64,000 nt of DNA from Candidatus Sphingomonas phytovorans (GTDB lineage Bacteria > Pseudomonadota > Alphaproteobacteria > Sphingomonadales > Sphingomonadaceae). The notes under the pieces were generated by a model. It was not told the origin of the DNA and searched no databases. It worked only from the letters and a program-made list of their open reading frames with translations. Shown here piece by piece: positions 1-64,000 of this stretch. A program made the translations under genes and the position numbers. The stretch is taken from positions 3,970,501 to 4,034,500 of the forward strand of contig CP119314.1 of NCBI GenBank assembly GCA_029202385.1, read 5' to 3'. Each line of letters begins with the position of its first letter. Position 1 is the first letter of the stretch.

Positions 1-435
1 CGAGCGGGCAAGCACTTCCTTGCCGGTGCCGGTCGGGCCATTGATCAGCACGCTGATGTCGGCGGCGGCGACCCGCTCTGCCAGGGCGTAGAGCGCGAGG
101 CTCTCCGGGTCGGCGGCGGTCGGCGTTTCCTGTTCGGCGACGAGTGCGCGGACGAAGCCGTTGCCGACATGCGCGTCCTCGGGGCCGAAGGCGATCCGCG
201 CGGGGCTGCCGTCGCGGGCCGGGACGATATGGCGGCCGGCCGAGCCGACGGCATCGCCGATGATCACGGTGCGGGCCGGTGCGGGCGGCGTCTCGCCATC
301 GGCGACGAGATAGATGTCGCCCGGCTGCGGCCGCCCATCCTCGAACGAGCGGACCGCGAACCCCTGGGCGCGGAGCGACGATACGAGCGTATATTTCTGC
401 CGCAGGACCGCAGCTGACGGGACGATGGCACGCAT
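1..435 (-). CDS. Sigma-54-dependent flagellar activator, FlbD-like (3' end cut by window edge)
   Basis: The reading frame runs from an ATG at 433-435 to the window edge, giving 145 codons. The last visible residues are NGPTGTGKEVLARS, the Walker A loop of the AAA+ domain of sigma-54 activators. The first ~110 residues show no phosphorylatable receiver signature, so this is a short-N-terminus activator rather than a classical response regulator. It lies head-to-head with flagellin and beside flagellar operons with sigma-54 promoters, so it is most likely the FlbD/FleQ-type activator that acts with RpoN on them. The central domain and any DNA-binding HTH lie outside the window. Confidence 0.85.
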   Translation of the reverse strand, partial: MRAIVPSAAVLRQKYTLVSSLRAQGFAVRSFEDGRPQPGDIYLVADGETPPAPARTVIIGDAVGSAGRHIVPARDGSPARIAFGPEDAHVGNGFVRALVAEQETPTAADPESLALYALAERVAAADISVLINGPTGTGKEVLARS

Positions 436-497
436 TGAATTCCCCCTTCGATAGGAAGGGAAATGCCGCACGGATGGTAAACGCGGAGTTAAGCATA

Positions 498-512
498 TTG
501 CCATGGCGGCAA
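498..512. promoter_or_regulatory. Inverted repeat in the flbD-like/fliC divergent region
   Basis: TTGCC-ATGGC-GGCAA is a perfect 5-base inverted repeat in the 249-base gap between the activator gene and flagellin. A second one, CCGGAAA-N7-TTTCCGG, lies at 550-570. Either could be a regulator site. I found no convincing sigma-54 or sigma-28 promoter for fliC here, so its promoter is left open. Confidence 0.3.
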
Positions 513-684
513 ATTATTTCCGCCCGGCAGGAATGCGCCACCACAGGCCCCGGAAATGCACGGTTTCCGGCCGTGCCGTGCGAATTTACTTAATCGGCGT
601 CGTTGCCGGTCGTTACCTTCCATGACGGCTCGGCCCTCCGCTTGGGGGCGGCGGGGATCGTCAGATCACAATGGAGTTCGGACA

Positions 685-1494
685 ATGACTGTTATCGGAA
701 CCAACGTTGCCGCGCTGCGCGCGACCAACGCGTCGAACGCGGCGTCGAAGGCGCTGCAGACCAGCATCGAGCGCCTGTCGACCGGCAAGCGCATCAACAG
801 CGCGAAGGACGACGCGGCAGGGTCCGCCATCGCTTCCTCGCTGACCTCGCAGATCAAGGGCCAGACCCAGGCGATCCGCAACGCGAACGACGGCATCTCG
901 CTGGCCCAGACCGCCGACGGCGCGCTGGGTGAAGTCACCAACATCCTGCAGCGCGTCCGCGAACTGTCGGTCCAGTCGGCGTCGGGCACCTATTCCGACG
1001 ACGACCGCAAGAACCTGCAGGTCGAAGTCAAGGAATTGGCGTCGCAGCTTTCGGACATCACGTCGAAGACCAACTTCAACGGCGTCACCCTGTTCGGCGC
1101 GAGCGACGTCACGATCAACATCCAGACCGGTTCGGGCTCGGCCGACCAGGTCGCGCTGAAGATCACCGCGCTCAACCTCACCAGCGTCGGCAGCATCGAC
1201 ATCTCCACCGCCGCCGGCGCCAAGAGCGCGCTCGACACGCTCGACACCTCGCTGCTGGCGGTCAACACGACCCGCTCGTCGATCGGCGCGGGCCAGAGCC
1301 GCCTTGAGTCGGTGGTCAACAACCTGACCAGCAACGTCGCCAACCTGACCGACGCGCGCAGCCGGATCGAGGATGTCGATTTCTCGACCGAGACGACCAA
1401 CCTCGCCAAGGCTCAGATCCTGAGCCAGGCATCGACGGCGCTGCTCGCCCAGGCGAACCAGAGCCAGCAGGGCGTGCTCTCCCTGCTCCGTTAA
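685..1494 (+). CDS. fliC: Flagellin
   Basis: A 269-residue flagellin, the filament subunit exported by the flagellar type III system. Both conserved ends are present: the N-terminal D0/D1 helix region beginning [14 protein letters not shown] with the [17 protein letters not shown] block, and the C-terminal helix with [12 protein letters not shown] and ending QQGVLSLLR. The variable D2/D3 region is almost absent, so this is a short flagellin, as is usual in alphaproteobacteria. The ATG at 685 is preferred over in-frame codons back to 556 because it begins the conserved helix. Two hairpins follow the stop, the second a strong terminator, so it is probably transcribed alone. Confidence 0.97.
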
Positions 1495-1504
1495 TATCGG
1501 GAAA

Positions 1505-1542
1505 CGGCCCCCGGCACCGCCCCCCATCGGGTGTCGGGGCCG
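1505..1542 (+). other. Imperfect hairpin downstream of fliC
   Basis: CGGCCCC-C-GGCAC pairs with GTGTCGGGGCCG around a short loop. It lies between the flagellin stop and the stronger terminator at 1579 and could protect the 3' end of the flagellin mRNA. Confidence 0.45.
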
Positions 1543-1578
1543 ACCGGGCTCTTCCCGCAAGGGCGGAGCAACCAGGAA

Positions 1579-1609
1579 CCCCGGCGGTCGCAGGACCGCC
1601 GGGGTTTTT
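1579..1609 (+). terminator. Rho-independent terminator of fliC
   Basis: CCCCGGCGGTC, loop GCAG, GACCGCCGGGG: a perfect 11-base-pair stem followed directly by TTTTT. It lies between fliC and the convergent arsR-type gene. Confidence 0.95.
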
Positions 1610-1617
1610 GTCGCGAC

Positions 1618-2295
1618 TCAGCCGCCCAGGAACGCTGCGTCGAACGCCACCGCGCCGGCCGGGTCGAACCGTATCGCGCGCCCCTCGCCCCGGCGGGCCC
1701 AGCCGGCCGCGATGACATGGTCGAGGATCGCCGCACCCAGCACGCCGCCGAGATGGCTTCGCCGCTCGCTCCAGTCGAGACAGGCCCGGCACAGCGGCCG
1801 CCGCGCCCGGCCGAGCCGCGCCACGTCGATGCCCAGGCGGCCGAGGAAGCCGGCGCCCGCAGGCGTCACTGCCGGAGAATCCCCGCCGGCGATCAGGCCG
1901 TTCCGGGTAAAGGCCTGCATCAGCGCCACGGCCCGCTCCCCCGCGAGATGATCGTAGCAGATACGTGCCTCGCGCAGCGCAGCATCATTCGGGCCGGTCC
2001 GGACGCGCATCGCCCCGGTCCGCGCCGCCAGGCTCATCAGGCTTTCCAGCGCCTCGCCGACATCAGCCCCGGACAATTGGAAATAACGATGGCGACCCTG
2101 CCGTCGCGCGACGAGCAGCCCCGCGGCATCAAGCTTCGCCAGATGCCCGCTCGCGGTCGGCAACCCGACGCCGGCTGCCTGGGCCAGCTCGCTGACGGTC
2201 AGCGCGCGGCCGTCCATCAGCGCGGTCAACATGTTGGCGCGCGCCGGATCGCCGATCAGCGCGGCGATGGCGGCAATGCTTGGCCCGTCCTTCAT
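1618..2295 (-). CDS. ArsR-family winged-helix transcriptional regulator
   Basis: 225 residues. Residues ~12-75 form an ArsR-type winged helix ([24 protein letters not shown], split as two motifs here: [13 protein letters not shown] and [13 protein letters not shown], then [14 protein letters not shown] with a basic wing). The C-terminal ~130 residues resemble the extension found in ArsR regulators of about 220 residues and carry a CRACLDW motif. The classic metal-site CxC in the DNA-binding helix is absent, so the inducer need not be a metal. It is divergent from two small monooxygenase-fold genes, and a perfect inverted repeat overlaps its start codon, which suggests it represses itself and them. 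Confidence 0.88.
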
Positions 2296-2317
2296 GGTTC
2301 GATCATAGCCGAACCAT
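2294..2317. promoter_or_regulatory. Probable ArsR operator
   Basis: ATGGTTCG-N8-CGAACCAT is a perfect 8-base inverted repeat. Its left arm contains the start codon of the minus-strand arsR-type gene, and it lies 50 bases before the divergent NIPSNAP gene. The position fits an autoregulatory ArsR operator. Confidence 0.6.
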
Positions 2318-2366
2318 CAGCGTCATATCAAGGTGTAGGACAAGGTCCGCAACAACGGAGCCGACC

Positions 2367-2675
2367 ATGATCACCTGTTTCATCCGCTACGAGATCGATC
2401 CCTTCAACCTGTCCGCCTTCGAGCAATATGCACGGACCTGGGGCGAGGCCATTCCCCGCTGCGGCGCCGATCTGATCGGCTATTTCGCGCCGCACGAGGG
2501 ATCGGTGACCACGGCGTACGGCGTCTATTCGATCGCCGATCTCGCCGCGTACGAAGCCTATCGCGCCCGACTGATGGCCGATCCGCTCGGCCGGGAGAAT
2601 TTTGCCTTTGCCAAGGCGGAGCGTTTCATCCGCCGGGAGGACCGGCTGTTCCTGCGCCGGGTCGACACGCAATGA
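2367..2675 (+). CDS. NIPSNAP-family protein
   Basis: 102 residues starting [21 protein letters not shown] and continuing with the GYFAPHEG and [10 protein letters not shown] segments typical of the NIPSNAP family (dimeric alpha/beta barrel). These proteins are small cytosolic dimers whose biochemical role is not settled. The ATG at 2367 begins the conserved first strand; in-frame codons upstream encode an unlike arginine-rich stretch. The stop overlaps the next start by four bases (ATGA), so the pair is translationally coupled. It is divergent from the ArsR-type gene. Confidence 0.88.
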
Positions 2676-3037
2676 TCGCGGTGATCTTCGAGGTCAGGCC
2701 GGCCGACGGCCAGCGGGCACGCTATCTCGATCTGGCCGCGGCACTACGCCCCGAGCTTGAGGCGATCGACGGATTCGTCTCGATCGAACGTTTCGAAAGC
2801 CTGACCGAGCCAGGCAAGCTGCTGTCGCTGTCCTTCTTCCGTGACGAGGCGGCGGTGGCGGCATGGCGCAACCGCCCCTCGCACCGCGCGACACAGGCGC
2901 AGGGCCGCGATTCGGTATTCGAGGATTATCGCCTGCGGATCGCGGCGGTCGTGCGGGATTACGGCATGGCCGATCGCGACGAAGCGCCCGACGACAGCAG
3001 GGTGGCGTTCAGCCCCGCCGCATCAGCGCCTTCTTGA
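2672..3037 (+). CDS. Antibiotic-biosynthesis-monooxygenase (ABM) domain protein
   Basis: 121 residues. Residues 1-95 fit the ABM dimeric alpha/beta-barrel fold: [20 protein letters not shown], the [11 protein letters not shown] strand, [23 protein letters not shown] and [13 protein letters not shown]. Members act as quinone-forming monooxygenases, haem-degrading enzymes or small stress proteins, and the substrate cannot be read from sequence. It is coupled to the NIPSNAP gene by ATGA. Its last 29 bases overlap the end of convergent fliA. Confidence 0.85.
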
Positions 3038-3764
3038 GGCGGTCATGCGCCGATTTCTTGATCTGGCAGATCCGCGCCGCGCCGACGCCGAGGACAAGCC
3101 CGATCTCTTCCAGGTTCAGTTCCTCGACATAATAAAGCTGGATCACCTGCGCCTCGCGTTCGGGCAGGGCGGAGATCGCGCTGATCAGTGCCTCGCGCAG
3201 ATCGGCCTCGGCGAGTTGCTCGAAGGCGTCAGGCTCGTCACTGGCGAACCAGGGCTTGTCGTCCGAATAGACCTGGTCGATCGCCTCGAACCGCACGGGC
3301 TCAGCCGTCGCATATTCCAGGCGGAGCTTCTCAACGGTGACGCAGAGTTTTTCGGCGATCGCCGCTTCGGTCGGCGCGTGGCCAAGCTCGGTCGTCAGCG
3401 CAGCGATCGCGTTATTATAGGCGCGCCTGCGGCGCATCGCGCCACGGGTCAGCGTTGCCTGGCGCCGCAACGCATCGATCATCGATCCCCGCACACGGGT
3501 GACGAGATATTGTTCGAAGGTGACCTGGCCGCGATCCTCGAAGCTGGAGCCCGCCTCGACCAGGGCGACCAGACCGATCTGCACTAGGTCCTCGACCTCG
3601 ATCGCGCTGCTCATGCCGCCATGGATGTGCCAGGCGAGGCGGCGGACAAGCGGCATATGCTTCCTGGCGAGCGTCGCCATGTCGGGCGCCGAGGCAGCCG
3701 AGGTCCGTCCATAGACCAGCGGCATCGCGCCCGAGAAGGCGGCGGGGTGCGGCTGCGCGGTCAT
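3009..3764 (-). CDS. fliA: RNA polymerase sigma-28 factor for flagellar genes
   Basis: 251 residues. Region 2 is at about 55-101 (VEDLVQIGLVALVEA, FEQYLVTRVRGSMIDALRR), region 3 follows, and region 4 is at about 200-247 (LPEREAQVIQLYYVEELN, then the HTH ending [19 protein letters not shown]). This matches the FliA/WhiG class, which transcribes late flagellar genes once FlgM has been exported. The start overlaps the flhA stop by four bases, so it is the last gene of the lytic transglycosylase-flhA-fliA operon, downstream of the sigma-54 promoter at 6758. Confidence 0.96.
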   Translation of the reverse strand: MTAQPHPAAFSGAMPLVYGRTSAASAPDMATLARKHMPLVRRLAWHIHGGMSSAIEVEDLVQIGLVALVEAGSSFEDRGQVTFEQYLVTRVRGSMIDALRRQATLTRGAMRRRRAYNNAIAALTTELGHAPTEAAIAEKLCVTVEKLRLEYATAEPVRFEAIDQVYSDDKPWFASDEPDAFEQLAEADLREALISAISALPEREAQVIQLYYVEELNLEEIGLVLGVGAARICQIKKSAHDRLKKALMRRG

Positions 3765-5842
3765 GCCGGCAGCGCTCCGGGCGCGCCGATCACGGCGACG
3801 ACCTCGACAGATTTGTCCTCGGGTACTTCGAAGAAGCTCATGACTGGGGTATCCGGCAAGATGGTACGGACGAGTTTGCGGATGGCGACGCGGATCGCCG
3901 GCTGGACGACGAGCGCGAAGGGCTTCGCCTCATCGACCAGGGGCTGGGCGGCGCGCTGAAGCGCGTCGACGATCCGGCGGCCTAGATCGGGCTCGATGGT
4001 GTGGCGGCGCGACGGATCGGAACGGACGGCCTGGCCGAGCAGCCCTTCGAGCTGGCCTTCCAGGGTCATCACGCGCAGCGGCTCGCGCACGCCGCACAGT
4101 TTCTGGATGATCAGCCCGCCAAGCTCCGGGCGGATCATCTCGATGATCTCGTCGGCGTCGAGCGTCCGCTGGGCGGCGACCGCGATGGCGGCGGCGATGC
4201 GGCGGAATTCCTTCAGCGGCACATTCTCCGCAAGCAGGCCGCGCAGCACCTGGGTGAGCGTGGTCAGCGGCAACGGGCTGGGCGACAGCGACGCGACGAG
4301 GTTCGCGGCGCGATCCTTCAGCCCGTCGAGCAGGCTCTGGACTTCGTCGGGGCCAAGCAATTCGCTGGCATGCGCGCCAAGCTGATGGTTGAGATGAGTC
4401 GCGACCACGGTGCCCGGATCGACCACCAGATAACCCGCACCGGTGGCGGCATCGGTATCGCCGGCGGCGATCCAGACCGCGTCGAGCCCGAAGGTCGGGT
4501 CCTTGGCCTTCTTGCCCTGGAGCTCGCCGAACGCCTGGCCGGTATCGAGCGCGAGCATCTCGTCGGGCGAGACGCTGTCCTCGCCGACGGTCACGCCGCC
4601 GACGATGATACGATAGGTGAAGGGCGCAAGATTGATGTCGTCGCGCACGCGCACCTGCGGCACGACGAAGCCGAGCTCCTTGGACAGCTGGCGGCGGACA
4701 CCGGTGATCCGGGCCATCAACGGGCTGCCGCGGCGTTCGTCGACCAGCGGCACCAAGCCATAGCCGATGTCGATATTGACCTGCATCCCGTCGGTCACCT
4801 CTTCCCAGCCGATCCTCGACTGGTCGACCGGCTCGACCGCGACGACCTCGACCGGGGCCGGGCGGCGGGCGATCTCGCGCAGCTTCCACGCGGCGAAACC
4901 GGCGGCGGCGGCGGCAGGCAGGATCACGAGATGCGGCATGCCGGGCATGAGGCCAAGCAGGGCGAGGATGATCGCGACCGGCGTCCAGGTACGGGCCGAC
5001 CCGAACTGGCTGCCGATCTGGCCGGCAAGGTCCATGCTCGACGTCACTCGGGTGACGATGGCCGCGGCGGCGATCGACAGCATCAGCGACGGGATCTGCG
5101 CGACCAGCGCGTCGCCGACCGCGAGCAGCACGTAATTGTGCGCGGCGTCGCCGATCGTCATGCCGTGGCTGACCGGGCCGAGGATCAGGCCGCCGATGAT
5201 ATTGGCGGCGAGGATCAGCAGGCCCGCGACCGCATCGCCCTTCACGAACTTGGACGAGCCGTCCATCGAGCCGTAGAAATCGGCCTCGGTCGCAACCTCG
5301 ATACGGCGCGCCTTGGCTTCCTCGGGCGTGATCAGGCCGGCGTTCAGATCGGCGTCGATCGCCATCTGCTTGCCGGGCAGCGCGTCCAGGGTGAAACGCG
5401 CCGACACTTCGGACACGCGGCCCGCACCCTTGGTCACCACGATCATGTTGATGATGACCAGGATGGCGAAGACGAACAGGCCGACGACATAGTCGCCGCC
5501 GATCAGGAAGGTGCCGAACGCCTCGATGACATGGCCGGCCGCGCTCTCTCCCTCATGACCGTGCACCAGCACGACACGGGTCGACGCGACGTTGAGGCTG
5601 AGGCGGAACAAGGTGGCGAACAGCAGCACGGTGGGGAAGGCGGAGAAGTCGAGCGGCTTCTGCGCGTTCAGCGATACCATCAGCACGGCGAGGCTGATCG
5701 TGATGTTCATGATGAAGAACAGGTCGAGCAGGGCCGGCGGGATCGGCACGACCATCAGCACGACCAGCAGCAGGATCGCGACCGGCAGCGCGGCGGAGCG
5801 GAACAGCGGCGCCATGCCGCCACGCTTGAGAGCAACAGCCAT
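3761..5842 (-). CDS. flhA: Flagellar export gate protein FlhA
   Basis: 693 residues, normal length. The N-terminal half has about eight membrane segments. The FHIPEP signature is seen at 142-161 (RVSEVSARFTLDALPGKQM) in the cytoplasmic FHIPEP loop. The C-terminal ~340 residues form the cytosolic ring domain that docks chaperone-substrate complexes, with VDPGTVVATHLNH inside it. FlhA with FlhB drives type III export at the inner membrane. It lies three bases after the lytic transglycosylase gene and overlaps fliA. Confidence 0.98.
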   Translation of the reverse strand: MAVALKRGGMAPLFRSAALPVAILLLVVLMVVPIPPALLDLFFIMNITISLAVLMVSLNAQKPLDFSAFPTVLLFATLFRLSLNVASTRVVLVHGHEGESAAGHVIEAFGTFLIGGDYVVGLFVFAILVIINMIVVTKGAGRVSEVSARFTLDALPGKQMAIDADLNAGLITPEEAKARRIEVATEADFYGSMDGSSKFVKGDAVAGLLILAANIIGGLILGPVSHGMTIGDAAHNYVLLAVGDALVAQIPSLMLSIAAAAIVTRVTSSMDLAGQIGSQFGSARTWTPVAIILALLGLMPGMPHLVILPAAAAAGFAAWKLREIARRPAPVEVVAVEPVDQSRIGWEEVTDGMQVNIDIGYGLVPLVDERRGSPLMARITGVRRQLSKELGFVVPQVRVRDDINLAPFTYRIIVGGVTVGEDSVSPDEMLALDTGQAFGELQGKKAKDPTFGLDAVWIAAGDTDAATGAGYLVVDPGTVVATHLNHQLGAHASELLGPDEVQSLLDGLKDRAANLVASLSPSPLPLTTLTQVLRGLLAENVPLKEFRRIAAAIAVAAQRTLDADEIIEMIRPELGGLIIQKLCGVREPLRVMTLEGQLEGLLGQAVRSDPSRRHTIEPDLGRRIVDALQRAAQPLVDEAKPFALVVQPAIRVAIRKLVRTILPDTPVMSFFEVPEDKSVEVVAVIGAPGALPA

Positions 5843-5845
5843 GCG

Positions 5846-6718
5846 TCAGGCCCCCAGGGTCGCGAGCATCATATACGCCAGCCGCGCCGTATCCGGCGTC
5901 GGCCGCATGAGATTGGCGGTCTGCGCGCGCGCGGCCCCTCCGTTGATCTGGTCGAGCGTCGCCTGCGCCCAGACGGCGGCGTCGCTGGTGCTGGTCTCGC
6001 CATTGCCGGGAATGACGGTCGCGCCGGATTCACCGAGCGTGGTCGAGGCAAGCGCAACGCCGCCAACCTTTGCCGCACCGCCGGCCGCGCCGTTTTCGAG
6101 CTTGGCGGTGAACCGGTCATAGATCTGCGCGAGCGTGCGCGGCTGGCCGTTCGAGGCGTAGAAGATATTGTGATTGGCGCGCGCCGCAGCGGGGAACATC
6201 GCCGCGCCGCTGCGGTTGGGGCTGTCCTGCATCGCGCCGAGAAAGGATCGAGCGCCGCCCAGGCCCAGGAAATGCGCCATATAGAGGTCGGTGCCGTTGG
6301 CGTCGCGGCCGAGCGCGCTCTCGATCGCGTCCTTGTTGTCCGACGCATGCTCCGCGGCCATGAGCGAGGCGGTCTGCGGATCGTTGCGTAGCGCGAGGAT
6401 CGAACGCCGCAGGCCGGGATCGCTGACCGTCATACGGCCTGTACTGGTCGTCGAGATGCTGTCAGCCGCCCAGCCGAGGCCATGCTCCGCCCCGTGCTGC
6501 TTCACCACCCGCAGCCAGCTCTGTTCGATGAACTGATAAAGGCCCGAAGCGCTCGACGTGCCGGCGCGCGCATCGGCGCGCATGCCGCTTTCGAGCTGCG
6601 CCTGACCCATGAGATAGTTGAAATCGATCCCGGTCTTCTGGCTGGCAAGCGCGATCGCCGACTGCACCGAGCCGGTCGATTTCGTCCCCACGAGATTGGC
6701 AATCGGATTGAAGGTCAT
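5846..6718 (-). CDS. Flagellum-associated soluble lytic transglycosylase
   Basis: 290 residues with an SLT-type catalytic domain near the N terminus: the glutamate of QAQLESGM (E43) and the following ASGLYQFIEQSWL and MAHFLGLGGA blocks are the standard lytic transglycosylase motifs. There is no clear Sec signal, which fits export through the flagellar route or interaction with rod proteins. The FlgJ in this window has only the rod-binding domain, so this enzyme probably supplies the wall-cutting activity for rod passage. It is first in the operon with flhA and fliA and has its own sigma-54 promoter 29 bases upstream of the ATG. Confidence 0.85.
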   Translation of the reverse strand: MTFNPIANLVGTKSTGSVQSAIALASQKTGIDFNYLMGQAQLESGMRADARAGTSSASGLYQFIEQSWLRVVKQHGAEHGLGWAADSISTTSTGRMTVSDPGLRRSILALRNDPQTASLMAAEHASDNKDAIESALGRDANGTDLYMAHFLGLGGARSFLGAMQDSPNRSGAAMFPAAARANHNIFYASNGQPRTLAQIYDRFTAKLENGAAGGAAKVGGVALASTTLGESGATVIPGNGETSTSDAAVWAQATLDQINGGAARAQTANLMRPTPDTARLAYMMLATLGA

Positions 6719-6757
6719 CGATCCCTGGCTGCTTTGCCCTTATTCAGGGCCACAAAC

Positions 6758-6773
6758 AGCAAGGAGCGTGCCA
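6758..6773 (-). promoter_or_regulatory. Sigma-54 promoter of the lytic transglycosylase-flhA-fliA operon
   Basis: Read on the minus strand the sequence is TGGCAC-GCTCC-TTGCT, a perfect match to the -24/-12 consensus TGGCAC-N5-TTGCW. The predicted start of transcription is near 6747, giving a 29-base leader before the ATG at 6718 with AGGGA as ribosome site. Confidence 0.9.
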
Positions 6774-6911
6774 GTTCTCGCCGCCAGGTCGTGGCGAGGG
6801 GGGATCGACCGTATCGAGACGCTATCGGGACGTCCGGCGCCTGTCCCTCGCTACGCCGTCTCGTCAGGCTCGGCGGCTATTCGGGACGATCTGGGTGGGG
6901 CCACCCGATTC

Positions 6912-7241
6912 TCAGGCGTAGACCTTGAGCCCCATGCCCGGGCGGTAGCCGGAACCGGCATCGCCGGTCAGACTTTGCAGGCGGCGGCGAACATTTGCCG
7001 CCATCAGGTTCACATAGATGCGGCAGGTCTCGTTGAGGCGGTTGGCCTCCTCGGCGAGATCGCGCAGTTCCGGGCCGGCCGGGCCAGTACCCAGTGCGGC
7101 GATGGCGTTGATGCCGGCAAGCTTGGCCTGGGTCGCGCGCTCCAGCCCCTCGACGTCGTTCGCCTTCAGCGCCGCGATCTCGGCGTGGAGCGATTCGATC
7201 ACGCCGATCAGCGCGTCGCGCCTGGTGTTAGTCGGCGTCAT
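6912..7241 (-). CDS. flgN: FlgN-like flagellar chaperone
   Basis: 109 residues, mainly helical, with the heptad-like ALIGVIESLHAEIAALKAN segment and a C-terminal NETCRIYVNLMAANVRRRL helix typical of FlgN, the cytosolic chaperone for FlgK and FlgL. The start lies inside the 3' end of flgM (14-base overlap), the usual flgA-flgM-flgN order. The 193-base gap after its stop carries the neighbouring sigma-54 promoter. Confidence 0.82.
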   Translation of the reverse strand: MTPTNTRRDALIGVIESLHAEIAALKANDVEGLERATQAKLAGINAIAALGTGPAGPELRDLAEEANRLNETCRIYVNLMAANVRRRLQSLTGDAGSGYRPGMGLKVYA

Positions 7242-7518
7242 GCGGATTCCATTCGAGTTTGAGCGCGATCAGCCGGTCGGCGATCGTCGTAGGGTAGATC
7301 GGAAAGGTGCCGTTGCGGATCGCGTTGCGGATACGCGATACCCGCTCGACATCGACCGGCGGCTGGTCGGCAAAGCCGAACGCCATGGCGGACAGCTCGA
7401 GTTGCTCGGCGACCACGCCTTCACGACCCGTCGCCTTGGCGGCCGGCGCGGCACGCGCAACCGGCACGACCTGCCGATCGCGTCCGGGCACTGGCTTTGA
7501 GCTGATCGAATCCACCAC
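7228..7518 (-). CDS. flgM: Anti-sigma-28 factor FlgM
   Basis: 96 residues from a GTG at 7518 (a second in-frame GTG is at 7515), preceded by AAAGGTG at proper spacing; the longer frame upstream is arginine-rich and unlike FlgM. The C-terminal half (VERVSRIRNAIRNGTFPIYP, then ADRLIALKLEW) is the FliA-binding region. The protein holds FliA inactive until it is exported through the finished hook-basal body. It overlaps flgN and lies 64 bases after flgA. Confidence 0.87.
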   Translation of the reverse strand: MVDSISSKPVPGRDRQVVPVARAAPAAKATGREGVVAEQLELSAMAFGFADQPPVDVERVSRIRNAIRNGTFPIYPTTIADRLIALKLEWNPHDAD

Positions 7519-7582
7519 GTCTGCACCTTTGGGGTTACGCTGACAGGAGGAGTAACGACCGTTTCGTCCACACCTTAAGGAA

Positions 7583-8128
7583 TTATTCCGTCCAGCCGGG
7601 CAGCGTTGCACGGCCCGATTCGATCGCCACCGCCTGTACCGGCGCCTTGGCGCTATCGACCTTGACGAGGAAGCGGGCACCCGGCGCGGCATCCGCCATC
7701 GCGATGCCCTCGCGCGTGATCGAGAAGCCGGGCGATCCGGCCGCGATCGTCACCGGATCGCCACGCTTGATCACGGCCGCGAACTTGACCGGCGCGACAG
7801 CGACCGGCGCAGCCGGCGCTGGTGCCGGGACTGGCTTCGCAACGGTGTGGACGGGAACGAAAATCCGCCATGCCGGGCCTGTGCAGGTCACCACTACCGC
7901 ATCCTGGCCGGCACCGCGCCACGCCATCGAGACCATCGGACAGGCGGCGAGCTTCAGCCTGGTATCGACGATGCTGCGCGCGCCCCCGGCCTCGCCGATC
8001 GCCTTGCCGGTAAAGGCGGCGACGGCGCGGTCGATCGCCACGGTATCCTGAAAGGGCGCCGCCGCGACAGCGGGACCGGCGAGCAATGCGAGCGGCACGA
8101 GCAGGCGTGCCACGAACAAGGGGGACAT
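7583..8128 (-). CDS. flgA: P-ring assembly chaperone FlgA
   Basis: 181 residues. The N terminus (MSPLFVARLLVPLALLAGPA, then VAAA) is a Sec signal peptide, as expected for a periplasmic chaperone of FlgI. The C-terminal SAF-like domain has VIKRGDPVTIAAGSPGFSI and EGIAMADAAPGARFLVKV. The ATG at 8128 is chosen because GAGGAGAAAATC precedes it; in-frame codons upstream to 8176 precede the signal peptide. The MotB-like gene ends 45 bases upstream. Confidence 0.93.
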   Translation of the reverse strand: MSPLFVARLLVPLALLAGPAVAAAPFQDTVAIDRAVAAFTGKAIGEAGGARSIVDTRLKLAACPMVSMAWRGAGQDAVVVTCTGPAWRIFVPVHTVAKPVPAPAPAAPVAVAPVKFAAVIKRGDPVTIAAGSPGFSITREGIAMADAAPGARFLVKVDSAKAPVQAVAIESGRATLPGWTE

Positions 8129-8172
8129 GATTTTCTCCTCAGGGCGGCAAATGCGGGTTGTCGGGCGGCACA

Positions 8173-8706
8173 TCATTGCCGTTCCCCGGCAAAGCCGATG
8201 GTGATCACGACGGTGCGGTGCATGCGGCCCGGATTCTCCGGCGCATTGACGATGGTCATGCGCCCGGCAGGCACCACATGCGCCGTGGCGAGCGCGGCCG
8301 CGACGGCTCGGGCACGATCGGCCGCAAGCACGGCGCCGCTGCCCGTCAGGGCATCGACGTCCCGGGGCGAGCCGTCAGCACTGCCGCTGATCTTCAGCAC
8401 GACGCGGGGATCGCGCACCGCCTCCCGCGCCCAGGCGATCAGGCCCGCAGGCGTCGAGGGCAGCGCGGCGGAGCCGGGCATGAAATTCATCATCGCGGCC
8501 GCGGCCACGGGAATCGGATCGGGCGCGGCTGTCGGCGCTGCCGACACACCGAAGCCTTCGCGGATACCCCGTGCCAGCGCCTTGCGGTCGACATTCTGGC
8601 TCGCCTGGATCAGCACGAAGAAGCCGACCAGCAGCAGTGCCAGGTCGGCGAGCGTCATCAGCCAGATCGGACGGCCGGGCGCCGCTTCCGGGAAATCCTC
8701 GGTCAT
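8173..8706 (-). CDS. MotB/OmpA-like stator-type protein
   Basis: 177 residues. Residues 13-37 form a single membrane helix with the MotB-type aspartate (D21) in TLADLALLLVGFFVLIQAS. The C-terminal half looks like a reduced OmpA domain (VVLKISGSADGSPRD, then RARAVAAALATAHVVP and RTVVITIGF). It is shorter than the true MotB at 19442. It overlaps the MotA/TolQ-like gene by four bases, so the two form a pair like MotA/MotB or TolQ/TolR. Its place in the flgA-flgM-flgN operon suggests a flagellar role. Confidence 0.75.
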   Translation of the reverse strand: MTEDFPEAAPGRPIWLMTLADLALLLVGFFVLIQASQNVDRKALARGIREGFGVSAAPTAAPDPIPVAAAAMMNFMPGSAALPSTPAGLIAWAREAVRDPRVVLKISGSADGSPRDVDALTGSGAVLAADRARAVAAALATAHVVPAGRMTIVNAPENPGRMHRTVVITIGFAGERQ

Positions 8707-9401
8707 ACGACGTCGGCCATCGGCACGGGGACGCCCAGCGGGGGCGCCGCGGCGCGCGGCTGCTCGCGGGCGGCGAGCGCGACAAGCGGTGCTTCGAGTC
8801 GAAGTCGTTCGACCGCTTCCTCGCGGGCGTGGCGGCGCAGGCGTGCCGCCACCGGCATCGCAACCAGATTGGCGAGCAGCGCGCCGTAGAGCGTGGCGAG
8901 CAGGGCAATCGCCATCGAGCCGCCGATCGCTGCCGGATCATCCATCTTCACGAACATGCCGACCAGACCGATGAGCGTGCCGACCATCCCCATCGCCGGA
9001 GCGACCTCGGCCATGCCGGCCCAGACGTCGGCGGCGGCGACATGGCGATCGATCCGCGCGCGACGGCAGTGCCGGACGAGCACCTCGACATCGGCGGCGG
9101 GCCGACCATCGACGATCGCGGCGATCGCGGCGGCGACATCGGCATCGGCGATGACCGAGCGATCGAGCGCCATCACGCCGTGCCGCCGGGCGATTCGGCC
9201 AAGCGCGCCGATCTGGTCGAGCAGCGGCCCGGCATCGAACCGGCGGCGCCCGATCGTGCCGAGTGCCGCGACGGCGCGCGACAGATCGCGCATCGGCGTG
9301 CGGAGCACGACGGCGAGCAACGTTCCGCCGCCGACGATCGAGATCGCGAGCGGATCGAGAAAGGGGCCCAGTTGCTGGGCGATATCGGGTGCGGTCGTCA
9401 T
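8703..9401 (-). CDS. MotA/TolQ/ExbB-family proton-channel protein
   Basis: 232 residues. Three membrane segments are visible: about 12-36 (FLDPLAISIVGGGTLLAVVL), about 136-162 (VAPAMGMVGTLIGLVGMFV) and about 165-192 (SMAIALLATLYGALLANLV). The last two are the MotA/TolQ signature region. It is paired with the MotB-like gene and is separate from the motA at 18575. The ATG at 9401 lies only about two bases downstream of the start predicted from the sigma-54 promoter at 9414-9429, so the message may be leaderless or the true start may lie further in. Confidence 0.75.
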   Translation of the reverse strand: MTTAPDIAQQLGPFLDPLAISIVGGGTLLAVVLRTPMRDLSRAVAALGTIGRRRFDAGPLLDQIGALGRIARRHGVMALDRSVIADADVAAAIAAIVDGRPAADVEVLVRHCRRARIDRHVAAADVWAGMAEVAPAMGMVGTLIGLVGMFVKMDDPAAIGGSMAIALLATLYGALLANLVAMPVAARLRRHAREEAVERLRLEAPLVALAAREQPRAAAPPLGVPVPMADVV

Positions 9402-9413
9402 CCGCCTGCCCGT

Positions 9414-9429
9414 TGCAAGGGGTGGGCCA
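9414..9429 (-). promoter_or_regulatory. Sigma-54 promoter of the MotA-like/MotB-like/flgA-M-N operon
   Basis: Minus strand: TGGCCC-ACCCC-TTGCA, one mismatch from TGGCAC-N5-TTGCW. The predicted start of transcription is near 9403. It faces away from the flgB promoter at 9575. Confidence 0.75.
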
Positions 9430-9484
9430 AATGCCGGTCGCCACGTCGCGACACCCGACCATGCCGGGACAGCCGGCAGGCGGC

Positions 9485-9520
9485 CGGCAAGATTGCCGCC
9501 GGACCGGCAAGACCTTGCCG
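9485..9520. promoter_or_regulatory. Two palindromic enhancer sites between divergent sigma-54 promoters
   Basis: CGGCAA-GA-TTGCCG (9485-9498) and CGGCAAG-AC-CTTGCCG (9505-9520) are perfect palindromes whose centres are 21 bases apart, two helical turns. They lie at about -89 and -110 from both predicted transcription starts (9403 and 9601), as expected for binding sites of a FlbD-type activator (like Caulobacter ftr elements). Confidence 0.75.
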
Positions 9521-9574
9521 CCCCGGCTGCCGACAGGAGGCAGGAAGGAGATGCAGGACCCCGCCGATCGCGTT

Positions 9575-9590
9575 TGGCACGGCCTTTGCT
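9575..9590 (+). promoter_or_regulatory. Sigma-54 promoter of the flgB operon
   Basis: TGGCAC-GGCCT-TTGCT matches the -24/-12 consensus at every defined base. The predicted start is near 9601, inside the palindrome GCGCAA-TC-TTGCGC (9601-9614), and leaves a 26-base leader containing AGGAGA before the flgB ATG. Confidence 0.92.
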
Positions 9591-9626
9591 GTGTTCCCTC
9601 GCGCAATCTTGCGCAGGAGAAGGCCA

Positions 9627-9980
9627 ATGGCCAGCGACATGCTTTTCGGGATCCACGGTGCGGCGCTCCAGGTGCGTTCGCAGCGGATGGGCCTGCTCGC
9701 ATCGAACATCGCCAATGCGTCGACCCCGGGCTTCAAGGCCAAGGACATCGACTTCCGCACCGCGCTTTCCGCGATGGAGCAGTCGGACAGCACCGGCAGC
9801 AGCAGCATCGGGAACTCGGTGCGCTACCGCGTGCCGAGCCAGGCCTCGCTCGACGGCAACACGGTCGAGCTGTCGACCGAGCAGACCGCCTTTGCCGAGA
9901 ACGCCGTCCAGTATCAGACGACCCTGTCCTTTCTGAACGGGCGGATCGGCCAGATCACCCGCGCGCTGAAGGGCGAATAA
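9627..9980 (+). CDS. flgB: Flagellar basal-body rod protein FlgB
   Basis: 117 residues, proximal rod subunit. The N-terminal rod motif is clear: LLASNIANASTPGFKAKDID. The C-terminal helix (QYQTTLSFLNGRIGQITRAL) is the usual FlgB end. The ATG at 9627 follows AGGAGAAGGCCA; the frame is open far upstream, but only this start gives the conserved N terminus. It is the first gene of the rod-hook operon. FlgC begins one base after its stop. Confidence 0.97.
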   Translation: MASDMLFGIHGAALQVRSQRMGLLASNIANASTPGFKAKDIDFRTALSAMEQSDSTGSSSIGNSVRYRVPSQASLDGNTVELSTEQTAFAENAVQYQTTLSFLNGRIGQITRALKGE

Positions 9981-9981
9981 G

Positions 9982-10392
9982 ATGGCTGACAACGGCCTCA
10001 ACATCTTCCAGGTCGCAGGTCGCGCGATGTCGGCGCAGCTCGTGCGGATGAACACCACGGCGTCGAACCTGGCCAATGCCGGGGCGATCTCGGGCAGCGC
10101 TGACACCGCCTACCGCACGATCAAGCCGGTGTTCCGCACCGAATATGACAAGGCGACGGGCCTTGCGACCGTCAATGTCGAGCAGATCGTGACCGCCGGC
10201 GGCGATCCGACCAAGCTCTACGACCCCTCGCATCCGATGGCTGACAAGGACGGCAACGTCTTCGTCAGCGCGGTCGACGAGACCCGCGAGCTGGTCGACA
10301 TGATGGAGACCGCCCGCAGCTACCAAAACAATGTGGAGGTGATGCAGACCGCGAAGTCGCTGATCCTCGATACCCTCAAGCTGGGACGCTGA
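9982..10392 (+). CDS. flgC: Flagellar basal-body rod protein FlgC
   Basis: 136 residues, proximal rod subunit. N-terminal motif MNTTASNLANAGAI and C-terminal ETARSYQNNVEVMQTAKSLI identify the family. It is packed between flgB and flgD with gaps of one and two bases, so co-translation is likely. Confidence 0.97.
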   Translation: MADNGLNIFQVAGRAMSAQLVRMNTTASNLANAGAISGSADTAYRTIKPVFRTEYDKATGLATVNVEQIVTAGGDPTKLYDPSHPMADKDGNVFVSAVDETRELVDMMETARSYQNNVEVMQTAKSLILDTLKLGR

Positions 10393-10394
10393 TC

Positions 10395-11075
10395 ATGAGC
10401 TCCGCCTTCGATACCACGCTCAACAACCTGGGCATCAACCGCACCACCAACAGCGCGCCGACCGCGTCGAAGGGCTCGACCTCGCTCGGCCAGGCGGATT
10501 TCCTGAAGCTGATGACGGCGCAGCTCAAGAACCAGGACCCGTTCTCGCCGGTCGACAACACCCAGATGGTCGCCCAGATGGCCCAGTTCTCGTCGCTGGC
10601 CGGCATCACCGACATGAACACGACGCTGAAGGCGATCTCCGACAAGCTGTCGGGCACCAGCGCCAGCGATGCGCTCGCCTATGTCGGCCGGACCGTGCTG
10701 ACCGAAGGCAAGGTGGCCTATGGCCGCACCTCGGGCGGGATCGCCGGCGCCGTCGAGCTCGATGGCGCGGCAACCGACGTGACCGTCACGATCGAGAATG
10801 CCAACGGCCAGGTGCTGACCACGCAGCAGCTTGGCGCCCAGCCCAAGGGCACGGTCAATTACGACTGGGACGGCAAGACCGACGGCGGGGCGGATGCCGG
10901 CCCGGGCCCGTTCAAGGTCACCGTGACAGCCGCCAATGCCGGCACCAGCGTCGGTAGCCGCGGCCTTGTCTGGTCGCCGGTCGCCGCTGTGTCGATGCCC
11001 GCCTCGGGCTCGCCCGTGCTCACGCTTCCCGGCCTCGGCCAGGTTCCCATTTCCGCCGTTCGCCAGATCGGCTGA
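10395..11075 (+). CDS. flgD: Hook-cap (hook assembly scaffold) protein FlgD
   Basis: 226 residues. The N-terminal FlgD domain is seen in LGQADFLKLMTAQLKNQDP followed by NTQMVAQMAQFSSLAGI. The middle carries the Ig-like/Tudor part with NYDWDGKTDGGADAGPGPF. FlgD caps the growing hook and is lost when the hook is complete. It follows flgC directly. Confidence 0.97.
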   Translation: MSSAFDTTLNNLGINRTTNSAPTASKGSTSLGQADFLKLMTAQLKNQDPFSPVDNTQMVAQMAQFSSLAGITDMNTTLKAISDKLSGTSASDALAYVGRTVLTEGKVAYGRTSGGIAGAVELDGAATDVTVTIENANGQVLTTQQLGAQPKGTVNYDWDGKTDGGADAGPGPFKVTVTAANAGTSVGSRGLVWSPVAAVSMPASGSPVLTLPGLGQVPISAVRQIG

Positions 11076-11099
11076 CCTAATCACCAGGAGTAGATCAGA

Positions 11100-12362
11100 A
11101 TGTCCTTCTACACTTCGCTCAGCGGCCTGCAGGCGTCCCAGTCCGAGATGTCGACCATCTCGCACAACCTCGCCAACGTCTCGACCAACGGCTTCAAGAA
11201 GAGCCGGACCGATTTCGCCGACGTGATCGCGTCAAGCGTCTCGGCCGATCCCACCAAGGTGGTCGGATCGGGCACGGTCGTGAAGGCGAACCGCCAGCTG
11301 TTCACCGAGGGCAATTTGAAGTCGACCGGTTCCTCGCTCGACCTCGCCATTTCCGGCGACGGCTTCTTCACGGTCAAGACCAACGGGATCAACGCCTCGA
11401 CCGCCTATACGCGCAACGGCAGCTTCCAGGTCGATCCGGTCAGTCATTATGTCGTCGATGCCCAGGGCAGCGCGCTTCAGGTCTATCCGGTCGACGCCCA
11501 GGGCAACGTCACCGCGACCGGCCCGGACGGCCTGACCAACCTGACCCTGCCTGAAACCAGCGGCGTCCCGGTCGCCACCTCAAAGGTCGCGCTCGACGTG
11601 AACCTGTCGGCCAACGCGACCCCGCCGGGCACCGCGTTCGACCGCACCAACGCCTCGTCCTACAATAATTCGACCGCGACGACGATCTACGACGCCAGCG
11701 GCAACGCGATGACGCTGACCAACTATTATGTCCGCAACAGTGCGACGAGCCCCGGGGGCGCCAATAGCTGGTCGGTCTATTCCTATGTCGGCAACCAGCA
11801 GCTGAGTGTCGGCGGTTCGACCAATCCGGTGCAGCTTGCCTTCAACGCCGCGGGCACGATGACCGCGCCGGCGGCCCCCGTCAGCTATGATGCCTTCACC
11901 TCGTCGGGCGGGGCCGCTGCCCAGGCGCTGAGCTTCGACCTCACCGGCACGACCCAGGCAGCGAGCGCCTTCAAGGTCGAGGCGCGCAGCCAGGACGGCA
12001 AGTCGGTCGGCCAGCTGGCCGGCGTCACGGTCGACGAATCGGGTGTCGTCACCGCCAATTTCTCGAACGGCGATACAAGGGCGCTGGGCAAGGTCGCGCT
12101 CGCCAGCTTCGCCAATCCGTCGGGACTGCGCCAGATGGGCAACAGCTACTGGTCGGCCAGCGGCATCTCCGGCTCGGCGACGCTCGGGAGCGCCAACGAC
12201 AATGGCTACGGATCGCTGATGTCGGGCACCGTCGAGGGTTCCAACGTCGACATCACCGAGGAACTGGTCGCCCTGATCGCGGCGCAGCGGAATTTCCAGG
12301 CGAACGCCAAGGCGCTCGATACCGCGAGCCAGATCTCCGAAACCATCTTCAACATCCGCTGA
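11100..12362 (+). CDS. flgE: Flagellar hook protein FlgE
   Basis: 420 residues. N terminus MSFYTSLSGLQASQSEMST with SHNLANVSTNGFKKSRTDF; C terminus with GTVEGSNVDITEELVALI, then QRNFQANAKALDTASQISE. These are the axial-family terminal helices; the middle is the variable hook D1/D2 region. AGGAG lies ten bases before the ATG. It is in the flgB operon. Confidence 0.97.
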   Translation: MSFYTSLSGLQASQSEMSTISHNLANVSTNGFKKSRTDFADVIASSVSADPTKVVGSGTVVKANRQLFTEGNLKSTGSSLDLAISGDGFFTVKTNGINASTAYTRNGSFQVDPVSHYVVDAQGSALQVYPVDAQGNVTATGPDGLTNLTLPETSGVPVATSKVALDVNLSANATPPGTAFDRTNASSYNNSTATTIYDASGNAMTLTNYYVRNSATSPGGANSWSVYSYVGNQQLSVGGSTNPVQLAFNAAGTMTAPAAPVSYDAFTSSGGAAAQALSFDLTGTTQAASAFKVEARSQDGKSVGQLAGVTVDESGVVTANFSNGDTRALGKVALASFANPSGLRQMGNSYWSASGISGSATLGSANDNGYGSLMSGTVEGSNVDITEELVALIAAQRNFQANAKALDTASQISETIFNIR

Positions 12363-12388
12363 TCTCGACGGGCGGACGGGAACACTGA

Positions 12389-13132
12389 ATGGACAAGCTG
12401 GTCTATACCGCGGCAACCGGGCTCAAGGCGCACATGGCGTCGCAGGCCGCGATCGCGAACAACATGGCGAACGCCTCGACGATCGGCTTCCGCGCCGACC
12501 GGGTGGTGTTCAGCCGGCTGGAAGTGTCGGGCTCCGGCTTCGACACGCGCTCGCCGGCGTCGGAAGAGGTGGTCGATGCCGATCGCCGTCCGGGCGCGAT
12601 CATGTCGACCGGCCGTCCGCTCGACGTCGCCATCACCGGCGACGCATGGCTGACCGTCCAGGCTCCCGACGGGAGCGAGGCCTATACCCGGCGCGGCGAT
12701 CTTCAGGTCGCCCCCACGGGCGCGCTGGAAACCGGCGACGGTTTCCCGGTGATGGGATCGGGGGGTCCCATCACCGTGCCGCCCGCCGAATCGATCAAGA
12801 TCTCAGCCGACGGATCGATCTCGATCGTGCCGATCGGCGGCGACGCCAGCAACCCGCAGATCCTCGACAAGCTCAAGCTCGTCAGCACCAAGGGCTCGGA
12901 CACGGTCAAGGGGCTCGACAATCTTCTCCATGTCCGCGGCGGCGGCGTGCTGCCCGAGGACATGGAAGCGAAGCTCCAGTCGGGCGCGCTCGAGGGATCG
13001 AACGTCAACATGACTCAGGCGCTGGTCGACATGATCGAGAACCAGCGCAGCTACGAGGTCCAGGCCAATCTCATGAAGCAGGCCAAGGACATGGACGAGA
13101 GCGCCGCATCGCTGATGCGGATGCCTTCATAA
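12389..13132 (+). CDS. flgF: Flagellar basal-body rod protein FlgF
   Basis: 247 residues, proximal rod protein of the FlgF/FlgG family. The N terminus has AIANNMANASTIGFRADRV, and the C terminus has LEGSNVNMTQALVDMIENQ. It is shorter than FlgG and placed just before it, the normal gene order. Confidence 0.96.
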   Translation: MDKLVYTAATGLKAHMASQAAIANNMANASTIGFRADRVVFSRLEVSGSGFDTRSPASEEVVDADRRPGAIMSTGRPLDVAITGDAWLTVQAPDGSEAYTRRGDLQVAPTGALETGDGFPVMGSGGPITVPPAESIKISADGSISIVPIGGDASNPQILDKLKLVSTKGSDTVKGLDNLLHVRGGGVLPEDMEAKLQSGALEGSNVNMTQALVDMIENQRSYEVQANLMKQAKDMDESAASLMRMPS

Positions 13133-13144
13133 GGACGACAGGAT

Positions 13145-13933
13145 ATGACCAGCGCAGCCATGCACATCGCGCGGACCGGGCTCGACGCCCAGGACATGCG
13201 CATGCGGGTGATCTCGAACAACCTCGCGAACGTGAACACCACCGGGTACAAGCGCGACCGGGCGGCGTTCGAGACGCTCGCCTATCAGACGGTCACCGCG
13301 CCGGGGGCACCGAGCACGGCCGAGACCAAATATGCGGTCGGGCTCAACCTCGGCACCGGCGTCCGAATCCAGGGCACCGCGCGAATCGACACCCAGGGCG
13401 CGATGCAAACCACGGGCAACGCGCTCGATCTCGCGCTCGACGGGGACGGTTATTTCCAGGTCCAGATGCCGGGGGGCACGCTGGGCTATACCCGCGCGGG
13501 CAATTTCACCCGCTCGCCGGAAGGCCTGCTGGTCACTTCGGAAGGCTATCAGGTGATGCCCGGCATCACCGTGCCGGAGGGCGCGACCGCGATCACCGTC
13601 GGCACCGACGGCACGGTCTCGGCGACCGTGCCCGGCCAGACCGAGGCGAGCCAGCTTGGCCAGATTCAGGTCGCCAGCTTCGCCAATTCGGCCGGCCTGC
13701 TGAGCAAGGGCGACAATTACCTGACTGAGACCGCGGCATCGGGCGCGGCGAATCTCGGCGTCGCCGGCCTCGAGGGTCGCGGCAACATCCGCCAGGGCAT
13801 GCTCGAAGCGTCCAATGTCAACGTCGTCGAGGAGCTTGTCGACATGATCGAGACTCAGCGTGCGTACGAGGTAAATTCAAAAATGATCTCGGCGACCGAC
13901 GACATGCTGAAATATGTTAACCAAAATATCTGA
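13145..13933 (+). CDS. flgG: Distal rod protein FlgG
   Basis: 262 residues, the standard FlgG length. N-terminal ISNNLANVNTTGYKRDRAAF and C-terminal LEASNVNVVEELVDMIETQR are near-consensus. The stop shares one base with the flgH start (TGATG). Confidence 0.98.
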   Translation: MTSAAMHIARTGLDAQDMRMRVISNNLANVNTTGYKRDRAAFETLAYQTVTAPGAPSTAETKYAVGLNLGTGVRIQGTARIDTQGAMQTTGNALDLALDGDGYFQVQMPGGTLGYTRAGNFTRSPEGLLVTSEGYQVMPGITVPEGATAITVGTDGTVSATVPGQTEASQLGQIQVASFANSAGLLSKGDNYLTETAASGAANLGVAGLEGRGNIRQGMLEASNVNVVEELVDMIETQRAYEVNSKMISATDDMLKYVNQNI

Positions 13934-14634
13934 TGGTTAATTTCATGAAACCGTCAGCCACCTTGATCGCCCTGATCGCGCTGCCCGCCGCCGTCGCGCT
14001 CGCGCCGTCGCCCGCCGACGCGCGCCTGTTCGGCAAGAAGAAGGAGCCGGTCGATTTCTCCGCCGCGCTCCCCCTTCCCATGCCGGTCGCGGCCCCCGCC
14101 AACGGATCGATCTTCCAGGCGAGCGACGGCTATGCTGCGCTTCACGAAGGAGCGCGCGCGCGCCGGGTCGGCGATCCGCTGACGATCCTGCTGGTCGAGC
14201 GCACCGTCGCCTCCAAATCGGCGAGCTCGAAGCTCGACAGCGGCGGCGGCCTGAGCATCACCCCGCCCACCACCGGCGCCCTCTCGCTGTTCAAGAACAC
14301 GGACGCCAGCGCGAGCAACACCCGCAACTTCACCGGCAGCGGCGCGACCGACCAGTCGAACACCCTGTCGGGCGAGGTCAGCGTGACCGTTTCCGCCGTC
14401 TATCCCAATGGCACCATGCTGGTGCAGGGCCAGAAGCGCGTGACGCTCAATCGCGGCGACGAGTTCGTCCAGATCAAGGGCCTGATCCGCGTCGCCGACA
14501 TCGACGCCAACAACCGCGTGCCCTCCACCCGCGTGGCGGATGCGCAGATCGCCTATACCGGCAAGGGCGATGTGGCCCGCGCCAGCCGCCAGGGCTGGCT
14601 TGGCCGATTCTTCTCCGTCGTCAGCCCCTTCTGA
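13933..14634 (+). CDS. flgH: Flagellar L-ring protein FlgH, no lipobox
   Basis: 233 residues. The FlgH core is clear: ARRVGDPLTILLVERTVASK, SGEVSVTVSAVYPNGTMLV and GLIRVADIDANNRVPSTRV. The N terminus (LIALIALPAAVALAPSPADA) is an ordinary Sec signal, and the protein has no cysteine at all, so it cannot be lipid-anchored in the usual FlgH way. An alternative start is the ATG at 13945. It overlaps flgG and flgI by one base each. Confidence 0.95.
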   Translation: MVNFMKPSATLIALIALPAAVALAPSPADARLFGKKKEPVDFSAALPLPMPVAAPANGSIFQASDGYAALHEGARARRVGDPLTILLVERTVASKSASSKLDSGGGLSITPPTTGALSLFKNTDASASNTRNFTGSGATDQSNTLSGEVSVTVSAVYPNGTMLVQGQKRVTLNRGDEFVQIKGLIRVADIDANNRVPSTRVADAQIAYTGKGDVARASRQGWLGRFFSVVSPF

Positions 14635-15854
14635 TGAAAGCGCCCGCGATGTTCCGTTTGGTAGCTCTTTGCCACGCTGCGCTGGGCCGCCGCACCAGCC
14701 CGCTCCCCCACCCGGCCTCCCATCGAGGATACCGTGTGGGAGGCCGGGTGGGGGAGCGGGCTGGTGCGGCTCTTCTGGCGGTAGCTGCGATCTTCCTCGC
14801 GGCCACTCCGGCACACGCCGACAGGGTCAAGGACCTTGGCGGTTTCCAGGGCATCCGCTCGAACCAGCTCACGGGCTATGGCATCGTGGTCGGCCTGCCC
14901 GGCACGGGCGACGACAATCTCGAATATACCATCCAGTCGATGAAGGCGGTCGCCTCGCGATTCGGGCTTCAGCTTCCACCCAACGCCAATCCCGGGCTGA
15001 AGAACGCAGCGGTGGTGATGATCACCGCCGACCTGCCCGCCTTCGCCAAGCCGGGCCAGAAGCTCGACATCACCGTCGCCTCGATGGGCAAGGCCAAGTC
15101 GCTGCGCGGCGGAGCGCTGATCCTGACGCCGCTGCTCGGCGCCGACGGCCAGATCTACGCGATGGCGCAGGGCAACCTCGCCGTCGGCGGGCTTGGCGCC
15201 GAGGGCAAGGACGGATCGCAGATCGTCGTCAACATTCCCTCCGCCGGTCGCATCCCCGAAGGTGCCACGGTCGAGCGCGCGGTCCAGACCGGTTTCGAAA
15301 CGTCGCCGGTGCTGACCTACAACCTCACCCGCGCCGACTTCACCACCGCGCAGAATGTCGCCGCCGCGATCAACACGCGGCTCGGCGCCGGTTCCGCCCA
15401 GGCGATCGACGCCGTCTCGGTCTCGGTCCGCGCGCCGATGGGCGGCGACGTCCGTGCGACCCTGATGAGCGAGATCGAGAATCTCGACGTCGTCTCGGCC
15501 GAACCTTCGGCCAAGGTGATCGTCAACGCCCGCACCGGCACCGTCGTGATCAACTCGGCGGTCCGGGTCGGCCCCGCCGCGGTCAGCCACGGCAAGCTCA
15601 CCGTTCGCATCGACGAGCAGCAGCATGTCAGCCAGCCCTTGCCGTTCAGCCAGGGCCAGACGGCGACCGAGCAGAAGAGCGGCGTCGCGGTCGACGAGGA
15701 GCATCGCCCGATGTTCCTGCTCGAACCCGGCCCGAAGCTCGCCGATGTGGTCAAGGCAGTGAACGCGATCGGCGCGTCGCCGGCCGACCTGGTCGCCATC
15801 CTCGAAGCGCTGAAGGAAGCCGGCGCGCTGAAAGCGGAGCTGATCGTCCTGTGA
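14634..15854 (+). CDS. flgI: Flagellar P-ring protein FlgI with a palindromic insert in its signal region
   Basis: 406 residues, longer than the usual ~370. The mature part starts after AATPAHA with DRVKDLGGFQGIRSNQLTGY and keeps the whole P-ring domain to the C terminus. The extra length is an 82-base perfect palindrome (14689-14770) read in frame as residues ~19-46. If translation starts at 14634 the signal peptide is preceded by a long polar stretch. In-frame GTG codons inside the element (the later one starts GERAGAALLAVAAIFLAATP) would give a normal signal peptide, so the element may now supply the start codon. FlgI is periplasmic and is assembled by FlgA. Confidence 0.95.
   Translation: MKAPAMFRLVALCHAALGRRTSPLPHPASHRGYRVGGRVGERAGAALLAVAAIFLAATPAHADRVKDLGGFQGIRSNQLTGYGIVVGLPGTGDDNLEYTIQSMKAVASRFGLQLPPNANPGLKNAAVVMITADLPAFAKPGQKLDITVASMGKAKSLRGGALILTPLLGADGQIYAMAQGNLAVGGLGAEGKDGSQIVVNIPSAGRIPEGATVERAVQTGFETSPVLTYNLTRADFTTAQNVAAAINTRLGAGSAQAIDAVSVSVRAPMGGDVRATLMSEIENLDVVSAEPSAKVIVNARTGTVVINSAVRVGPAAVSHGKLTVRIDEQQHVSQPLPFSQGQTATEQKSGVAVDEEHRPMFLLEPGPKLADVVKAVNAIGASPADLVAILEALKEAGALKAELIVL
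14689..14770. repeat. 82-base palindromic element inside flgI
   Basis: Two perfect 34-base inverted arms (14689-14722 and 14737-14770) surround a 14-base loop. The arms contain CTCCCCCACCCGGCCTCCCA and its complement. This resembles the REP/MITE-like palindromes common between genes in sphingomonads. I saw no clear target-site duplication. It is the only copy I found in the window. Confidence 0.93.
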
Positions 15855-16207
15855 CCGACATCCCAGCCCTTCCCCCATCCCGTCCTACGCCCGGCCCGAC
15901 CACCGGCATCGGCGTCGACACGAGCCGCCTCGCCTCGCGTGCCAACCTCGAAAAGGCCGGCAAGCAATTCGAGTCGGTCTTTGCCGGCATGATGCTGAAG
16001 TCGATGCGTCAGGCCCATCTCGCCGAGGAGCTGTTCTCGTCCAAGGGACTCGACACGTTTCGCGACATGCAGGACCAGCAGGTCGCGCAGTCGATGGCGG
16101 ATCACGCCCCGCTCGGCATCGGCAAGGCGATGACCGATTTCCTCGCCAAGTCGCAGGCCAATCTCCAGCCTGAATCGACGGCGAAACCCGCGGGTGAGAC
16201 GCCATGA
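15851..16207 (+). CDS. flgJ: Rod-binding protein FlgJ, N-terminal domain only
   Basis: 118 residues from a GTG at 15851 that overlaps the flgI stop (GTGA). NLEKAGKQFESVFAGMMLKS, MRQAHL and DHAPLGIGKAMTDFLAK are the rod-binding domain. The peptidoglycan hydrolase half found in enterobacterial FlgJ is missing. The separate lytic transglycosylase at 5846-6718 probably takes that role. The stop overlaps flgK by four bases. Confidence 0.93.
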   Translation: MTDIPALPPSRPTPGPTTGIGVDTSRLASRANLEKAGKQFESVFAGMMLKSMRQAHLAEELFSSKGLDTFRDMQDQQVAQSMADHAPLGIGKAMTDFLAKSQANLQPESTAKPAGETP

Positions 16208-17550
16208 GCGATCTCCTCGCGACCGGCGCAAGCGGGGTCCGCGCGTATCAGAGCGCGCTGACCACCGTCTCCGAGAACATCGCCAATGCCGGCACCGCCG
16301 GCTATGCGCGCCGCACCGTCAACCTCAAGGAGGTCAATGCCGGGGCGGGCATCTCGTCGACCAGTCGTGTCGCATCGGGCATGGGCGTCGTCGTCGACGG
16401 CATCGTGCGCTCGGCCGACGCCTTCCGCGCCGCTGACGTCCGTGCCTCAAGCGCCGATCTGGCGCGCAGCGAGACAAGCATCACTTGGCTCGATCGAATC
16501 CAGGGCGCGCTGACCGGCAACCAGCTCGGTGACCGGCTGACCAGCTTCTTCACCTCGGCCCAGGCGATCGCCGCCGATCCGACCGCCAGCGCACCGCGCT
16601 CTGTGTTCCTTGAGGCAGGCACCTCCGCCGCGAGCGCCTTTGCCGCCACCGGCAAGGCGCTCGACGGCGTCGCGGCCGATCTCGACGGCACCGCCGGGAA
16701 TGCCGTGGCCACGCTTGGCAGCCTCGGGGCGGCGCTCGCCAAGGTCAATGACGGCCTTGGCCGGGCCACGCCGGGCAGCACCAGCGCCGCGCAACTGCTC
16801 GACCAGCGCGACCAGCTGCTCGAACAGATGAGCGCGATCAGCGACGTGTCGGTCTCCATCGACGTCGCCGGCCGCGCCGCCGTCCGCCTGGGTGGCACTA
16901 CTGGCCCGACGTTCGTTTCCGGCAGCGATGCGGGCACCGTGACCTATGCCCGCAACCAGGATGGCAGCGTCTCCTTCGCGGTCAACCATGCCGGCGACGT
17001 CACGACCCTGACCCCGTCGGGCGGCGCGCTTGCCGGGATCGTCGACGGCGCGCAGCGAATCGCCGCGGCGCGCGAGCAGCTCAACGGCATCGCGACGAGC
17101 TTCGTCGACGGCATCAATACAGTGCAGGCCCAGGGCCGCGACCTCGACGGCAACCCGGGTGCGGCGATGTTCGCCATGGGCACGACGCCGACCGATATCC
17201 GGATGACGCTGACCGATCCGCGCGACGTGGCCGCAGCCGCCGTCGGCGGCGGCACGCGCGACAACAGCAATCTCAAGGCGCTCTCAACCCTGCGCAGCTC
17301 GGCCGGCTTCGAAGGCAAGACGACCGCCCTTATCTCCGGCAACGCCGCCGCCCTCGCCTCGCGCCAGCAGGTCGCCGAGGCGCAGAGCGCGATCCGCGAC
17401 GGCGCGGTCGCCGCGCGCGACGCGGTATCGGGCGTCAACCTCGATAGCGAGGCGGTCGACCTGATGCGCTTCCAGCAGGCCTATCAGGCGTCGAGCCGCG
17501 TGATCCAGGTCGCGCGCGAAACGCTCCAGTCAATCCTCGATATTCGTTGA
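16204..17550 (+). CDS. flgK: Hook-filament junction protein FlgK (HAP1)
   Basis: 448 residues. N terminus with LTTVSENIANAGTAGYARRT; C terminus with VNLDSEAVDLMRFQQAYQAS then VIQVARETLQSILDIR. It forms the first junction zone between hook and filament. Coupled to flgJ by ATGA and to flgL by adjoining ends. Confidence 0.97.
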   Translation: MSDLLATGASGVRAYQSALTTVSENIANAGTAGYARRTVNLKEVNAGAGISSTSRVASGMGVVVDGIVRSADAFRAADVRASSADLARSETSITWLDRIQGALTGNQLGDRLTSFFTSAQAIAADPTASAPRSVFLEAGTSAASAFAATGKALDGVAADLDGTAGNAVATLGSLGAALAKVNDGLGRATPGSTSAAQLLDQRDQLLEQMSAISDVSVSIDVAGRAAVRLGGTTGPTFVSGSDAGTVTYARNQDGSVSFAVNHAGDVTTLTPSGGALAGIVDGAQRIAAAREQLNGIATSFVDGINTVQAQGRDLDGNPGAAMFAMGTTPTDIRMTLTDPRDVAAAAVGGGTRDNSNLKALSTLRSSAGFEGKTTALISGNAAALASRQQVAEAQSAIRDGAVAARDAVSGVNLDSEAVDLMRFQQAYQASSRVIQVARETLQSILDIR

Positions 17551-17558
17551 GCAGCATC

Positions 17559-18470
17559 ATGCAGATCAGCACCTCCCAGCTTTACGACCGGTCATCGAGC
17601 CTCATGCAGAAGCTCAGCCAGAAGGCCGACAAGCTGCAGATCCAGGTCTCGTCCGAAACGCGCCTGCAGGCGCCGTCGGACGACGTCGTCGCGTATCAGC
17701 GCCTCGCCACGCTCAAGCAGGGCAAGGCCGACGATACGGCGACCAAGGCCAATGTCTCGCTCGCCCAGTCGCTGCTCCAGCAATCCGACACCACGCTGAC
17801 CTCGGTCCAGACCGGCCTGCAGCAGGCAGCCGAACTGGTGCTGCAGGCGAATAACGGCACGCTGACCGACGCGAATCGCGCGACGATCGCGACTCAGCTG
17901 AAAGGCGTGCTGAGCAACCTGGTCAGCTTGGCCAACACGACCGACGCGCGCGGCCAGCCGTTGTTCGGTGCCGCCACCGGCGACAGCGCGGTCACCGTCA
18001 ACGCCGATGGCTCGGTCAGTTTCACCGGCACCGGCACCCCGCCGCCGATCCCGATCGGCGACGATCAGTCGATTGCCGCCTCCGATACGGCCGCGCGCGT
18101 GTTCGGCGGGATCCCGACCGCGAGCGGAACGAGCGACGTCTTCGCGATCCTTTCTAAATTCGCCGCCGCGCTCGATGCTGGCGGCAGCGTCAAGGACGCG
18201 GCCGGCGAAGCGACGAACGGCATCAACAGCGCGCTGACCCAGATCGGCAGCGTGCGCGGCTCGGTCGGCGCCCGCGCCGCCCGGCTCGACCTGGTTTCCG
18301 ACCAGCTGACTGACACGGCGGCCAATCGCGAGACCGCGCGCGGCGCGATCGAGGACACCAACATTACCGAGACGCTCACCGAATTGCAGAAGACCATGAC
18401 GATCCTGTCGGCGACCCAGGCGAGCTTCACCAAGCTGAGCCAGCTTTCGTTGTTCGACTATCTGCGTTGA
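17559..18470 (+). CDS. flgL: Hook-filament junction protein FlgL (HAP3)
   Basis: 303 residues with a flagellin-like N terminus (QISTSQLYDRSSSLMQKLS, LQAPSDDVVAYQRL) and C terminus (TELQKTMTILSATQASFTKL). The ATG at 17559 is preferred; a TTG at 17547 overlapping the flgK stop (TTGA) could add four residues. It is the last gene of the flg operon. Confidence 0.95.
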   Translation: MQISTSQLYDRSSSLMQKLSQKADKLQIQVSSETRLQAPSDDVVAYQRLATLKQGKADDTATKANVSLAQSLLQQSDTTLTSVQTGLQQAAELVLQANNGTLTDANRATIATQLKGVLSNLVSLANTTDARGQPLFGAATGDSAVTVNADGSVSFTGTGTPPPIPIGDDQSIAASDTAARVFGGIPTASGTSDVFAILSKFAAALDAGGSVKDAAGEATNGINSALTQIGSVRGSVGARAARLDLVSDQLTDTAANRETARGAIEDTNITETLTELQKTMTILSATQASFTKLSQLSLFDYLR

Positions 18471-18505
18471 ACCGGGGCCGCTTGGTAACCGGTTGGCTAC
18501 GAAAT

Positions 18506-18517
18506 CCGGTTAACCGG
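18506..18517. promoter_or_regulatory. Palindrome before motA
   Basis: CCGGTTAACCGG is a perfect 12-base palindrome in the 104-base gap between flgL and motA, close to a second one, GGTAACC. It could be a regulator site. I found no sigma-54 promoter in the gap. Confidence 0.3.
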
Positions 18518-18574
18518 GGATGATCGCGACCGTTCCTTGAGACGGCGGCGACCAAGAAGGGGAATGCGAAGTTC

Positions 18575-19438
18575 ATGTTTCCGGTGATCGGCCTCGTCGT
18601 CCTGCTCGTCATGATCTTTGGCGGCTTCGCGATCACCGGCGGTGCGCTCGGCCCGGTGATGGAAGCGATTCCGCACGAGATGCTGATCATCGGCGGCGCC
18701 GCAGCAGGCGCGCTGATCATCGGCAATTCGGGCAAGGAACTGAAGGCGCTGGGCGGCAGCTTCGCCAAGATCTTCAAGGGCCCGAAATACAAGAAGCAGG
18801 ATTATCTCGACACGATCTTCCTCGTGTCCAAGCTAATGAAGATGCTCCGCACCGAGGGGCCGATCGCGCTCGAGCCGCATGTCGAGGATCCGAAATCCTC
18901 CGCGCTGTTCGCTGAATATCCGCGCCTGCTCGCCGATCATACGCTGATCAACCTGATCGCCGATACGCTGCGTCTCGTCGTCGTCTCGTCGGGCACGCTC
19001 GACGTGCATGCGGTCGAGGACGTCATGGACAACATGATCAAGACCCACCATCACGAGGTGGAAGGGCCGCATACCACGCTGTCGAGCCTGGCCGATGCAC
19101 TACCCGCGCTCGGCATCGTCGCCGCCGTGCTCGGCGTGGTGAAGACCATGGGCTCGATCGACAAGCCGCCCGCCATCCTGGGCGCGATGATCGGTTCGGC
19201 GCTGGTCGGCACCTTCATGGGCGTGCTGCTTGCCTATGGCATCGTCAGCCCGCTCGCCAGCCGGCTGAAGCAGGTCATCGATGCCGATGCCGCCATCTAT
19301 CATGTCGTGAAGCAGATCATCATCGCGTCGCTCCACGGCCATCCGCAGCCACTCGTCATCGAGGCCGCGCGCTCAGGCATCGCGCATTCGAACCAGCCCG
19401 GTTTCGCCGAAGTGTTCGACGGCCTGCGCGGGCGATAA
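18575..19438 (+). CDS. motA: Flagellar motor stator protein MotA
   Basis: 287 residues with four membrane helices: two near the N terminus (VIGLVVLLVMIFGGFAITGG, then MLIIGGAAAGALIIGN) and two after the cytoplasmic domain (DALPALGIVAAVLGVVKTMG, LVGTFMGVLLAYGIVSPLAS). The cytoplasmic part has the LRTEGPIALEPHVEDP block of proton-type MotA. Pairs with motB three bases downstream. Confidence 0.97.
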   Translation: MFPVIGLVVLLVMIFGGFAITGGALGPVMEAIPHEMLIIGGAAAGALIIGNSGKELKALGGSFAKIFKGPKYKKQDYLDTIFLVSKLMKMLRTEGPIALEPHVEDPKSSALFAEYPRLLADHTLINLIADTLRLVVVSSGTLDVHAVEDVMDNMIKTHHHEVEGPHTTLSSLADALPALGIVAAVLGVVKTMGSIDKPPAILGAMIGSALVGTFMGVLLAYGIVSPLASRLKQVIDADAAIYHVVKQIIIASLHGHPQPLVIEAARSGIAHSNQPGFAEVFDGLRGR

Positions 19439-19441
19439 AGG

Positions 19442-20347
19442 ATGGCAGCGCGTGCTCCCCATGGCAGCAACCAGCCGCCGAAGATCATCTACAAGAAGAT
19501 CTATGTCGAAGGGCATGGCGGGCATCATGGCGGCGCCTGGAAGGTGGCCTATGCCGATTTCGTGACGGCGATGATGGCCTTCTTCCTGCTGATGTGGCTG
19601 CTCGGGGCGACCAACGAGAAGCAGCGCAAGGCGCTGGCCGATTATTTCGCGCCGACTCTGGTCCAGATGAAGCAGAACAGCGCCGGCTCCAACGGCATGT
19701 TCGGCGGCTCCTCGATCACCGACAAGGATAATTACCCGCACAAGGCCTCGCAGACCGGTACCCGGTCGATGACCATTCCAGTCGAAGCGAGCGGGGGCGA
19801 CCAGGTCGGCACCGGGCAGAAAGGCACACTGAAGGACAAGGCGGTGCTCAACGCCGAGGATCGCAAGAATTTCGAGCTGATACGACGCCAGGTCGCCTTC
19901 GCGATGTCGTCGAGCCCGAAACTGTCGAAGCTGGGATCGCATGTGCGCTTCGTCCGCACCCAGAACGGGCTGCGCGTCGACCTGATCGACGACGCTGATT
20001 ATTCGATGTTCGGCCTGGGTACGACCATGCTCGACCCCGAGGCGTCGAAGCTGATCGGGCTGATCGCCGAAACGATCAAGGGCATGACCAACCCGATCAT
20101 GATCCGCGGCCATACCGACAGCCTGGGTTATGGCGATCCGCTGGCGATGAACAACTGGATGCTGTCCAGCGGCCGGGCCGAGGCGACGCGGCGGCGCCTG
20201 GCCACCGGCGGTATTCCGGAAGCCCGTTTCAACCGGATCGAGGGCGTCGCCGATCGCGAGCCGATGATCCAGAACAACCCGACCGATCCGCGCAACCGGC
20301 GGGTCGCCATCACCCTGCTCTACCGCGCGACCGCATTCGGCGAATGA
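19442..20347 (+). CDS. motB: Flagellar motor stator protein MotB
   Basis: 301 residues. The N-terminal plug/helix has WKVAYADFVTAMMAFFLLMW, with the proton-carrying D39. The C-terminal OmpA-like peptidoglycan-binding domain has IRGHTDSLGYGDP and NRRVAITLLY. It anchors the stator to the wall and forms the ion path with MotA. The stop overlaps the next gene by four bases. Confidence 0.97.
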   Translation: MAARAPHGSNQPPKIIYKKIYVEGHGGHHGGAWKVAYADFVTAMMAFFLLMWLLGATNEKQRKALADYFAPTLVQMKQNSAGSNGMFGGSSITDKDNYPHKASQTGTRSMTIPVEASGGDQVGTGQKGTLKDKAVLNAEDRKNFELIRRQVAFAMSSSPKLSKLGSHVRFVRTQNGLRVDLIDDADYSMFGLGTTMLDPEASKLIGLIAETIKGMTNPIMIRGHTDSLGYGDPLAMNNWMLSSGRAEATRRRLATGGIPEARFNRIEGVADREPMIQNNPTDPRNRRVAITLLYRATAFGE

Positions 20348-21744
20348 CCCGGGCGCCCGGCAGGTTCGCCGGTATCGGCGTCCAGGCGGTTCTCGCGGTT
20401 CTCTGTCTCTACGGCCTTGCGTCCCTTCCCGGGCTACTGGGCCAATGGGGTCTGTCGTTCGCCGCGATCGGAATCCTCCTGCTGTGGGTCGCGGTGGCCA
20501 GTCTCGGGCTGCCCCTGTTGCGTGCCGAGCCATCGCGCCGGCGGCTCGCGATGCTTGCGGGGGTCGCCATCGCACTTCGCCTCGCCTTCGCCCTGCTCTC
20601 GGTCCATCGAGGATCGAACGGCGACCCGAATGCCTATCTCCTGCTCGCCAAGGGCCTGCTGATCAGGGACGAATACGGAATCTACGAACCGTTTTTCGGT
20701 GGGTATTGGCGCGCCCTCTTCCCGCCTTTCTATTCCTTCCTGCTGGCGGGGTGGGGCGCGATCATCGGTTTCTCCACCCTCTCAGTCCTGTTTCTCGGCA
20801 CCGCGATCGATCTCGGTGCTGCGTCGCTGATCCTCCGGCTGGGCCGTCGCCTAGGAAATGAAGGCGCCGGACGCGCTGCCGCGTGGCTCTATCTCGTCTG
20901 GCCTTCCGTCCTGTTCTCGGCCCCGCTCGCGCAGAAGGAAGGACTGTGCGCCTTCCTGATCCTGGCCCTGGCGCTGGCCTGGCTGAACCGCGACCACAGG
21001 GGCTGGCGCGACGCGATCAAGATCGGCGTGCCGGCGGCCTTGCTCGCCCTGACCCAGCCGGGCCTGGCGCCGCTCGCCGCGCTGTTCGGATTGTGCCTGA
21101 TCGGTCGGGCAAGCGCGCTGTCGACGATGGCCGCCGGCCTGCGCGCGCTGTGCGTGGCGCTGCTGGTGATGCTGCCCTGGTGGATTCGCAACTGGCTGAT
21201 CTTCGGCGTGTTCGTGCCGCTGACCAGCGCGGGCGGCGCGAGCCTGTGGATCGGCAATAATCCCGACGCCACCGGCAACTGGATGCCACCGCCCGAACAT
21301 CTGCGTGGCCTTCCCGAAATCGTCTATGGCAAGCGCATCGGCGCGATCGCGATGGAATGGATCAAGGCCAATCCGGGCGCCTTTGTCAGGCTCACCATCA
21401 CCAAGTTCCTTCGTGCCTGCGGCGTGGCATCGTTTGGCATCACCCGGCTGGTGGCGATGCAGCCGCCCCTGCCCGCGGCGTTCGCGGCGGCGCTGCTGCC
21501 CATGTCCCATCTTACCCATGTCGCATTGCTTGGCGCGTCCGCGGTTGCGGTGCGCGTGCGCCGCGTGCCCGGCACCGGAACATTGCTGCTGCTGATTGCC
21601 GCATGCGGCGTGCAATTGCTGCTGTTCGGGGTGTGGTTCGAGTTCGGCGAGCGCCACCGCGAGTTCGTCACCCCGTTCCTGCTGCTGCTCGCGTGCGGAA
21701 TGATCGCACCGCGGTTGGAAAGCGGAGAGTCCACGCCTAGTTAG
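20344..21744 (+). CDS. ArnT/GT39-like polytopic membrane glycosyltransferase
   Basis: 466 residues with about ten hydrophobic segments. The block HRGSNGDPNAYLLLAKGLL in the first periplasmic loop, with its acidic residue, followed by YEPFFGGYWRALFPPFYSFL, resembles lipid-linked-sugar transferases of the ArnT/PMT class. These enzymes move sugars from undecaprenyl/dolichyl phosphate to acceptors outside the membrane. It overlaps motB by four bases, so it may be co-transcribed with the motor genes. The substrate is unknown. Confidence 0.7.
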   Translation: MTRAPGRFAGIGVQAVLAVLCLYGLASLPGLLGQWGLSFAAIGILLLWVAVASLGLPLLRAEPSRRRLAMLAGVAIALRLAFALLSVHRGSNGDPNAYLLLAKGLLIRDEYGIYEPFFGGYWRALFPPFYSFLLAGWGAIIGFSTLSVLFLGTAIDLGAASLILRLGRRLGNEGAGRAAAWLYLVWPSVLFSAPLAQKEGLCAFLILALALAWLNRDHRGWRDAIKIGVPAALLALTQPGLAPLAALFGLCLIGRASALSTMAAGLRALCVALLVMLPWWIRNWLIFGVFVPLTSAGGASLWIGNNPDATGNWMPPPEHLRGLPEIVYGKRIGAIAMEWIKANPGAFVRLTITKFLRACGVASFGITRLVAMQPPLPAAFAAALLPMSHLTHVALLGASAVAVRVRRVPGTGTLLLLIAACGVQLLLFGVWFEFGERHREFVTPFLLLLACGMIAPRLESGESTPS

Positions 21745-21749
21745 GCGGT

Positions 21750-22895
<1,146 letters not shown>

Positions 22896-24504
22896 GGCGC
22901 CGCGCCCGAAACTCGATCGCCCTGATCTCTTCCGGGAACAACGGCACGGTCGGGGGCGTGACATTGTGGTCGACGCGGAACAGCGCGCTTGAACCGTCGC
23001 GCCAGATCTCCACCAGCCCGGCATTGTATTTCGGATCATAGGGCGGCGGCTTGATCAGCCACACATAATCGAACGCATCGCGCGGGAAGCGCGCCAGCGA
23101 GAGCGAAATGGTGCGCCACCATTCGCCACGGCAATATTGCTCGGTAACGATCTGCGATGCGTCGTGCGCGAAGCGCCGCGCGGGCGCATAGCGCGTCGTC
23201 AGCAACTGCGCGCCCGCCATCGACCATTGATCGTTGGTATAGGCGAGCCTGCGCACCAGCCCGATCGCCGGCAGATGCTCGAGCCGGGTCATGAACCAGG
23301 ACGGCCGGCATTCAGCGCCGACGAAGCTGACGACCTTGGCGCCGACCGGGACGTGATCGAGCGCCTTCAGCTCACGCTCGTAGGACTGGTCGTACATCCA
23401 GAAACTCACCGTCGTGGCACCGATCCTGACGAGGAAGAAGGCGAGGCCAAGCACGGCTACCACCGCCGCGTGCCGGATCGGAACGCCCGGACGCGGCCGC
23501 AGCGCGATCAGGGCGATGCCGATCACGAACGGCGCGAGCCGCATGTCGGCATAGGCGGATCCGAACACGATCCGCGGCAGCAGGATGAACACGGCAAGCA
23601 GGAACAGCGCCGACAGGCCCAGGTTGCGCGAATATTCGATCGTCGGATCGCGAAAGCCCCTGAACAGGATCAGGTACAATATTGCCGCCGAGGCGATATC
23701 GAAGAGCTGCCAGCGATCCTTCAGGACCATGGTCAGCCACATGGCCTTGGCGCGCCAGTTGAACCAGTCGCCGGTCTCTCCGCCGACATGATGGCCGCTG
23801 CGCCACATCACCATCAGCACCATCGGCAAGGCGAGCGGCACGCAGCCCAGCCCGGCGCGCACCCAGGCGTTGAACCAGCGATGGCCGGCATCGTGCTGGC
23901 GGACCATCTCGGCCGAGAAAGCGAGCACGCCGAGCACGCCCCAGCCGAAGGTATGGCAGAGCCAGAGCGCACAGGAGAGCGGCACGAACACGATCGCGCG
24001 CAGCCTGAACCTGCCCAGCCGCGCGAGCCGCAGCCACAGGGCGAAGGCGTTGAAGGCGATCGCCATCGACAGCGCGAAGTTGATGAAGCCGAAATGAAAG
24101 GGATAGCTATAGGCGATCGGCAGGGCGAACAGCGCGGTCGCTGGAATCCGGCCGTGCACCTCGCGCGCGATCCACAACAGGCCCGTCACCGTCATCGCCG
24201 GTATGGTCATGACGATCAGCTTCACCGCGAGCTCGAGCCCGAAAATCTTGGCGAGCGGGATGACGAGGATGTCGATCCCGAGATTGCCGATCAGCTGCCA
24301 GCTGAAATTATACCATTCGGCGAGCCACGGCGCATTGCCGATGTCGAGCTGAACCCGGTAGCGCCCGAGATGCCCCGGCAGGTCGACCAGTGGCGGGATT
24401 TCCGGACGAAGCAGCGGAATGATCGCGACGAACGCGGCCAGCGCCACGAACCAGCGCGTCTGCCACCAATGCAGTTTTTCGATATCCCCCGGCATGGGAG
24501 GGCT

Positions 24505-26262
24505 TTACCGCGATGGGGCCTGCGTAAACAAGCCGGGTTCGACGCGATACAAGGCGAGCCCGGCAGGAGCAGCCGCCACGGGACTGAGCCAGGCCGGTAC
24601 CTGGCCGCGATGGAGCTGGTTCACGAGCTGGATATCGCCGGCCGCATTGTCGCCCAGTTCAGTGAAGCTGTCCTGGCAGAGCGCGACGTAACCGACCTTC
24701 CAGTCCCGCGCGATCGTCGCCGAATCCTCCGGCGTGCCGAGAAAGAAGCGATAGACGGCGAGGTTGCCTGCATTGTTACGGTGATAGGGCGCGCCGACCA
24801 CGTCGAGCCGGGTCGCCGCCAGCGCAAAGGCGCCGAGATCGAGGGGGGCGAGCAACCTCCCCGGCGGCAGCGCGGCAAGCGCCGCAAGCGCCTCGGGCGA
24901 GGTGCAGCTCCCTTCCGCGGGATCGCTGGTGCGCACCGTCTGGCGCGGGGTCAGCGCATCGGCAGCGAGTGGATAGAGCATGCCTGCCGACGCGATCCAG
25001 GCACCGGTGAGCCACAGGCTGCCCCGGCGGCGGGCAGCGGCGATCACCGCCGCAAGCGCCGGCGCGGCGAGGATCGCCCCGGCATAGGCGCCGCGCAGCT
25101 GGAAGCAGGTCAGGCCGAGCGCCGCGACTTGGACGATGAGCAGCGCGACCCAGCGATAGTCGCGCGTCACATATAACCGCCAGGCCGTCGCGAGGATGCC
25201 GGCGACCATCACCCCGGCATAGCCGATCGCCACGCCGACCGGCGCCGTGAACAGCGGCTGCGCTTCTCCGACCTTGCCCAACCACAGCCGCGCCAGCATC
25301 GGATCGACCATGGCATAGGGCTCCAGGCATTGCGGGGCGACCGCGATGACCCCGCCGCCAATCACGCCCGCGACCAGTATCGCGAGCATCAGGCGCATCG
25401 CCGGCCTGGTGAAGTCGCGCGCCGCCAGCGCCATCATCATCGGCCCGAAGGCAGCGATGACCGTGCCGCGCCAGGCTGTCGCGGTGAAGCCGTCGCAACC
25501 CGGATAGCCCCATTGGCTTGTCTTGAAGATGATCGACGCGCCGAGCAACCCGGCGGCGAGCGCGATGCCGAAGCCCATCATCCGATCGTCGGCGGCGTGC
25601 TTCGCGAACAGCCATTCGCGCGCCATGGCGAGGCCGGCCGCTGCCAGCAGGGGGGTCGTCTCCATGCCGATCACCACGCTCGCCGCGGCGGCCAGGCCGG
25701 CGGTAAGGCCATGGCCGAGCGTCGGCGGGCTGGTGAGGGTGCGCGCCACGAGCAGCAACAGCACGATCTGAAGGCCGTGATGGTCGATTCGCCCGGGCAG
25801 GAAGATGGTCGTCGCCGGATAGGCGATAGCCGCGACGACGATGGCAGTGCGCGCGACGCCCGGCCCACCGATCGATCGGGCGATGCGTCCGACCAGGAAC
25901 AGCGCCGCGGCAAACAGCGCCGTCGGCCAGGTGATGACGGCGACCAGTTCCGCCTGGTGAGTTCCAACCAGCGGGGTCAGCAGCGCGATGATCGCCGCCG
26001 GCACCAGATCGGGCAGCCGCGACCAGTGCATCGCCAGGCCGGGCGCCTCGCCCAGCCGATGCTGCGAAAGATCGTTGAATCGCTGCCCCGCCAGCCAGTC
26101 GCGAATCTGCTGGAGCCGCATGACATCATCGGTATCGGGCAGGCGGAGCGCCGAAAGCTGGTGCCAGTCGCGAAACGCCCAGGCGGCAGCAAGCAGCACT
26201 GCCAGCAGCATTGCCACCAGCGCGTCGCCATAGACCAGCCGCCGTTCGATCGCCGTCCCCAT
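24505..26262 (-). CDS. STT3/PglB-like polytopic membrane protein
   Basis: 585 residues with about twelve hydrophobic segments. Residues 43-57 (DTDDVMRLQQIRDWL) and 157-165 (GRIDHHGLQ) match the first acidic loop and the following DHH-type loop of STT3/PglB/AglB-like glycosyltransferases. A soluble C-terminal portion follows but I cannot see a WWDYG motif, so true oligosaccharyl transferase activity is uncertain. It is upstream of, and probably co-transcribed with, the other polytopic gene. A palindrome GTAAC-GGCA-GTTAC (26316-26329) lies before it. Confidence 0.65.
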   Translation of the reverse strand: MGTAIERRLVYGDALVAMLLAVLLAAAWAFRDWHQLSALRLPDTDDVMRLQQIRDWLAGQRFNDLSQHRLGEAPGLAMHWSRLPDLVPAAIIALLTPLVGTHQAELVAVITWPTALFAAALFLVGRIARSIGGPGVARTAIVVAAIAYPATTIFLPGRIDHHGLQIVLLLLVARTLTSPPTLGHGLTAGLAAAASVVIGMETTPLLAAAGLAMAREWLFAKHAADDRMMGFGIALAAGLLGASIIFKTSQWGYPGCDGFTATAWRGTVIAAFGPMMMALAARDFTRPAMRLMLAILVAGVIGGGVIAVAPQCLEPYAMVDPMLARLWLGKVGEAQPLFTAPVGVAIGYAGVMVAGILATAWRLYVTRDYRWVALLIVQVAALGLTCFQLRGAYAGAILAAPALAAVIAAARRRGSLWLTGAWIASAGMLYPLAADALTPRQTVRTSDPAEGSCTSPEALAALAALPPGRLLAPLDLGAFALAATRLDVVGAPYHRNNAGNLAVYRFFLGTPEDSATIARDWKVGYVALCQDSFTELGDNAAGDIQLVNQLHRGQVPAWLSPVAAAPAGLALYRVEPGLFTQAPSR

Positions 26263-26344
26263 GACAGGGGCGTAGCGGAGCCGGGTTAAGGCCGGGTTAG
26301 GGCAGGAACGGGTTCGTAACGGCAGTTACTACCCGCAGCCGGCC

Positions 26345-27565
26345 TCAATCGCGGTCGCGGCGCCCGAGCAGGCGCAGGCGAAGGGCGTTGAGCTTGATGA
26401 AGCCAGCCGCGTCGCGCTGGTCATAGGCGCCCTGATCGTCCTCGAAGGTCACGACCTTCTCCGAATAGAGCGTATTGGGCGACTTGCGGCCGACCACATA
26501 GACGCCCCCCTTGTAGAGCTTCAGTCGGACGGTGCCCGCCACCTTCTCCTGGCTATGGTCGATCGCCGCCTGGAGCATCTCGCGCTCGGGCGAGAACCAG
26601 AAGCCGTTATAGACCAGCTCGGCATAGCGCGGCGCCAGCTCGTCCTTGAGGTGCGCCGCGCCGCGATCGAGCGTGAGCTGCTCAATGCCGCGATGCGCGA
26701 GATAGTAGATGGTGCCGCCCGGCGTCTCGTACATGCCACGGGACTTCATGCCGACGAAGCGGTTCTCGACCAGGTCGAGCCGGCCGATGCCGTGCTTGCG
26801 GCCGAGATCGTTGAGCTTCGCCAGCAGCGTCGCCGGGCTCATCGCCTCGCCATTGACCGCGACGCCGTCGCCGCGCTCGAAATCGATCGTGATGAACTCG
26901 GGCTGGTCGGGCGCGTCCTCGGGATTGACGGTGCGCGAATAGACATAGTCGGGCACTTCTTCCCACGGATCCTCGAGCACCTTTCCTTCCGACGAGGTGT
27001 GCAGGATGTTCGCGTCGGTCGAGAAGGGCGCTTCGCCGCGCTTGTCCTTCGCCACCTGGATCTGGTGCTGTTCGGCGAACTCGATCAGGCGGGTGCGGCT
27101 GGTCAGATCCCATTCGCGCCATGGCGCGATCACCTTGATATCGGGCGCGAGCGCGTAATAGCCGAGCTCGAAGCGGACCTGGTCGTTGCCCTTGCCGGTC
27201 GCGCCATGGCTGACCGCATCGGCATTCACCAGCTTCGCGATCTCGATCTGGCGCTTGGCGATCAGCGGCCGGGCGATCGAGGTGCCGAGCAGGTACAGGC
27301 CCTCATAAAGCGCATTGGCGCGCATCATCGGGAAGACGTAGTTGCCGACGAACTCCTCGCGCAGGTCGTCGATGAAGATATGCTCGGGCTTCACGCCGGC
27401 GGCTTCCGCCTTGCGCCGCGCCGGCTCAAGCTCCTCGCCCTGGCCGAGATCTGCGGTGAAGGTCACCACCTCGCACTGATAGGTCTGCTGGAGCCACTTC
27501 AGGATCACGCTGGTGTCGAGTCCGCCCGAATAGGCGAGGACGACGCGGTTGATCTTGTCGGTCAT
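26345..27565 (-). CDS. argG: Argininosuccinate synthase
   Basis: 406 residues; joins citrulline and aspartate with ATP in arginine synthesis. The N-terminal ATP loop [18 protein letters not shown] and the segments [20 protein letters not shown] and APWREWDL are diagnostic. The ATG at 27565 is used; the frame is open far upstream but begins the conserved N terminus here. Confidence 0.98.
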
Positions 27566-27606
27566 GAAGCAGGCTCCGAGAAGGTACGGGGGAATCGGCC
27601 CGCGCT

Positions 27607-28935
27607 CTAGGGTCCGTTGGCGGGTTCCGCAACCTCGATGGTCCGGAGCAGCCCGGGCAGATAGGCCCCAAGCGACACCGCGCGATAGAGATAGCTCGCC
27701 ATGAACGCCCACCAGATGCCGCTCTCCCCGAAGGGCCGGAACAGCAGGTCGGTCGCGATGTAGAGCGCGGTCGCCAGAATCGCGGCGTTGCGCAGCGCCT
27801 TGCCCCGCGTCGCGCCGATGAAGATGCCGTCGAGCAGCCAGGCGGGCACGCCGATCGCCGGAATGATCGCGGCGAAGGGCAGCATCGCCCCTGCCTGCGC
27901 GCGCACGGCGGGGTTGCTCGCGAAGAACGCGATCAGCGCCGGGCCGAGCGCGAAGAACAACAGCGCGAAACCGATCCCGGCCAGCAGCGAGAACTCTCCC
28001 GTCAGCCGGATCGCCCTGACCATCGCAGGCCGCGACCCCGCGCCGATGGCTTGGCCGACACGTGATTCGGCCGTGAAGGCGAAGCCGTCGAGCACGAAGG
28101 CGGAGACGCTGACGAACTGCATCAGCACGTAATTGGCGGCGAGCGCCGTCGCGCCGAGGCGGGCGCCGGCATTGGTGAACCAGAGGAACAGCGACAGGAG
28201 CGCGATCGTGCGGACCATGATGTCGACGTTGACCGCGAACAGCCGCCTGAGCGCACCGCCGCCGAACAACGCCGGCGAGAGGATACGACGCCAGTCGACG
28301 CCGCGCCCGACTATCGCCAGCCCGACCGCGAGCGAGATCCATTCGGCACAGGCGGTGCCAAGGCCGACGCCCCGCGCGCCCATGTGGAAATGCCAGACGA
28401 ACAGCAGGTTCAGCGCGATGTTGACGAGGTTCATGACGATCTGCAGCGCCAGCGCCGCGCGCGTGCGCCCCCGGCCGAACAGCCATCCGTTGATCGCGAA
28501 GATCGCGAGACTGGCCGGCGCCCCAAGGAAGCGCGCACTGACATAGCCGCGCGCCGCGTCGTCGAGCGCGCCCCCGCCCGCCATCGTCTCCAGTGCGAGC
28601 GGAATCAGCACGATCTGCAGCGCGAAGAGCACGACGCCCAGCCCAACCCCGGCCACGACACCGCGCAGCAGCATCGCCTCGACCTCGCGCGCGTCGCCCG
28701 CCCCTTCGGCCTGGGCGGTCATCCCGGTCATGCCCATGCGCAGGAACCCGAAGGTCCAGAAGATCATGTTGATCACGACGGTGCCGAGCGCGACCCCGGC
28801 AAGCGCCGCGGCATCCCCGGTCCGCCCGATCACCGCGGTATCGACCAGCCCGACCAGCGGCACCGTCGTCTGGCCGAGCATGATCGGCCAGGCCTGGGCG
28901 AAGATCGCGCGGCGGGTGAGCGAGGTCGAGGTCAC
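27607..28935 (-). CDS. MATE-family efflux transporter (DinF-like)
   Basis: 442 residues, twelve predicted membrane helices in two halves. The N terminus [20 protein letters not shown] and [20 protein letters not shown] are typical MATE segments. It would export cationic compounds with sodium or proton influx. It sits 41 bases upstream of argG on the same strand, with no terminator seen between them. Confidence 0.92.
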
Positions 28936-29001
28936 GGGCCCGGATAGGCGGCGGCGCGGCGCCGCGCCAGCCCGGCGGCGGCGCGATCCGGCGGCGGCGA
29001 C

Positions 29002-30237
29002 TCAGGACGTCCGAAGCACCCGTTCCCCCTCGATCATATAGTCGCGGGTGATCGGCAGGGTATGGCGGTTCTTGGCATATTGAAGCTGGTAGTTGACCAT
29101 GCCGCCATAGCGGAAAGCACAGGACGCGCCGGCCAGATAGAATTGCCACATCCGGTAGAAGGGCTCGTCATACAGCGCCACAATCGCCGCGCGCGCGGCC
29201 ACGGTGCGGTCGTACCAATGATCAAGCGTGTAGGAATAGTGCAGCCGCAGCACCTCGACATCGGTGAGGAAGAAGCGGAGTCCCTCGTTCGCCCTGACAA
29301 TCTCCGAGAGCGCCGGGTTGTAGCCGCCCGGGAAGATATATTTCGCGGTCCAGTCGTCGGTGACGCCGGGCGCGCCGGCGCGGCCGATGGTGTGGAGCAG
29401 CATCACCCCGTCCTCGGCGAGCAGGTGGCGGCATTGCCTGAAGAAAGTGCGGTAATGCGCCGGACCGACATGTTCGAACATGCCGACCGAGACGATCCGG
29501 TCGAACGTGCCGGTGACGTGGCGATAGTCGATCAGTTCGAACCTCACCTTGTCAGCGACGCCCGCTTCCTCGGCACGGCGGCGGGCGACCTTCAACTGCT
29601 CTTCCGACAGCGTGACGCCGAGTACCTCGGCCCCGGTCTTCCGGTGCAGATAGAGCGCCATGCCACCCCAGCCGCAGCCGATGTCCAGCACCTTCATGCC
29701 GGGCTTCAGCGCGAGCTTCGCGGCGATATGCGCCTTCTTGTCGTCCTGCGCCTGTTCGAGGCTGTTCGACGGATCAGTGAAATAGGCGCAGCTATATTGC
29801 CGGTCGGCGTCGAGGAAGAGATCGTAGAGCCGGTCGCTCAGGTCGTAATGATGCGCGACATTCCTCTTCGAGCGGCGCGCCATGTTGACCCGGTTGATCC
29901 GGTGCGTGATCGCCGCCACCGCGCGCCTGGCCCGGCTGGGGTGGAGAGCGCCGCCCCCGCCTTCCCACAGGTCGTTCGCGGTCATCAGCCGGACAAGGCC
30001 CATGACGTCCTCGCCATCGACCGTCATCCGGCCCTGCATATAGGCCTCGCCCGCGCCCAGGCTTGGATTGCGGACGATGAAGTTCGCGGCGCCATTGTCG
30101 GTGAAACGGATCACGACGTTCGGAAAATCGGGATCGGGATCAGGCGTGCCGAATATTCGGACGGTGCCGTTGGCGTGATGGACTGTGAGTTGACCCCGCT
30201 TGACGCGGGCGGCGAGGAATCGATCGATCAGAGCCAT
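29002..30237 (-). CDS. cfa: Cyclopropane-fatty-acyl-phospholipid synthase
   Basis: 411 residues. Seen: [20 protein letters not shown], the SAM-binding [16 protein letters not shown], and [20 protein letters not shown]. The enzyme adds a methylene bridge to unsaturated phospholipid acyl chains, using S-adenosylmethionine. The ATG at 30237 has AGGTGGG at correct distance; a TTG at 30255 would add six residues. It is the last gene of the operon with the cytochrome b and molybdo-enzyme genes. Confidence 0.96.
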
Positions 30238-30255
30238 ATTCTGCCCACCTAACAA

Positions 30256-31017
30256 TCAGATGCCGGCATACCAATCGTAATCTACATTATCCTCCCAATA
30301 GCCGCCCTTGCCCTTGCCTATCCCCGCGAGCGAGGCGACCGCGTCGATTCGCATGACATATTTGGCGTGCTTGTAGCCGAGCTGGCGTTCGACCCGCAGG
30401 CGGAGTGGCGCACCGTGCCCGACGCCGAGCACCGCATCGTTCATCGCCCAGGCGAGGATCGTCTGGGGGTGGAACGCATCGATCACGTCGATCGATTCAT
30501 AATAATTGTGACCACGGAACAGGTCGGCGCAGGTGAACACGACATAGCGCGCGTCGGGCCTGATCCCCGCCGCCTTCAGGATCGTGCCGAGCATCGGCCC
30601 GTGCCATTTGCCGATCGCGCTCCACCCCTCGACGCAATCGTGCCGGGTGATCTGGGTCCGCGCCGGGATCGACCTGATCTGCGCGAGCGACAGACTGAGC
30701 GGGCGGGCGACAAGCCCGCCGACCTGGAGCCGCCAATGCGCGAAGCGTTCAGCCAGCATCGCATTATAGTCAGGCGTGTTGGGATTGTTCGTGCCGTTGG
30801 TGCGGAACCGAGGCGACATCTGGTCGGGGCGGAATTCGGGCGCGAGCGCATTGCGGTTCGACAAGGCGCGCTGAAGCCCCAGGTTCATCTTCTCGCCCGA
30901 GAACAGGATCTTCCGGAAGGTCGGATCATTGGCCACCTTGTCGCACCCGGCGAGCAGGCTGGCGCCGCCGACCGCCCCGGTCATGATCAGCGCGCGCCTG
31001 GTGAGGATCCGGTTCAT
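30256..31017 (-). CDS. Sulfite-oxidase-fold molybdopterin oxidoreductase (MsrP-like)
   Basis: 253 residues. The N terminus has twin arginines (TRRALIMTGAVGG) and a lipobox LAGC (C25), so it is probably a Tat-exported lipoprotein. The molybdopterin domain shows RHDCVEGWSAIGKWHG with the molybdenum-ligand cysteine C128, and LGYKHAKYV near the end. The family includes MsrP, which repairs oxidised methionine in the periplasm, and uncharacterised enzymes. The b-type cytochrome encoded ten bases upstream is its likely electron donor. Confidence 0.9.
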   Translation of the reverse strand: MNRILTRRALIMTGAVGGASLLAGCDKVANDPTFRKILFSGEKMNLGLQRALSNRNALAPEFRPDQMSPRFRTNGTNNPNTPDYNAMLAERFAHWRLQVGGLVARPLSLSLAQIRSIPARTQITRHDCVEGWSAIGKWHGPMLGTILKAAGIRPDARYVVFTCADLFRGHNYYESIDVIDAFHPQTILAWAMNDAVLGVGHGAPLRLRVERQLGYKHAKYVMRIDAVASLAGIGKGKGGYWEDNVDYDWYAGI

Positions 31018-31027
31018 GCCCGCCCGC

Positions 31028-31777
31028 TCATTCAGCGTCCTCCGGCACGGTCCAGCGCCCGGTGACCATCGATCGTACCTCGTTCCAGGCCCCCGCGATG
31101 ATGACGAGGGCGAGATGGACGATGACGAAGCCGGTCAGCGCGGCCGCGACGATGAAATGGATCGACCGCGCCGATTGCCGCCCGCCGAACAGGTCGAGCA
31201 GCCAGGGCCATGCCGCGTTCATGCCCGGCGACATGGTGAGGCCGGTCAGGATCATCAACGGGATCAGGACGAAGATCACCAGCACATAGGACAGTTTCTG
31301 GAAGATGTTGAACGCGCCCGGATTCTCCCGATCGTGGAAGCGCAGCGCGATATGCTCGCGCAGGTCGTGAAGCAGCGATTCCGGCTTCAGCTCGGCGACG
31401 CCGACACGCAGGTCACGCTGGAAATGCCGGTTGATAAGGCTCGCGATCATGAAGAACAGCAGGCCGAAACCGAGCACCAGCGCGAACAGCAGATGCCAGC
31501 GCCGCGCCAGCGCTAGATTGTAGCTGGCCGGGATGGTCAGCCAGCCCGGCCATTGCGGCAGGGTGAGCCAGGCATGATCGTAATTGGCGCCGTACACGCC
31601 CCAATAGAGATGCGGGTGCGCGTTGAAGATCATCAGCCCGCTGCCGAGCAGGATGAAGATCGTGACGGCATTGACCCAGTGCCACAGCCGAGTCGCGAGC
31701 TGGTGGCGATAGATCACCCGCGCTGGCGGCGGCAGCGTCGGCGCGGCATCCTGAACGGCGGCGATTGCCTCACTCAT
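31028..31777 (-). CDS. Cytochrome b561-type membrane subunit
   Basis: 249 residues from the ATG at 31777 (AGGG before it); an earlier ATG at 31807 is possible. Four membrane helices carry histidines suited to two b haems: YRHQLATRLWHWVNAVTIF, ARRWHLLFALVLGFG, IFQKLSYVLVIFVLIPLMIL and RSIHFIVAAALTGFVIVHLA. It matches the b-type cytochromes that pass electrons to periplasmic molybdo-enzymes. It is the first gene of the operon with the MsrP-like protein and cfa. Confidence 0.9.
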   Translation of the reverse strand: MSEAIAAVQDAAPTLPPPARVIYRHQLATRLWHWVNAVTIFILLGSGLMIFNAHPHLYWGVYGANYDHAWLTLPQWPGWLTIPASYNLALARRWHLLFALVLGFGLLFFMIASLINRHFQRDLRVGVAELKPESLLHDLREHIALRFHDRENPGAFNIFQKLSYVLVIFVLIPLMILTGLTMSPGMNAAWPWLLDLFGGRQSARSIHFIVAAALTGFVIVHLALVIIAGAWNEVRSMVTGRWTVPEDAE

Positions 31778-31807
31778 GACCCTGCATATCATGACGGCAT
31801 CCAACAA

Positions 31808-32085
31808 CGAGCCGGATATCGGGATATCTTTTTTTCTTCCGCTGTTATGGTGGAATTTTCGGTCAAATTACATAAGTATTATCAAACACTTGAACGAATT
31901 TTTCCCTGTTATCCGATAACAGCGGAAAACCAGGCTGAAACAGCGGAAAAACGGGGCGATCTGTCCGCTGCAACCGGAAAGAATCGCCCGACACGATACG
32001 GTCATGTGAAAGAGCCGGCAGGGCCCCAGGAGGCCCCGACCGCCCCCTCGCTGCCACGATCCGCCCCGATAGTGAATCAGGGCGC
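31808..32085. promoter_or_regulatory. AT-rich regulatory region with repeated AACAGCGGAA motif
   Basis: This ~278-base gap is far more AT-rich than its surroundings. TTCCGCTGTTAT (31837-31848) is repeated in inverted form as ATAACAGCGGAA (31916-31927) and again as AACAGCGGAAAA (31939-31950), with a part copy at 31964-31970. A palindrome CTGTTATC-C-GATAACAG occupies 31906-31922, and GGATATC occurs twice at 31814-31827. It lies upstream of the cytochrome b operon and looks like a multi-site operator/promoter. I see no convincing gene in it. Confidence 0.5.
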
Positions 32086-32844
32086 TCAGCCATAGGCGCG
32101 CCAGAAGAACACCGCCGTCGTGCCGGCCGTCACCAGCAGGGTCCAGAGGCGGATCACGAGCGGCGGCAGGACACGGCCGAGCCGGGCCCCGAAATAGCCG
32201 CCGACGATCGCGCCGAGCAGCATCGGCATACAGAAGACCCAGCGCACCATGCCGGCAAGGATGAAGATCAGCGCCGCCGCCGCATTGGCGGTGGCGACCA
32301 TCAGGGTCCGCGCGCCGGCCATCTCGTGCGGTTCCTGATGCGCCAGCAGGCCGAAGGCCGCAGTCATCATCAGCCCGACGCCGCCGCCGAAATAGCCGCC
32401 ATAAATGCCGAGCAGGATCTGCGTGACGACCAGCGTCCTCGGCCCGATCGCCACGCGCCGGTGCAGCGCCGCCGCCGCGCGCCGGCCGAAGGCAAGGACG
32501 ATCGTCGCAAGCAGCAGCAGCCAGGGGATGACGATATCGAACAGCCGCGCCGGCGTCGCGACAAGCAACAGGCTGCCGGCTAGACCGCCCGCGAAGGTGA
32601 TCGACGCGAGCAGCGGCATGCCGAATCCCGCCAGCGGCGCCAGATCCTTGCGATAGGCCCAGGCACTGGCCCCCAGGCCGGGCTGGAGCGCGACGTTGCT
32701 GGTCGCGTTGGCGACCGGGCTAGGCAGGCCAAGCGCGATCAGGGTCGGCATCGTGGCGAAGGTGCCACCCCCGGCAAGCGCATTCATCGCGCCGGCAAGC
32801 AGCCCGGCACCGGCCGCCAGCGCCAGCCCGGCGAGATCAGCCAA
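32086..32844 (-). CDS. TauE/SafE-family sulfite/anion exporter-like permease
   Basis: 252 residues with seven to eight membrane helices: [20 protein letters not shown] at the N terminus and the repeat [20 protein letters not shown] are the TauE signature. I place the start at a TTG (32844) that overlaps the rlmN stop (TTGGCTGA), where the helical family N terminus begins. The frame is open further up inside rlmN but that stretch is arginine-rich. Translation is likely coupled to rlmN. Confidence 0.85.
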
Positions 32845-34045
32845 GCGCCGCCAGCTTTTCCTCGGCCTGGCGATCGAGCTCGGCGCGGCTCTTCTTCTCC
32901 GACGCGGTCTTGAGCTGGCCGCAGGCCGCATCGATGTCGCGCCCGCGTGGCGTACGCACCGGGGCCGAGATGCCGGCTTCGAAGATGATGCTGGAGAAGC
33001 TGCGGATCCGCTCCGGCGTCGAGCATTCGTACGGCGCGCCGGGCCAGGGGTTGAACGGAATCAGGTTCACCTTGGCGGGCAGGCGGTAATGCCGGATCAG
33101 CCTGACCAGTTCATGCGCGTCCTCGTCGCTGTCGTTCTTGTCGCGCAGCATGACATATTCGAAGGTGATGCGCCGCGCATTGTTGGCACCCGGATAGTCG
33201 GCGCACGCCTGGAGCAGTTCGGGAATGCCGTATTTGCGGTTGATCGGCACGATCTCGTCACGGACGTCCTTGGTGACGGCATGGAGCGAGACAGCGAGAT
33301 TCACCCCGATCTCCGCCCCGGCGCGCGCCATCATCGGCACCACGCCCGAGGTCGAGAGCGTGATACGGCGCTTCGACAAGGCAAGGCCGTCGCCGTCCAT
33401 CACCAGCTTGAGCGCATCGCGCACCGCGTCGAAATTATAGAGCGGCTCGCCCATGCCCATCATCACGATGTTGGTGAGCATTCGGCCCTCGGGCTGGCTC
33501 GGCCATTCGCCAAGGCCGTCGCGCGCGAGCATCACCTGGCCGACGATCTCGCCCGCGGTCAGGTTGCGCACCAGACGCATCGTGCCGGTGTGGCAGAAGC
33601 GGCAATTGAGCGTGCAGCCGACCTGGCTCGACACGCACAAGGTCCCCCGATCGGCATCGGGGATGAACACCATCTCGTAATCCTGCCCGTCCGGCGAGCG
33701 CAGCAGCCATTTGCGCGTGCCGTCGGTCGAGACCTGCGCCTCGACCACGTCGGGCCGGCCGATGACGAAGCGTTCGGCGAACCACGGATGCTGCGCCTTG
33801 GAGATGTCGGTCATCGCGGTGAAATCGGTCGCGCCGCGATTGTACATCCAGTGCCAGAGCTGCTTGGCGCGCAGCTTGGCCTGTTTCGGTTCCATGCCCG
33901 CCTCTTCGAGCGCGGCACGAATCGCTTCCCGGGGCAGGCCGATCAGATCGACCTTGCCATCCTCGCGAAGCGTCGGCGCACGCGGAACGGGCACGGGATC
34001 GATGTGCCCGGGAATGGGCATTGAATGCGTCGGGGTATCAAGCAT
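32837..34045 (-). CDS. rlmN: Dual-specificity 23S rRNA/tRNA adenine-C2 methyltransferase RlmN
   Basis: 402 residues from the ATG at 34045 (alternatives: 34057, 34021). Radical-SAM cluster motif CTLNCRFC follows [22 protein letters not shown] and [12 protein letters not shown] are typical RlmN blocks, and C-terminal [15 protein letters not shown] carries the catalytic cysteine. It methylates A2503 of 23S rRNA and A37 of some tRNAs. The start overlaps the end of the epimerase-like gene. Confidence 0.96.
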
Positions 34046-35045
34046 GGCCCCGCACATAGGCGATTTCCCCGCCTTTTTCTACTGTGCCCCCGCAACCAAG
34101 GGCGTCGAGCGTCGTCGCCATCGCCCAGACCAGCGGCGTATGCGGCTCCTCGCCCAGTATTTCGACCAGGGCGCGGTTGTCCAGCGCGAAGGGATTCTGC
34201 CAGAAAGGCCGCATCTCGATCATCTCCCGCATCGTCGCGTTGAACGGCGCGATCAGCGGCAGCAGCACCCAGGGAAAGCCGCCGACCCTGATGCCGAGAT
34301 TGCCCGTGGCGGTGCGGATCGCATCAGCCATGACGCTGCCATCGGCGTCCCAGATTCCCTGGAAATGATAACGGGCGAAGGCGGGCAGGGCGGCATCGCG
34401 ATCGAGCAGGCGCGCAAAGGTCTCAGCGACGTCGGGAAGATAGGCCCAGGCATGGCCGACGCCCGCCGCGCCGGGATACATGATTCGTTTCACCGGCTTG
34501 CCCGGCGTGATCATGCCCTGCGACAGCCAGCTATTGCCCGGCCGGGGACCGAAGAAATCGCCGGCGCGCAGGATCAGGGCGCGCATGCCGCGATCGCACG
34601 CAGCCTCGATCGCGCGTTCCATCTCGACGCGCCATGCCCCTTTTTTCGTATTGGGCCGCTGCGGCGCATTCTCGGCAGCGACATGAACCGAGCGGGGATC
34701 GTAATTGTAGATGGTGCCCGGCAGCGCCAGCCGCGCCCCGACGCTTTCCGCCGCAGCGATGCTGTTGTCGAGCATCGGCATCACCAGTTTTTCCCAGTCG
34801 CGATAGCCGGGCGGGTTGACCGCGTGGACGATCGCCGAGGCACCCTGCGCCGCGCGCAGGACCGCCTCGCCATCGAGCGCGTCGCCGACGATCCAGTCGA
34901 TGCCGTCACCGGGGCGGCCATCATCGCTACGGGGTGTGCGGGTCAGGCCGCGGACCTGCCATCCATGGGCGATCAGCGCGCGGGCCGTTTCGCCGCCAAC
35001 TCCGCCAGTCGCACCGAGCACCAGGGCAATTTTTCCGTTCGTCAT
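34038..35045 (-). CDS. NAD(P)-dependent epimerase/dehydratase-like protein
   Basis: 335 residues. The N-terminal Rossmann motif [18 protein letters not shown] and the strand [15 protein letters not shown] identify an extended short-chain dehydrogenase fold. In place of a strict YxxxK site there is GTIYNYDP, so the catalytic type is unclear. It is divergent from a LysR regulator with a perfect inverted repeat in the gap, so it is the likely LysR target. Confidence 0.85.
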
Positions 35046-35111
35046 GGGTCGCCTCCATCGATTGATGGCGCGATTATGCGGCGATGTGGCCTGAGTTAAA
35101 ATTGCCAGGCA

Positions 35112-35130
35112 TGTATAGTCCGCCTATACA
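35112..35130. promoter_or_regulatory. LysR-type operator between divergent genes
   Basis: TGTATAG-TCCGC-CTATACA is a perfect 7-base inverted repeat in the 91-base gap between the epimerase-like gene and the LysR gene. It fits the T-N11-A pattern of LysR-family boxes and lies six bases from the regulator's start codon. Confidence 0.65.
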
Positions 35131-35136
35131 TTTTTG

Positions 35137-36066
35137 ATGAGCATCGACTGGGAACGACAACGCGCCTTCCTCGCCGTGCTGCGCGAGGGCAGCCTGTCGG
35201 CAGCGGCGCGCGCGCTGTCGGTCGCGCAGCCGACCGTGCGGCGGCGGATCGAGGAGCTCGAGGCCACGCTCGGCACCCCCCTGTTCACCCGCTCGTCGGG
35301 GGGACTGAACGCGACCGAGGCGGCGCTCGCGCTGCGCGACCATGCCGAGGCGATGGCGATGGCGGCCGACGCCTTTGTCCGCGCCGGATCGGCGGGCGCC
35401 CGGGAAATCGCCGGCACGGTGCGCGTCTCCGCCAGCGAGGTGGTGGCGGTTGAGGTCCTGCCGCCGATGCTGGCGGCGCTGCGCCGCCTGCACCCCGCGC
35501 TGGTGATCGAACTCTCCCCGAGCAATCGCAACGAGGATATGTTGCGGCGCGAGGCCGATATCGCGATTCGCATGGTCCGGCCGACCCAGAACGCGCTGGT
35601 CGCGCGGCGGATCGGCGCGGTGCCGCTCGGCCTGCATGCCCGGGCGGATTATCTGGCGGCGCACGGCACACCAAAGACATTCGAGGAAGTCCGGGCACTC
35701 GGCATCATCGGCGTGGAGCATGACAATGCCGTGCTGCGCGCCCTTCAGACCCGCTATGCCATCAGCTTCGCCGACTTCATCTTCCGCACCGACAGCGACC
35801 TCGCCCAGGTCGCCGCGATCAGGGCCGGGATCGGCATCGGCATCTGCCAGGTTCCGCTGGCCGCACGCGACCCGGCGCTGGTCCGCCTGTTGCCGGACAC
35901 CTTCAACATCGATCTCGATACCTGGGTCGTGATGCACGAGGACATGCGCGGCGTTGCCAGGATCAAGACGACCTTCGACTATCTGGCAGGGGGACTGACC
36001 GACTATCTTCGCGCGCAGCCGAGCGTCGCGGCGTCGATCGCGGTCGCCGCGCCGCGCAGGGGATAG
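35137..36066 (+). CDS. LysR-family transcriptional regulator
   Basis: 309 residues. The N-terminal winged HTH is WERQRAFLAVLREGSLSAAA, then TVRRRIEELEATLG. The C-terminal substrate-binding domain has the usual two lobes. The ATG at 35137 directly follows a TTG (35134) which could add one residue. Its last 64 bases overlap the end of the convergent IalB-like gene. Confidence 0.93.
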   Translation: MSIDWERQRAFLAVLREGSLSAAARALSVAQPTVRRRIEELEATLGTPLFTRSSGGLNATEAALALRDHAEAMAMAADAFVRAGSAGAREIAGTVRVSASEVVAVEVLPPMLAALRRLHPALVIELSPSNRNEDMLRREADIAIRMVRPTQNALVARRIGAVPLGLHARADYLAAHGTPKTFEEVRALGIIGVEHDNAVLRALQTRYAISFADFIFRTDSDLAQVAAIRAGIGIGICQVPLAARDPALVRLLPDTFNIDLDTWVVMHEDMRGVARIKTTFDYLAGGLTDYLRAQPSVAASIAVAAPRRG

Positions 36067-36494
36067 ACGTCGGCGAAGGGCTGACCGCCCTTGCCCAATG
36101 TCTCGACGCTCATGCTCCGGCCCGACCGGATCGCCGCGACCACCGCCGCGTCGGTGCGCGTGTCGGGCGCCCAGGCATCGGCATTGCCCGCGACCAGCTC
36201 GAAGCGGCGCTCCCCGACCGACAGGGTCACACGGGCGCGCGGGTCACGCTCCCGGCTGAGGCGGATGTGGAGCTGGTTGCGCGCCGCCTGGCCGGGCCAG
36301 GTGGCGATGCTGGCAAAGGGCCGCCAGCCCGCGGCCCGGCCCGGCCTGACCGGTTCGGCGATAGCGAAGCACCGGCGGGGCGAGGCATCGCTGAACGCCC
36401 CCCAGCTATCGAAGACGCCGAGCGAATCGCGCGCCGCCACAGGCGCTGCCGCCAGCAACGATGCCGGCACCAGCAGGGGCAGCGCCCGTTTCAT
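36003..36494 (-). CDS. Exported IalB-like protein
   Basis: 163 residues. MKRALPLLVPASLLAAAPVA is a Sec signal. The mature part has GVFDSWGAFSDASPRRCFAI, ARVTLSVGERRFELVAG and two cysteines, one near each end of the domain, a layout like the invasion-associated locus B family. Function is not known. It overlaps the phosphatase gene by four bases (ATGA). Confidence 0.65.
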   Translation of the reverse strand: MKRALPLLVPASLLAAAPVAARDSLGVFDSWGAFSDASPRRCFAIAEPVRPGRAAGWRPFASIATWPGQAARNQLHIRLSRERDPRARVTLSVGERRFELVAGNADAWAPDTRTDAAVVAAIRSGRSMSVETLGKGGQPFADVYPLRGAATAIDAATLGCARR

Positions 36495-37120
36495 GCCGGG
36501 GAATAACCTGTGCCGACATGCACGACCGTCTCGACGCCGCGCTCGATCATCACCACCGAGCCTTGAGTCAGGCCCGGCGCGGCAGGCGCACCAATCGCCG
36601 GGATCGGGGCAGCCCCGGTCATCACGCCGCGCAGCACGCGGCTGGAGATACCATGCATGATCACCAGCCGGTCGCCGGGATCCTGATCCGTGTCGTCGAG
36701 CCAGCAGGAGACACGCGCCGCGATCTCGGGATAAATCTCGCCATCCGGTGCCGGCGTGAGCATCGCGTGGACCGGATCGAACACCGGCCCGACCTCTGCG
36801 ATGACATCGGCGTAATAACGCCCGCCCCAGCTGCCCATGCCGATCTCGACCAGCCGAGCGTCGGTTTTCGCCTGGTGCCAGTCGAGCTCGAGATGTTCGG
36901 CGATCACCGCGAGCGTCTGCAGCGCCCTGCCGGTCGGCGAGGCCCACATCGTCAAGATCGGCTTCGCGCCGAGGGCAGCGCGCAGCGCGCGGCCCATTTC
37001 CTCGGCCTGCATGAATCCGGCGCGGGTCAGCGGTGTATGCGGATGATCGCCCTGGAGCCGGTGCGCGGCGTTGAACACCGTCTCGCCATGACGCGCGATG
37101 AAGTCCCGACCCAGCCTCAT
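36491..37120 (-). CDS. Histidine phosphatase family (phosphoglycerate-mutase-like) protein
   Basis: 209 residues from the ATG at 37120 (GGGGTG before it). IARHGETVFNAAHRLQGD carries the catalytic RHG, and RLVIMHGISSRVLRG carries the second catalytic histidine; RLVEIGMGSWGGR is between. The substrate, a phosphoester, is not evident. It is upstream of the IalB-like gene in the same operon. A copy of a duplicated 20-base motif is found 55 bases before its start. Confidence 0.9.
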   Translation of the reverse strand: MRLGRDFIARHGETVFNAAHRLQGDHPHTPLTRAGFMQAEEMGRALRAALGAKPILTMWASPTGRALQTLAVIAEHLELDWHQAKTDARLVEIGMGSWGGRYYADVIAEVGPVFDPVHAMLTPAPDGEIYPEIAARVSCWLDDTDQDPGDRLVIMHGISSRVLRGVMTGAAPIPAIGAPAAPGLTQGSVVMIERGVETVVHVGTGYSPA

Positions 37121-37174
37121 GCGACACCCCCGCCCTGCCCTTGAAATTCCTCCGGGCCTTCGTCCCCGGGCGGG

Positions 37175-37351
37175 GCAAAAGCAACGCTTTTCCTCACTGC
37201 CCAAGGTTCAGCGGGTGCCCTGCAATGAGCGCAAGACGTTCGACAATGTTTCCCGATGGCAAGCGATGATGTCCGACCGACCGGGGGCCCGCGCCTTGGA
37301 ATTGCCTGTCCCGGTTTCAAGCCCGTGTGGCGCAAAAGCAACGCTTTTCCT
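37175..37351. repeat. Duplicated 20-base hairpin motif before the outer-membrane gene
   Basis: GCAAAAGCAACGCTTTTCCT occurs at 37175-37194 and again at 37332-37351, both in plus orientation. Each contains the small palindrome AAAAGC-AAC-GCTTTT and is followed 9-10 bases later by AGGTTCA. The gap of 324 bases between the phosphatase and the barrel protein holds no clear gene. One copy is close to each divergent start, so these may be paired promoter/operator elements. Confidence 0.6.
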
Positions 37352-37444
37352 TGTTTATCTGAGGTTCATGCAACTTCGAGCGCGCACGCCTATTTCCCGC
37401 TTCCCGGCCCAACACTGTCGGGAATGTTCAACGGAGTCATCGTT

Positions 37445-38050
37445 ATGCGTAAGCTTGTTATCACCGCCGCCACTGCTGCTCTCGGCTTCGGTCTCGCCGC
37501 CCCCGCCTTCGCGCAGGACCAGGCACCCTTCACCGGCGTTCGGGTCGAAGCCCTGGGCGGCTATGATCATGTCAGCGACGGCGATTCCAATTCGACCGGC
37601 AAGGACGGTTTCACCTATGGCGGCGCGCTCGGCTATGACGCGCAGGTCGGCGGCGTCGTGCTCGGCGTCGAGGGCGAAGTCACCGGTTCCACCACCAAGA
37701 TCCGCGCAGCCAATGTGCTGACCGCCGGCGACCGCCTCCGCGTCAGCGCGGGCCGCGATTTCTATGTCGGTGGCCGCATCGGCTATGCCGTCTCGCCGCG
37801 CGCGCTGATCTACGCCAAGGCCGGCTACACCAACGCCCGGATCAACACCGATTATGCGGTCGGTACCGCGCGGATCGAGGACCACACCAACCTCGACGGC
37901 TACCGTGTCGGCGGCGGCATCGAATATAACGTCACGCCGAAGGCCTATGTGAAGGCGGAATACCGCTACTCGCATTACGGCGAAGCCGGCAATTACGACA
38001 TCAACGCCAACCGCAATCAGGTGCTGGGCGGCATCGGCTACCGCTTCTGA
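37445..38050 (+). CDS. Outer-membrane beta-barrel protein
   Basis: 201 residues. MRKLVITAATAALGFGLAAP then AFAQ is a Sec signal. The mature part has repeated amphipathic strands (FTGVRVEALGGYDHV, GGVVLGVEGEVTGS, DFYVGGRIGYAVSPRALIY) and ends in the barrel-type NQVLGGIGYRF. It resembles the OmpX/Omp25-like porin family of alphaproteobacteria. A strong terminator follows. Confidence 0.92.
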   Translation: MRKLVITAATAALGFGLAAPAFAQDQAPFTGVRVEALGGYDHVSDGDSNSTGKDGFTYGGALGYDAQVGGVVLGVEGEVTGSTTKIRAANVLTAGDRLRVSAGRDFYVGGRIGYAVSPRALIYAKAGYTNARINTDYAVGTARIEDHTNLDGYRVGGGIEYNVTPKAYVKAEYRYSHYGEAGNYDINANRNQVLGGIGYRF

Positions 38051-38081
38051 GCCGAATCGTCTGTTAACAGGCGTAAAACAA

Positions 38082-38111
38082 GGGGTCGGGGCGCTTGCCC
38101 CGGCCCCTTTT
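38082..38111 (+). terminator. Rho-independent terminator of the barrel protein gene
   Basis: GGGGTCGGGGC, loop GCTT, GCCCCGGCCCC, then TTTT: an 11-base stem with one G-T pair. A short palindrome CTGTTAACAG is just upstream (38061-38070). Confidence 0.9.
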
Positions 38112-38194
38112 ATCGTTAAGGAAAGGAGACGGCGAATTGCCCCCGGTGCGCATGCTCGGAGGGAAAGAAATGGGCGGCGGCCCGGGGGAACGAG

Positions 38195-39307
38195 ATGAAG
38201 GCGACGATCGAACGCGCAACGCTGTTGAAGGGCCTCAGCCACGTCCAGTCGGTGGTCGAGCGCCGGAACACGATCCCGATCCTGTCCAACGTGCTGATCG
38301 AGGCGACCGCCGATGGCGGGCTGAAGCTGATGGCGACCGACCTGGATCTCCAGATCAACGAGACCGTCTCGGCCGCCGTCGACCAGCCCGGCGCGACCAC
38401 CGTTTCAGCCCACACCCTGTTCGACATCGCGCGCAAGCTGCCCGAGGGCAGCCAGGTCAGCCTTGCCGCCGCCGACGGCAAGATGACGATCATGGCGGGC
38501 CGCGCCAAGTTCCAGCTCGGGACCCTGCCGCGCGACGATTTCCCGGTGATCGCCGAGGGCGAGCTGCCGGTCAGCTTCGAGCTGCCGGCCGAGACGCTGA
38601 AGCAGATCATCGACAAGACGCGCTTCGCCATCTCGACTGAAGAGACGCGCTATTATCTCAACGGCATCTTCTGGCACGTGTCGGACGATCCCCAGCCGGT
38701 GCTGAAGGCAGCCGCGACCGACGGCCATCGCCTCGCCCGCGTGACGATGCCGCGCCCCGACGGCGCCGAGGGCATGCCCGACGTGATCATCCCGCGGAAA
38801 TGCGTGGCTGAACTGCGCAAGCTGCTCGACGAGATCGACGGCTCGGTCGGCGTGTCGCTGTCGCCCACCAAGATCCGGTTCGACCTGGGCCAGGCGCTGC
38901 TGACGTCGAAGCTGATCGACGGGACCTTCCCGGATTACAGCCGCGTGATCCCGACCGGCAACGACAAGATCCTGAAGATCGACCCGCGCAGCTTCGAGGA
39001 AGGCGTCGACCGCGTGTCGACCATCGCGACCGAGAAGACGCGGGCGGTGAAGATGGGCCTCGACCGCGACAAGATCATCCTGTCGGTGACGAGCCCCGAA
39101 AACGGCACCGCCGCCGAAGAAGTCCCGGGCGATTATGCCGCGATGCCGTTCGAGATCGGCTTCAACAGCCGCTATCTGCTCGACATCCTCGGCCAGCTCG
39201 AAGGCGACACGATCGAGGTCCACCTCGCCGACGCCGCCGCCCCGACGCTGATCCGCGAGAACGACAAGTCGTCGGCGCTTTACGTATTGATGCCGATGCG
39301 GGTGTGA
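38195..39307 (+). CDS. dnaN: DNA polymerase III beta subunit (sliding clamp)
   Basis: 370 residues, full length. N terminus MKATIERATLLKGLSHVQSV with RRNTIPILSNVLI; the end PTLIRENDKSSALYVLMPMR is the conserved C terminus. The ring clamps the polymerase to DNA. recF and gyrB are 3-7 kb downstream rather than adjacent. Confidence 0.98.
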   Translation: MKATIERATLLKGLSHVQSVVERRNTIPILSNVLIEATADGGLKLMATDLDLQINETVSAAVDQPGATTVSAHTLFDIARKLPEGSQVSLAAADGKMTIMAGRAKFQLGTLPRDDFPVIAEGELPVSFELPAETLKQIIDKTRFAISTEETRYYLNGIFWHVSDDPQPVLKAAATDGHRLARVTMPRPDGAEGMPDVIIPRKCVAELRKLLDEIDGSVGVSLSPTKIRFDLGQALLTSKLIDGTFPDYSRVIPTGNDKILKIDPRSFEEGVDRVSTIATEKTRAVKMGLDRDKIILSVTSPENGTAAEEVPGDYAAMPFEIGFNSRYLLDILGQLEGDTIEVHLADAAAPTLIRENDKSSALYVLMPMRV

Positions 39308-39648
39308 TGCGCTGAGGCCTGATTGGCCTCGCCATCGTCCTATCGCCATCCGCAATGGCAATGCCGGGCGGAAGAAGCTCCACGCGAATGCGGCGCCCCT
39401 GTCAGTCGCCTCGGGCCGATTTCGGTACGTCGGGGCATCGTGCCGGATTTCCGGCCGAAGCACAGGGAATGCCTACAAGGCCGCTACGCTTCATTTTCAG
39501 TCGCGGCGTGCGCCCGATCAATCATGGCGCGCGCCGGGCAGAGCCTCGCGATCGCTATCATATATCAGCTTGACTTGCACATCGACAAAGGCGGACGCGC
39601 CGGGGCGGTATGAGGTTGCCCCGGCGCTTGAGCGCGTCGTCACCCGAG
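39308..39648. other. Non-coding stretch after dnaN
   Basis: Open frames of 70-96 codons exist here but their composition is random-like and none has a ribosome site or recognisable motif. I see no gene, tRNA or clear terminator. Confidence 0.6.
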
Positions 39649-39972
39649 CTATCGATCAGCGCGCGCCGCCAGCTCGACATTCCCGCGCGCCGCGTTTTCC
39701 AGTGCCGCCGCACGCTGGCCGGCGATCTTCTCAAGCGCTACCCGCCGGCAATGGAAGACGGCCAGCCTGCGCTGCATGTCCAGCGCCCCGTCCTCGACGC
39801 AGATTCGGGAAACGGCGCGCTCGATCCTGCGGTCAAGCATCCGCACGCCGGACGGGCTTTTCAGGTTCAGGTCGCGATAGGCGATATGAACATCGGCGGG
39901 ATTTTCGATCGCGTGGGCGGCGTTGGGTAAAATGGCGCTCAGGAGAGCAACCGGGATCAACAATTTCAGCAT
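39649..39972 (-). CDS. UrcA-family exported protein
   Basis: 107 residues. MLKLLIPVALLSAILPNAAH is a Sec signal. The mature segment VHIAYRDLNLKSPSGVRMLD then RRIERAVSRIC with a second cysteine near DMQRRLAVFHC matches UrcA, a small periplasmic family frequent in sphingomonads, function unknown. It is divergent from a LysR regulator across 110 bases. Confidence 0.85.
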   Translation of the reverse strand: MLKLLIPVALLSAILPNAAHAIENPADVHIAYRDLNLKSPSGVRMLDRRIERAVSRICVEDGALDMQRRLAVFHCRRVALEKIAGQRAAALENAARGNVELAARADR

Positions 39973-40082
39973 GGGAGCGTCCTTCGTTCGTCGTGATCGA
40001 CGCCGTCCGTCTTGACTCCACGCCGTGGCAGATACCAACAAAGCGACAGACGCCATCTGCAAGCTGTCCTTATAGGTGATCG

Positions 40083-41027
40083 ATGCTTCCAATCCCGCCC
40101 TTGTCCGCTGTCCGCGTGTTCGAGGCCGCATCGCGCCACGAGAATTTCAGCCGCGCGGCCGAGGAGCTGGCGATGACCCAGGCCGGGGTCAGCTATCAGA
40201 TGAAGCTACTGGAGGAGCGCCTGGGCGCACCGTTGTTCATCCGCAAGGGCCGCAGCATGATCCTGACCGATCTCGGCCGCCGGATCGCGCCGCGGGTCAC
40301 CGATGCGTTCAAGGCGCTAGGCGACGCCTTCGCCATCGCGCGCGCCGAGAGCGATACGATCCTCGGCATCACGGCGCCCCGCACCCTTGCCACCAACTGG
40401 CTCGCCGGCCGGCTCGGCGAATTCCACATCGCCCACCCCGATCTCGCGGTGCGCCTCGACGCGACCGACCAGATGGTGGATCTCGAGTCGAGCGAATTCG
40501 ATGTCGCCATTCGGGGTCTGCCGGCGCCCGCGCCCGGCCTGGTATCGCATTTCCTGATGCGGATGCCGGTGACGCCGCTGGTGAACCCTTCCTTCCTGGC
40601 GAGCCACCCGCTTGAAACGCTCGCTGACCTGCGGTCGACCGTGCGCCTGTCACCGGACGACGACTGGTGGGATCTCTGGTTCGAATCGCAGGAGGTCGGC
40701 GATGGGGGAGGGGCCGGCCCCACCGGCATCCGTTTCGAATCGCAGGTGCTCGATGGTCATGCGGCGATCGCCGGCCACGGCGTTGCTGTCCTGAGCCCGC
40801 CGATGTTCCAGCCGGCGATCGACGCCGGCCTTCTGGTCCAGCCATTCCCGCATGTGGCGACCTATGGCAACGCCTTCTGGCTGGTGTACCCGGAGCACAA
40901 GCGCAACATGGCGAAGGTCCGCGCCCTGCGCGACTGGCTGCTCGATGCCGTCAGGCGCGCGGCCGGGGACGATCCCTACGGCATCCTCGTGCCGCTGCCC
41001 GATCCCGGCCCGACACAGTCTGCCTGA
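40083..41027 (+). CDS. LysR-family regulator, GcvA-like
   Basis: 314 residues. The HTH reads LSAVRVFEAASRHENFSRAA, ELAMTQAGVSYQMKLLEERL, the GcvA/AmpR subgroup pattern. The effector domain has RTLATNWLAGRLGEF and VAIRGLPAPAPG. The likely regulated neighbour is the divergent UrcA gene. Confidence 0.93.
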   Translation: MLPIPPLSAVRVFEAASRHENFSRAAEELAMTQAGVSYQMKLLEERLGAPLFIRKGRSMILTDLGRRIAPRVTDAFKALGDAFAIARAESDTILGITAPRTLATNWLAGRLGEFHIAHPDLAVRLDATDQMVDLESSEFDVAIRGLPAPAPGLVSHFLMRMPVTPLVNPSFLASHPLETLADLRSTVRLSPDDDWWDLWFESQEVGDGGGAGPTGIRFESQVLDGHAAIAGHGVAVLSPPMFQPAIDAGLLVQPFPHVATYGNAFWLVYPEHKRNMAKVRALRDWLLDAVRRAAGDDPYGILVPLPDPGPTQSA

Positions 41028-41165
41028 TTCGCGCCCCCCGGATTCGCGCCGCGTGATCCGGCGCGGATGTCGGGGAAGGGACAGATTGCGACCCTGTCGC
41101 ACGTTCGGTCTTGCATTTCCGTGGCGAGCGCCTTATTAACATGATTGTCAGTAAGGATCGAGTCG

Positions 41166-41954
41166 ATGGCAAAGCTTCCTCCCCTCCCCGGTACGACCGG
41201 ACGTCGCGACTGGCGGACCGCATTCGATGCGATCCGCAAGCTGCTCGCCGATGGCGACGATACGACTCAGGTGTTCCGTATCATGCACGCGCTCAACGTC
41301 GGCAGCACGGCAGCGAATTACGGCAAGTTCATCGCCACCGGAGAGGGCGGGCGCATGGCCTATGAGCGGATCGAGCTGGCCGAACGCTTCGTCGACAGGG
41401 CCTATGTCGCGTCGTTCGCGCCCGGCACGGTCGGTGCCGCCTATCGCCATTTCCTCGAAACGACCGGTTATTCGGCGGACGGGCTTGCCGACATCAGCAA
41501 GATCAACCGCGAAGAGGACATGCCGCACCCCTATGCCTGGTTCGGCCGGCGCATCCGCGACACGCACGACATCTGGCACGTGCTGACGGGATACAAGGCC
41601 GACGAAAGCATGGGCGAGGCGGCGCTGGTCGCGTTCAGCTATGCCCAGGTCGGCGGTCTCGGCTGGGCGTTCATCGGCGGGGCGGCCGCGCTGAAGAGCA
41701 TCCGCGTCACCGGCAGCACCCTGTTCGCCCGCGCGGTGATCGAAGGGTATCGCAACGGCCGCAAGGCGAAATGGGTCGCCGGCGAGGATTACGAGAAGCT
41801 GATGCACGAGCCGATCGAGGCCGCGCGCGCGCGGCTCGGCATCCCGACGCCGACCGCCTATCTGCACGCGCAGCGCGAGCTTGGGGCCGAGCTTGCCTCC
41901 TATCTCAGCGCGCGCAAGGACAAGAGCGCCGTTCCGGAACAGCTCGCCGCCTGA
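41166..41954 (+). CDS. Coq4-family protein (ubiquinone biosynthesis)
   Basis: 262 residues from the ATG at 41166 with AAGGAT before it; a TTG at 41145 would add seven residues. The Coq4 zinc-type motif is RDTHDIWHVLTGY (HDxxH at 134-138), with the preceding YRHFLETTGYSADGL segment. Coq4 organises or acts in ubiquinone synthesis and was recently tied to C1 decarboxylation/hydroxylation; the bacterial role here is inferred from family only. Confidence 0.88.
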   Translation: MAKLPPLPGTTGRRDWRTAFDAIRKLLADGDDTTQVFRIMHALNVGSTAANYGKFIATGEGGRMAYERIELAERFVDRAYVASFAPGTVGAAYRHFLETTGYSADGLADISKINREEDMPHPYAWFGRRIRDTHDIWHVLTGYKADESMGEAALVAFSYAQVGGLGWAFIGGAAALKSIRVTGSTLFARAVIEGYRNGRKAKWVAGEDYEKLMHEPIEAARARLGIPTPTAYLHAQRELGAELASYLSARKDKSAVPEQLAA

Positions 41955-42521
41955 TCATTCGCGTTCGGGCACCGGCACGTTGAAGCCGTTGAGCGTCATC
42001 GAGACCAGCGCATAAAGGCCGACGAGATAGATCAGCTCGTTCGCGCCGTGCTGGCCGAAGGTGTCGACCGCCAGCCGGTAGCAGGGTTCCGGCAGCACAC
42101 CCCCGTTCACCAGCGCGAAGGCGACGTCATAGGCGACGCCTTCTTCCGCATCGAGATCGGCCGGCTTCACGTTCGCGCAAAGCTCGGACAAGCGCTTGGG
42201 CGGCATGCCTTCGCGCTCGGCGACGGCGATGTGCGCGTAGAGTTCATAGGCGGCGTCGAAATGCGCCCCGGTCACCAGGATCGCGACCTGACGCGCCGGG
42301 TCCGGCAGGGTCGCCTGCATCGACATCGCCTTGGTCAGATCCCACACCGCCTTGCCGATCACCGGCTCGTGCAGCCAGGGATTCCACGGGCCCATCAGGG
42401 CGCCGTTGTCAGCCAGCGTCTTGAAATCGCTGAAATTCGACGCGATGCCCTGTTTCATGTCGGCATAAAGCGGCTTCTGGGCATCGGTCAGGTCGGCGGG
42501 GGCGATCAGCGGGAGGCGCAT
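41955..42521 (-). CDS. Carboxymuconolactone-decarboxylase-fold (AhpD-like) protein
   Basis: 188 residues from the ATG at 42521 (GGAT upstream). PDPARQVAILVTGAHFDAAY, then YAHIAVAEREGMPPKRLSEL, and ELIYLVGLYALVSMTLNGF are the CMD helical core. The redox CxxC of AhpD is absent (only one cysteine near SELCANV), so it is not a disulfide reductase of that type. Convergent with the Coq4-like gene, end to end with no gap. Confidence 0.88.
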   Translation of the reverse strand: MRLPLIAPADLTDAQKPLYADMKQGIASNFSDFKTLADNGALMGPWNPWLHEPVIGKAVWDLTKAMSMQATLPDPARQVAILVTGAHFDAAYELYAHIAVAEREGMPPKRLSELCANVKPADLDAEEGVAYDVAFALVNGGVLPEPCYRLAVDTFGQHGANELIYLVGLYALVSMTLNGFNVPVPERE

Positions 42522-42637
42522 GGGCAATATCCTTTGCGGACGACTCGGGCGCATGGCGAGCGGCGCGCCCGACCCCGCTATAGCGGCACTTCGCGAAAAC
42601 GGCGCGACAGCACGGGAAACGCGCTAAGGCTGCCGCA

Positions 42638-43708
42638 ATGCTGTCTCGCCTCGTCCTTACCGATTTCCGTAATCATGCCGATGCCGTGATCGAGCCCGGC
42701 CCGGGCTTCGTGGTGCTGACCGGGGAGAATGGCGCGGGCAAGACCAATATCCTCGAAGCGGTATCGCTGCTCGCGCCGGGGCGCGGGCTTCGCCGCGCGG
42801 CACTGGGGGAGATGGCGCGGCAGGGGGGAAGCGGGGGATTCGGGGTGGCCGCGGCCCTTGCGGGCGAGGTCGAGATCGCCACCGGGACTCAGCCGACCGC
42901 GCCGGAACGCCGGATCGTCCGTGTCCAAAGCGCGCCGGCGGCGGCGACCGCGCTGGCCGAATGGCTGACCGTGCTGTGGCTCACGCCAGCGATGGACCGC
43001 CTCTTCGTCGAGCCGGCGAGCGAGCGGCGGCGCTTCCTCGACCGGCTGACCCTTGCGCTGAACCCGGGCCATGCGGTCCATTCGAACCGCTACGAGGCGG
43101 CGATGCGGGCGCGCAATCGCCTGCTGGCCGAGGCGAACGAGGGAATCCGCGCCGCCGATCCGGAATGGCTGAGCGCGCTCGAGGCGCAGATGGCTGAGCA
43201 TGGCACAGCGATCGATACGGCCCGGCGCGAGGCGGTGGCGGCGCTCGCCGCGCGGCTGGCGGAGCAGCCCGAGGGGCCGTTCGCGCGAGCCGGCCTCATG
43301 CTTGAGGGCTGGACCGGGGCAGGCGAGACTCTCGCAGCCGACCTCGCCCAGGGTCGCCGCCGCGATACCGTGGCGGGCCGAACGCTGGCCGGCCCGCACC
43401 GTACCGACCTGGCCGTCACGCATCTCGCCAAGGGGCAGGCCGCCGCCCTGTGCTCCACCGGCGAGCAGAAGGCCCTGCTACTCAGCATCATCCTCGCCCA
43501 TGCCGACCTGGTCGCCGAGCGGATCGGGCAGGAACCTGTCCTGCTGCTCGACGAGGTCGCGGCGCATCTCGACCCAATGCGCCGCGCCGCGCTGTTCGAC
43601 CGGCTTGCCGGCAAGGGACAGATATGGATGACCGGCACCGAATCCGCCCTGTTCGACGGGATCGGTCCCGATGCCTTCCGCCTGACGCTTGGACCGGCGC
43701 AACGCTGA
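42638..43708 (+). CDS. recF: DNA replication and repair protein RecF
   Basis: 356 residues. Walker [14 protein letters not shown] at 30-42, the SMC-like signature [20 protein letters not shown], and Walker [14 protein letters not shown]. RecF loads RecA with RecO/RecR at gaps. It is in the dnaN-recF-gyrB order but with other genes between. Confidence 0.97.
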
Positions 43709-43792
43709 ACCTCGACTGTCGAAGCGGCTCATTGGGCGTTCAAGCGCCGGGCGGCAGACGCCTGCCATGGCGGGGGCCATGGGAGAAGACCA

Positions 43793-44569
43793 ATGACGAA
43801 GAACCCGATGATAGCCACGGCGCTGGCCGCGATCGCCGTCGTGACAGGGGCCACCCCAGCGCTGGCGCAGGACCGCTGGGACTGGGGCGGCGGGCGCGCG
43901 GGCGACCGCGATTATGGCCTGACGGGCGCGGGCGTGCCGATCCTCTATCCCGAATTGCGCCGGACCAATCGCGGCCGGGCCTTTGTGATGCGCAATTTCG
44001 ATTTCAACCATGACGGCCGGATCAGCCCGCGCGAGGCCGATGCCGCCAACCGGGCCTTCGCCCGGATCGCCGGCCAGCGCCGCGACCGGTTCGACTGGGA
44101 ATCGCATGACCGCGTCGTGGTGGTCGACCAGGGCCGCGGCGGCGGATGGGACCATGGCGCAATGCGCAGCTATGGTTTCCGCCAGACCACACGCGGCGCG
44201 ACCCTGCGGCTGCAGGAGGACGTGCTGTTCCGCACCGACAGCGCCGAACTTCGCCCCGGCGCGATCGAGAAACTGCGGCCCCTCGCCGGCTATCTGCGGG
44301 CCGAGCCGGGCGTGCGGGTGGCGATCGACGGCTATACCGACTCCCGCGGGACCGACGCACACAACCAGGCGCTGTCGGAACGCCGCGCCGCCAGCGTGCG
44401 GACCGCGTTCGACGATCTGGGCGTGACGCGCGCCCGCTTCTCGGTGGTCGGGCATGGCAAGGCCGATCCGGTGGCGACCGATGCAACGCCGGCCGGCATG
44501 CGCCAGAACCGCCGGGTCGAGGTGACCCTGCTCGGCCAGCGCGCGGATCGCTTCGCCCGCGCCGACTGA
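43793..44569 (+). CDS. OmpA-domain protein with an EF-hand
   Basis: 258 residues. Sec signal: IATALAAIAVVTGATPALAQ. Residues ~66-79 hold a calcium-binding EF-hand loop (DFNHDGRISPREAD). The C-terminal ~115 residues are an OmpA peptidoglycan-binding domain (DGYTDSRGTDAHNQALSERR). It probably links envelope and wall in the periplasm. GGGAGAAGACCA precedes the ATG. GC-rich inverted repeats lie between its stop and gyrB. Confidence 0.9.
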   Translation: MTKNPMIATALAAIAVVTGATPALAQDRWDWGGGRAGDRDYGLTGAGVPILYPELRRTNRGRAFVMRNFDFNHDGRISPREADAANRAFARIAGQRRDRFDWESHDRVVVVDQGRGGGWDHGAMRSYGFRQTTRGATLRLQEDVLFRTDSAELRPGAIEKLRPLAGYLRAEPGVRVAIDGYTDSRGTDAHNQALSERRAASVRTAFDDLGVTRARFSVVGHGKADPVATDATPAGMRQNRRVEVTLLGQRADRFARAD

Positions 44570-47164
<2,595 letters not shown>

Positions 47165-47190
47165 TAGAAACTCTGGAGTAAGGTGATACG

Positions 47191-47207
47191 TTGCTATTTT
47201 ATAGCAA
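47191..47207. other. Small hairpin after gyrB
   Basis: TTGCTAT-TTT-ATAGCAA is a perfect 7-base stem 30 bases after the gyrB stop. It is AT-rich with no U-tract, so it may be a weak terminator or an operator. Confidence 0.4.
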
Positions 47208-47384
47208 TACACTGTTCGTTTTAGCCGATTGGTTGCCCGCAGCGACGTCGGCTGAAACGCGGCATAGCGGCCACATGGACGTAAAATAGCCGGAACGATG
47301 CGTCTTCCGGATTTCGAAGCGCGCGCTTCTGATCGTCTGGATATGCCCTCGTTCGTGCGCGAGAAGCGAAGGGTCTTGCCGTCA

Positions 47385-47480
47385 TTACCCCGCCACGGAG
47401 AGACGCGGGAAGCGATCACCAAAGAGCGCGAGCAGAACTCCGTAGATCATGATTGCCGCGCCGATGAGTCGTGCGGGGGT
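47385..47480 (-). pseudogene. C-terminal fragment of a membrane transporter
   Basis: A minus-strand frame encodes PARLIGAAIMIYGVLLALFG then DRFPRLSVAG before TAA at 47385. This looks like the last helix of a DMT/EamA-type transporter with no preceding domains. It runs straight into the next remnant without a start of its own. Confidence 0.35.
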
Positions 47481-47519
47481 GGCGCTCCGCGGCGCCGTGC
47501 ACGGCCTGCGCTGAGATCG

Positions 47520-47857
47520 GAAGCCAGTGACGATCTTGAGCCACAAGCTCGTCCCCTCGGCGCGGTTGCGCGCGTCGAATTCCTCGAGCGCCTTCAGGTC
47601 GAAGCCCACCTCGCCCAAGTCATAGTGCAACCCGGGCCGATGGCGACCACGCGCCCGCGATTGCCATCGCCGTTTACGGCCACGCCAAACTGGCGATGGT
47701 CGACGGTCTGTCCCAGAGAATAGCCGTTGACGCCGAGCCGCAGCTTCCTGGCGACTGGGTAGCTGGCCGAATGTTCGAAGTGAAACAGGTCGCCCGAGCT
47801 GTAGTCGGTCGCTTTGTTGCGGGTGTTGAAGATGTAGATGGCCTCGCTGCGAGACGC
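47520..47857 (-). pseudogene. Frameshifted 3' remnant of a MetA-pathway-type outer-membrane transporter
   Basis: Frame one reads EAIYIFNTRNKATDYSSGDL, FHFEHSASYPVARKLRLGVN and GYSLGQTVDHRQFGVAVNGD up to AIGPG. The match continues in the next frame as LHYDLGEVGFDLKALEEFDA then EGTSLWLKIVTGF. The shift lies near 47630-47634 and corresponds to one lost base. This is the C-terminal half of the family called phenol MetA deg. The N-terminal half is missing and replaced by the end of the serine hydrolase gene. Confidence 0.6.
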
Positions 47858-47862
47858 TGCCG

Positions 47863-49029
47863 TCACTTTTCGACGGAGAAGCCGGGAATATAGAGCGAGG
47901 CAATCCTGTCGACGAACTTATCGGGCGAAGCGCCCATCAGGTTCGTCAGAACGACGATCGAGAGATCGTCCTGGGGATAGATGAATATGGCGGCGCGGGC
48001 TCCGCCGACGGGTGTGATCGCAGGATGATCGGCACGCCGGGCGGATGGCCATCCCAGTCCATAGCCATTTATGGTGGAGCTGAAGCCGCGATAGGTTCCG
48101 TCTTTCTGCGGCTGCGGTTTCCAGAGCTGTTCCAGGCTGTCCTTGTTGACAAGCTTCTGTTTTTGCAGCGCGATAACCCACTTTGCCAAATCGGTCGACG
48201 TGGTTCGGACGCCACCGGCCGGGAACAGGATTTCTGTCCACGGTTCACCGCGCACAAACGGAAGCTTGCTCCGTTCGACGCCGACGGTCTTCATCCCATC
48301 AATCTTCAACGTCAAATGCGTATAGAGTTGCGCTTCTTGAGGTTTGGTTGTGGCGCCGGTCACATCGGCAAAGCGCGTCCGTTCCATTCCGACGGCGTCG
48401 AACTGCCGATCGTGCACGAAGTCGGCATAGGACTTCCCCGTGAGCTTCTCGATGATCTTCCCCATCACGACATAGTTGGTCTGGGTATAGTCGAATTTCG
48501 TCCCCGGTGAGAGCTTGAGGGGAAGCGCCTGCACCTTTGCCCAGGCGGCTTCGGGTTCGGCGCCGTCGAGCAGCCGGAGGTTGTCGTCCGAAATCTCGGG
48601 CAGCCCCGACATGTGACTCAGAAGCTGGCGAACGGTAATGCCGCTCCACGATTCCGGAAGCGCTTCGAGATAGGTTCGGATCGGCGCGTCGAGATCCAGC
48701 TTTCCGGCCTCGACGAGCTGCATCGCCGCGACACCGGCAACGGCCTTGCTCATCGAGTTGACCGGGAAGACGGTTTGTTTGGTTACGCGGGTCGAGGTTT
48801 CGATATTCGCCTGACCATAAGCGCCGGTGAATATGATCTTGCCATGCCGTACGACCGTCAACTGGAGCCCCGGAATGCCGCGCTCGGCCATCTCGCTCTG
48901 GACCAACTGTTCGATTGCGACGGTCTTGTTATCTGCCTCCGCCAACGACGATGTGCGGGCGTTCGCACTGGCGGGAAGGCCGCCCATGGCTGCAATCAGG
49001 CCGATTGCGGCGGAAATTTTGTCGAGCAT
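47863..49029 (-). CDS. Serine hydrolase, beta-lactamase/class C-like (S12)
   Basis: 388 residues. The N-terminal hydrophobic stretch and ASANA are a Sec signal. SxxK is NSMSKAV (nucleophile S92, K95). The second motif is DYTQTNYVV, where YxN is replaced by YTQ as in many non-lactamase relatives. Later VGGARAAIFIYPQDDLSIVV is the usual third region, without a KTG triad. It probably cleaves peptides or esters in the periplasm rather than beta-lactams. The surrounding DNA is decayed, so recent acquisition is possible. Confidence 0.92.
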   Translation of the reverse strand: MLDKISAAIGLIAAMGGLPASANARTSSLAEADNKTVAIEQLVQSEMAERGIPGLQLTVVRHGKIIFTGAYGQANIETSTRVTKQTVFPVNSMSKAVAGVAAMQLVEAGKLDLDAPIRTYLEALPESWSGITVRQLLSHMSGLPEISDDNLRLLDGAEPEAAWAKVQALPLKLSPGTKFDYTQTNYVVMGKIIEKLTGKSYADFVHDRQFDAVGMERTRFADVTGATTKPQEAQLYTHLTLKIDGMKTVGVERSKLPFVRGEPWTEILFPAGGVRTTSTDLAKWVIALQKQKLVNKDSLEQLWKPQPQKDGTYRGFSSTINGYGLGWPSARRADHPAITPVGGARAAIFIYPQDDLSIVVLTNLMGASPDKFVDRIASLYIPGFSVEK

Positions 49030-49885
49030 TAGTTGGTGATCCCGAAGCGTGAGAAATACAGCGGCTGCTATTGTGTGTTGAAATATCTATGCGGCGTTGC
49101 GGTCGCCAAAGCGGGATGAGCGGCGGCGCGTTCGTCTCGGTGATTGAGCGATGTGTTGTTCATGCCATCGGTTGAGCCGTTTGCGGCGCGCTCCGCTACC
49201 ATGGCTCGGTCAATGGCACCCCTTCATCGGTGAATGGTGGCGCGTCTCGGTCAGTTGCAATCTGGAGGGAACGCATGTGGCAAATCCCGCTCTTCACCTT
49301 CTTCCTGATGGAATGCATGTCCCCGGCGCAAGCCCGGAATAGCTCTTGGCAACTCTGCCGTGGCGCGGCGGCTCGGGCCAGCCCGGCGTTCAGCGACTGC
49401 CGCCCGATTTCAGATTCTATCGATCCTCAAGGCCGGGAAATCCGGATACGATTCATTGGCCATGCCCCGTCCGATTCGCGCGCGCGCGTCCCGTATGTGG
49501 CCGGGGTTGCTTCATCGGAGGCTTGGCTCAACGGCCGGTATCCAGGAACGAACGGCACCCCGGCCCCACCGCGCAGGACGAAGCACCCGGACGTTATCAG
49601 GCGATCTTCCCATCCGCGATGCCGCATTTGAAAGTCGAGCATGTCAGCACGCACTGATATTGCGGAGATTTCAGATCTCGGGACCGGGGCAAGGCGGCCT
49701 TCTCGAATCTTAAATCACCGATTCACATGTGCCCGAACTGGTTGAGAGGTCTCCGATCCGCCTCCGCGGGATCGCTGACCTTCCAACCAGCACAATCGCT
49801 TTAAGGAATCGGTTGTAATCGGCGATTTTCTGTGGCCCCCATTTGCAACAATCGCCGTAAGGCAGACCAAGCAAAGGAGACGGGC
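49030..49885. other. Low-confidence intergenic region
   Basis: About 850 bases without a confident gene. The best candidate is the small frame at 49275 listed separately. GC content and codon pattern look lower and less regular than in neighbouring genes. No tRNA, IS end or large inverted repeat was seen. Confidence 0.5.
49275..49631 (+). CDS. Possible small exported protein
   Basis: 118 residues. A strong ribosome site, GGAGGGAACGC, precedes the ATG. The N terminus MWQIPLFTFFLMECMSPAQA resembles a signal peptide, then SWQLCRGAAARASPAF and DPQGREIRIRF. The remaining half is arginine/proline-rich and random-like, suggesting a frameshift or a chance ORF. I do not recognise a family. Confidence 0.3.
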   Translation: MWQIPLFTFFLMECMSPAQARNSSWQLCRGAAARASPAFSDCRPISDSIDPQGREIRIRFIGHAPSDSRARVPYVAGVASSEAWLNGRYPGTNGTPAPPRRTKHPDVIRRSSHPRCRI

Positions 49886-50635
49886 ATGAGGGTTGCACTG
49901 ACAGGTGTCGCGATCGTGGCGCTGATGGCGACGGCGGCGGTCGCGAAAGACCATCCCGCCGCCCAGACCCGGAAGGCCGTCTCCGCCGCTCTTGCCGATC
50001 CCGCGCGCGCCGACCAGGCGGTCGACGATGCACGCCGCAAGGCGGCCGAGACGCTGATCTTCTCGGGCGTCGGCCCTGGCGACACGGTGATCGATTACCT
50101 GCCAGGCAAGGGATATTGGACGCGCATCTTCACTGGCGTCGTCGGTGCCAAGGGGCATGTCTATCCGATGTGGCCGGCCGTCGCCGCCAGCCGCGCCACC
50201 GCGACCGTCGATGACCTGAAGGGCCGCAAGCTGGCGAACGTCACGCCGATGGTGCAGACCGTCGATATTCCGGCGAGCGACAAGCCGGTCGACCTGTTCT
50301 GGACGGTCGAGAATTACCATGACGTCGCCAATGCCGGCGGCGAGGCAGCGCTCGCAGCGGTGAACAAGGGCGTGTTCAACCTGCTGAAGCCGGGCGGCAC
50401 CTATATCGTGGTCGACCACGCCAGCGCGGCCGGCACCGGCATCACCACCACCAGCACGCTGCACCGGATCGATCCCGCGGCGGTGAAGGCGCAGGTGATC
50501 GCCGCCGGATTCACCTTTGTCGGCGAGAGCGACGCGCTGCGCAATCCGGCCGACGACCACAGCCTCAAGGTGTTCGACCCGGCGATTCGCGGCCACACCG
50601 ACCAGTTCATCTACAAATTCCGCAAGCCGGGCTGA
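49886..50635 (+). CDS. Exported methyltransferase-like protein, copy 1
   Basis: 249 residues from the ATG at 49886 (GGAG upstream). MRVALTGVAIVALMATAAVA is a Sec signal. The Rossmann-type part has GDTVIDYLPGKGYWTRIF, in the place of the SAM-binding motif I, then WTVENYHDVAN and LLKPGGTYIVVDH. This fits the COG4798-type predicted methyltransferases. Periplasmic location is unusual because SAM is cytosolic. It is followed by a paralogue. Confidence 0.85.
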   Translation: MRVALTGVAIVALMATAAVAKDHPAAQTRKAVSAALADPARADQAVDDARRKAAETLIFSGVGPGDTVIDYLPGKGYWTRIFTGVVGAKGHVYPMWPAVAASRATATVDDLKGRKLANVTPMVQTVDIPASDKPVDLFWTVENYHDVANAGGEAALAAVNKGVFNLLKPGGTYIVVDHASAAGTGITTTSTLHRIDPAAVKAQVIAAGFTFVGESDALRNPADDHSLKVFDPAIRGHTDQFIYKFRKPG

Positions 50636-50666
50636 TCCGGTACCGGAGACAAGAGGGAGGATGGGA

Positions 50667-51425
50667 ATGATCGCTCGATCGACAATCGCGCTGCTGCTTG
50701 CGGGATGCGTGATCGGAGGGTGTGGACAGGCCAGTCCTCCCAAACCCGTCGACGTCGCCGCGACCGCCGCTGATCCAGCGCGCGCGCAGGATGTCGGGCA
50801 GGACGCACGCCGGCATGGGCCGGAGATACTGGCCTTTTCCGGCTTGTCCAAAGGCGGGGTGGTGATCGACCTGATCCCCGGCGGCGGATACTGGACCCGG
50901 CTGTTCGCCCGGGCGGTCGGGCCCAAGGGCCATGTCTATGGCATCTGGCCCAAGCCCTATGCCCTGGAAGCCCGGGGTGATGTGGTTGCCTATGGCAAGC
51001 TCGCCGCCACCCCCGAGTTCGGCAATGTCAGCGGATCGATCAAGCCGGCGACCGAGATCACCGCACCGATCAAGGCCGATCTCGTCTTCACCTCGCAGAA
51101 TTACCACGACTATCCTGACAAGTTCATGGGATCGCTCGATCCGGCGGTGCTCAACAAGGGCGCGTTCGCCGCGTTGAAGCCGGGCGGCATCTTCCTGATC
51201 ATCGACCATGCAGCGGCGGCGGGATCGGGCATGCGCGATACCGATACGCTCCACCGGATCGACCCGGCGATCGTGAAGCGGCAGGTGACGGCAGCAGGTT
51301 TCGAATTCGTCGGCGAGAACAAACTGCTCGCCAATCCGGCGGACGACCATCACCTGCCGGTGTTCGACAAGACGATCCGCGGGAAGACCGATCAGTTCAT
51401 CTACAAGTTCCGCAGGCCGGGTTAG
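50667..51425 (+). CDS. Methyltransferase-like lipoprotein, copy 2
   Basis: 252 residues. The ATG at 50667 is preferred because GGGAGG lies seven bases upstream; the ATG at 50661 is too close. IALLLAGCVIGGC has a lipobox (LAGC). The core repeats copy 1 nearly segment by segment: GGVVIDLIPGGGYWTRLF, TSQNYHDYPDKF, ALKPGGIFLIIDHAAAAGSG and TDQFIYKFRRPG. A tandem duplication has given one soluble and one lipid-anchored product. Confidence 0.85.
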   Translation: MIARSTIALLLAGCVIGGCGQASPPKPVDVAATAADPARAQDVGQDARRHGPEILAFSGLSKGGVVIDLIPGGGYWTRLFARAVGPKGHVYGIWPKPYALEARGDVVAYGKLAATPEFGNVSGSIKPATEITAPIKADLVFTSQNYHDYPDKFMGSLDPAVLNKGAFAALKPGGIFLIIDHAAAAGSGMRDTDTLHRIDPAIVKRQVTAAGFEFVGENKLLANPADDHHLPVFDKTIRGKTDQFIYKFRRPG

Positions 51426-51442
51426 GCACGGGACCCACCATC

Positions 51443-51530
51443 ATGCCGGACTTTTTCCGGCATCAACCGTGCGGCAGGAATCGCAGCCGAGGCTCTTGCG
51501 GAACGGTGGACCCCGGAACAAGTCCGGGGT
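51443..51530. repeat. Two palindromic intergenic repeats
   Basis: ATGCCGGA-N5-TCCGGCAT (51443-51463) and ACCCCGGA-ACAAG-TCCGGGGT (51510-51530). The second matches a palindrome found between genes in many sphingomonads. Both could act as terminators between the convergent methyltransferase-like and AAA ATPase genes. Confidence 0.65.
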
Positions 51531-51535
51531 GACGT

Positions 51536-52081
51536 TTATTTGAAACCGATCCGGTCGACCACGAACGCTACCCGTTCGGCAATGCTCGTGCGAGGCAGTT
51601 CGATCAGCTCATAGTCGTAGCTGCGATAGGTCGCGACCATGACCGCGAAGGTCGCTTCCGCCACGTCCGGCGACTGCTTGCGCTCGGCATCGCCAGTGAA
51701 GATCTCCGGCCAGAAGGGCGCGATGAAGACGCGGGGGTTGTAGCGGCAGGTCCGCGCCGCTTCGTCGATGTGAGGGGGGACCGGCAGGCCCGAGACCCGC
51801 AGGAAGCCGGCGACATCCGGTACGCCGCGATCGAGCATGGTGACGACGCCACCCGCCAGCGCAGCCTCGCGGGCCGCCATGTCCCGCACCACCATCAATT
51901 CGGCAAAGGCCTGCTGGTCGGCCCAGGGCAGGGCGTTGCCGCCGGTCGCCAGTTGTTCGCGGATTACCGCGCGGCCGACTTCGGGACTGGTCGCGACGCC
52001 CGCCGCGGCGAGCGCCTCTATCAGGGTCGTCTTGCCTGATCCGGGACCGCCGGTGAGGACGAAGAGGCGGTCGCTATCCAT
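51536..52081 (-). CDS. AAA-family ATPase (AAA_28-like)
   Basis: 181 residues from the ATG at 52081; upstream in-frame codons are basic and unlike. P-loop [20 protein letters not shown] at the N terminus, then [10 protein letters not shown] and [15 protein letters not shown] with the Walker B-like acid. The protein is a small P-loop kinase/ATPase with an unknown partner. Confidence 0.85.
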
Positions 52082-52168
52082 GGGCAGAACATAAGGGCGG
52101 GGCGACGCGGGAGTAAATCCCGCGTCTCGTCGGTCGCGGCTCTGGCCGCGCCGGCCGGTCGAACTGTT

Positions 52169-52190
52169 GCGAGCGGGCTTCGCCGCTCGC
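52169..52190. terminator. GC-rich hairpins upstream of the AAA gene and after etfA
   Basis: GCGAGCGG-GCTTCG-CCGCTCGC forms an 8-base stem, followed by GCAGC-TTC-GCTGC near 52200. These lie between etfA's stop (on its downstream side) and the AAA gene. No T-tract is present, so termination is likely but not certain. Confidence 0.45.
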
Positions 52191-52215
52191 ACCGGCAGGC
52201 AGCTTCGCTGCGCGC

Positions 52216-53145
52216 CTACAGTTTCTCCGTCAGTTCCGGCACGATCTTGAAGAGATCGCCGACCAGGCCGATGTCAGCGACCTGGAAGATCGGGGCGTCC
52301 TCGTCCTTGTTGATCGCGATGATCGTCTTGGAATCCTTCATGCCCGCCAGATGCTGGATCGCGCCGGAGATCCCGATCGCGATATAGACCTCTGGAGCGA
52401 CGATCTTGCCGGTCTGGCCGACCTGATAGTCGTTGGGCACATAACCAGCGTCCACTGCGGCGCGCGACGCGCCGACGCCGGCGCCAAGCTTGTCGGCCAG
52501 CGGCTCAATGATCGAGTGGAAATTCTCGCTGTTCTGCAGCGCGCGGCCACCCGACACGATAATCTTCGCGCTGGTCAGTTCCGGACGCTCTGACTTGGCG
52601 ATCTCAGCGCCGGCAAAGGTCGACAGACCCGTATCGCCGGTCGAAGTGACCGCTTCGATCGTGCCCGAACCACCTTCGGTCGCTGCCTTCTCGAACGCCG
52701 TGCCGCGCACGGTGACCACCAGCTTCTTGTCGCTGGTCTGGACGGTCGCGATGGCGTTGCCGGCATAGATCGGGCGGGTGAAGGTATCAGCGCTTTCCAC
52801 CGACAGGATGTCGCTGATCTGCATCACGTCGAGCAGGGCGGCGACGCGCGGTGCGATGTTCTTGCCGTTCGAGGTGGCCGGGAACAGCACCGCGTCATGA
52901 TGCCCCATCAGCTCGACGACAAGCGGCGCGACATTTTCGGCGAGCACATGCGCATAGGCAGCGTCGTCGGCGACATGGACCTTGCCCACGCCAGCGATCT
53001 TCGCGGCTTCGGCCGCAACGCCGTCGACGCCCTGGCCGGCGACGAGCAGATGAACTTCGCCGAGCTTCGACGCGGCGGTGACCACGGCGAGCGTTGCGTC
53101 CTTGACGGCCTTGCCGTCATGTTCGACCCAGACGAGCGTCTTCAT
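52216..53145 (-). CDS. etfA: Electron transfer flavoprotein alpha subunit
   Basis: 309 residues. The C-terminal FAD domain has [40 protein letters not shown] and [19 protein letters not shown] carries electrons from acyl-CoA dehydrogenases to the quinone pool. Overlaps etfB by four bases. Confidence 0.97.
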
Positions 53146-53888
53146 TTCGCGACTCCCATCGCCTTTAGCTTGGCCACCAGTTCATCGACATCGGCGACCT
53201 TCACGCCGGCCGAGCGCTTGGCGGGCTCGACCACCTTGAGCGTGGTCAGGCGCGGGGCGACATCGACGCCGTAATCGGGCGGAGTCTTCTGCGCCAGCGG
53301 CTTCGACTTGGCCTTCATGATGTTCGGGAGCGACGCATAGCGCGGCTCGTTGAGACGCAGATCAGTCGTGATGATCGCCGGGAGCTTCAGCGTCTCGGTC
53401 TCCGAGCCGCCATCGACTTCGCGCGTCACCGTGACCGAGTCGCTGGCCAGATCGACCTTCGACGCGAAGGTCGCCTGACCCACGCCGAGCAGGCCGGCCA
53501 GCATCTGGCCGGTCTGGTTGTTGTCGTCATCGATCGCCTGCTTGCCGAGGATGACCAGATCGGGCTTTTCCTCCTCGACGATCTTCGCCAGCAGCTTGGC
53601 AACGCCGAGCGGCTCGACCTTGTCGTCCGACACGACGAGGATCGCGCGGTCGGCGCCCATTGCCAGCGCGGTGCGCAGCGTTTCCTGAGCCTTCGCCTCG
53701 CCGATCGAGACGACGACGATCTCCGTGACGCCCTTGTCCTTGAGCCGGATCGCCTCTTCGACCGCGATCTCGTCGAACGGGTTCATGCTCATCTTGACGT
53801 TGGCGAGGTCGACCCCCGTCCCATCGGCCTTCACCCGGGGCTTTACGTTATAGTCAAGCACACGCTTGACCGGGACCACCACCTTCAT
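53142..53888 (-). CDS. etfB: Electron transfer flavoprotein beta subunit
   Basis: 248 residues from the ATG at 53888 with AGGAGA upstream (an ATG at 53909 would add seven residues). [36 protein letters not shown] and the AMP-binding [20 protein letters not shown] are diagnostic. Partner of EtfA. Confidence 0.97.
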
Positions 53889-53948
53889 CGCAAACTCTCC
53901 TGCGTCCAAACCAGTCCCTGGGGAGGAAGGCCGGGTATGATTAGCGCG

Positions 53949-55148
<1,200 letters not shown>

Positions 55149-55227
55149 GGGGCTCACATGCCTTTCGAAGATCGGGGATGCAGGAGCCTTAAGCACAGGG
55201 TGGGCGGCGAATCCACCCCTGCAAGCG

Positions 55228-55545
55228 TCATCGCGCCAGGCCGGTCGCGCAGAGGGCGGCCGAGCTGGCCGTCACGCCGACGATCTCCGGGTCCCTGAGC
55301 GAGCGCACGCGGTGGAGGAGCTGGTCGAGATCGTGCGACTGCTGCGCCTTGCCGAGTCCGGCGAGGCGGCGGAGCTGAAGGATCGAGAGGCGATCGACCA
55401 TGCGCGAGGCCATGCAGGCAGCGACCGGTTTCGAGATGCCGGCACTGACAAGACCGTCGCGCGTCATCGACTCGGGAGAGGAACAGGCAGCCAGCACCAG
55501 CAACGCGGGCATTGTCAAAATCCCGAGCGCCAAAATCATCCGCAT
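55228..55545 (-). CDS. Small lipoprotein of unknown function
   Basis: 105 residues. [20 protein letters not shown] followed by C is a lipoprotein signal (lipobox LAAC). The mature part has [20 protein letters not shown] and [12 protein letters not shown], with two more cysteines. Divergent from crtZ across 50 bases. I do not recognise the family. Confidence 0.75.
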
Positions 55546-55595
55546 GCGACCATCCTATCGTGCAACCCAGCCCCCGGGCCGCTATATCGCCAGCC

Positions 55596-56111
55596 ATGCA
55601 TTGGACAACCGGCCTTATCCTGTTCGCTCTGACCGTGACGGGCATGGAGGGGTTCGCCTATGTCGCGCACCGCTGGATCATGCACGGGCCGGGCTGGTTC
55701 CTGCACGAGAGCCATCACCGCCCGCGCACCGGGCATTGGGAACTGAACGATCTCTATGCGGTGATCTTCGCCCTGCCGTCGATCGTGCTGCTGCTCGGCG
55801 GGGTTCAGCTCGGCTGGTGGTCTGGCTTCACCTGGATCGGCGCCGGGATCGCTGCCTATGGCGCGATCTATTTCGGGTTCCACGACATCATCGTGCATAA
55901 GCGGCTGAACCACCGCTATCTGCCGAAATCCGTCTATATGAAGCGGATCATCCAGGCGCACCGGCTCCACCATGTGGTGGAGACAAAGGCGGGCACGGTG
56001 AGCTTCGGCTTTCTCTGGGCGCCGAAACCCGAGATACTGAAGGCAGAGCTCAAGCGGCGGGGCCATGCCGGAGTCCGCGCGCCGGCCGGCGAAAGCGTCG
56101 AGCGGAGCTGA
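55596..56111 (+). CDS. crtZ: Beta-carotene hydroxylase
   Basis: 171 residues. The histidine clusters of the fatty-acid-hydroxylase/CrtZ family are present: HRWIMH, HESHH, HDIIVH and HRLHH, in four membrane-associated segments. It hydroxylates beta-carotene rings to zeaxanthin, a step toward yellow pigments such as nostoxanthin. The ATG at 55596 begins the first helix. A TauE-like gene follows at once. Confidence 0.94.
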   Translation: MHWTTGLILFALTVTGMEGFAYVAHRWIMHGPGWFLHESHHRPRTGHWELNDLYAVIFALPSIVLLLGGVQLGWWSGFTWIGAGIAAYGAIYFGFHDIIVHKRLNHRYLPKSVYMKRIIQAHRLHHVVETKAGTVSFGFLWAPKPEILKAELKRRGHAGVRAPAGESVERS

Positions 56112-56144
56112 ACCATTCCCGACTGGTATTTCTATGCGCTCGCG

Positions 56145-56861
56145 GTGCCGGCGGTGACGCTGATCGGCCTGTCCAAGGGCGGGTTCGTCGGCATGGGCGC
56201 CCTGTCGCTGCCAATCCTGGCGCTGGCGATCTCCCCCGTGCGTGCGGCAGCGATCCTGCTGCCGATCCTGATCGTGCAGGACGTGGTCGGCGTCTGGGCG
56301 TTTCGCAGGCAATGGGACGGGCATGTGCTTGGCTGGATGCTGCCAGGCTCCGTCATCGGCATCGCGCTCGGCTGGTTCTTCGCCGCGCAGGTTTCGGAGC
56401 GCGCGGTGCTTGGCGTGGTCGGCGCGATCTCGATCCTGTTCGGCGCCTATCGGCTGTGGGTCGACCGGCGCGGGGCGATCGGCGCCCCCGCACGCTCGCC
56501 GGGCTGGGTCGGCACCCTGCTCGGCATCGCCTCGGGCTTCACCAGCCAGATCGCCCATGCCGGGCAGCCGCCCTTCCAGATCTGGGTGATGCCGAAACGG
56601 CTCGAGCGCGACGTGCTGGTCGGCACCACCGCGATCTTCTTCGCCGTCACCAACTGGATGAAGGTGCCGGCTTATTGGGCGCTCGGCCAGTTCAGCCGCG
56701 AAAACCTGATGACGGCGGCGACCTTGCTGCCGGTGGCGATCGCCTCGACCCTGGGGGGCGTGTGGCTGGTGCGGCGCGTGTCGCCGACCCGCTTCTACAC
56801 CGCGATCTATGTGCTGATGATCCTGGTCGGGGTGAAGCTGGTATGGGACGGGGTGGCGTGA
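56145..56861 (+). CDS. TauE/SafE-family permease, probable ATT start at 56115
   Basis: 238 residues if started at the GTG at 56145, with about eight membrane helices: TLIGLSKGGFVGMGALSLPI, IASGFTSQIAHAGQPPFQIW and VAIASTLGGVWLVRRVSPTR are the family repeats. That start removes half of the first helix. An in-frame ATT at 56115, seven bases after GGAG and right after the crtZ stop, would give the normal beginning IPDWYFYALAVPAVTLIGLS, so the true start is probably 56115. Anion or sulfite transport is inferred from family. Confidence 0.88.
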   Translation: MPAVTLIGLSKGGFVGMGALSLPILALAISPVRAAAILLPILIVQDVVGVWAFRRQWDGHVLGWMLPGSVIGIALGWFFAAQVSERAVLGVVGAISILFGAYRLWVDRRGAIGAPARSPGWVGTLLGIASGFTSQIAHAGQPPFQIWVMPKRLERDVLVGTTAIFFAVTNWMKVPAYWALGQFSRENLMTAATLLPVAIASTLGGVWLVRRVSPTRFYTAIYVLMILVGVKLVWDGVA

Positions 56862-57009
56862 CGAAGGCCGGCGGTCCGGGCGGAGATGTGGCCCTCACCA
56901 CGGGTCGAACCGGCTTTTGTCATTCATCAGCAAAATACCGGCAATGAATGGATTCTACATCTGCCCGTGACGACCGGGCGAATGGCCCGGCATCCAGCAG
57001 GAGATGAGC

Positions 57010-57420
57010 ATGAGCCTGGCTCTGGCGGCGATCGCGGCAGCCATCGCGACGCATAGCGTGCACATCGATCATCACGGCACACCGGTCGAGGCGGTGTACA
57101 GCGCACGAACCGACATCCGCACACGGACGATCGGCGCACATACGCCCAACCGGATGGACGGCCGGCGCTGCACCTGGACGGCAACCATCCTGGTGGAGCG
57201 GCGGCTGGCCGATGGACCAGCCCTGACCCGGCCGGTGCCGGGCGAGCGGGCGCTTTCCGGCAATCTGCCAGGCCCGTGCGCGCGCGGCTCAAGGGCGATC
57301 GAGCGCGAGGTGGCGCGGGACGACGGCGTGATCCGTGCCCATCTCCTCGCGGCTGCCGAGCAGGATCGGACCGCCCTGCTCGCCGAGCTGGATACCGTCA
57401 GGAACATGGCGTCCAACTAG
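57010..57420 (+). CDS. Small exported protein of unknown function
   Basis: 136 residues from the ATG at 57010; AGGAG is seven bases upstream, whereas the ATG at 57004 is only one base away from it. MSLALAAIAAAIATHS could be a signal. The rest is polar with two cysteines (GRRCTWTATILVE, LPGPCARGSRAIE). No family recognised. Confidence 0.6.
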   Translation: MSLALAAIAAAIATHSVHIDHHGTPVEAVYSARTDIRTRTIGAHTPNRMDGRRCTWTATILVERRLADGPALTRPVPGERALSGNLPGPCARGSRAIEREVARDDGVIRAHLLAAAEQDRTALLAELDTVRNMASN

Positions 57421-57445
57421 GGTGCGACACTATTTGACGCCGGGC

Positions 57446-58159
57446 ATGACGCCGTTCCTTGCCTGCATCGCCTCGCTGGGAATCGCTGCCCCTGCCGTTG
57501 CGCAACTCGATACAGGACCATCCCTGTCGCTTGAGGCCGCCACCGACGAGCGCAGGCGCGGGCTGAGCTGGAGCGACGGCGAACCGGTCGTGCGCGCGGT
57601 CGCCGCGATCCCCGTCACGCAGGAGCTCGCGGTGGAGGCGACAGCCGTTTCGCTATGGGGAAGCAGTCGTCATGGCGGGGCAGGCGCGGTTGTCGATGTC
57701 CAGGCCAGCTATGCGCGCCAGCTGGGCGGGTGGCGCCTTTCCGCCGACGCCACCTATCGCCTTTTCCCCGGTGCCTCCGGCCAGGATTATGTCGAGCTGG
57801 GCACCGTTGCCGGATTCCTGATCGGTCCGGCGACGATCGAGCTTTTCGCGCGCTACGCGCCCAGGCAGCGCGCTATCGGGGGCGACAATCTCTATCTCGG
57901 GATGGCGCCGTCATTCGGCATTCCCGGCACGCCGCTCACGCTTTCCGGCCATGTCGGACGGTCATCGGGCGCGGTGAGCGATCCTTTCCGCGCCCGGCGC
58001 CTGCGGCCCGACGGACACTATTGGGATCACGGCGTTGCGCTGGATTATCGCAAGGGACGGTGGCTGGCCGGATTGCGCTATGCGAACAGCAGTATCGATC
58101 GCGCCGCCGCCGATCATGCCGGTGCCACGGTGATCGGGCGTGTCGGGATGGAATTCTGA
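57446..58159 (+). CDS. Outer-membrane barrel protein (TorF/Gcw_chp-like)
   Basis: 237 residues. MTPFLACIASLGIAAPAVAQ is a Sec signal. Alternating strands (SLSLEAATDERRRGLSWSDG, VSLWGSSRHGGAG, GWRLSADATYRLFPGASGQD) and the C-terminal ATVIGRVGMEF with final F fit an outer-membrane barrel, like the TorF putative porins. A GTG at 57422 is an alternative start. It follows the previous gene by 25 bases. Confidence 0.75.
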   Translation: MTPFLACIASLGIAAPAVAQLDTGPSLSLEAATDERRRGLSWSDGEPVVRAVAAIPVTQELAVEATAVSLWGSSRHGGAGAVVDVQASYARQLGGWRLSADATYRLFPGASGQDYVELGTVAGFLIGPATIELFARYAPRQRAIGGDNLYLGMAPSFGIPGTPLTLSGHVGRSSGAVSDPFRARRLRPDGHYWDHGVALDYRKGRWLAGLRYANSSIDRAAADHAGATVIGRVGMEF

Positions 58160-58380
58160 GGGAAAAGGCGTCGGCAGCACAAGATGATAGTTCGCGCGGA
58201 GGCGCGAAAGGCGCTGAGAGGGACCGCAAGCGGCACGGGCGGTTCGCGATGACAGATATGTCCACGAACACGGAGCTTGCCAGTGCAGGAGGATCGAGGT
58301 CGGAAATGACCTCCGCGTTCCCTGCGCGAACCCTCCCTCCTTGTTGCAACCGCGCCAAATGACGTGAACGGCGATCCGAC
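58160..58380. other. Intergenic region with repeat-like stretch and hairpin
   Basis: Between the barrel protein and prs, convergent. Near 58188-58222 is a purine-rich repeat-like stretch (TTCGCGCGGAGGCGCGAAAG) of a type seen between genes in sphingomonads. GAGGTC-GGAAAT-GACCTC (58296-58313) is a 6-base hairpin. No gene seen. Confidence 0.5.
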
Positions 58381-59316
58381 CTAGTCGAACAGCGACGACA
58401 CCGATGTCTCGTCGGCGATGCGCTTGATCGCTTCGGCGAGCAGGGGCGCGATGGTCAGATGGCGGATGCGCTTCGCGTTCTCGACTACTTCATGGCTGCC
58501 GATCGAATCGGTGATGACCAGTTCCTCGAGCGCCGATCCTTCGACCCGCGCGACCGCGCCGCCCGAAAGAACGCCGTGCGTGACATAGGCGACCACGCCC
58601 TCCGCGCCCGCTTCCTTCAGCGCGGCGGCGGCGTTGCACAGGGTGCCGGCCGAATCGACGATGTCGTCGATCAGGATGCAGAAACGGCCCTCGACCTCGC
58701 CGATGATGTTCATCACCTCGGATTCGCCGGCGCGCTCGCGGCGCTTGTCGACGATGGCGAGCGGGGCGTTGTCGAGCCGCTTGGCCAGCGCACGGGCGCG
58801 GACCACGCCGCCGACGTCGGGCGACACGACCATCAGGTTGCGGTCGCCGAAGCGGGTCAGGATATCGGCCGACATCACTGGCGCGCCGTAGAGATTGTCG
58901 GTCGGGATATCGAAGAAGCCCTGGATCTGCCCGGCATGGAGATCGACCGAAAGAACGCGGTCGGCACCGGCGACGGTGATCAGGTTGGCGACGAGTTTCG
59001 CCGAGATCGGGGTGCGCGGCCCGGGTTTGCGGTCCTGCCGGGCATAGCCGAAATAGGGGATGACGGCGGTGATGCGCTTGGCCGAGGCACGGCGGAGCGC
59101 GTCGATGCAGATCAGCAGTTCCATGAGATTGTCGTTGGCGGGGTAGCCGGTCGACTGGAGCACGAACACGTCCTCGCCGCGGACATTCTCCTGGATCTCG
59201 ACGAACACTTCCTCGTCGGCGAAGCGGCGGACGCTGGCGTTGGTCAGCGGGATTTCCAGATAATCGGAGATCGCGCGCGCCAGAGGCAGGTTCGAGTTGC
59301 CGGTCATCAGTTTCAT
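58381..59316 (-). CDS. prs: Ribose-phosphate pyrophosphokinase
   Basis: 311 residues. N-terminal [20 protein letters not shown], the [20 protein letters not shown] flexible loop, [19 protein letters not shown] and the PRPP-binding [20 protein letters not shown]. Makes PRPP for nucleotides, histidine and tryptophan. Confidence 0.98.
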
Positions 59317-59392
59317 GTGTGGTCCTTACCCCCGCCGATTGCGGCCTCCTTAGAGGCGCCGTAGGGCTTCGAAAAGGGTGCAGGGGCAGAAC

Positions 59393-59917
59393 ATGACGCG
59401 CGATGTAACATTCACGCCCAGCGAGGGCGACTATATCGCGGCCAATCTCGCATGGCAGGCGCGTGCGCCCCATCGACGATGGCTGTTCTGGCTGACGCTG
59501 GCGTTGGGCGTGCTGACGACCGGCAGCATCCTGCTCTCTCTCGCAAGAGGGCTGTCGCTGATGGATGCCGTGAGCGATTCAGCTATTATGCTTGCCGCAC
59601 TCCTGATCTTCCTGGCGCATGGGCCGGTGAACCGCCTTCTGATTCCACGTCAGGTCCGCAAGATGCTGGCGCAGAACAAGGCGCTTCTTAGTCCGGTGCA
59701 GTGCCAGTGGAGCAACGAGGCCATCACCTTTTCAGGCAAGAGTGGGAATTCCACCATTGACTGGAAAGATCTCCACCGGTGGTTCAGCGACGAAAGCTCG
59801 TTCGTCTTCCTGCTCAGCGACCGTCTCATGCTGCTCTTGCCGACGCGCGCGCTGAGCGGCGCGCAGCAAGAGGATTTGCACATGACCGCCGTCAGGTTCG
59901 GGCCGGAACCTCGCTAA
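59393..59917 (+). CDS. YcxB-like membrane protein
   Basis: 174 residues from the ATG at 59393 with AGGGG upstream. Two adjacent membrane helices: WLFWLTLALGVLTTGSILLS and AVSDSAIMLAALLIFLAHGP. The C-terminal half (ITFSGKSGNSTIDWKDLHRW, FVFLLSDRLMLLLPTRAL) resembles the YcxB-like domain. Function unknown. Confidence 0.7.
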   Translation: MTRDVTFTPSEGDYIAANLAWQARAPHRRWLFWLTLALGVLTTGSILLSLARGLSLMDAVSDSAIMLAALLIFLAHGPVNRLLIPRQVRKMLAQNKALLSPVQCQWSNEAITFSGKSGNSTIDWKDLHRWFSDESSFVFLLSDRLMLLLPTRALSGAQQEDLHMTAVRFGPEPR

Positions 59918-60000
59918 ACAGACCGTTGGCACGCCGACATCGTGATCGCGATCGAGCGTCCCGGTTGTTGCCGCCGGGCGCGGCGTCTACAGCCGCACCC

Positions 60001-61326
60001 ATGACCGTTCTCACCCGTTTCGCGCCGAGCCCGACCGGCCGGCTGCACGTCGGCAATATCCGCACCGCGCTCCACAACTGGTTGTGGGCACAGAAGCGTG
60101 GCGGACGATTCCTGCTGCGTATCGACGACACCGACAAGGAGCGGAGCGAGGAGCATTATGTCGAGTCGATCCGTGCCGACCTCGCCTGGCTTGGGTTGAA
60201 CCCCGATGGCGAGGAACGGCAATCGGCGCGTTTCGCGCTGTACGAGGCGCGCTTCGCCGCGTTGCGCGACGCGGGCCATGTCTACCCCGCCTATGAAACG
60301 GCGCAGGAGCTTGACCTGAAGCGGAAGATCGCGGCGGGGCGAGGGCTGCCGCCGGTCTATGACCGCGCGGCACTGGCACTGAGCGACGACCAGCGCGCGG
60401 CGCTTGAGGCCGAGGGTGTTGCGCCGCACTGGCGCTTCAGGCTCGACCATGGCGCCGCGATCGAATGGGACGATCTGATCCGGGGGCACCAGCGCTTCGA
60501 TCCGGCGACGATGAGCGACCCGGTGATCCGCCGCGCCGACGGATCGTGGCTCTATATGCTGCCCTCGGCGATCGACGATGCCGAGATGGGCGTGACTCAT
60601 GTCGTGCGCGGCGAGGATCATGTGTCCAACACAGCGCTGCAACTGCAGATGTTCGCCGCCCTGGGAAGCCCCCCGCCGGCTTTCGCGCATGAGGCGCTGC
60701 TGGTCGGGAGCGAGGGCAAGCTGTCCAAGCGACTCGGCTCGGTCGGCGTCGACCAGTTCCGCGAAGCCGGGATCGAGCCCGAGGCGGTGCGTGCCTTGCT
60801 GGCCCGGATCGGAACGAGCGATCCGGTCGAGCCGCTGGTCGATACCGCCAGGCTGGTCGATACCTTCGATTTCGGCCGGTTCGGACGGGCACCGGCGCGG
60901 TTCGACGAGACGGAGCTGAGCGCGGTCAATACGCGGATCGTCCACCAGCTCGATTTCGACTCGGTCGCGGCGCGGCTGCCCGACGGCATGGGCCGGGTGG
61001 AATGGGATGCGGTGCGCCCCAACCTCACCATCGTCGCCGAGGCGGCTGACTGGTGGCGGGTGATCGAGGGGCCGGTCGAGTCGGAAACCGACCCGGCCGA
61101 TGCCGGTTTCCTGGCCGAGGCGGCGCAGGTGGCGGGTTCGATCGACTGGTCGGCCGACCCGTGGCACGCGCTGACCGCCGCGCTGAAGGCGTCGAGCGGG
61201 CGCGGCGGCAAGGCCTTGTTCCTGCCGCTGCGGCGGGCGCTGACCGGGCTGGATCATGGGCCGGACATGAAGGCGTTGCTGCCGTTGATCGGACGCGAAC
61301 GGGCGCTGGCGCGGCTAACGGCCTGA
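60001..61326 (+). CDS. gltX: Glutamyl-tRNA synthetase
   Basis: 441 residues from the ATG at 60001. HIGH-type motif: RFAPSPTGRLHVGNIRTALH. Second site GKLSKRLGSVGVDQF (KLSKR). This is a full-length class Ic enzyme charging tRNA-Glu, and in alphaproteobacteria often tRNA-Gln as well. The frame is open upstream but the conserved N terminus fixes the start. Confidence 0.97.
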   Translation: MTVLTRFAPSPTGRLHVGNIRTALHNWLWAQKRGGRFLLRIDDTDKERSEEHYVESIRADLAWLGLNPDGEERQSARFALYEARFAALRDAGHVYPAYETAQELDLKRKIAAGRGLPPVYDRAALALSDDQRAALEAEGVAPHWRFRLDHGAAIEWDDLIRGHQRFDPATMSDPVIRRADGSWLYMLPSAIDDAEMGVTHVVRGEDHVSNTALQLQMFAALGSPPPAFAHEALLVGSEGKLSKRLGSVGVDQFREAGIEPEAVRALLARIGTSDPVEPLVDTARLVDTFDFGRFGRAPARFDETELSAVNTRIVHQLDFDSVAARLPDGMGRVEWDAVRPNLTIVAEAADWWRVIEGPVESETDPADAGFLAEAAQVAGSIDWSADPWHALTAALKASSGRGGKALFLPLRRALTGLDHGPDMKALLPLIGRERALARLTA

Positions 61327-61398
61327 GGCCTTCGGGCAGGGTGGCGGCGAACCTTCGCGCCTTCTTCGCGGGCTGAAATGATATCTTGTATCTCAATA

Positions 61399-61415
61399 GT
61401 TATGTTGTAACATCC
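61399..61415. promoter_or_regulatory. Zur-box-like palindrome upstream of tonB
   Basis: GTTATGTTGTAACATCC has the core palindrome ATGTT-GT-AACAT and is close to the Zur operator form GTTATGTTATAACATAAC. It lies 59 bases before the tonB ATG in an AT-rich patch, a suitable place for an operator. Confidence 0.5.
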
Positions 61416-61473
61416 CTGTCGAGATCGAGCGCAAGACTCGACCGCCCACCAAGGAGAGTGATGGAGGCAGGCA

Positions 61474-62145
61474 ATGTACGCAGACCGTTACGCGAAACAG
61501 AAGAAGCTGGACCCGGGCAGCCTTGGCCTTTCGGCATTGCTGGTCGGCGGAATCATGACCGGGATGATCTTCTCGGCACCCAATATCGGGACGGTTCTGA
61601 AAGATCCCGGCCTGATAATCCGCAACATCGAATTGACGCCACCGCCACCACCAAATCCCGAGCCCCTTCCGAAGAAACCGGAGGTCAAGCAACTCGATAC
61701 GCAGACGCATATCATCCCGCCGATACAGCATGTCACGATCGACAAGCAGGAAGCCTTCGTGGTGAATCCCGGCCCGAAAGCCGTCGAGATCACCGAAGGA
61801 ACAGGGACAGGCATTGGCGGCGGTGGGGGCGAGATCCTCACCAAACCGGCTCCCGTCGTCGTCGATGCCGTGGTCGATCCGCGCTATGCCGCCAACTACC
61901 AGCCCGAATATCCGTCAAGCGAGCGCCGGCTGGGCAATGAGGGCCGGGTCGTGGTCAAGGTGCTGATCGGCACTGACGGCCGGGTAAAGCAGGTCGAGAT
62001 GGTCAGTTCGCCGAGCAGCAGCTTCTTCGAGGCGACCCGCCGTCGCGCGCTGGAGAAGTGGCGCTTCAAGCCGGGCACCCGCGATGGCGTCCCCATGGAG
62101 ACATGGAAGACGATGGCGGTGCGGTTCGTGATGACCGAGGAATGA
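61474..62145 (+). CDS. tonB: TonB-family energy transducer
   Basis: 223 residues. One membrane helix at about 17-38 (SLGLSALLVGGIMTGMIFSA), a proline-rich linker (LTPPPPPNPEPLPKKPEV), and the C-terminal TonB domain (NEGRVVVKVLIGTDGRVKQV, RRRALEKWRFKPGTRDG). It transmits proton-motive force to outer-membrane receptors. The ExbBD genes are not adjacent. Confidence 0.93.
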   Translation: MYADRYAKQKKLDPGSLGLSALLVGGIMTGMIFSAPNIGTVLKDPGLIIRNIELTPPPPPNPEPLPKKPEVKQLDTQTHIIPPIQHVTIDKQEAFVVNPGPKAVEITEGTGTGIGGGGGEILTKPAPVVVDAVVDPRYAANYQPEYPSSERRLGNEGRVVVKVLIGTDGRVKQVEMVSSPSSSFFEATRRRALEKWRFKPGTRDGVPMETWKTMAVRFVMTEE

Positions 62146-62242
62146 CCGCTTCCGATCGCGCCGGGGCTTTGCCTTGGACCTCCGGCGCGATCGGGAGACC
62201 TCCGGACTGGCATCGCGCCGTCCATGCGCCTATCTTCCTGCC

Positions 62243-62590
62243 ATGAGTTTCCTGCGCGCCATCTCCCCCCTGCGGGCTTACCGCGACCTCCGGCAGTTCC
62301 TGGCGACGCGCAAGACCTATGAGCTGGTCTTCCTGGTGCTGTCGATCGTGGTGACCTGGACGATCATGTTCGCGATCGCCAATAATTCGACGGTCGAGAA
62401 GGTCTATCGCCCCAACATCGTCTATGTGGAGCAATGGTCGGCCAACCGCACCGATGCGGAGATCATCGCCCAGCAGAAGATCGACGGGCCCAAGGAAAAG
62501 GCTGCCGCCGAGGAAGTCAGGCGGCAGGATGCCGAGACTCAGGCAGCCTATAAGCGCCTCGACGACAAGCTGAAGAAGTACGGCCTCTGA
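62243..62590 (+). CDS. Small membrane-anchored protein of unknown function
   Basis: 115 residues. One membrane helix, VFLVLSIVVTWTIMFAIANN, preceded by a basic N terminus and followed by a charged helical tail (EKAAAEEVRRQDAETQAAYK). Its stop (TGA) overlaps a possible CTG start of ribD. Function unknown. Confidence 0.75.
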   Translation: MSFLRAISPLRAYRDLRQFLATRKTYELVFLVLSIVVTWTIMFAIANNSTVEKVYRPNIVYVEQWSANRTDAEIIAQQKIDGPKEKAAAEEVRRQDAETQAAYKRLDDKLKKYGL

Positions 62591-62610
62591 CGACCGCCGA
62601 CGCGCGCTGG

Positions 62611-63600
62611 ATGGGAGCGGCGCTCGCGCTCAGCGAGCGCGGCAAGGGGCTGACCGCGCCCAACCCCAATGTCGGCTGTGTGATCGTGCGCGGCCACCAG
62701 GTGGTCGGTCGGGGCTGGACCCAGCCCAACGGGCGCCCCCATGCCGAAGCGATGGCGCTCGCCGAGGCCGGTGCAGCGTCCGGCGGCGCGACCTGCTATG
62801 TCAGCCTAGAACCCTGCGCTCATGAATCGCCGCGCGGCCCGGCCTGTTCCGACCTGCTGATCGCCGCCGGCGTGGCGCGCGTGGTGATCGCGCTGCACGA
62901 CCCCGATCCCCGCACCGATGGCGACGGCATATCGCGGCTCCGCGCCGCCGGAATCGAGGTGGTGACCGATGTCCGCGACGGCGACGCGCGGCGCGCGATG
63001 GCCGGGTTCCTGACGCGCCAGGCACTGGGACGGCCGCAGGTGACGCTGAAGCTGGCCATGTCGCTCGACGGCGCGGTGGCGATGCACGACGGCACCAGCA
63101 AATGGATCACCGGTGCCGGGGCGCGGGCACACGCGCATCTCGAACGGGCGCGGCACGAAGCGATCCTGGTCGGGCGCGGCACGCTCGACGCCGATTCACC
63201 GACGCTCGACGTCCGGCTGGCCGGGCTCGAAAGTCGAAGTCCGCGACGGCTGGTCCTGTCCAGCGGGAACGCGCCGGACGGCTGGGAAATACTCCACGAC
63301 CCGGGCGAGATCGGCCGCCTGAAAGGCGTCGACCATCTCCTGGTCGAGGGCGGCGCACGGACGGCAGCGGCTTTCCTGAAGGATGATCTGGTCGACAGGC
63401 TGTTACTCTATCGCGCCCCGATCCTGGTCGGGAATGGCCGCACCCTGCCGGATATCGGTCTGACCGACCTTGCCCATGCGCATGATCGCTGGACGTTGCA
63501 GGATGCGCGGCGGCTTGGCAGCGACCGCGTCGAGGTTTACGAGCGCGCCAAAAGCCCCGTCTCATCAGGAAAAGTGGGAACTGGTTTTCCGCCCGGATGA
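62611..63600 (+). CDS. ribD: Bifunctional riboflavin deaminase/reductase RibD
   Basis: 329 residues from the ATG at 62611. Deaminase domain: APNPNVGCVIVRG, zinc motif HAEAMALAEAG and SLEPCAHESPRGPAC. Reductase domain: KLAMSLDGAVAMHDGTSKWI, then LLVEGGARTAAAFL. The frame begins the conserved DARW segment upstream, and a CTG at 62587 overlapping the previous stop (CTGA) would include it; the ATG has no ribosome site. The last ~13 residues (SSGKVGTGFPPG) are encoded by an intergenic-type palindromic repeat. Second/third step of riboflavin synthesis. Confidence 0.95.
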   Translation: MGAALALSERGKGLTAPNPNVGCVIVRGHQVVGRGWTQPNGRPHAEAMALAEAGAASGGATCYVSLEPCAHESPRGPACSDLLIAAGVARVVIALHDPDPRTDGDGISRLRAAGIEVVTDVRDGDARRAMAGFLTRQALGRPQVTLKLAMSLDGAVAMHDGTSKWITGAGARAHAHLERARHEAILVGRGTLDADSPTLDVRLAGLESRSPRRLVLSSGNAPDGWEILHDPGEIGRLKGVDHLLVEGGARTAAAFLKDDLVDRLLLYRAPILVGNGRTLPDIGLTDLAHAHDRWTLQDARRLGSDRVEVYERAKSPVSSGKVGTGFPPG

Positions 63601-63601
63601 G
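63561..63601. repeat. Palindromic repeat forming the end of ribD
   Basis: CTCATC and GATGAG, with GGAAAA and TTTTCC inside, frame GTGGGAACTGG. It resembles the GGAAAAGTGGGAACCGGTTTTCC-type repeats of alphaproteobacteria. The ribD stop codon lies within it (63598-63600). Confidence 0.6.
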
Positions 63602-63619
63602 GCGACAACGGAAGGCACT

Positions 63620-64000
63620 ATGTTCACCGGAATCGTTACCGACATCGGAATCATCGAGCGAGTAGAGGCGCTGGCCGACACGCGCGTGGTGATCGGCACC
63701 AGCTACGACACGGCGACCATCGACCTGGGCGCCTCGATCTCCTGCTCGGGCGTGTGTCTCACCGTCATCGACAAGGGCCCCAACTGGTTCGCCGTCGACG
63801 TGTCGGGCGAGACTATCTCGCGCACCGCCCAGGGCCAGTGGACCGAGGGACGCCGGCTCAACCTCGAGCGCGCGCTGAAGCTGGGCGAGGAACTGGGCGG
63901 CCATATCGTCACCGGCCATGTCGACGGCATCGGCGAGGTCGAATCAGTGATCGAGGAAGGCGGATCGCACCGCGTGCGGATCAAGGCCGGGCCCGACATC
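63620..64000 (+). CDS. ribE: Riboflavin synthase alpha subunit (3' end cut by window edge)
   Basis: 127 codons visible. MFTGIVTDIGIIERVEALAD, then GASISCSGVCLTVID and NLERALKLGEELGGHIVTGH are the first lumazine-binding domain. It makes riboflavin from two dimethyl-ribityl-lumazines. It starts 19 bases after ribD. The second domain lies outside the window. Confidence 0.97.
   Translation, partial: MFTGIVTDIGIIERVEALADTRVVIGTSYDTATIDLGASISCSGVCLTVIDKGPNWFAVDVSGETISRTAQGQWTEGRRLNLERALKLGEELGGHIVTGHVDGIGEVESVIEEGGSHRVRIKAGPDI

Follow-up and report, generated by a model that had tools for sequence, protein, structure and literature searches.

The flgI gene of the 64-kb stretch of DNA analysed here (the window) carries a long palindrome close to its start, which raises the question of how such a repeat came to lie in the gene of the flagellar P-ring protein and whether it is translated there. 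An inverted-repeat search and the open reading frame confirmed the perfect 34-base arms and the 14-base loop, in frame in flgI, that had been reported in a preliminary description of the locus. The following features were recognized:

13933..14634, + strand: flgH, L-ring protein (open reading frame; Pfam FlgH, 1.5e-54)
14634..15854, + strand: flgI, P-ring protein of 406 aa, leader containing the element (open reading frame; Pfam FlgI, 5e-130, residues 64-405; NCBIfam FlgI)
14634..14819, + strand: extended FlgI leader, 62 aa (comparison with relatives; cleavage predicted from the A-x-A pattern only)
14689..14722, + strand: left arm of the palindrome (inverted-repeat search)
14723..14736, + strand: 14-base loop of the palindrome, TCGAGGATACCGTG, inverted in the same-species genome G144 (inverted-repeat search and comparison with G144)
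14736..14738, + strand: in-frame GTG inside the element, with GAGG ahead at 14725-14728, a possible alternative start (sequence)
14737..14770, + strand: right arm of the palindrome (inverted-repeat search)
14772..14819, + strand: hydrophobic stretch and putative cleavage region after the element, LLAVAAIFLAATPAHA (translation)
15851..16207, + strand: flgJ-like gene, Rod-binding (sequence; Pfam Rod-binding, 8.9e-12)

The palindrome (14689-14770), the arms of which were 100% complementary over 34 nt, was the strongest inverted repeat of the window, the three further ones (at least 20 nt, within 150 nt) being overlapping palindromes of 76-86%. When a 28-base core of the arm was searched with up to 3 mismatches, only the two arms matched in the window, and 100 shuffles gave a mean of 0.00. 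The stop codon of flgH (TGA, 14632-14634) overlapped the ATG of flgI (TGATG, 14632-14636), and the flgI reading frame (14634-15854) stayed open across the palindrome. At the other end of the gene, the flgJ-like gene overlapped the flgI stop codon via GTGA, and this overlap was used as a control junction. The Pfam FlgI match started at residue 64, past the predicted leader, and mature FlgI would begin at 14820, between AHA and DRV. The element had been placed ahead of the signal peptide in the preliminary description; its position in frame near the flgI start was retained, but the element was found inside the leader, with hydrophobic stretches on both sides (LVALCHAAL before and LLAVAAIFLAA after). 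The addition was also larger than the ~27 residues claimed earlier and amounted to 37 codons, because the leader had 62 aa versus 25 aa in the relatives G293 and G033. A second FlgI, 36% identical, was noticed elsewhere in the window's genome (C1:3172293-3173354), possibly belonging to a second flagellar system.

The origin of the element was investigated by comparison with related genomes. The flgI leader was empty in the close relatives G293 (MKAPAMLRFLTALLAGLLIAGPANA), G033, G271 and G168, hence the element was not an ordinary part of flgI common to all strains. The same flgI site was occupied in G144 of the same species, with an inverted loop and 12 nt missing but the frame kept, in G266 with one substitution, and in G265 with one substitution and 24 more nucleotides upstream, again in frame, the G265 contig breaking at the palindrome. 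Since these separate assemblies and a further FlgI, the database protein P0001, carried the element, an assembly error was ruled out. When residues 14-54 were searched as a protein, the 261 candidates yielded one hit at E ≤ 10, which was again a FlgI. The loop inversion in G144 is probably derived, because both G266 and G265 had the loop orientation of the window. In the alignment of G144 (L066) with positions 14689-14770, the 12 nt were lost from one arm, apparently between short direct repeats. In G240, from another part of the tree and with empty relatives, a different copy of the window's family was found in frame in flgI. In G068, although the genome is a single contig, flgI appeared to be split into two pieces (L067 and L068) that lay in different frames.

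Of 295 genomes in the genus Sphingomonas, 159 had matches to the element family (E ≤ 1e-8), which, together with the empty flgI of the near relatives, agreed with the earlier view of an insertion that belongs to a mobile-looking family of palindromes. As for further copies, the window's own genome held one copy only (E ≤ 0.001), and a second match elsewhere was found in the same-species G144; three other 21-base arm-like matches in the window's genome (3 mismatches) formed no comparable palindrome. Examined by eye, the family copies had conserved arms and often similar loops, and many adjoined small hairpins. Many 82-base copies, as judged by eye from the flanks of L041, L042 and L049, lay between two small hairpins like a part of a larger multi-hairpin unit. 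About 14 bases ahead of the element (CGCTGCGCTGRGCC) were conserved in the flgI insertions L007, L037, L039 and L094, and the sequence farther upstream differed. More than these 82 bases may belong to the mobile unit.

None of the 24 copies examined (of 40 places) in the copy-rich genome G309 lay in a recognisable gene body; this assessment relied on a crude gene caller and on the inspection of ten candidate proteins. Another 27 copies outside flgI were screened by a codon-bias filter, without individual annotation, and one of these lay in the leader of a pseudopilin. Eleven records of a plasmid collection matched at E ≤ 1, and three, from sphingomonads, covered at least 80% of the query; no gene in the table, which was incomplete, was listed underneath the matches.

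Several candidate mechanisms and classes were also tried. The REP-associated Y1 transposase (PF01797) was found in 7 of the 12 genomes searched, twice in the window's own, and was not found in the copy-rich G309, G078, G030 and G240, so mobilisation by such a RAYT was unsupported in these copy-rich genomes. Neither a GTAG nor a CGTC end tag, as defined in PMC3733652, was seen in the window's family, the copies of which mostly began with GCCGCACC or GCGGCACC by eye. In a test for the target-site duplication of a MITE, the similarity of the flanks was significant in G240 alone (0 of 2000 shuffles), the counts being 432 of 2000 for the window's genome, 411 of 2000 for G266 and 1053 of 2000 for G144. 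Sixteen Rfam matches at E ≤ 1, mostly microRNA hairpins, were all below the gathering scores and were regarded as chance fits to a perfect hairpin.

It was then considered how often palindromes occurred at this site. Across the genus, 264 genomes had a match at E ≤ 1e-100, and 156 flgI loci were scanned among the matches listed; G267, with a stop inside the match, was left out, and the flgH stop was not found in 2 of the 156. A strong inverted repeat was present between -1250 and +200 of the mature start in 27 of the 156 loci, in 26 cases between the flgH stop and mature FlgI and in one (L030) within the flgH leader, where it was also in frame. These counts rest on the palindrome scans and not on the motif family labels, which were loose (label G was unspecific). 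The palindromes, together with that of L294, a named MAG with an in-frame repeat in the FlgI leader that was kept outside the counts, fell into eight sequence groups unlinked by blastn at E ≤ 1e-5. The bearers included S. echinoides ATCC 14820, S. glacialis E6.1, S. faeni MA-olki and Sphingomonas sp. OK281, named through an identical 180-nt stretch. Two palindromes in series extended the leaders of L129, L138 and L149 to 121-123 aa.

The palindromes in flgI started 3-54 nt after the upstream stop codon. Full context, about 222 kb in all, was available for 54 flgI loci; of their 12 strong palindromes, 11 fell within the 6.9 kb made up by the flgH-flgI junctions and leaders, and the twelfth in the flgH leader. 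None was found in the flgH body, mature flgI, the 4.05 kb of flgI-flgJ junction, or downstream. In at least 50 of these 54 loci, flgI and flgJ overlapped via GTGA or ATGA. FlgJ is not known to have a cleaved leader. The flgH gene overlapped flgG in 83 of the 135 loci with a flgG end found, and a strong palindrome occurred there in only 1 of 156. An overlap combined with a leader is therefore insufficient, and more must be involved.

Because one copy of the family lay in a pseudopilin leader, gspJ was examined as a second gene. The first pseudopilin locus matched Pfam T2SSJ (2.4e-9) and N_methyl, and scored 62.1 bits against NCBIfam gspJ, just below the cut-off of 64.85, the match beginning at residue 46, after the element. 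The gspJ set was found by the mature part and comprised 98 loci from 98 of 103 genomes, G107, G096, G075, G296 and G300 being left out; L330 and L352 were dropped as repeats, and the upstream gene end was not found in 1 of the 98. The upstream gene overlapped by GTGA or ATGA in 84 of 98 loci. A scan from -550 to +100 revealed strong palindromes in 17 of 98; all lay ahead of the cleavage motif GFTLIEL by no more than 153 nt and started 12-40 nt after the upstream stop, and five of these (L320, L332, L335, L360 and L397) grouped with the window's element. In 35 gspJ loci with longer context, four of the five strong repeats preceded the motif, and one (L342) was located 1.4 kb downstream between two convergent reading frames. 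The inserts of flgI and gspJ preceded the predicted cleavage site.

Further, the reading frame was tested in both genes. An upstream start followed by an open frame to the mature start was found in the true frame in 24 of 26 flgI loci, compared with 3 and 0 of 26 in the other frames; the three off-frame cases were the window's own clade and needed TTG, so that with ATG and GTG only the counts were 24, 0 and 0. The corresponding numbers for gspJ were 15 of 17 against 0 and 0. The palindrome itself was stop-free, in the true and then the other frames, in 24, 8 and 3 of 26 flgI loci and in 17, 5 and 6 of 17 gspJ loci, and a start overlapping the upstream stop was seen in the true frame in 22 of 26 flgI and 10 of 17 gspJ loci, with 0 in the other frames. 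These counts were taken over related loci and hence were not independent events. A tally by eye from tip orders, which is a judgement, gave about 24 independent read-through events and 4 without read-through (binomial 1.6e-8 at p = 1/3). Four loci with a strong palindrome were not read through, L174 and L203 in flgI and L332 and L415 in gspJ; under looser criteria, L013, L096, L110 and L113 had repeats before a later start and out of frame with any coupled start.

Such frame conservation could be an artefact if the genes started after the palindrome and the open frame arose by chance or by mis-annotation. Many N-terminal REPs may indeed be extragenic, with translation starting downstream, according to the cited account (PMC3733652), and several flgI loci (e.g., L140, L143, L144 and L170) had a good ATG farther on, past the palindrome; in those, what remains open of the frame could be a relic. 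The low off-frame counts contradicted this explanation, as did the gspJ loci, none of the 17 having any ATG or GTG in frame beyond the palindrome, TTG being outside that test. An artefact was consequently judged very unlikely, and on the strength of the frame control and these gspJ loci it was argued that the palindromes are really translated.

It had also been suggested that an in-frame GTG of the element supplies a new start. Ribosomes would then begin at the GTG at 14736, preceded by the GAGG of the loop, and the codons upstream would be dead. The GTG and GAGG were at a workable spacing in or beside the loop and were common to the window, G266 and G265, and the resulting product (MGGRVGERAGAALLAV...) would resemble a normal signal peptide. 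However, a new start predicts no constraint on the upstream frame, and the frame of the old coupled start was kept despite the 12-nt deletion, the 24-nt difference and many further insertions. The inverted loop of G144 loses the GAGG before GTG, though an in-frame ATG arises, and in gspJ the loci L328, L335, L360, L388 and L397 lacked a start codon within the palindrome as well as any later ATG or GTG. This suggestion was less supported than read-through and is considered improbable, although the GTG could add some initiation. Overall, the interpretation given in the preliminary description, which could not cover the recurrence at other loci, was partly supported.

The constraint on the insert was estimated from codon substitutions. 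Mature FlgI had dN/dS values of 0.00-0.09 in the compared pairs, with an exception of 0.56 in a pair with just 19 mature codons; for the window and G144, dN was 0.000 and dS 0.159 over 344 codons. The leaders gave values from 0.27 to 2.33, with two pairs undefined, and those of the window's clade were 0.86, 0.30 and 0.37 on 40-44 codons. By these comparisons, mature FlgI is under strong purifying selection and the inserted leaders are much less constrained. Net charge, taken over the residues that precede the last 18, was positive in 21 of 21 listed flgI leaders with a coupled ATG and ranged from +3 to +15.

A different possibility was that selection maintains the hairpin because it regulates the translation or mRNA stability of flgI (or gspJ), its coding being incidental. 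The stem was very stable, REP-type repeats have been proposed to act as RNA in the account cited (PMC3733652), and several inserted leaders (L017-L149) had lower synonymous divergence than mature flgI, e.g., 0.059 vs 0.332 for L017-L136. Nevertheless, the palindromes were distributed patchily, bearers having close neighbours in the tree with an empty leader, the arm changes in shared insertions (T to G in G265, and those in L136 and L147) looked uncompensated by eye, and regulation alone needs no frame. A regulatory role of this kind therefore appeared unlikely.

We consider it probable, from sequence comparisons, that a dispersed repeat inserted into the start of flgI, is read through from the coupled ATG, and belongs to those in-frame copies that survive in cleaved leaders. 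It was proposed that the flgI start received a member of the family in a common ancestor of two or more species. Palindromes of several families would tend to land soon past the stop codon of the upstream gene, and because flgH and flgI overlap and leave no intergenic space, the insertion would fall in the flgI leader. Translation would start at the flgH-coupled ATG and run through the palindrome, thus adding a basic stretch (GRRTSPLPHPASHRGYRVGGRVGERAGA) ahead of the final hydrophobic segment of the signal peptide. Since the leader would be removed on export, the P ring would remain unchanged, and insertions out of frame, or in parts kept in the protein, would be lost by selection. The result would be an intragenic niche for repeats, namely the cleaved leaders of translationally coupled genes. 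The sequences themselves establish the insertion, its common site, the kept frame, the recurrence, and the loose constraint on the insert next to the tight one on mature FlgI, whereas the start codon in use, the cleavage, the movement of the element and the purging of out-of-frame copies are deduced from them. One point against this explanation is that the 34-bp stem just after the start of flgI (-92 kcal/mol) might hinder translation.

The closest known systems were compared. Rickettsia palindromic elements (RPEs) are described as several families of in-frame palindromic repeats in genes, and one product, Gmk, as active with its insert, in the accounts cited (PMC2229807, PMC10969869, PMC3733652, PMC6649704). 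The Sphingomonas palindrome likewise entered a conserved gene in frame, and relatives lack it; however, by their descriptions, with which the comparison was made, RPEs occur in many unrelated genes, whereas the Sphingomonas in-frame inserts were in the putatively cleaved leaders of coupled genes. Among REP elements (GTAG- or CGTC-tagged), including CGTC-1 of Sphingomonas wittichii, some are reported inside ORFs, and S. wittichii REPs near where the upstream ORF has its 3' end, in the source cited (PMC3733652). In S. glacialis E6.1 and G031, the flgI insert resembles them in starting with CCGTCACC, with CGTC at the end of that sequence, and the window's family in being a short, mostly extragenic palindrome of many copies. 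The latter differs in its ends, mostly GCCGC/GCGGC without a GTAG or CGTC tag, in its 34-nt arms, and in the four copy-rich genomes without a Y1 transposase match. In Yersinia YPO1552, the enterobacterial RU-2/YPAL repeat forms part of a predicted signal peptide, as the cited descriptions have it (PMC2759123, PMC2229807); that case concerns one putative exported protein, in contrast to the recurrent insertions into existing leaders of conserved genes in Sphingomonas. No report of the leader-palindrome pattern was found among the open-access papers listed by literature searches.

In-frame coding palindromes are best known from Rickettsia, and N-terminal REPs elsewhere have been suspected of being extragenic, as far as the source cited goes (PMC3733652). 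The present results suggest that cleaved export leaders are low-cost places for repeats inside genes. A rule that combines insertion past a stop codon with survival in leaders removed on export would predict where repeats live in genes, and the natural variants of one leader, of about 20 to 123 residues, may serve to gauge the tolerance of signal peptides. We lean slightly towards the broader view that the cleavable leaders of coupled genes are a general refuge, in which unrelated repeat families would settle independently and evolve freely but locked in frame, and from which they may create coding sequence or tune the translation of operons.
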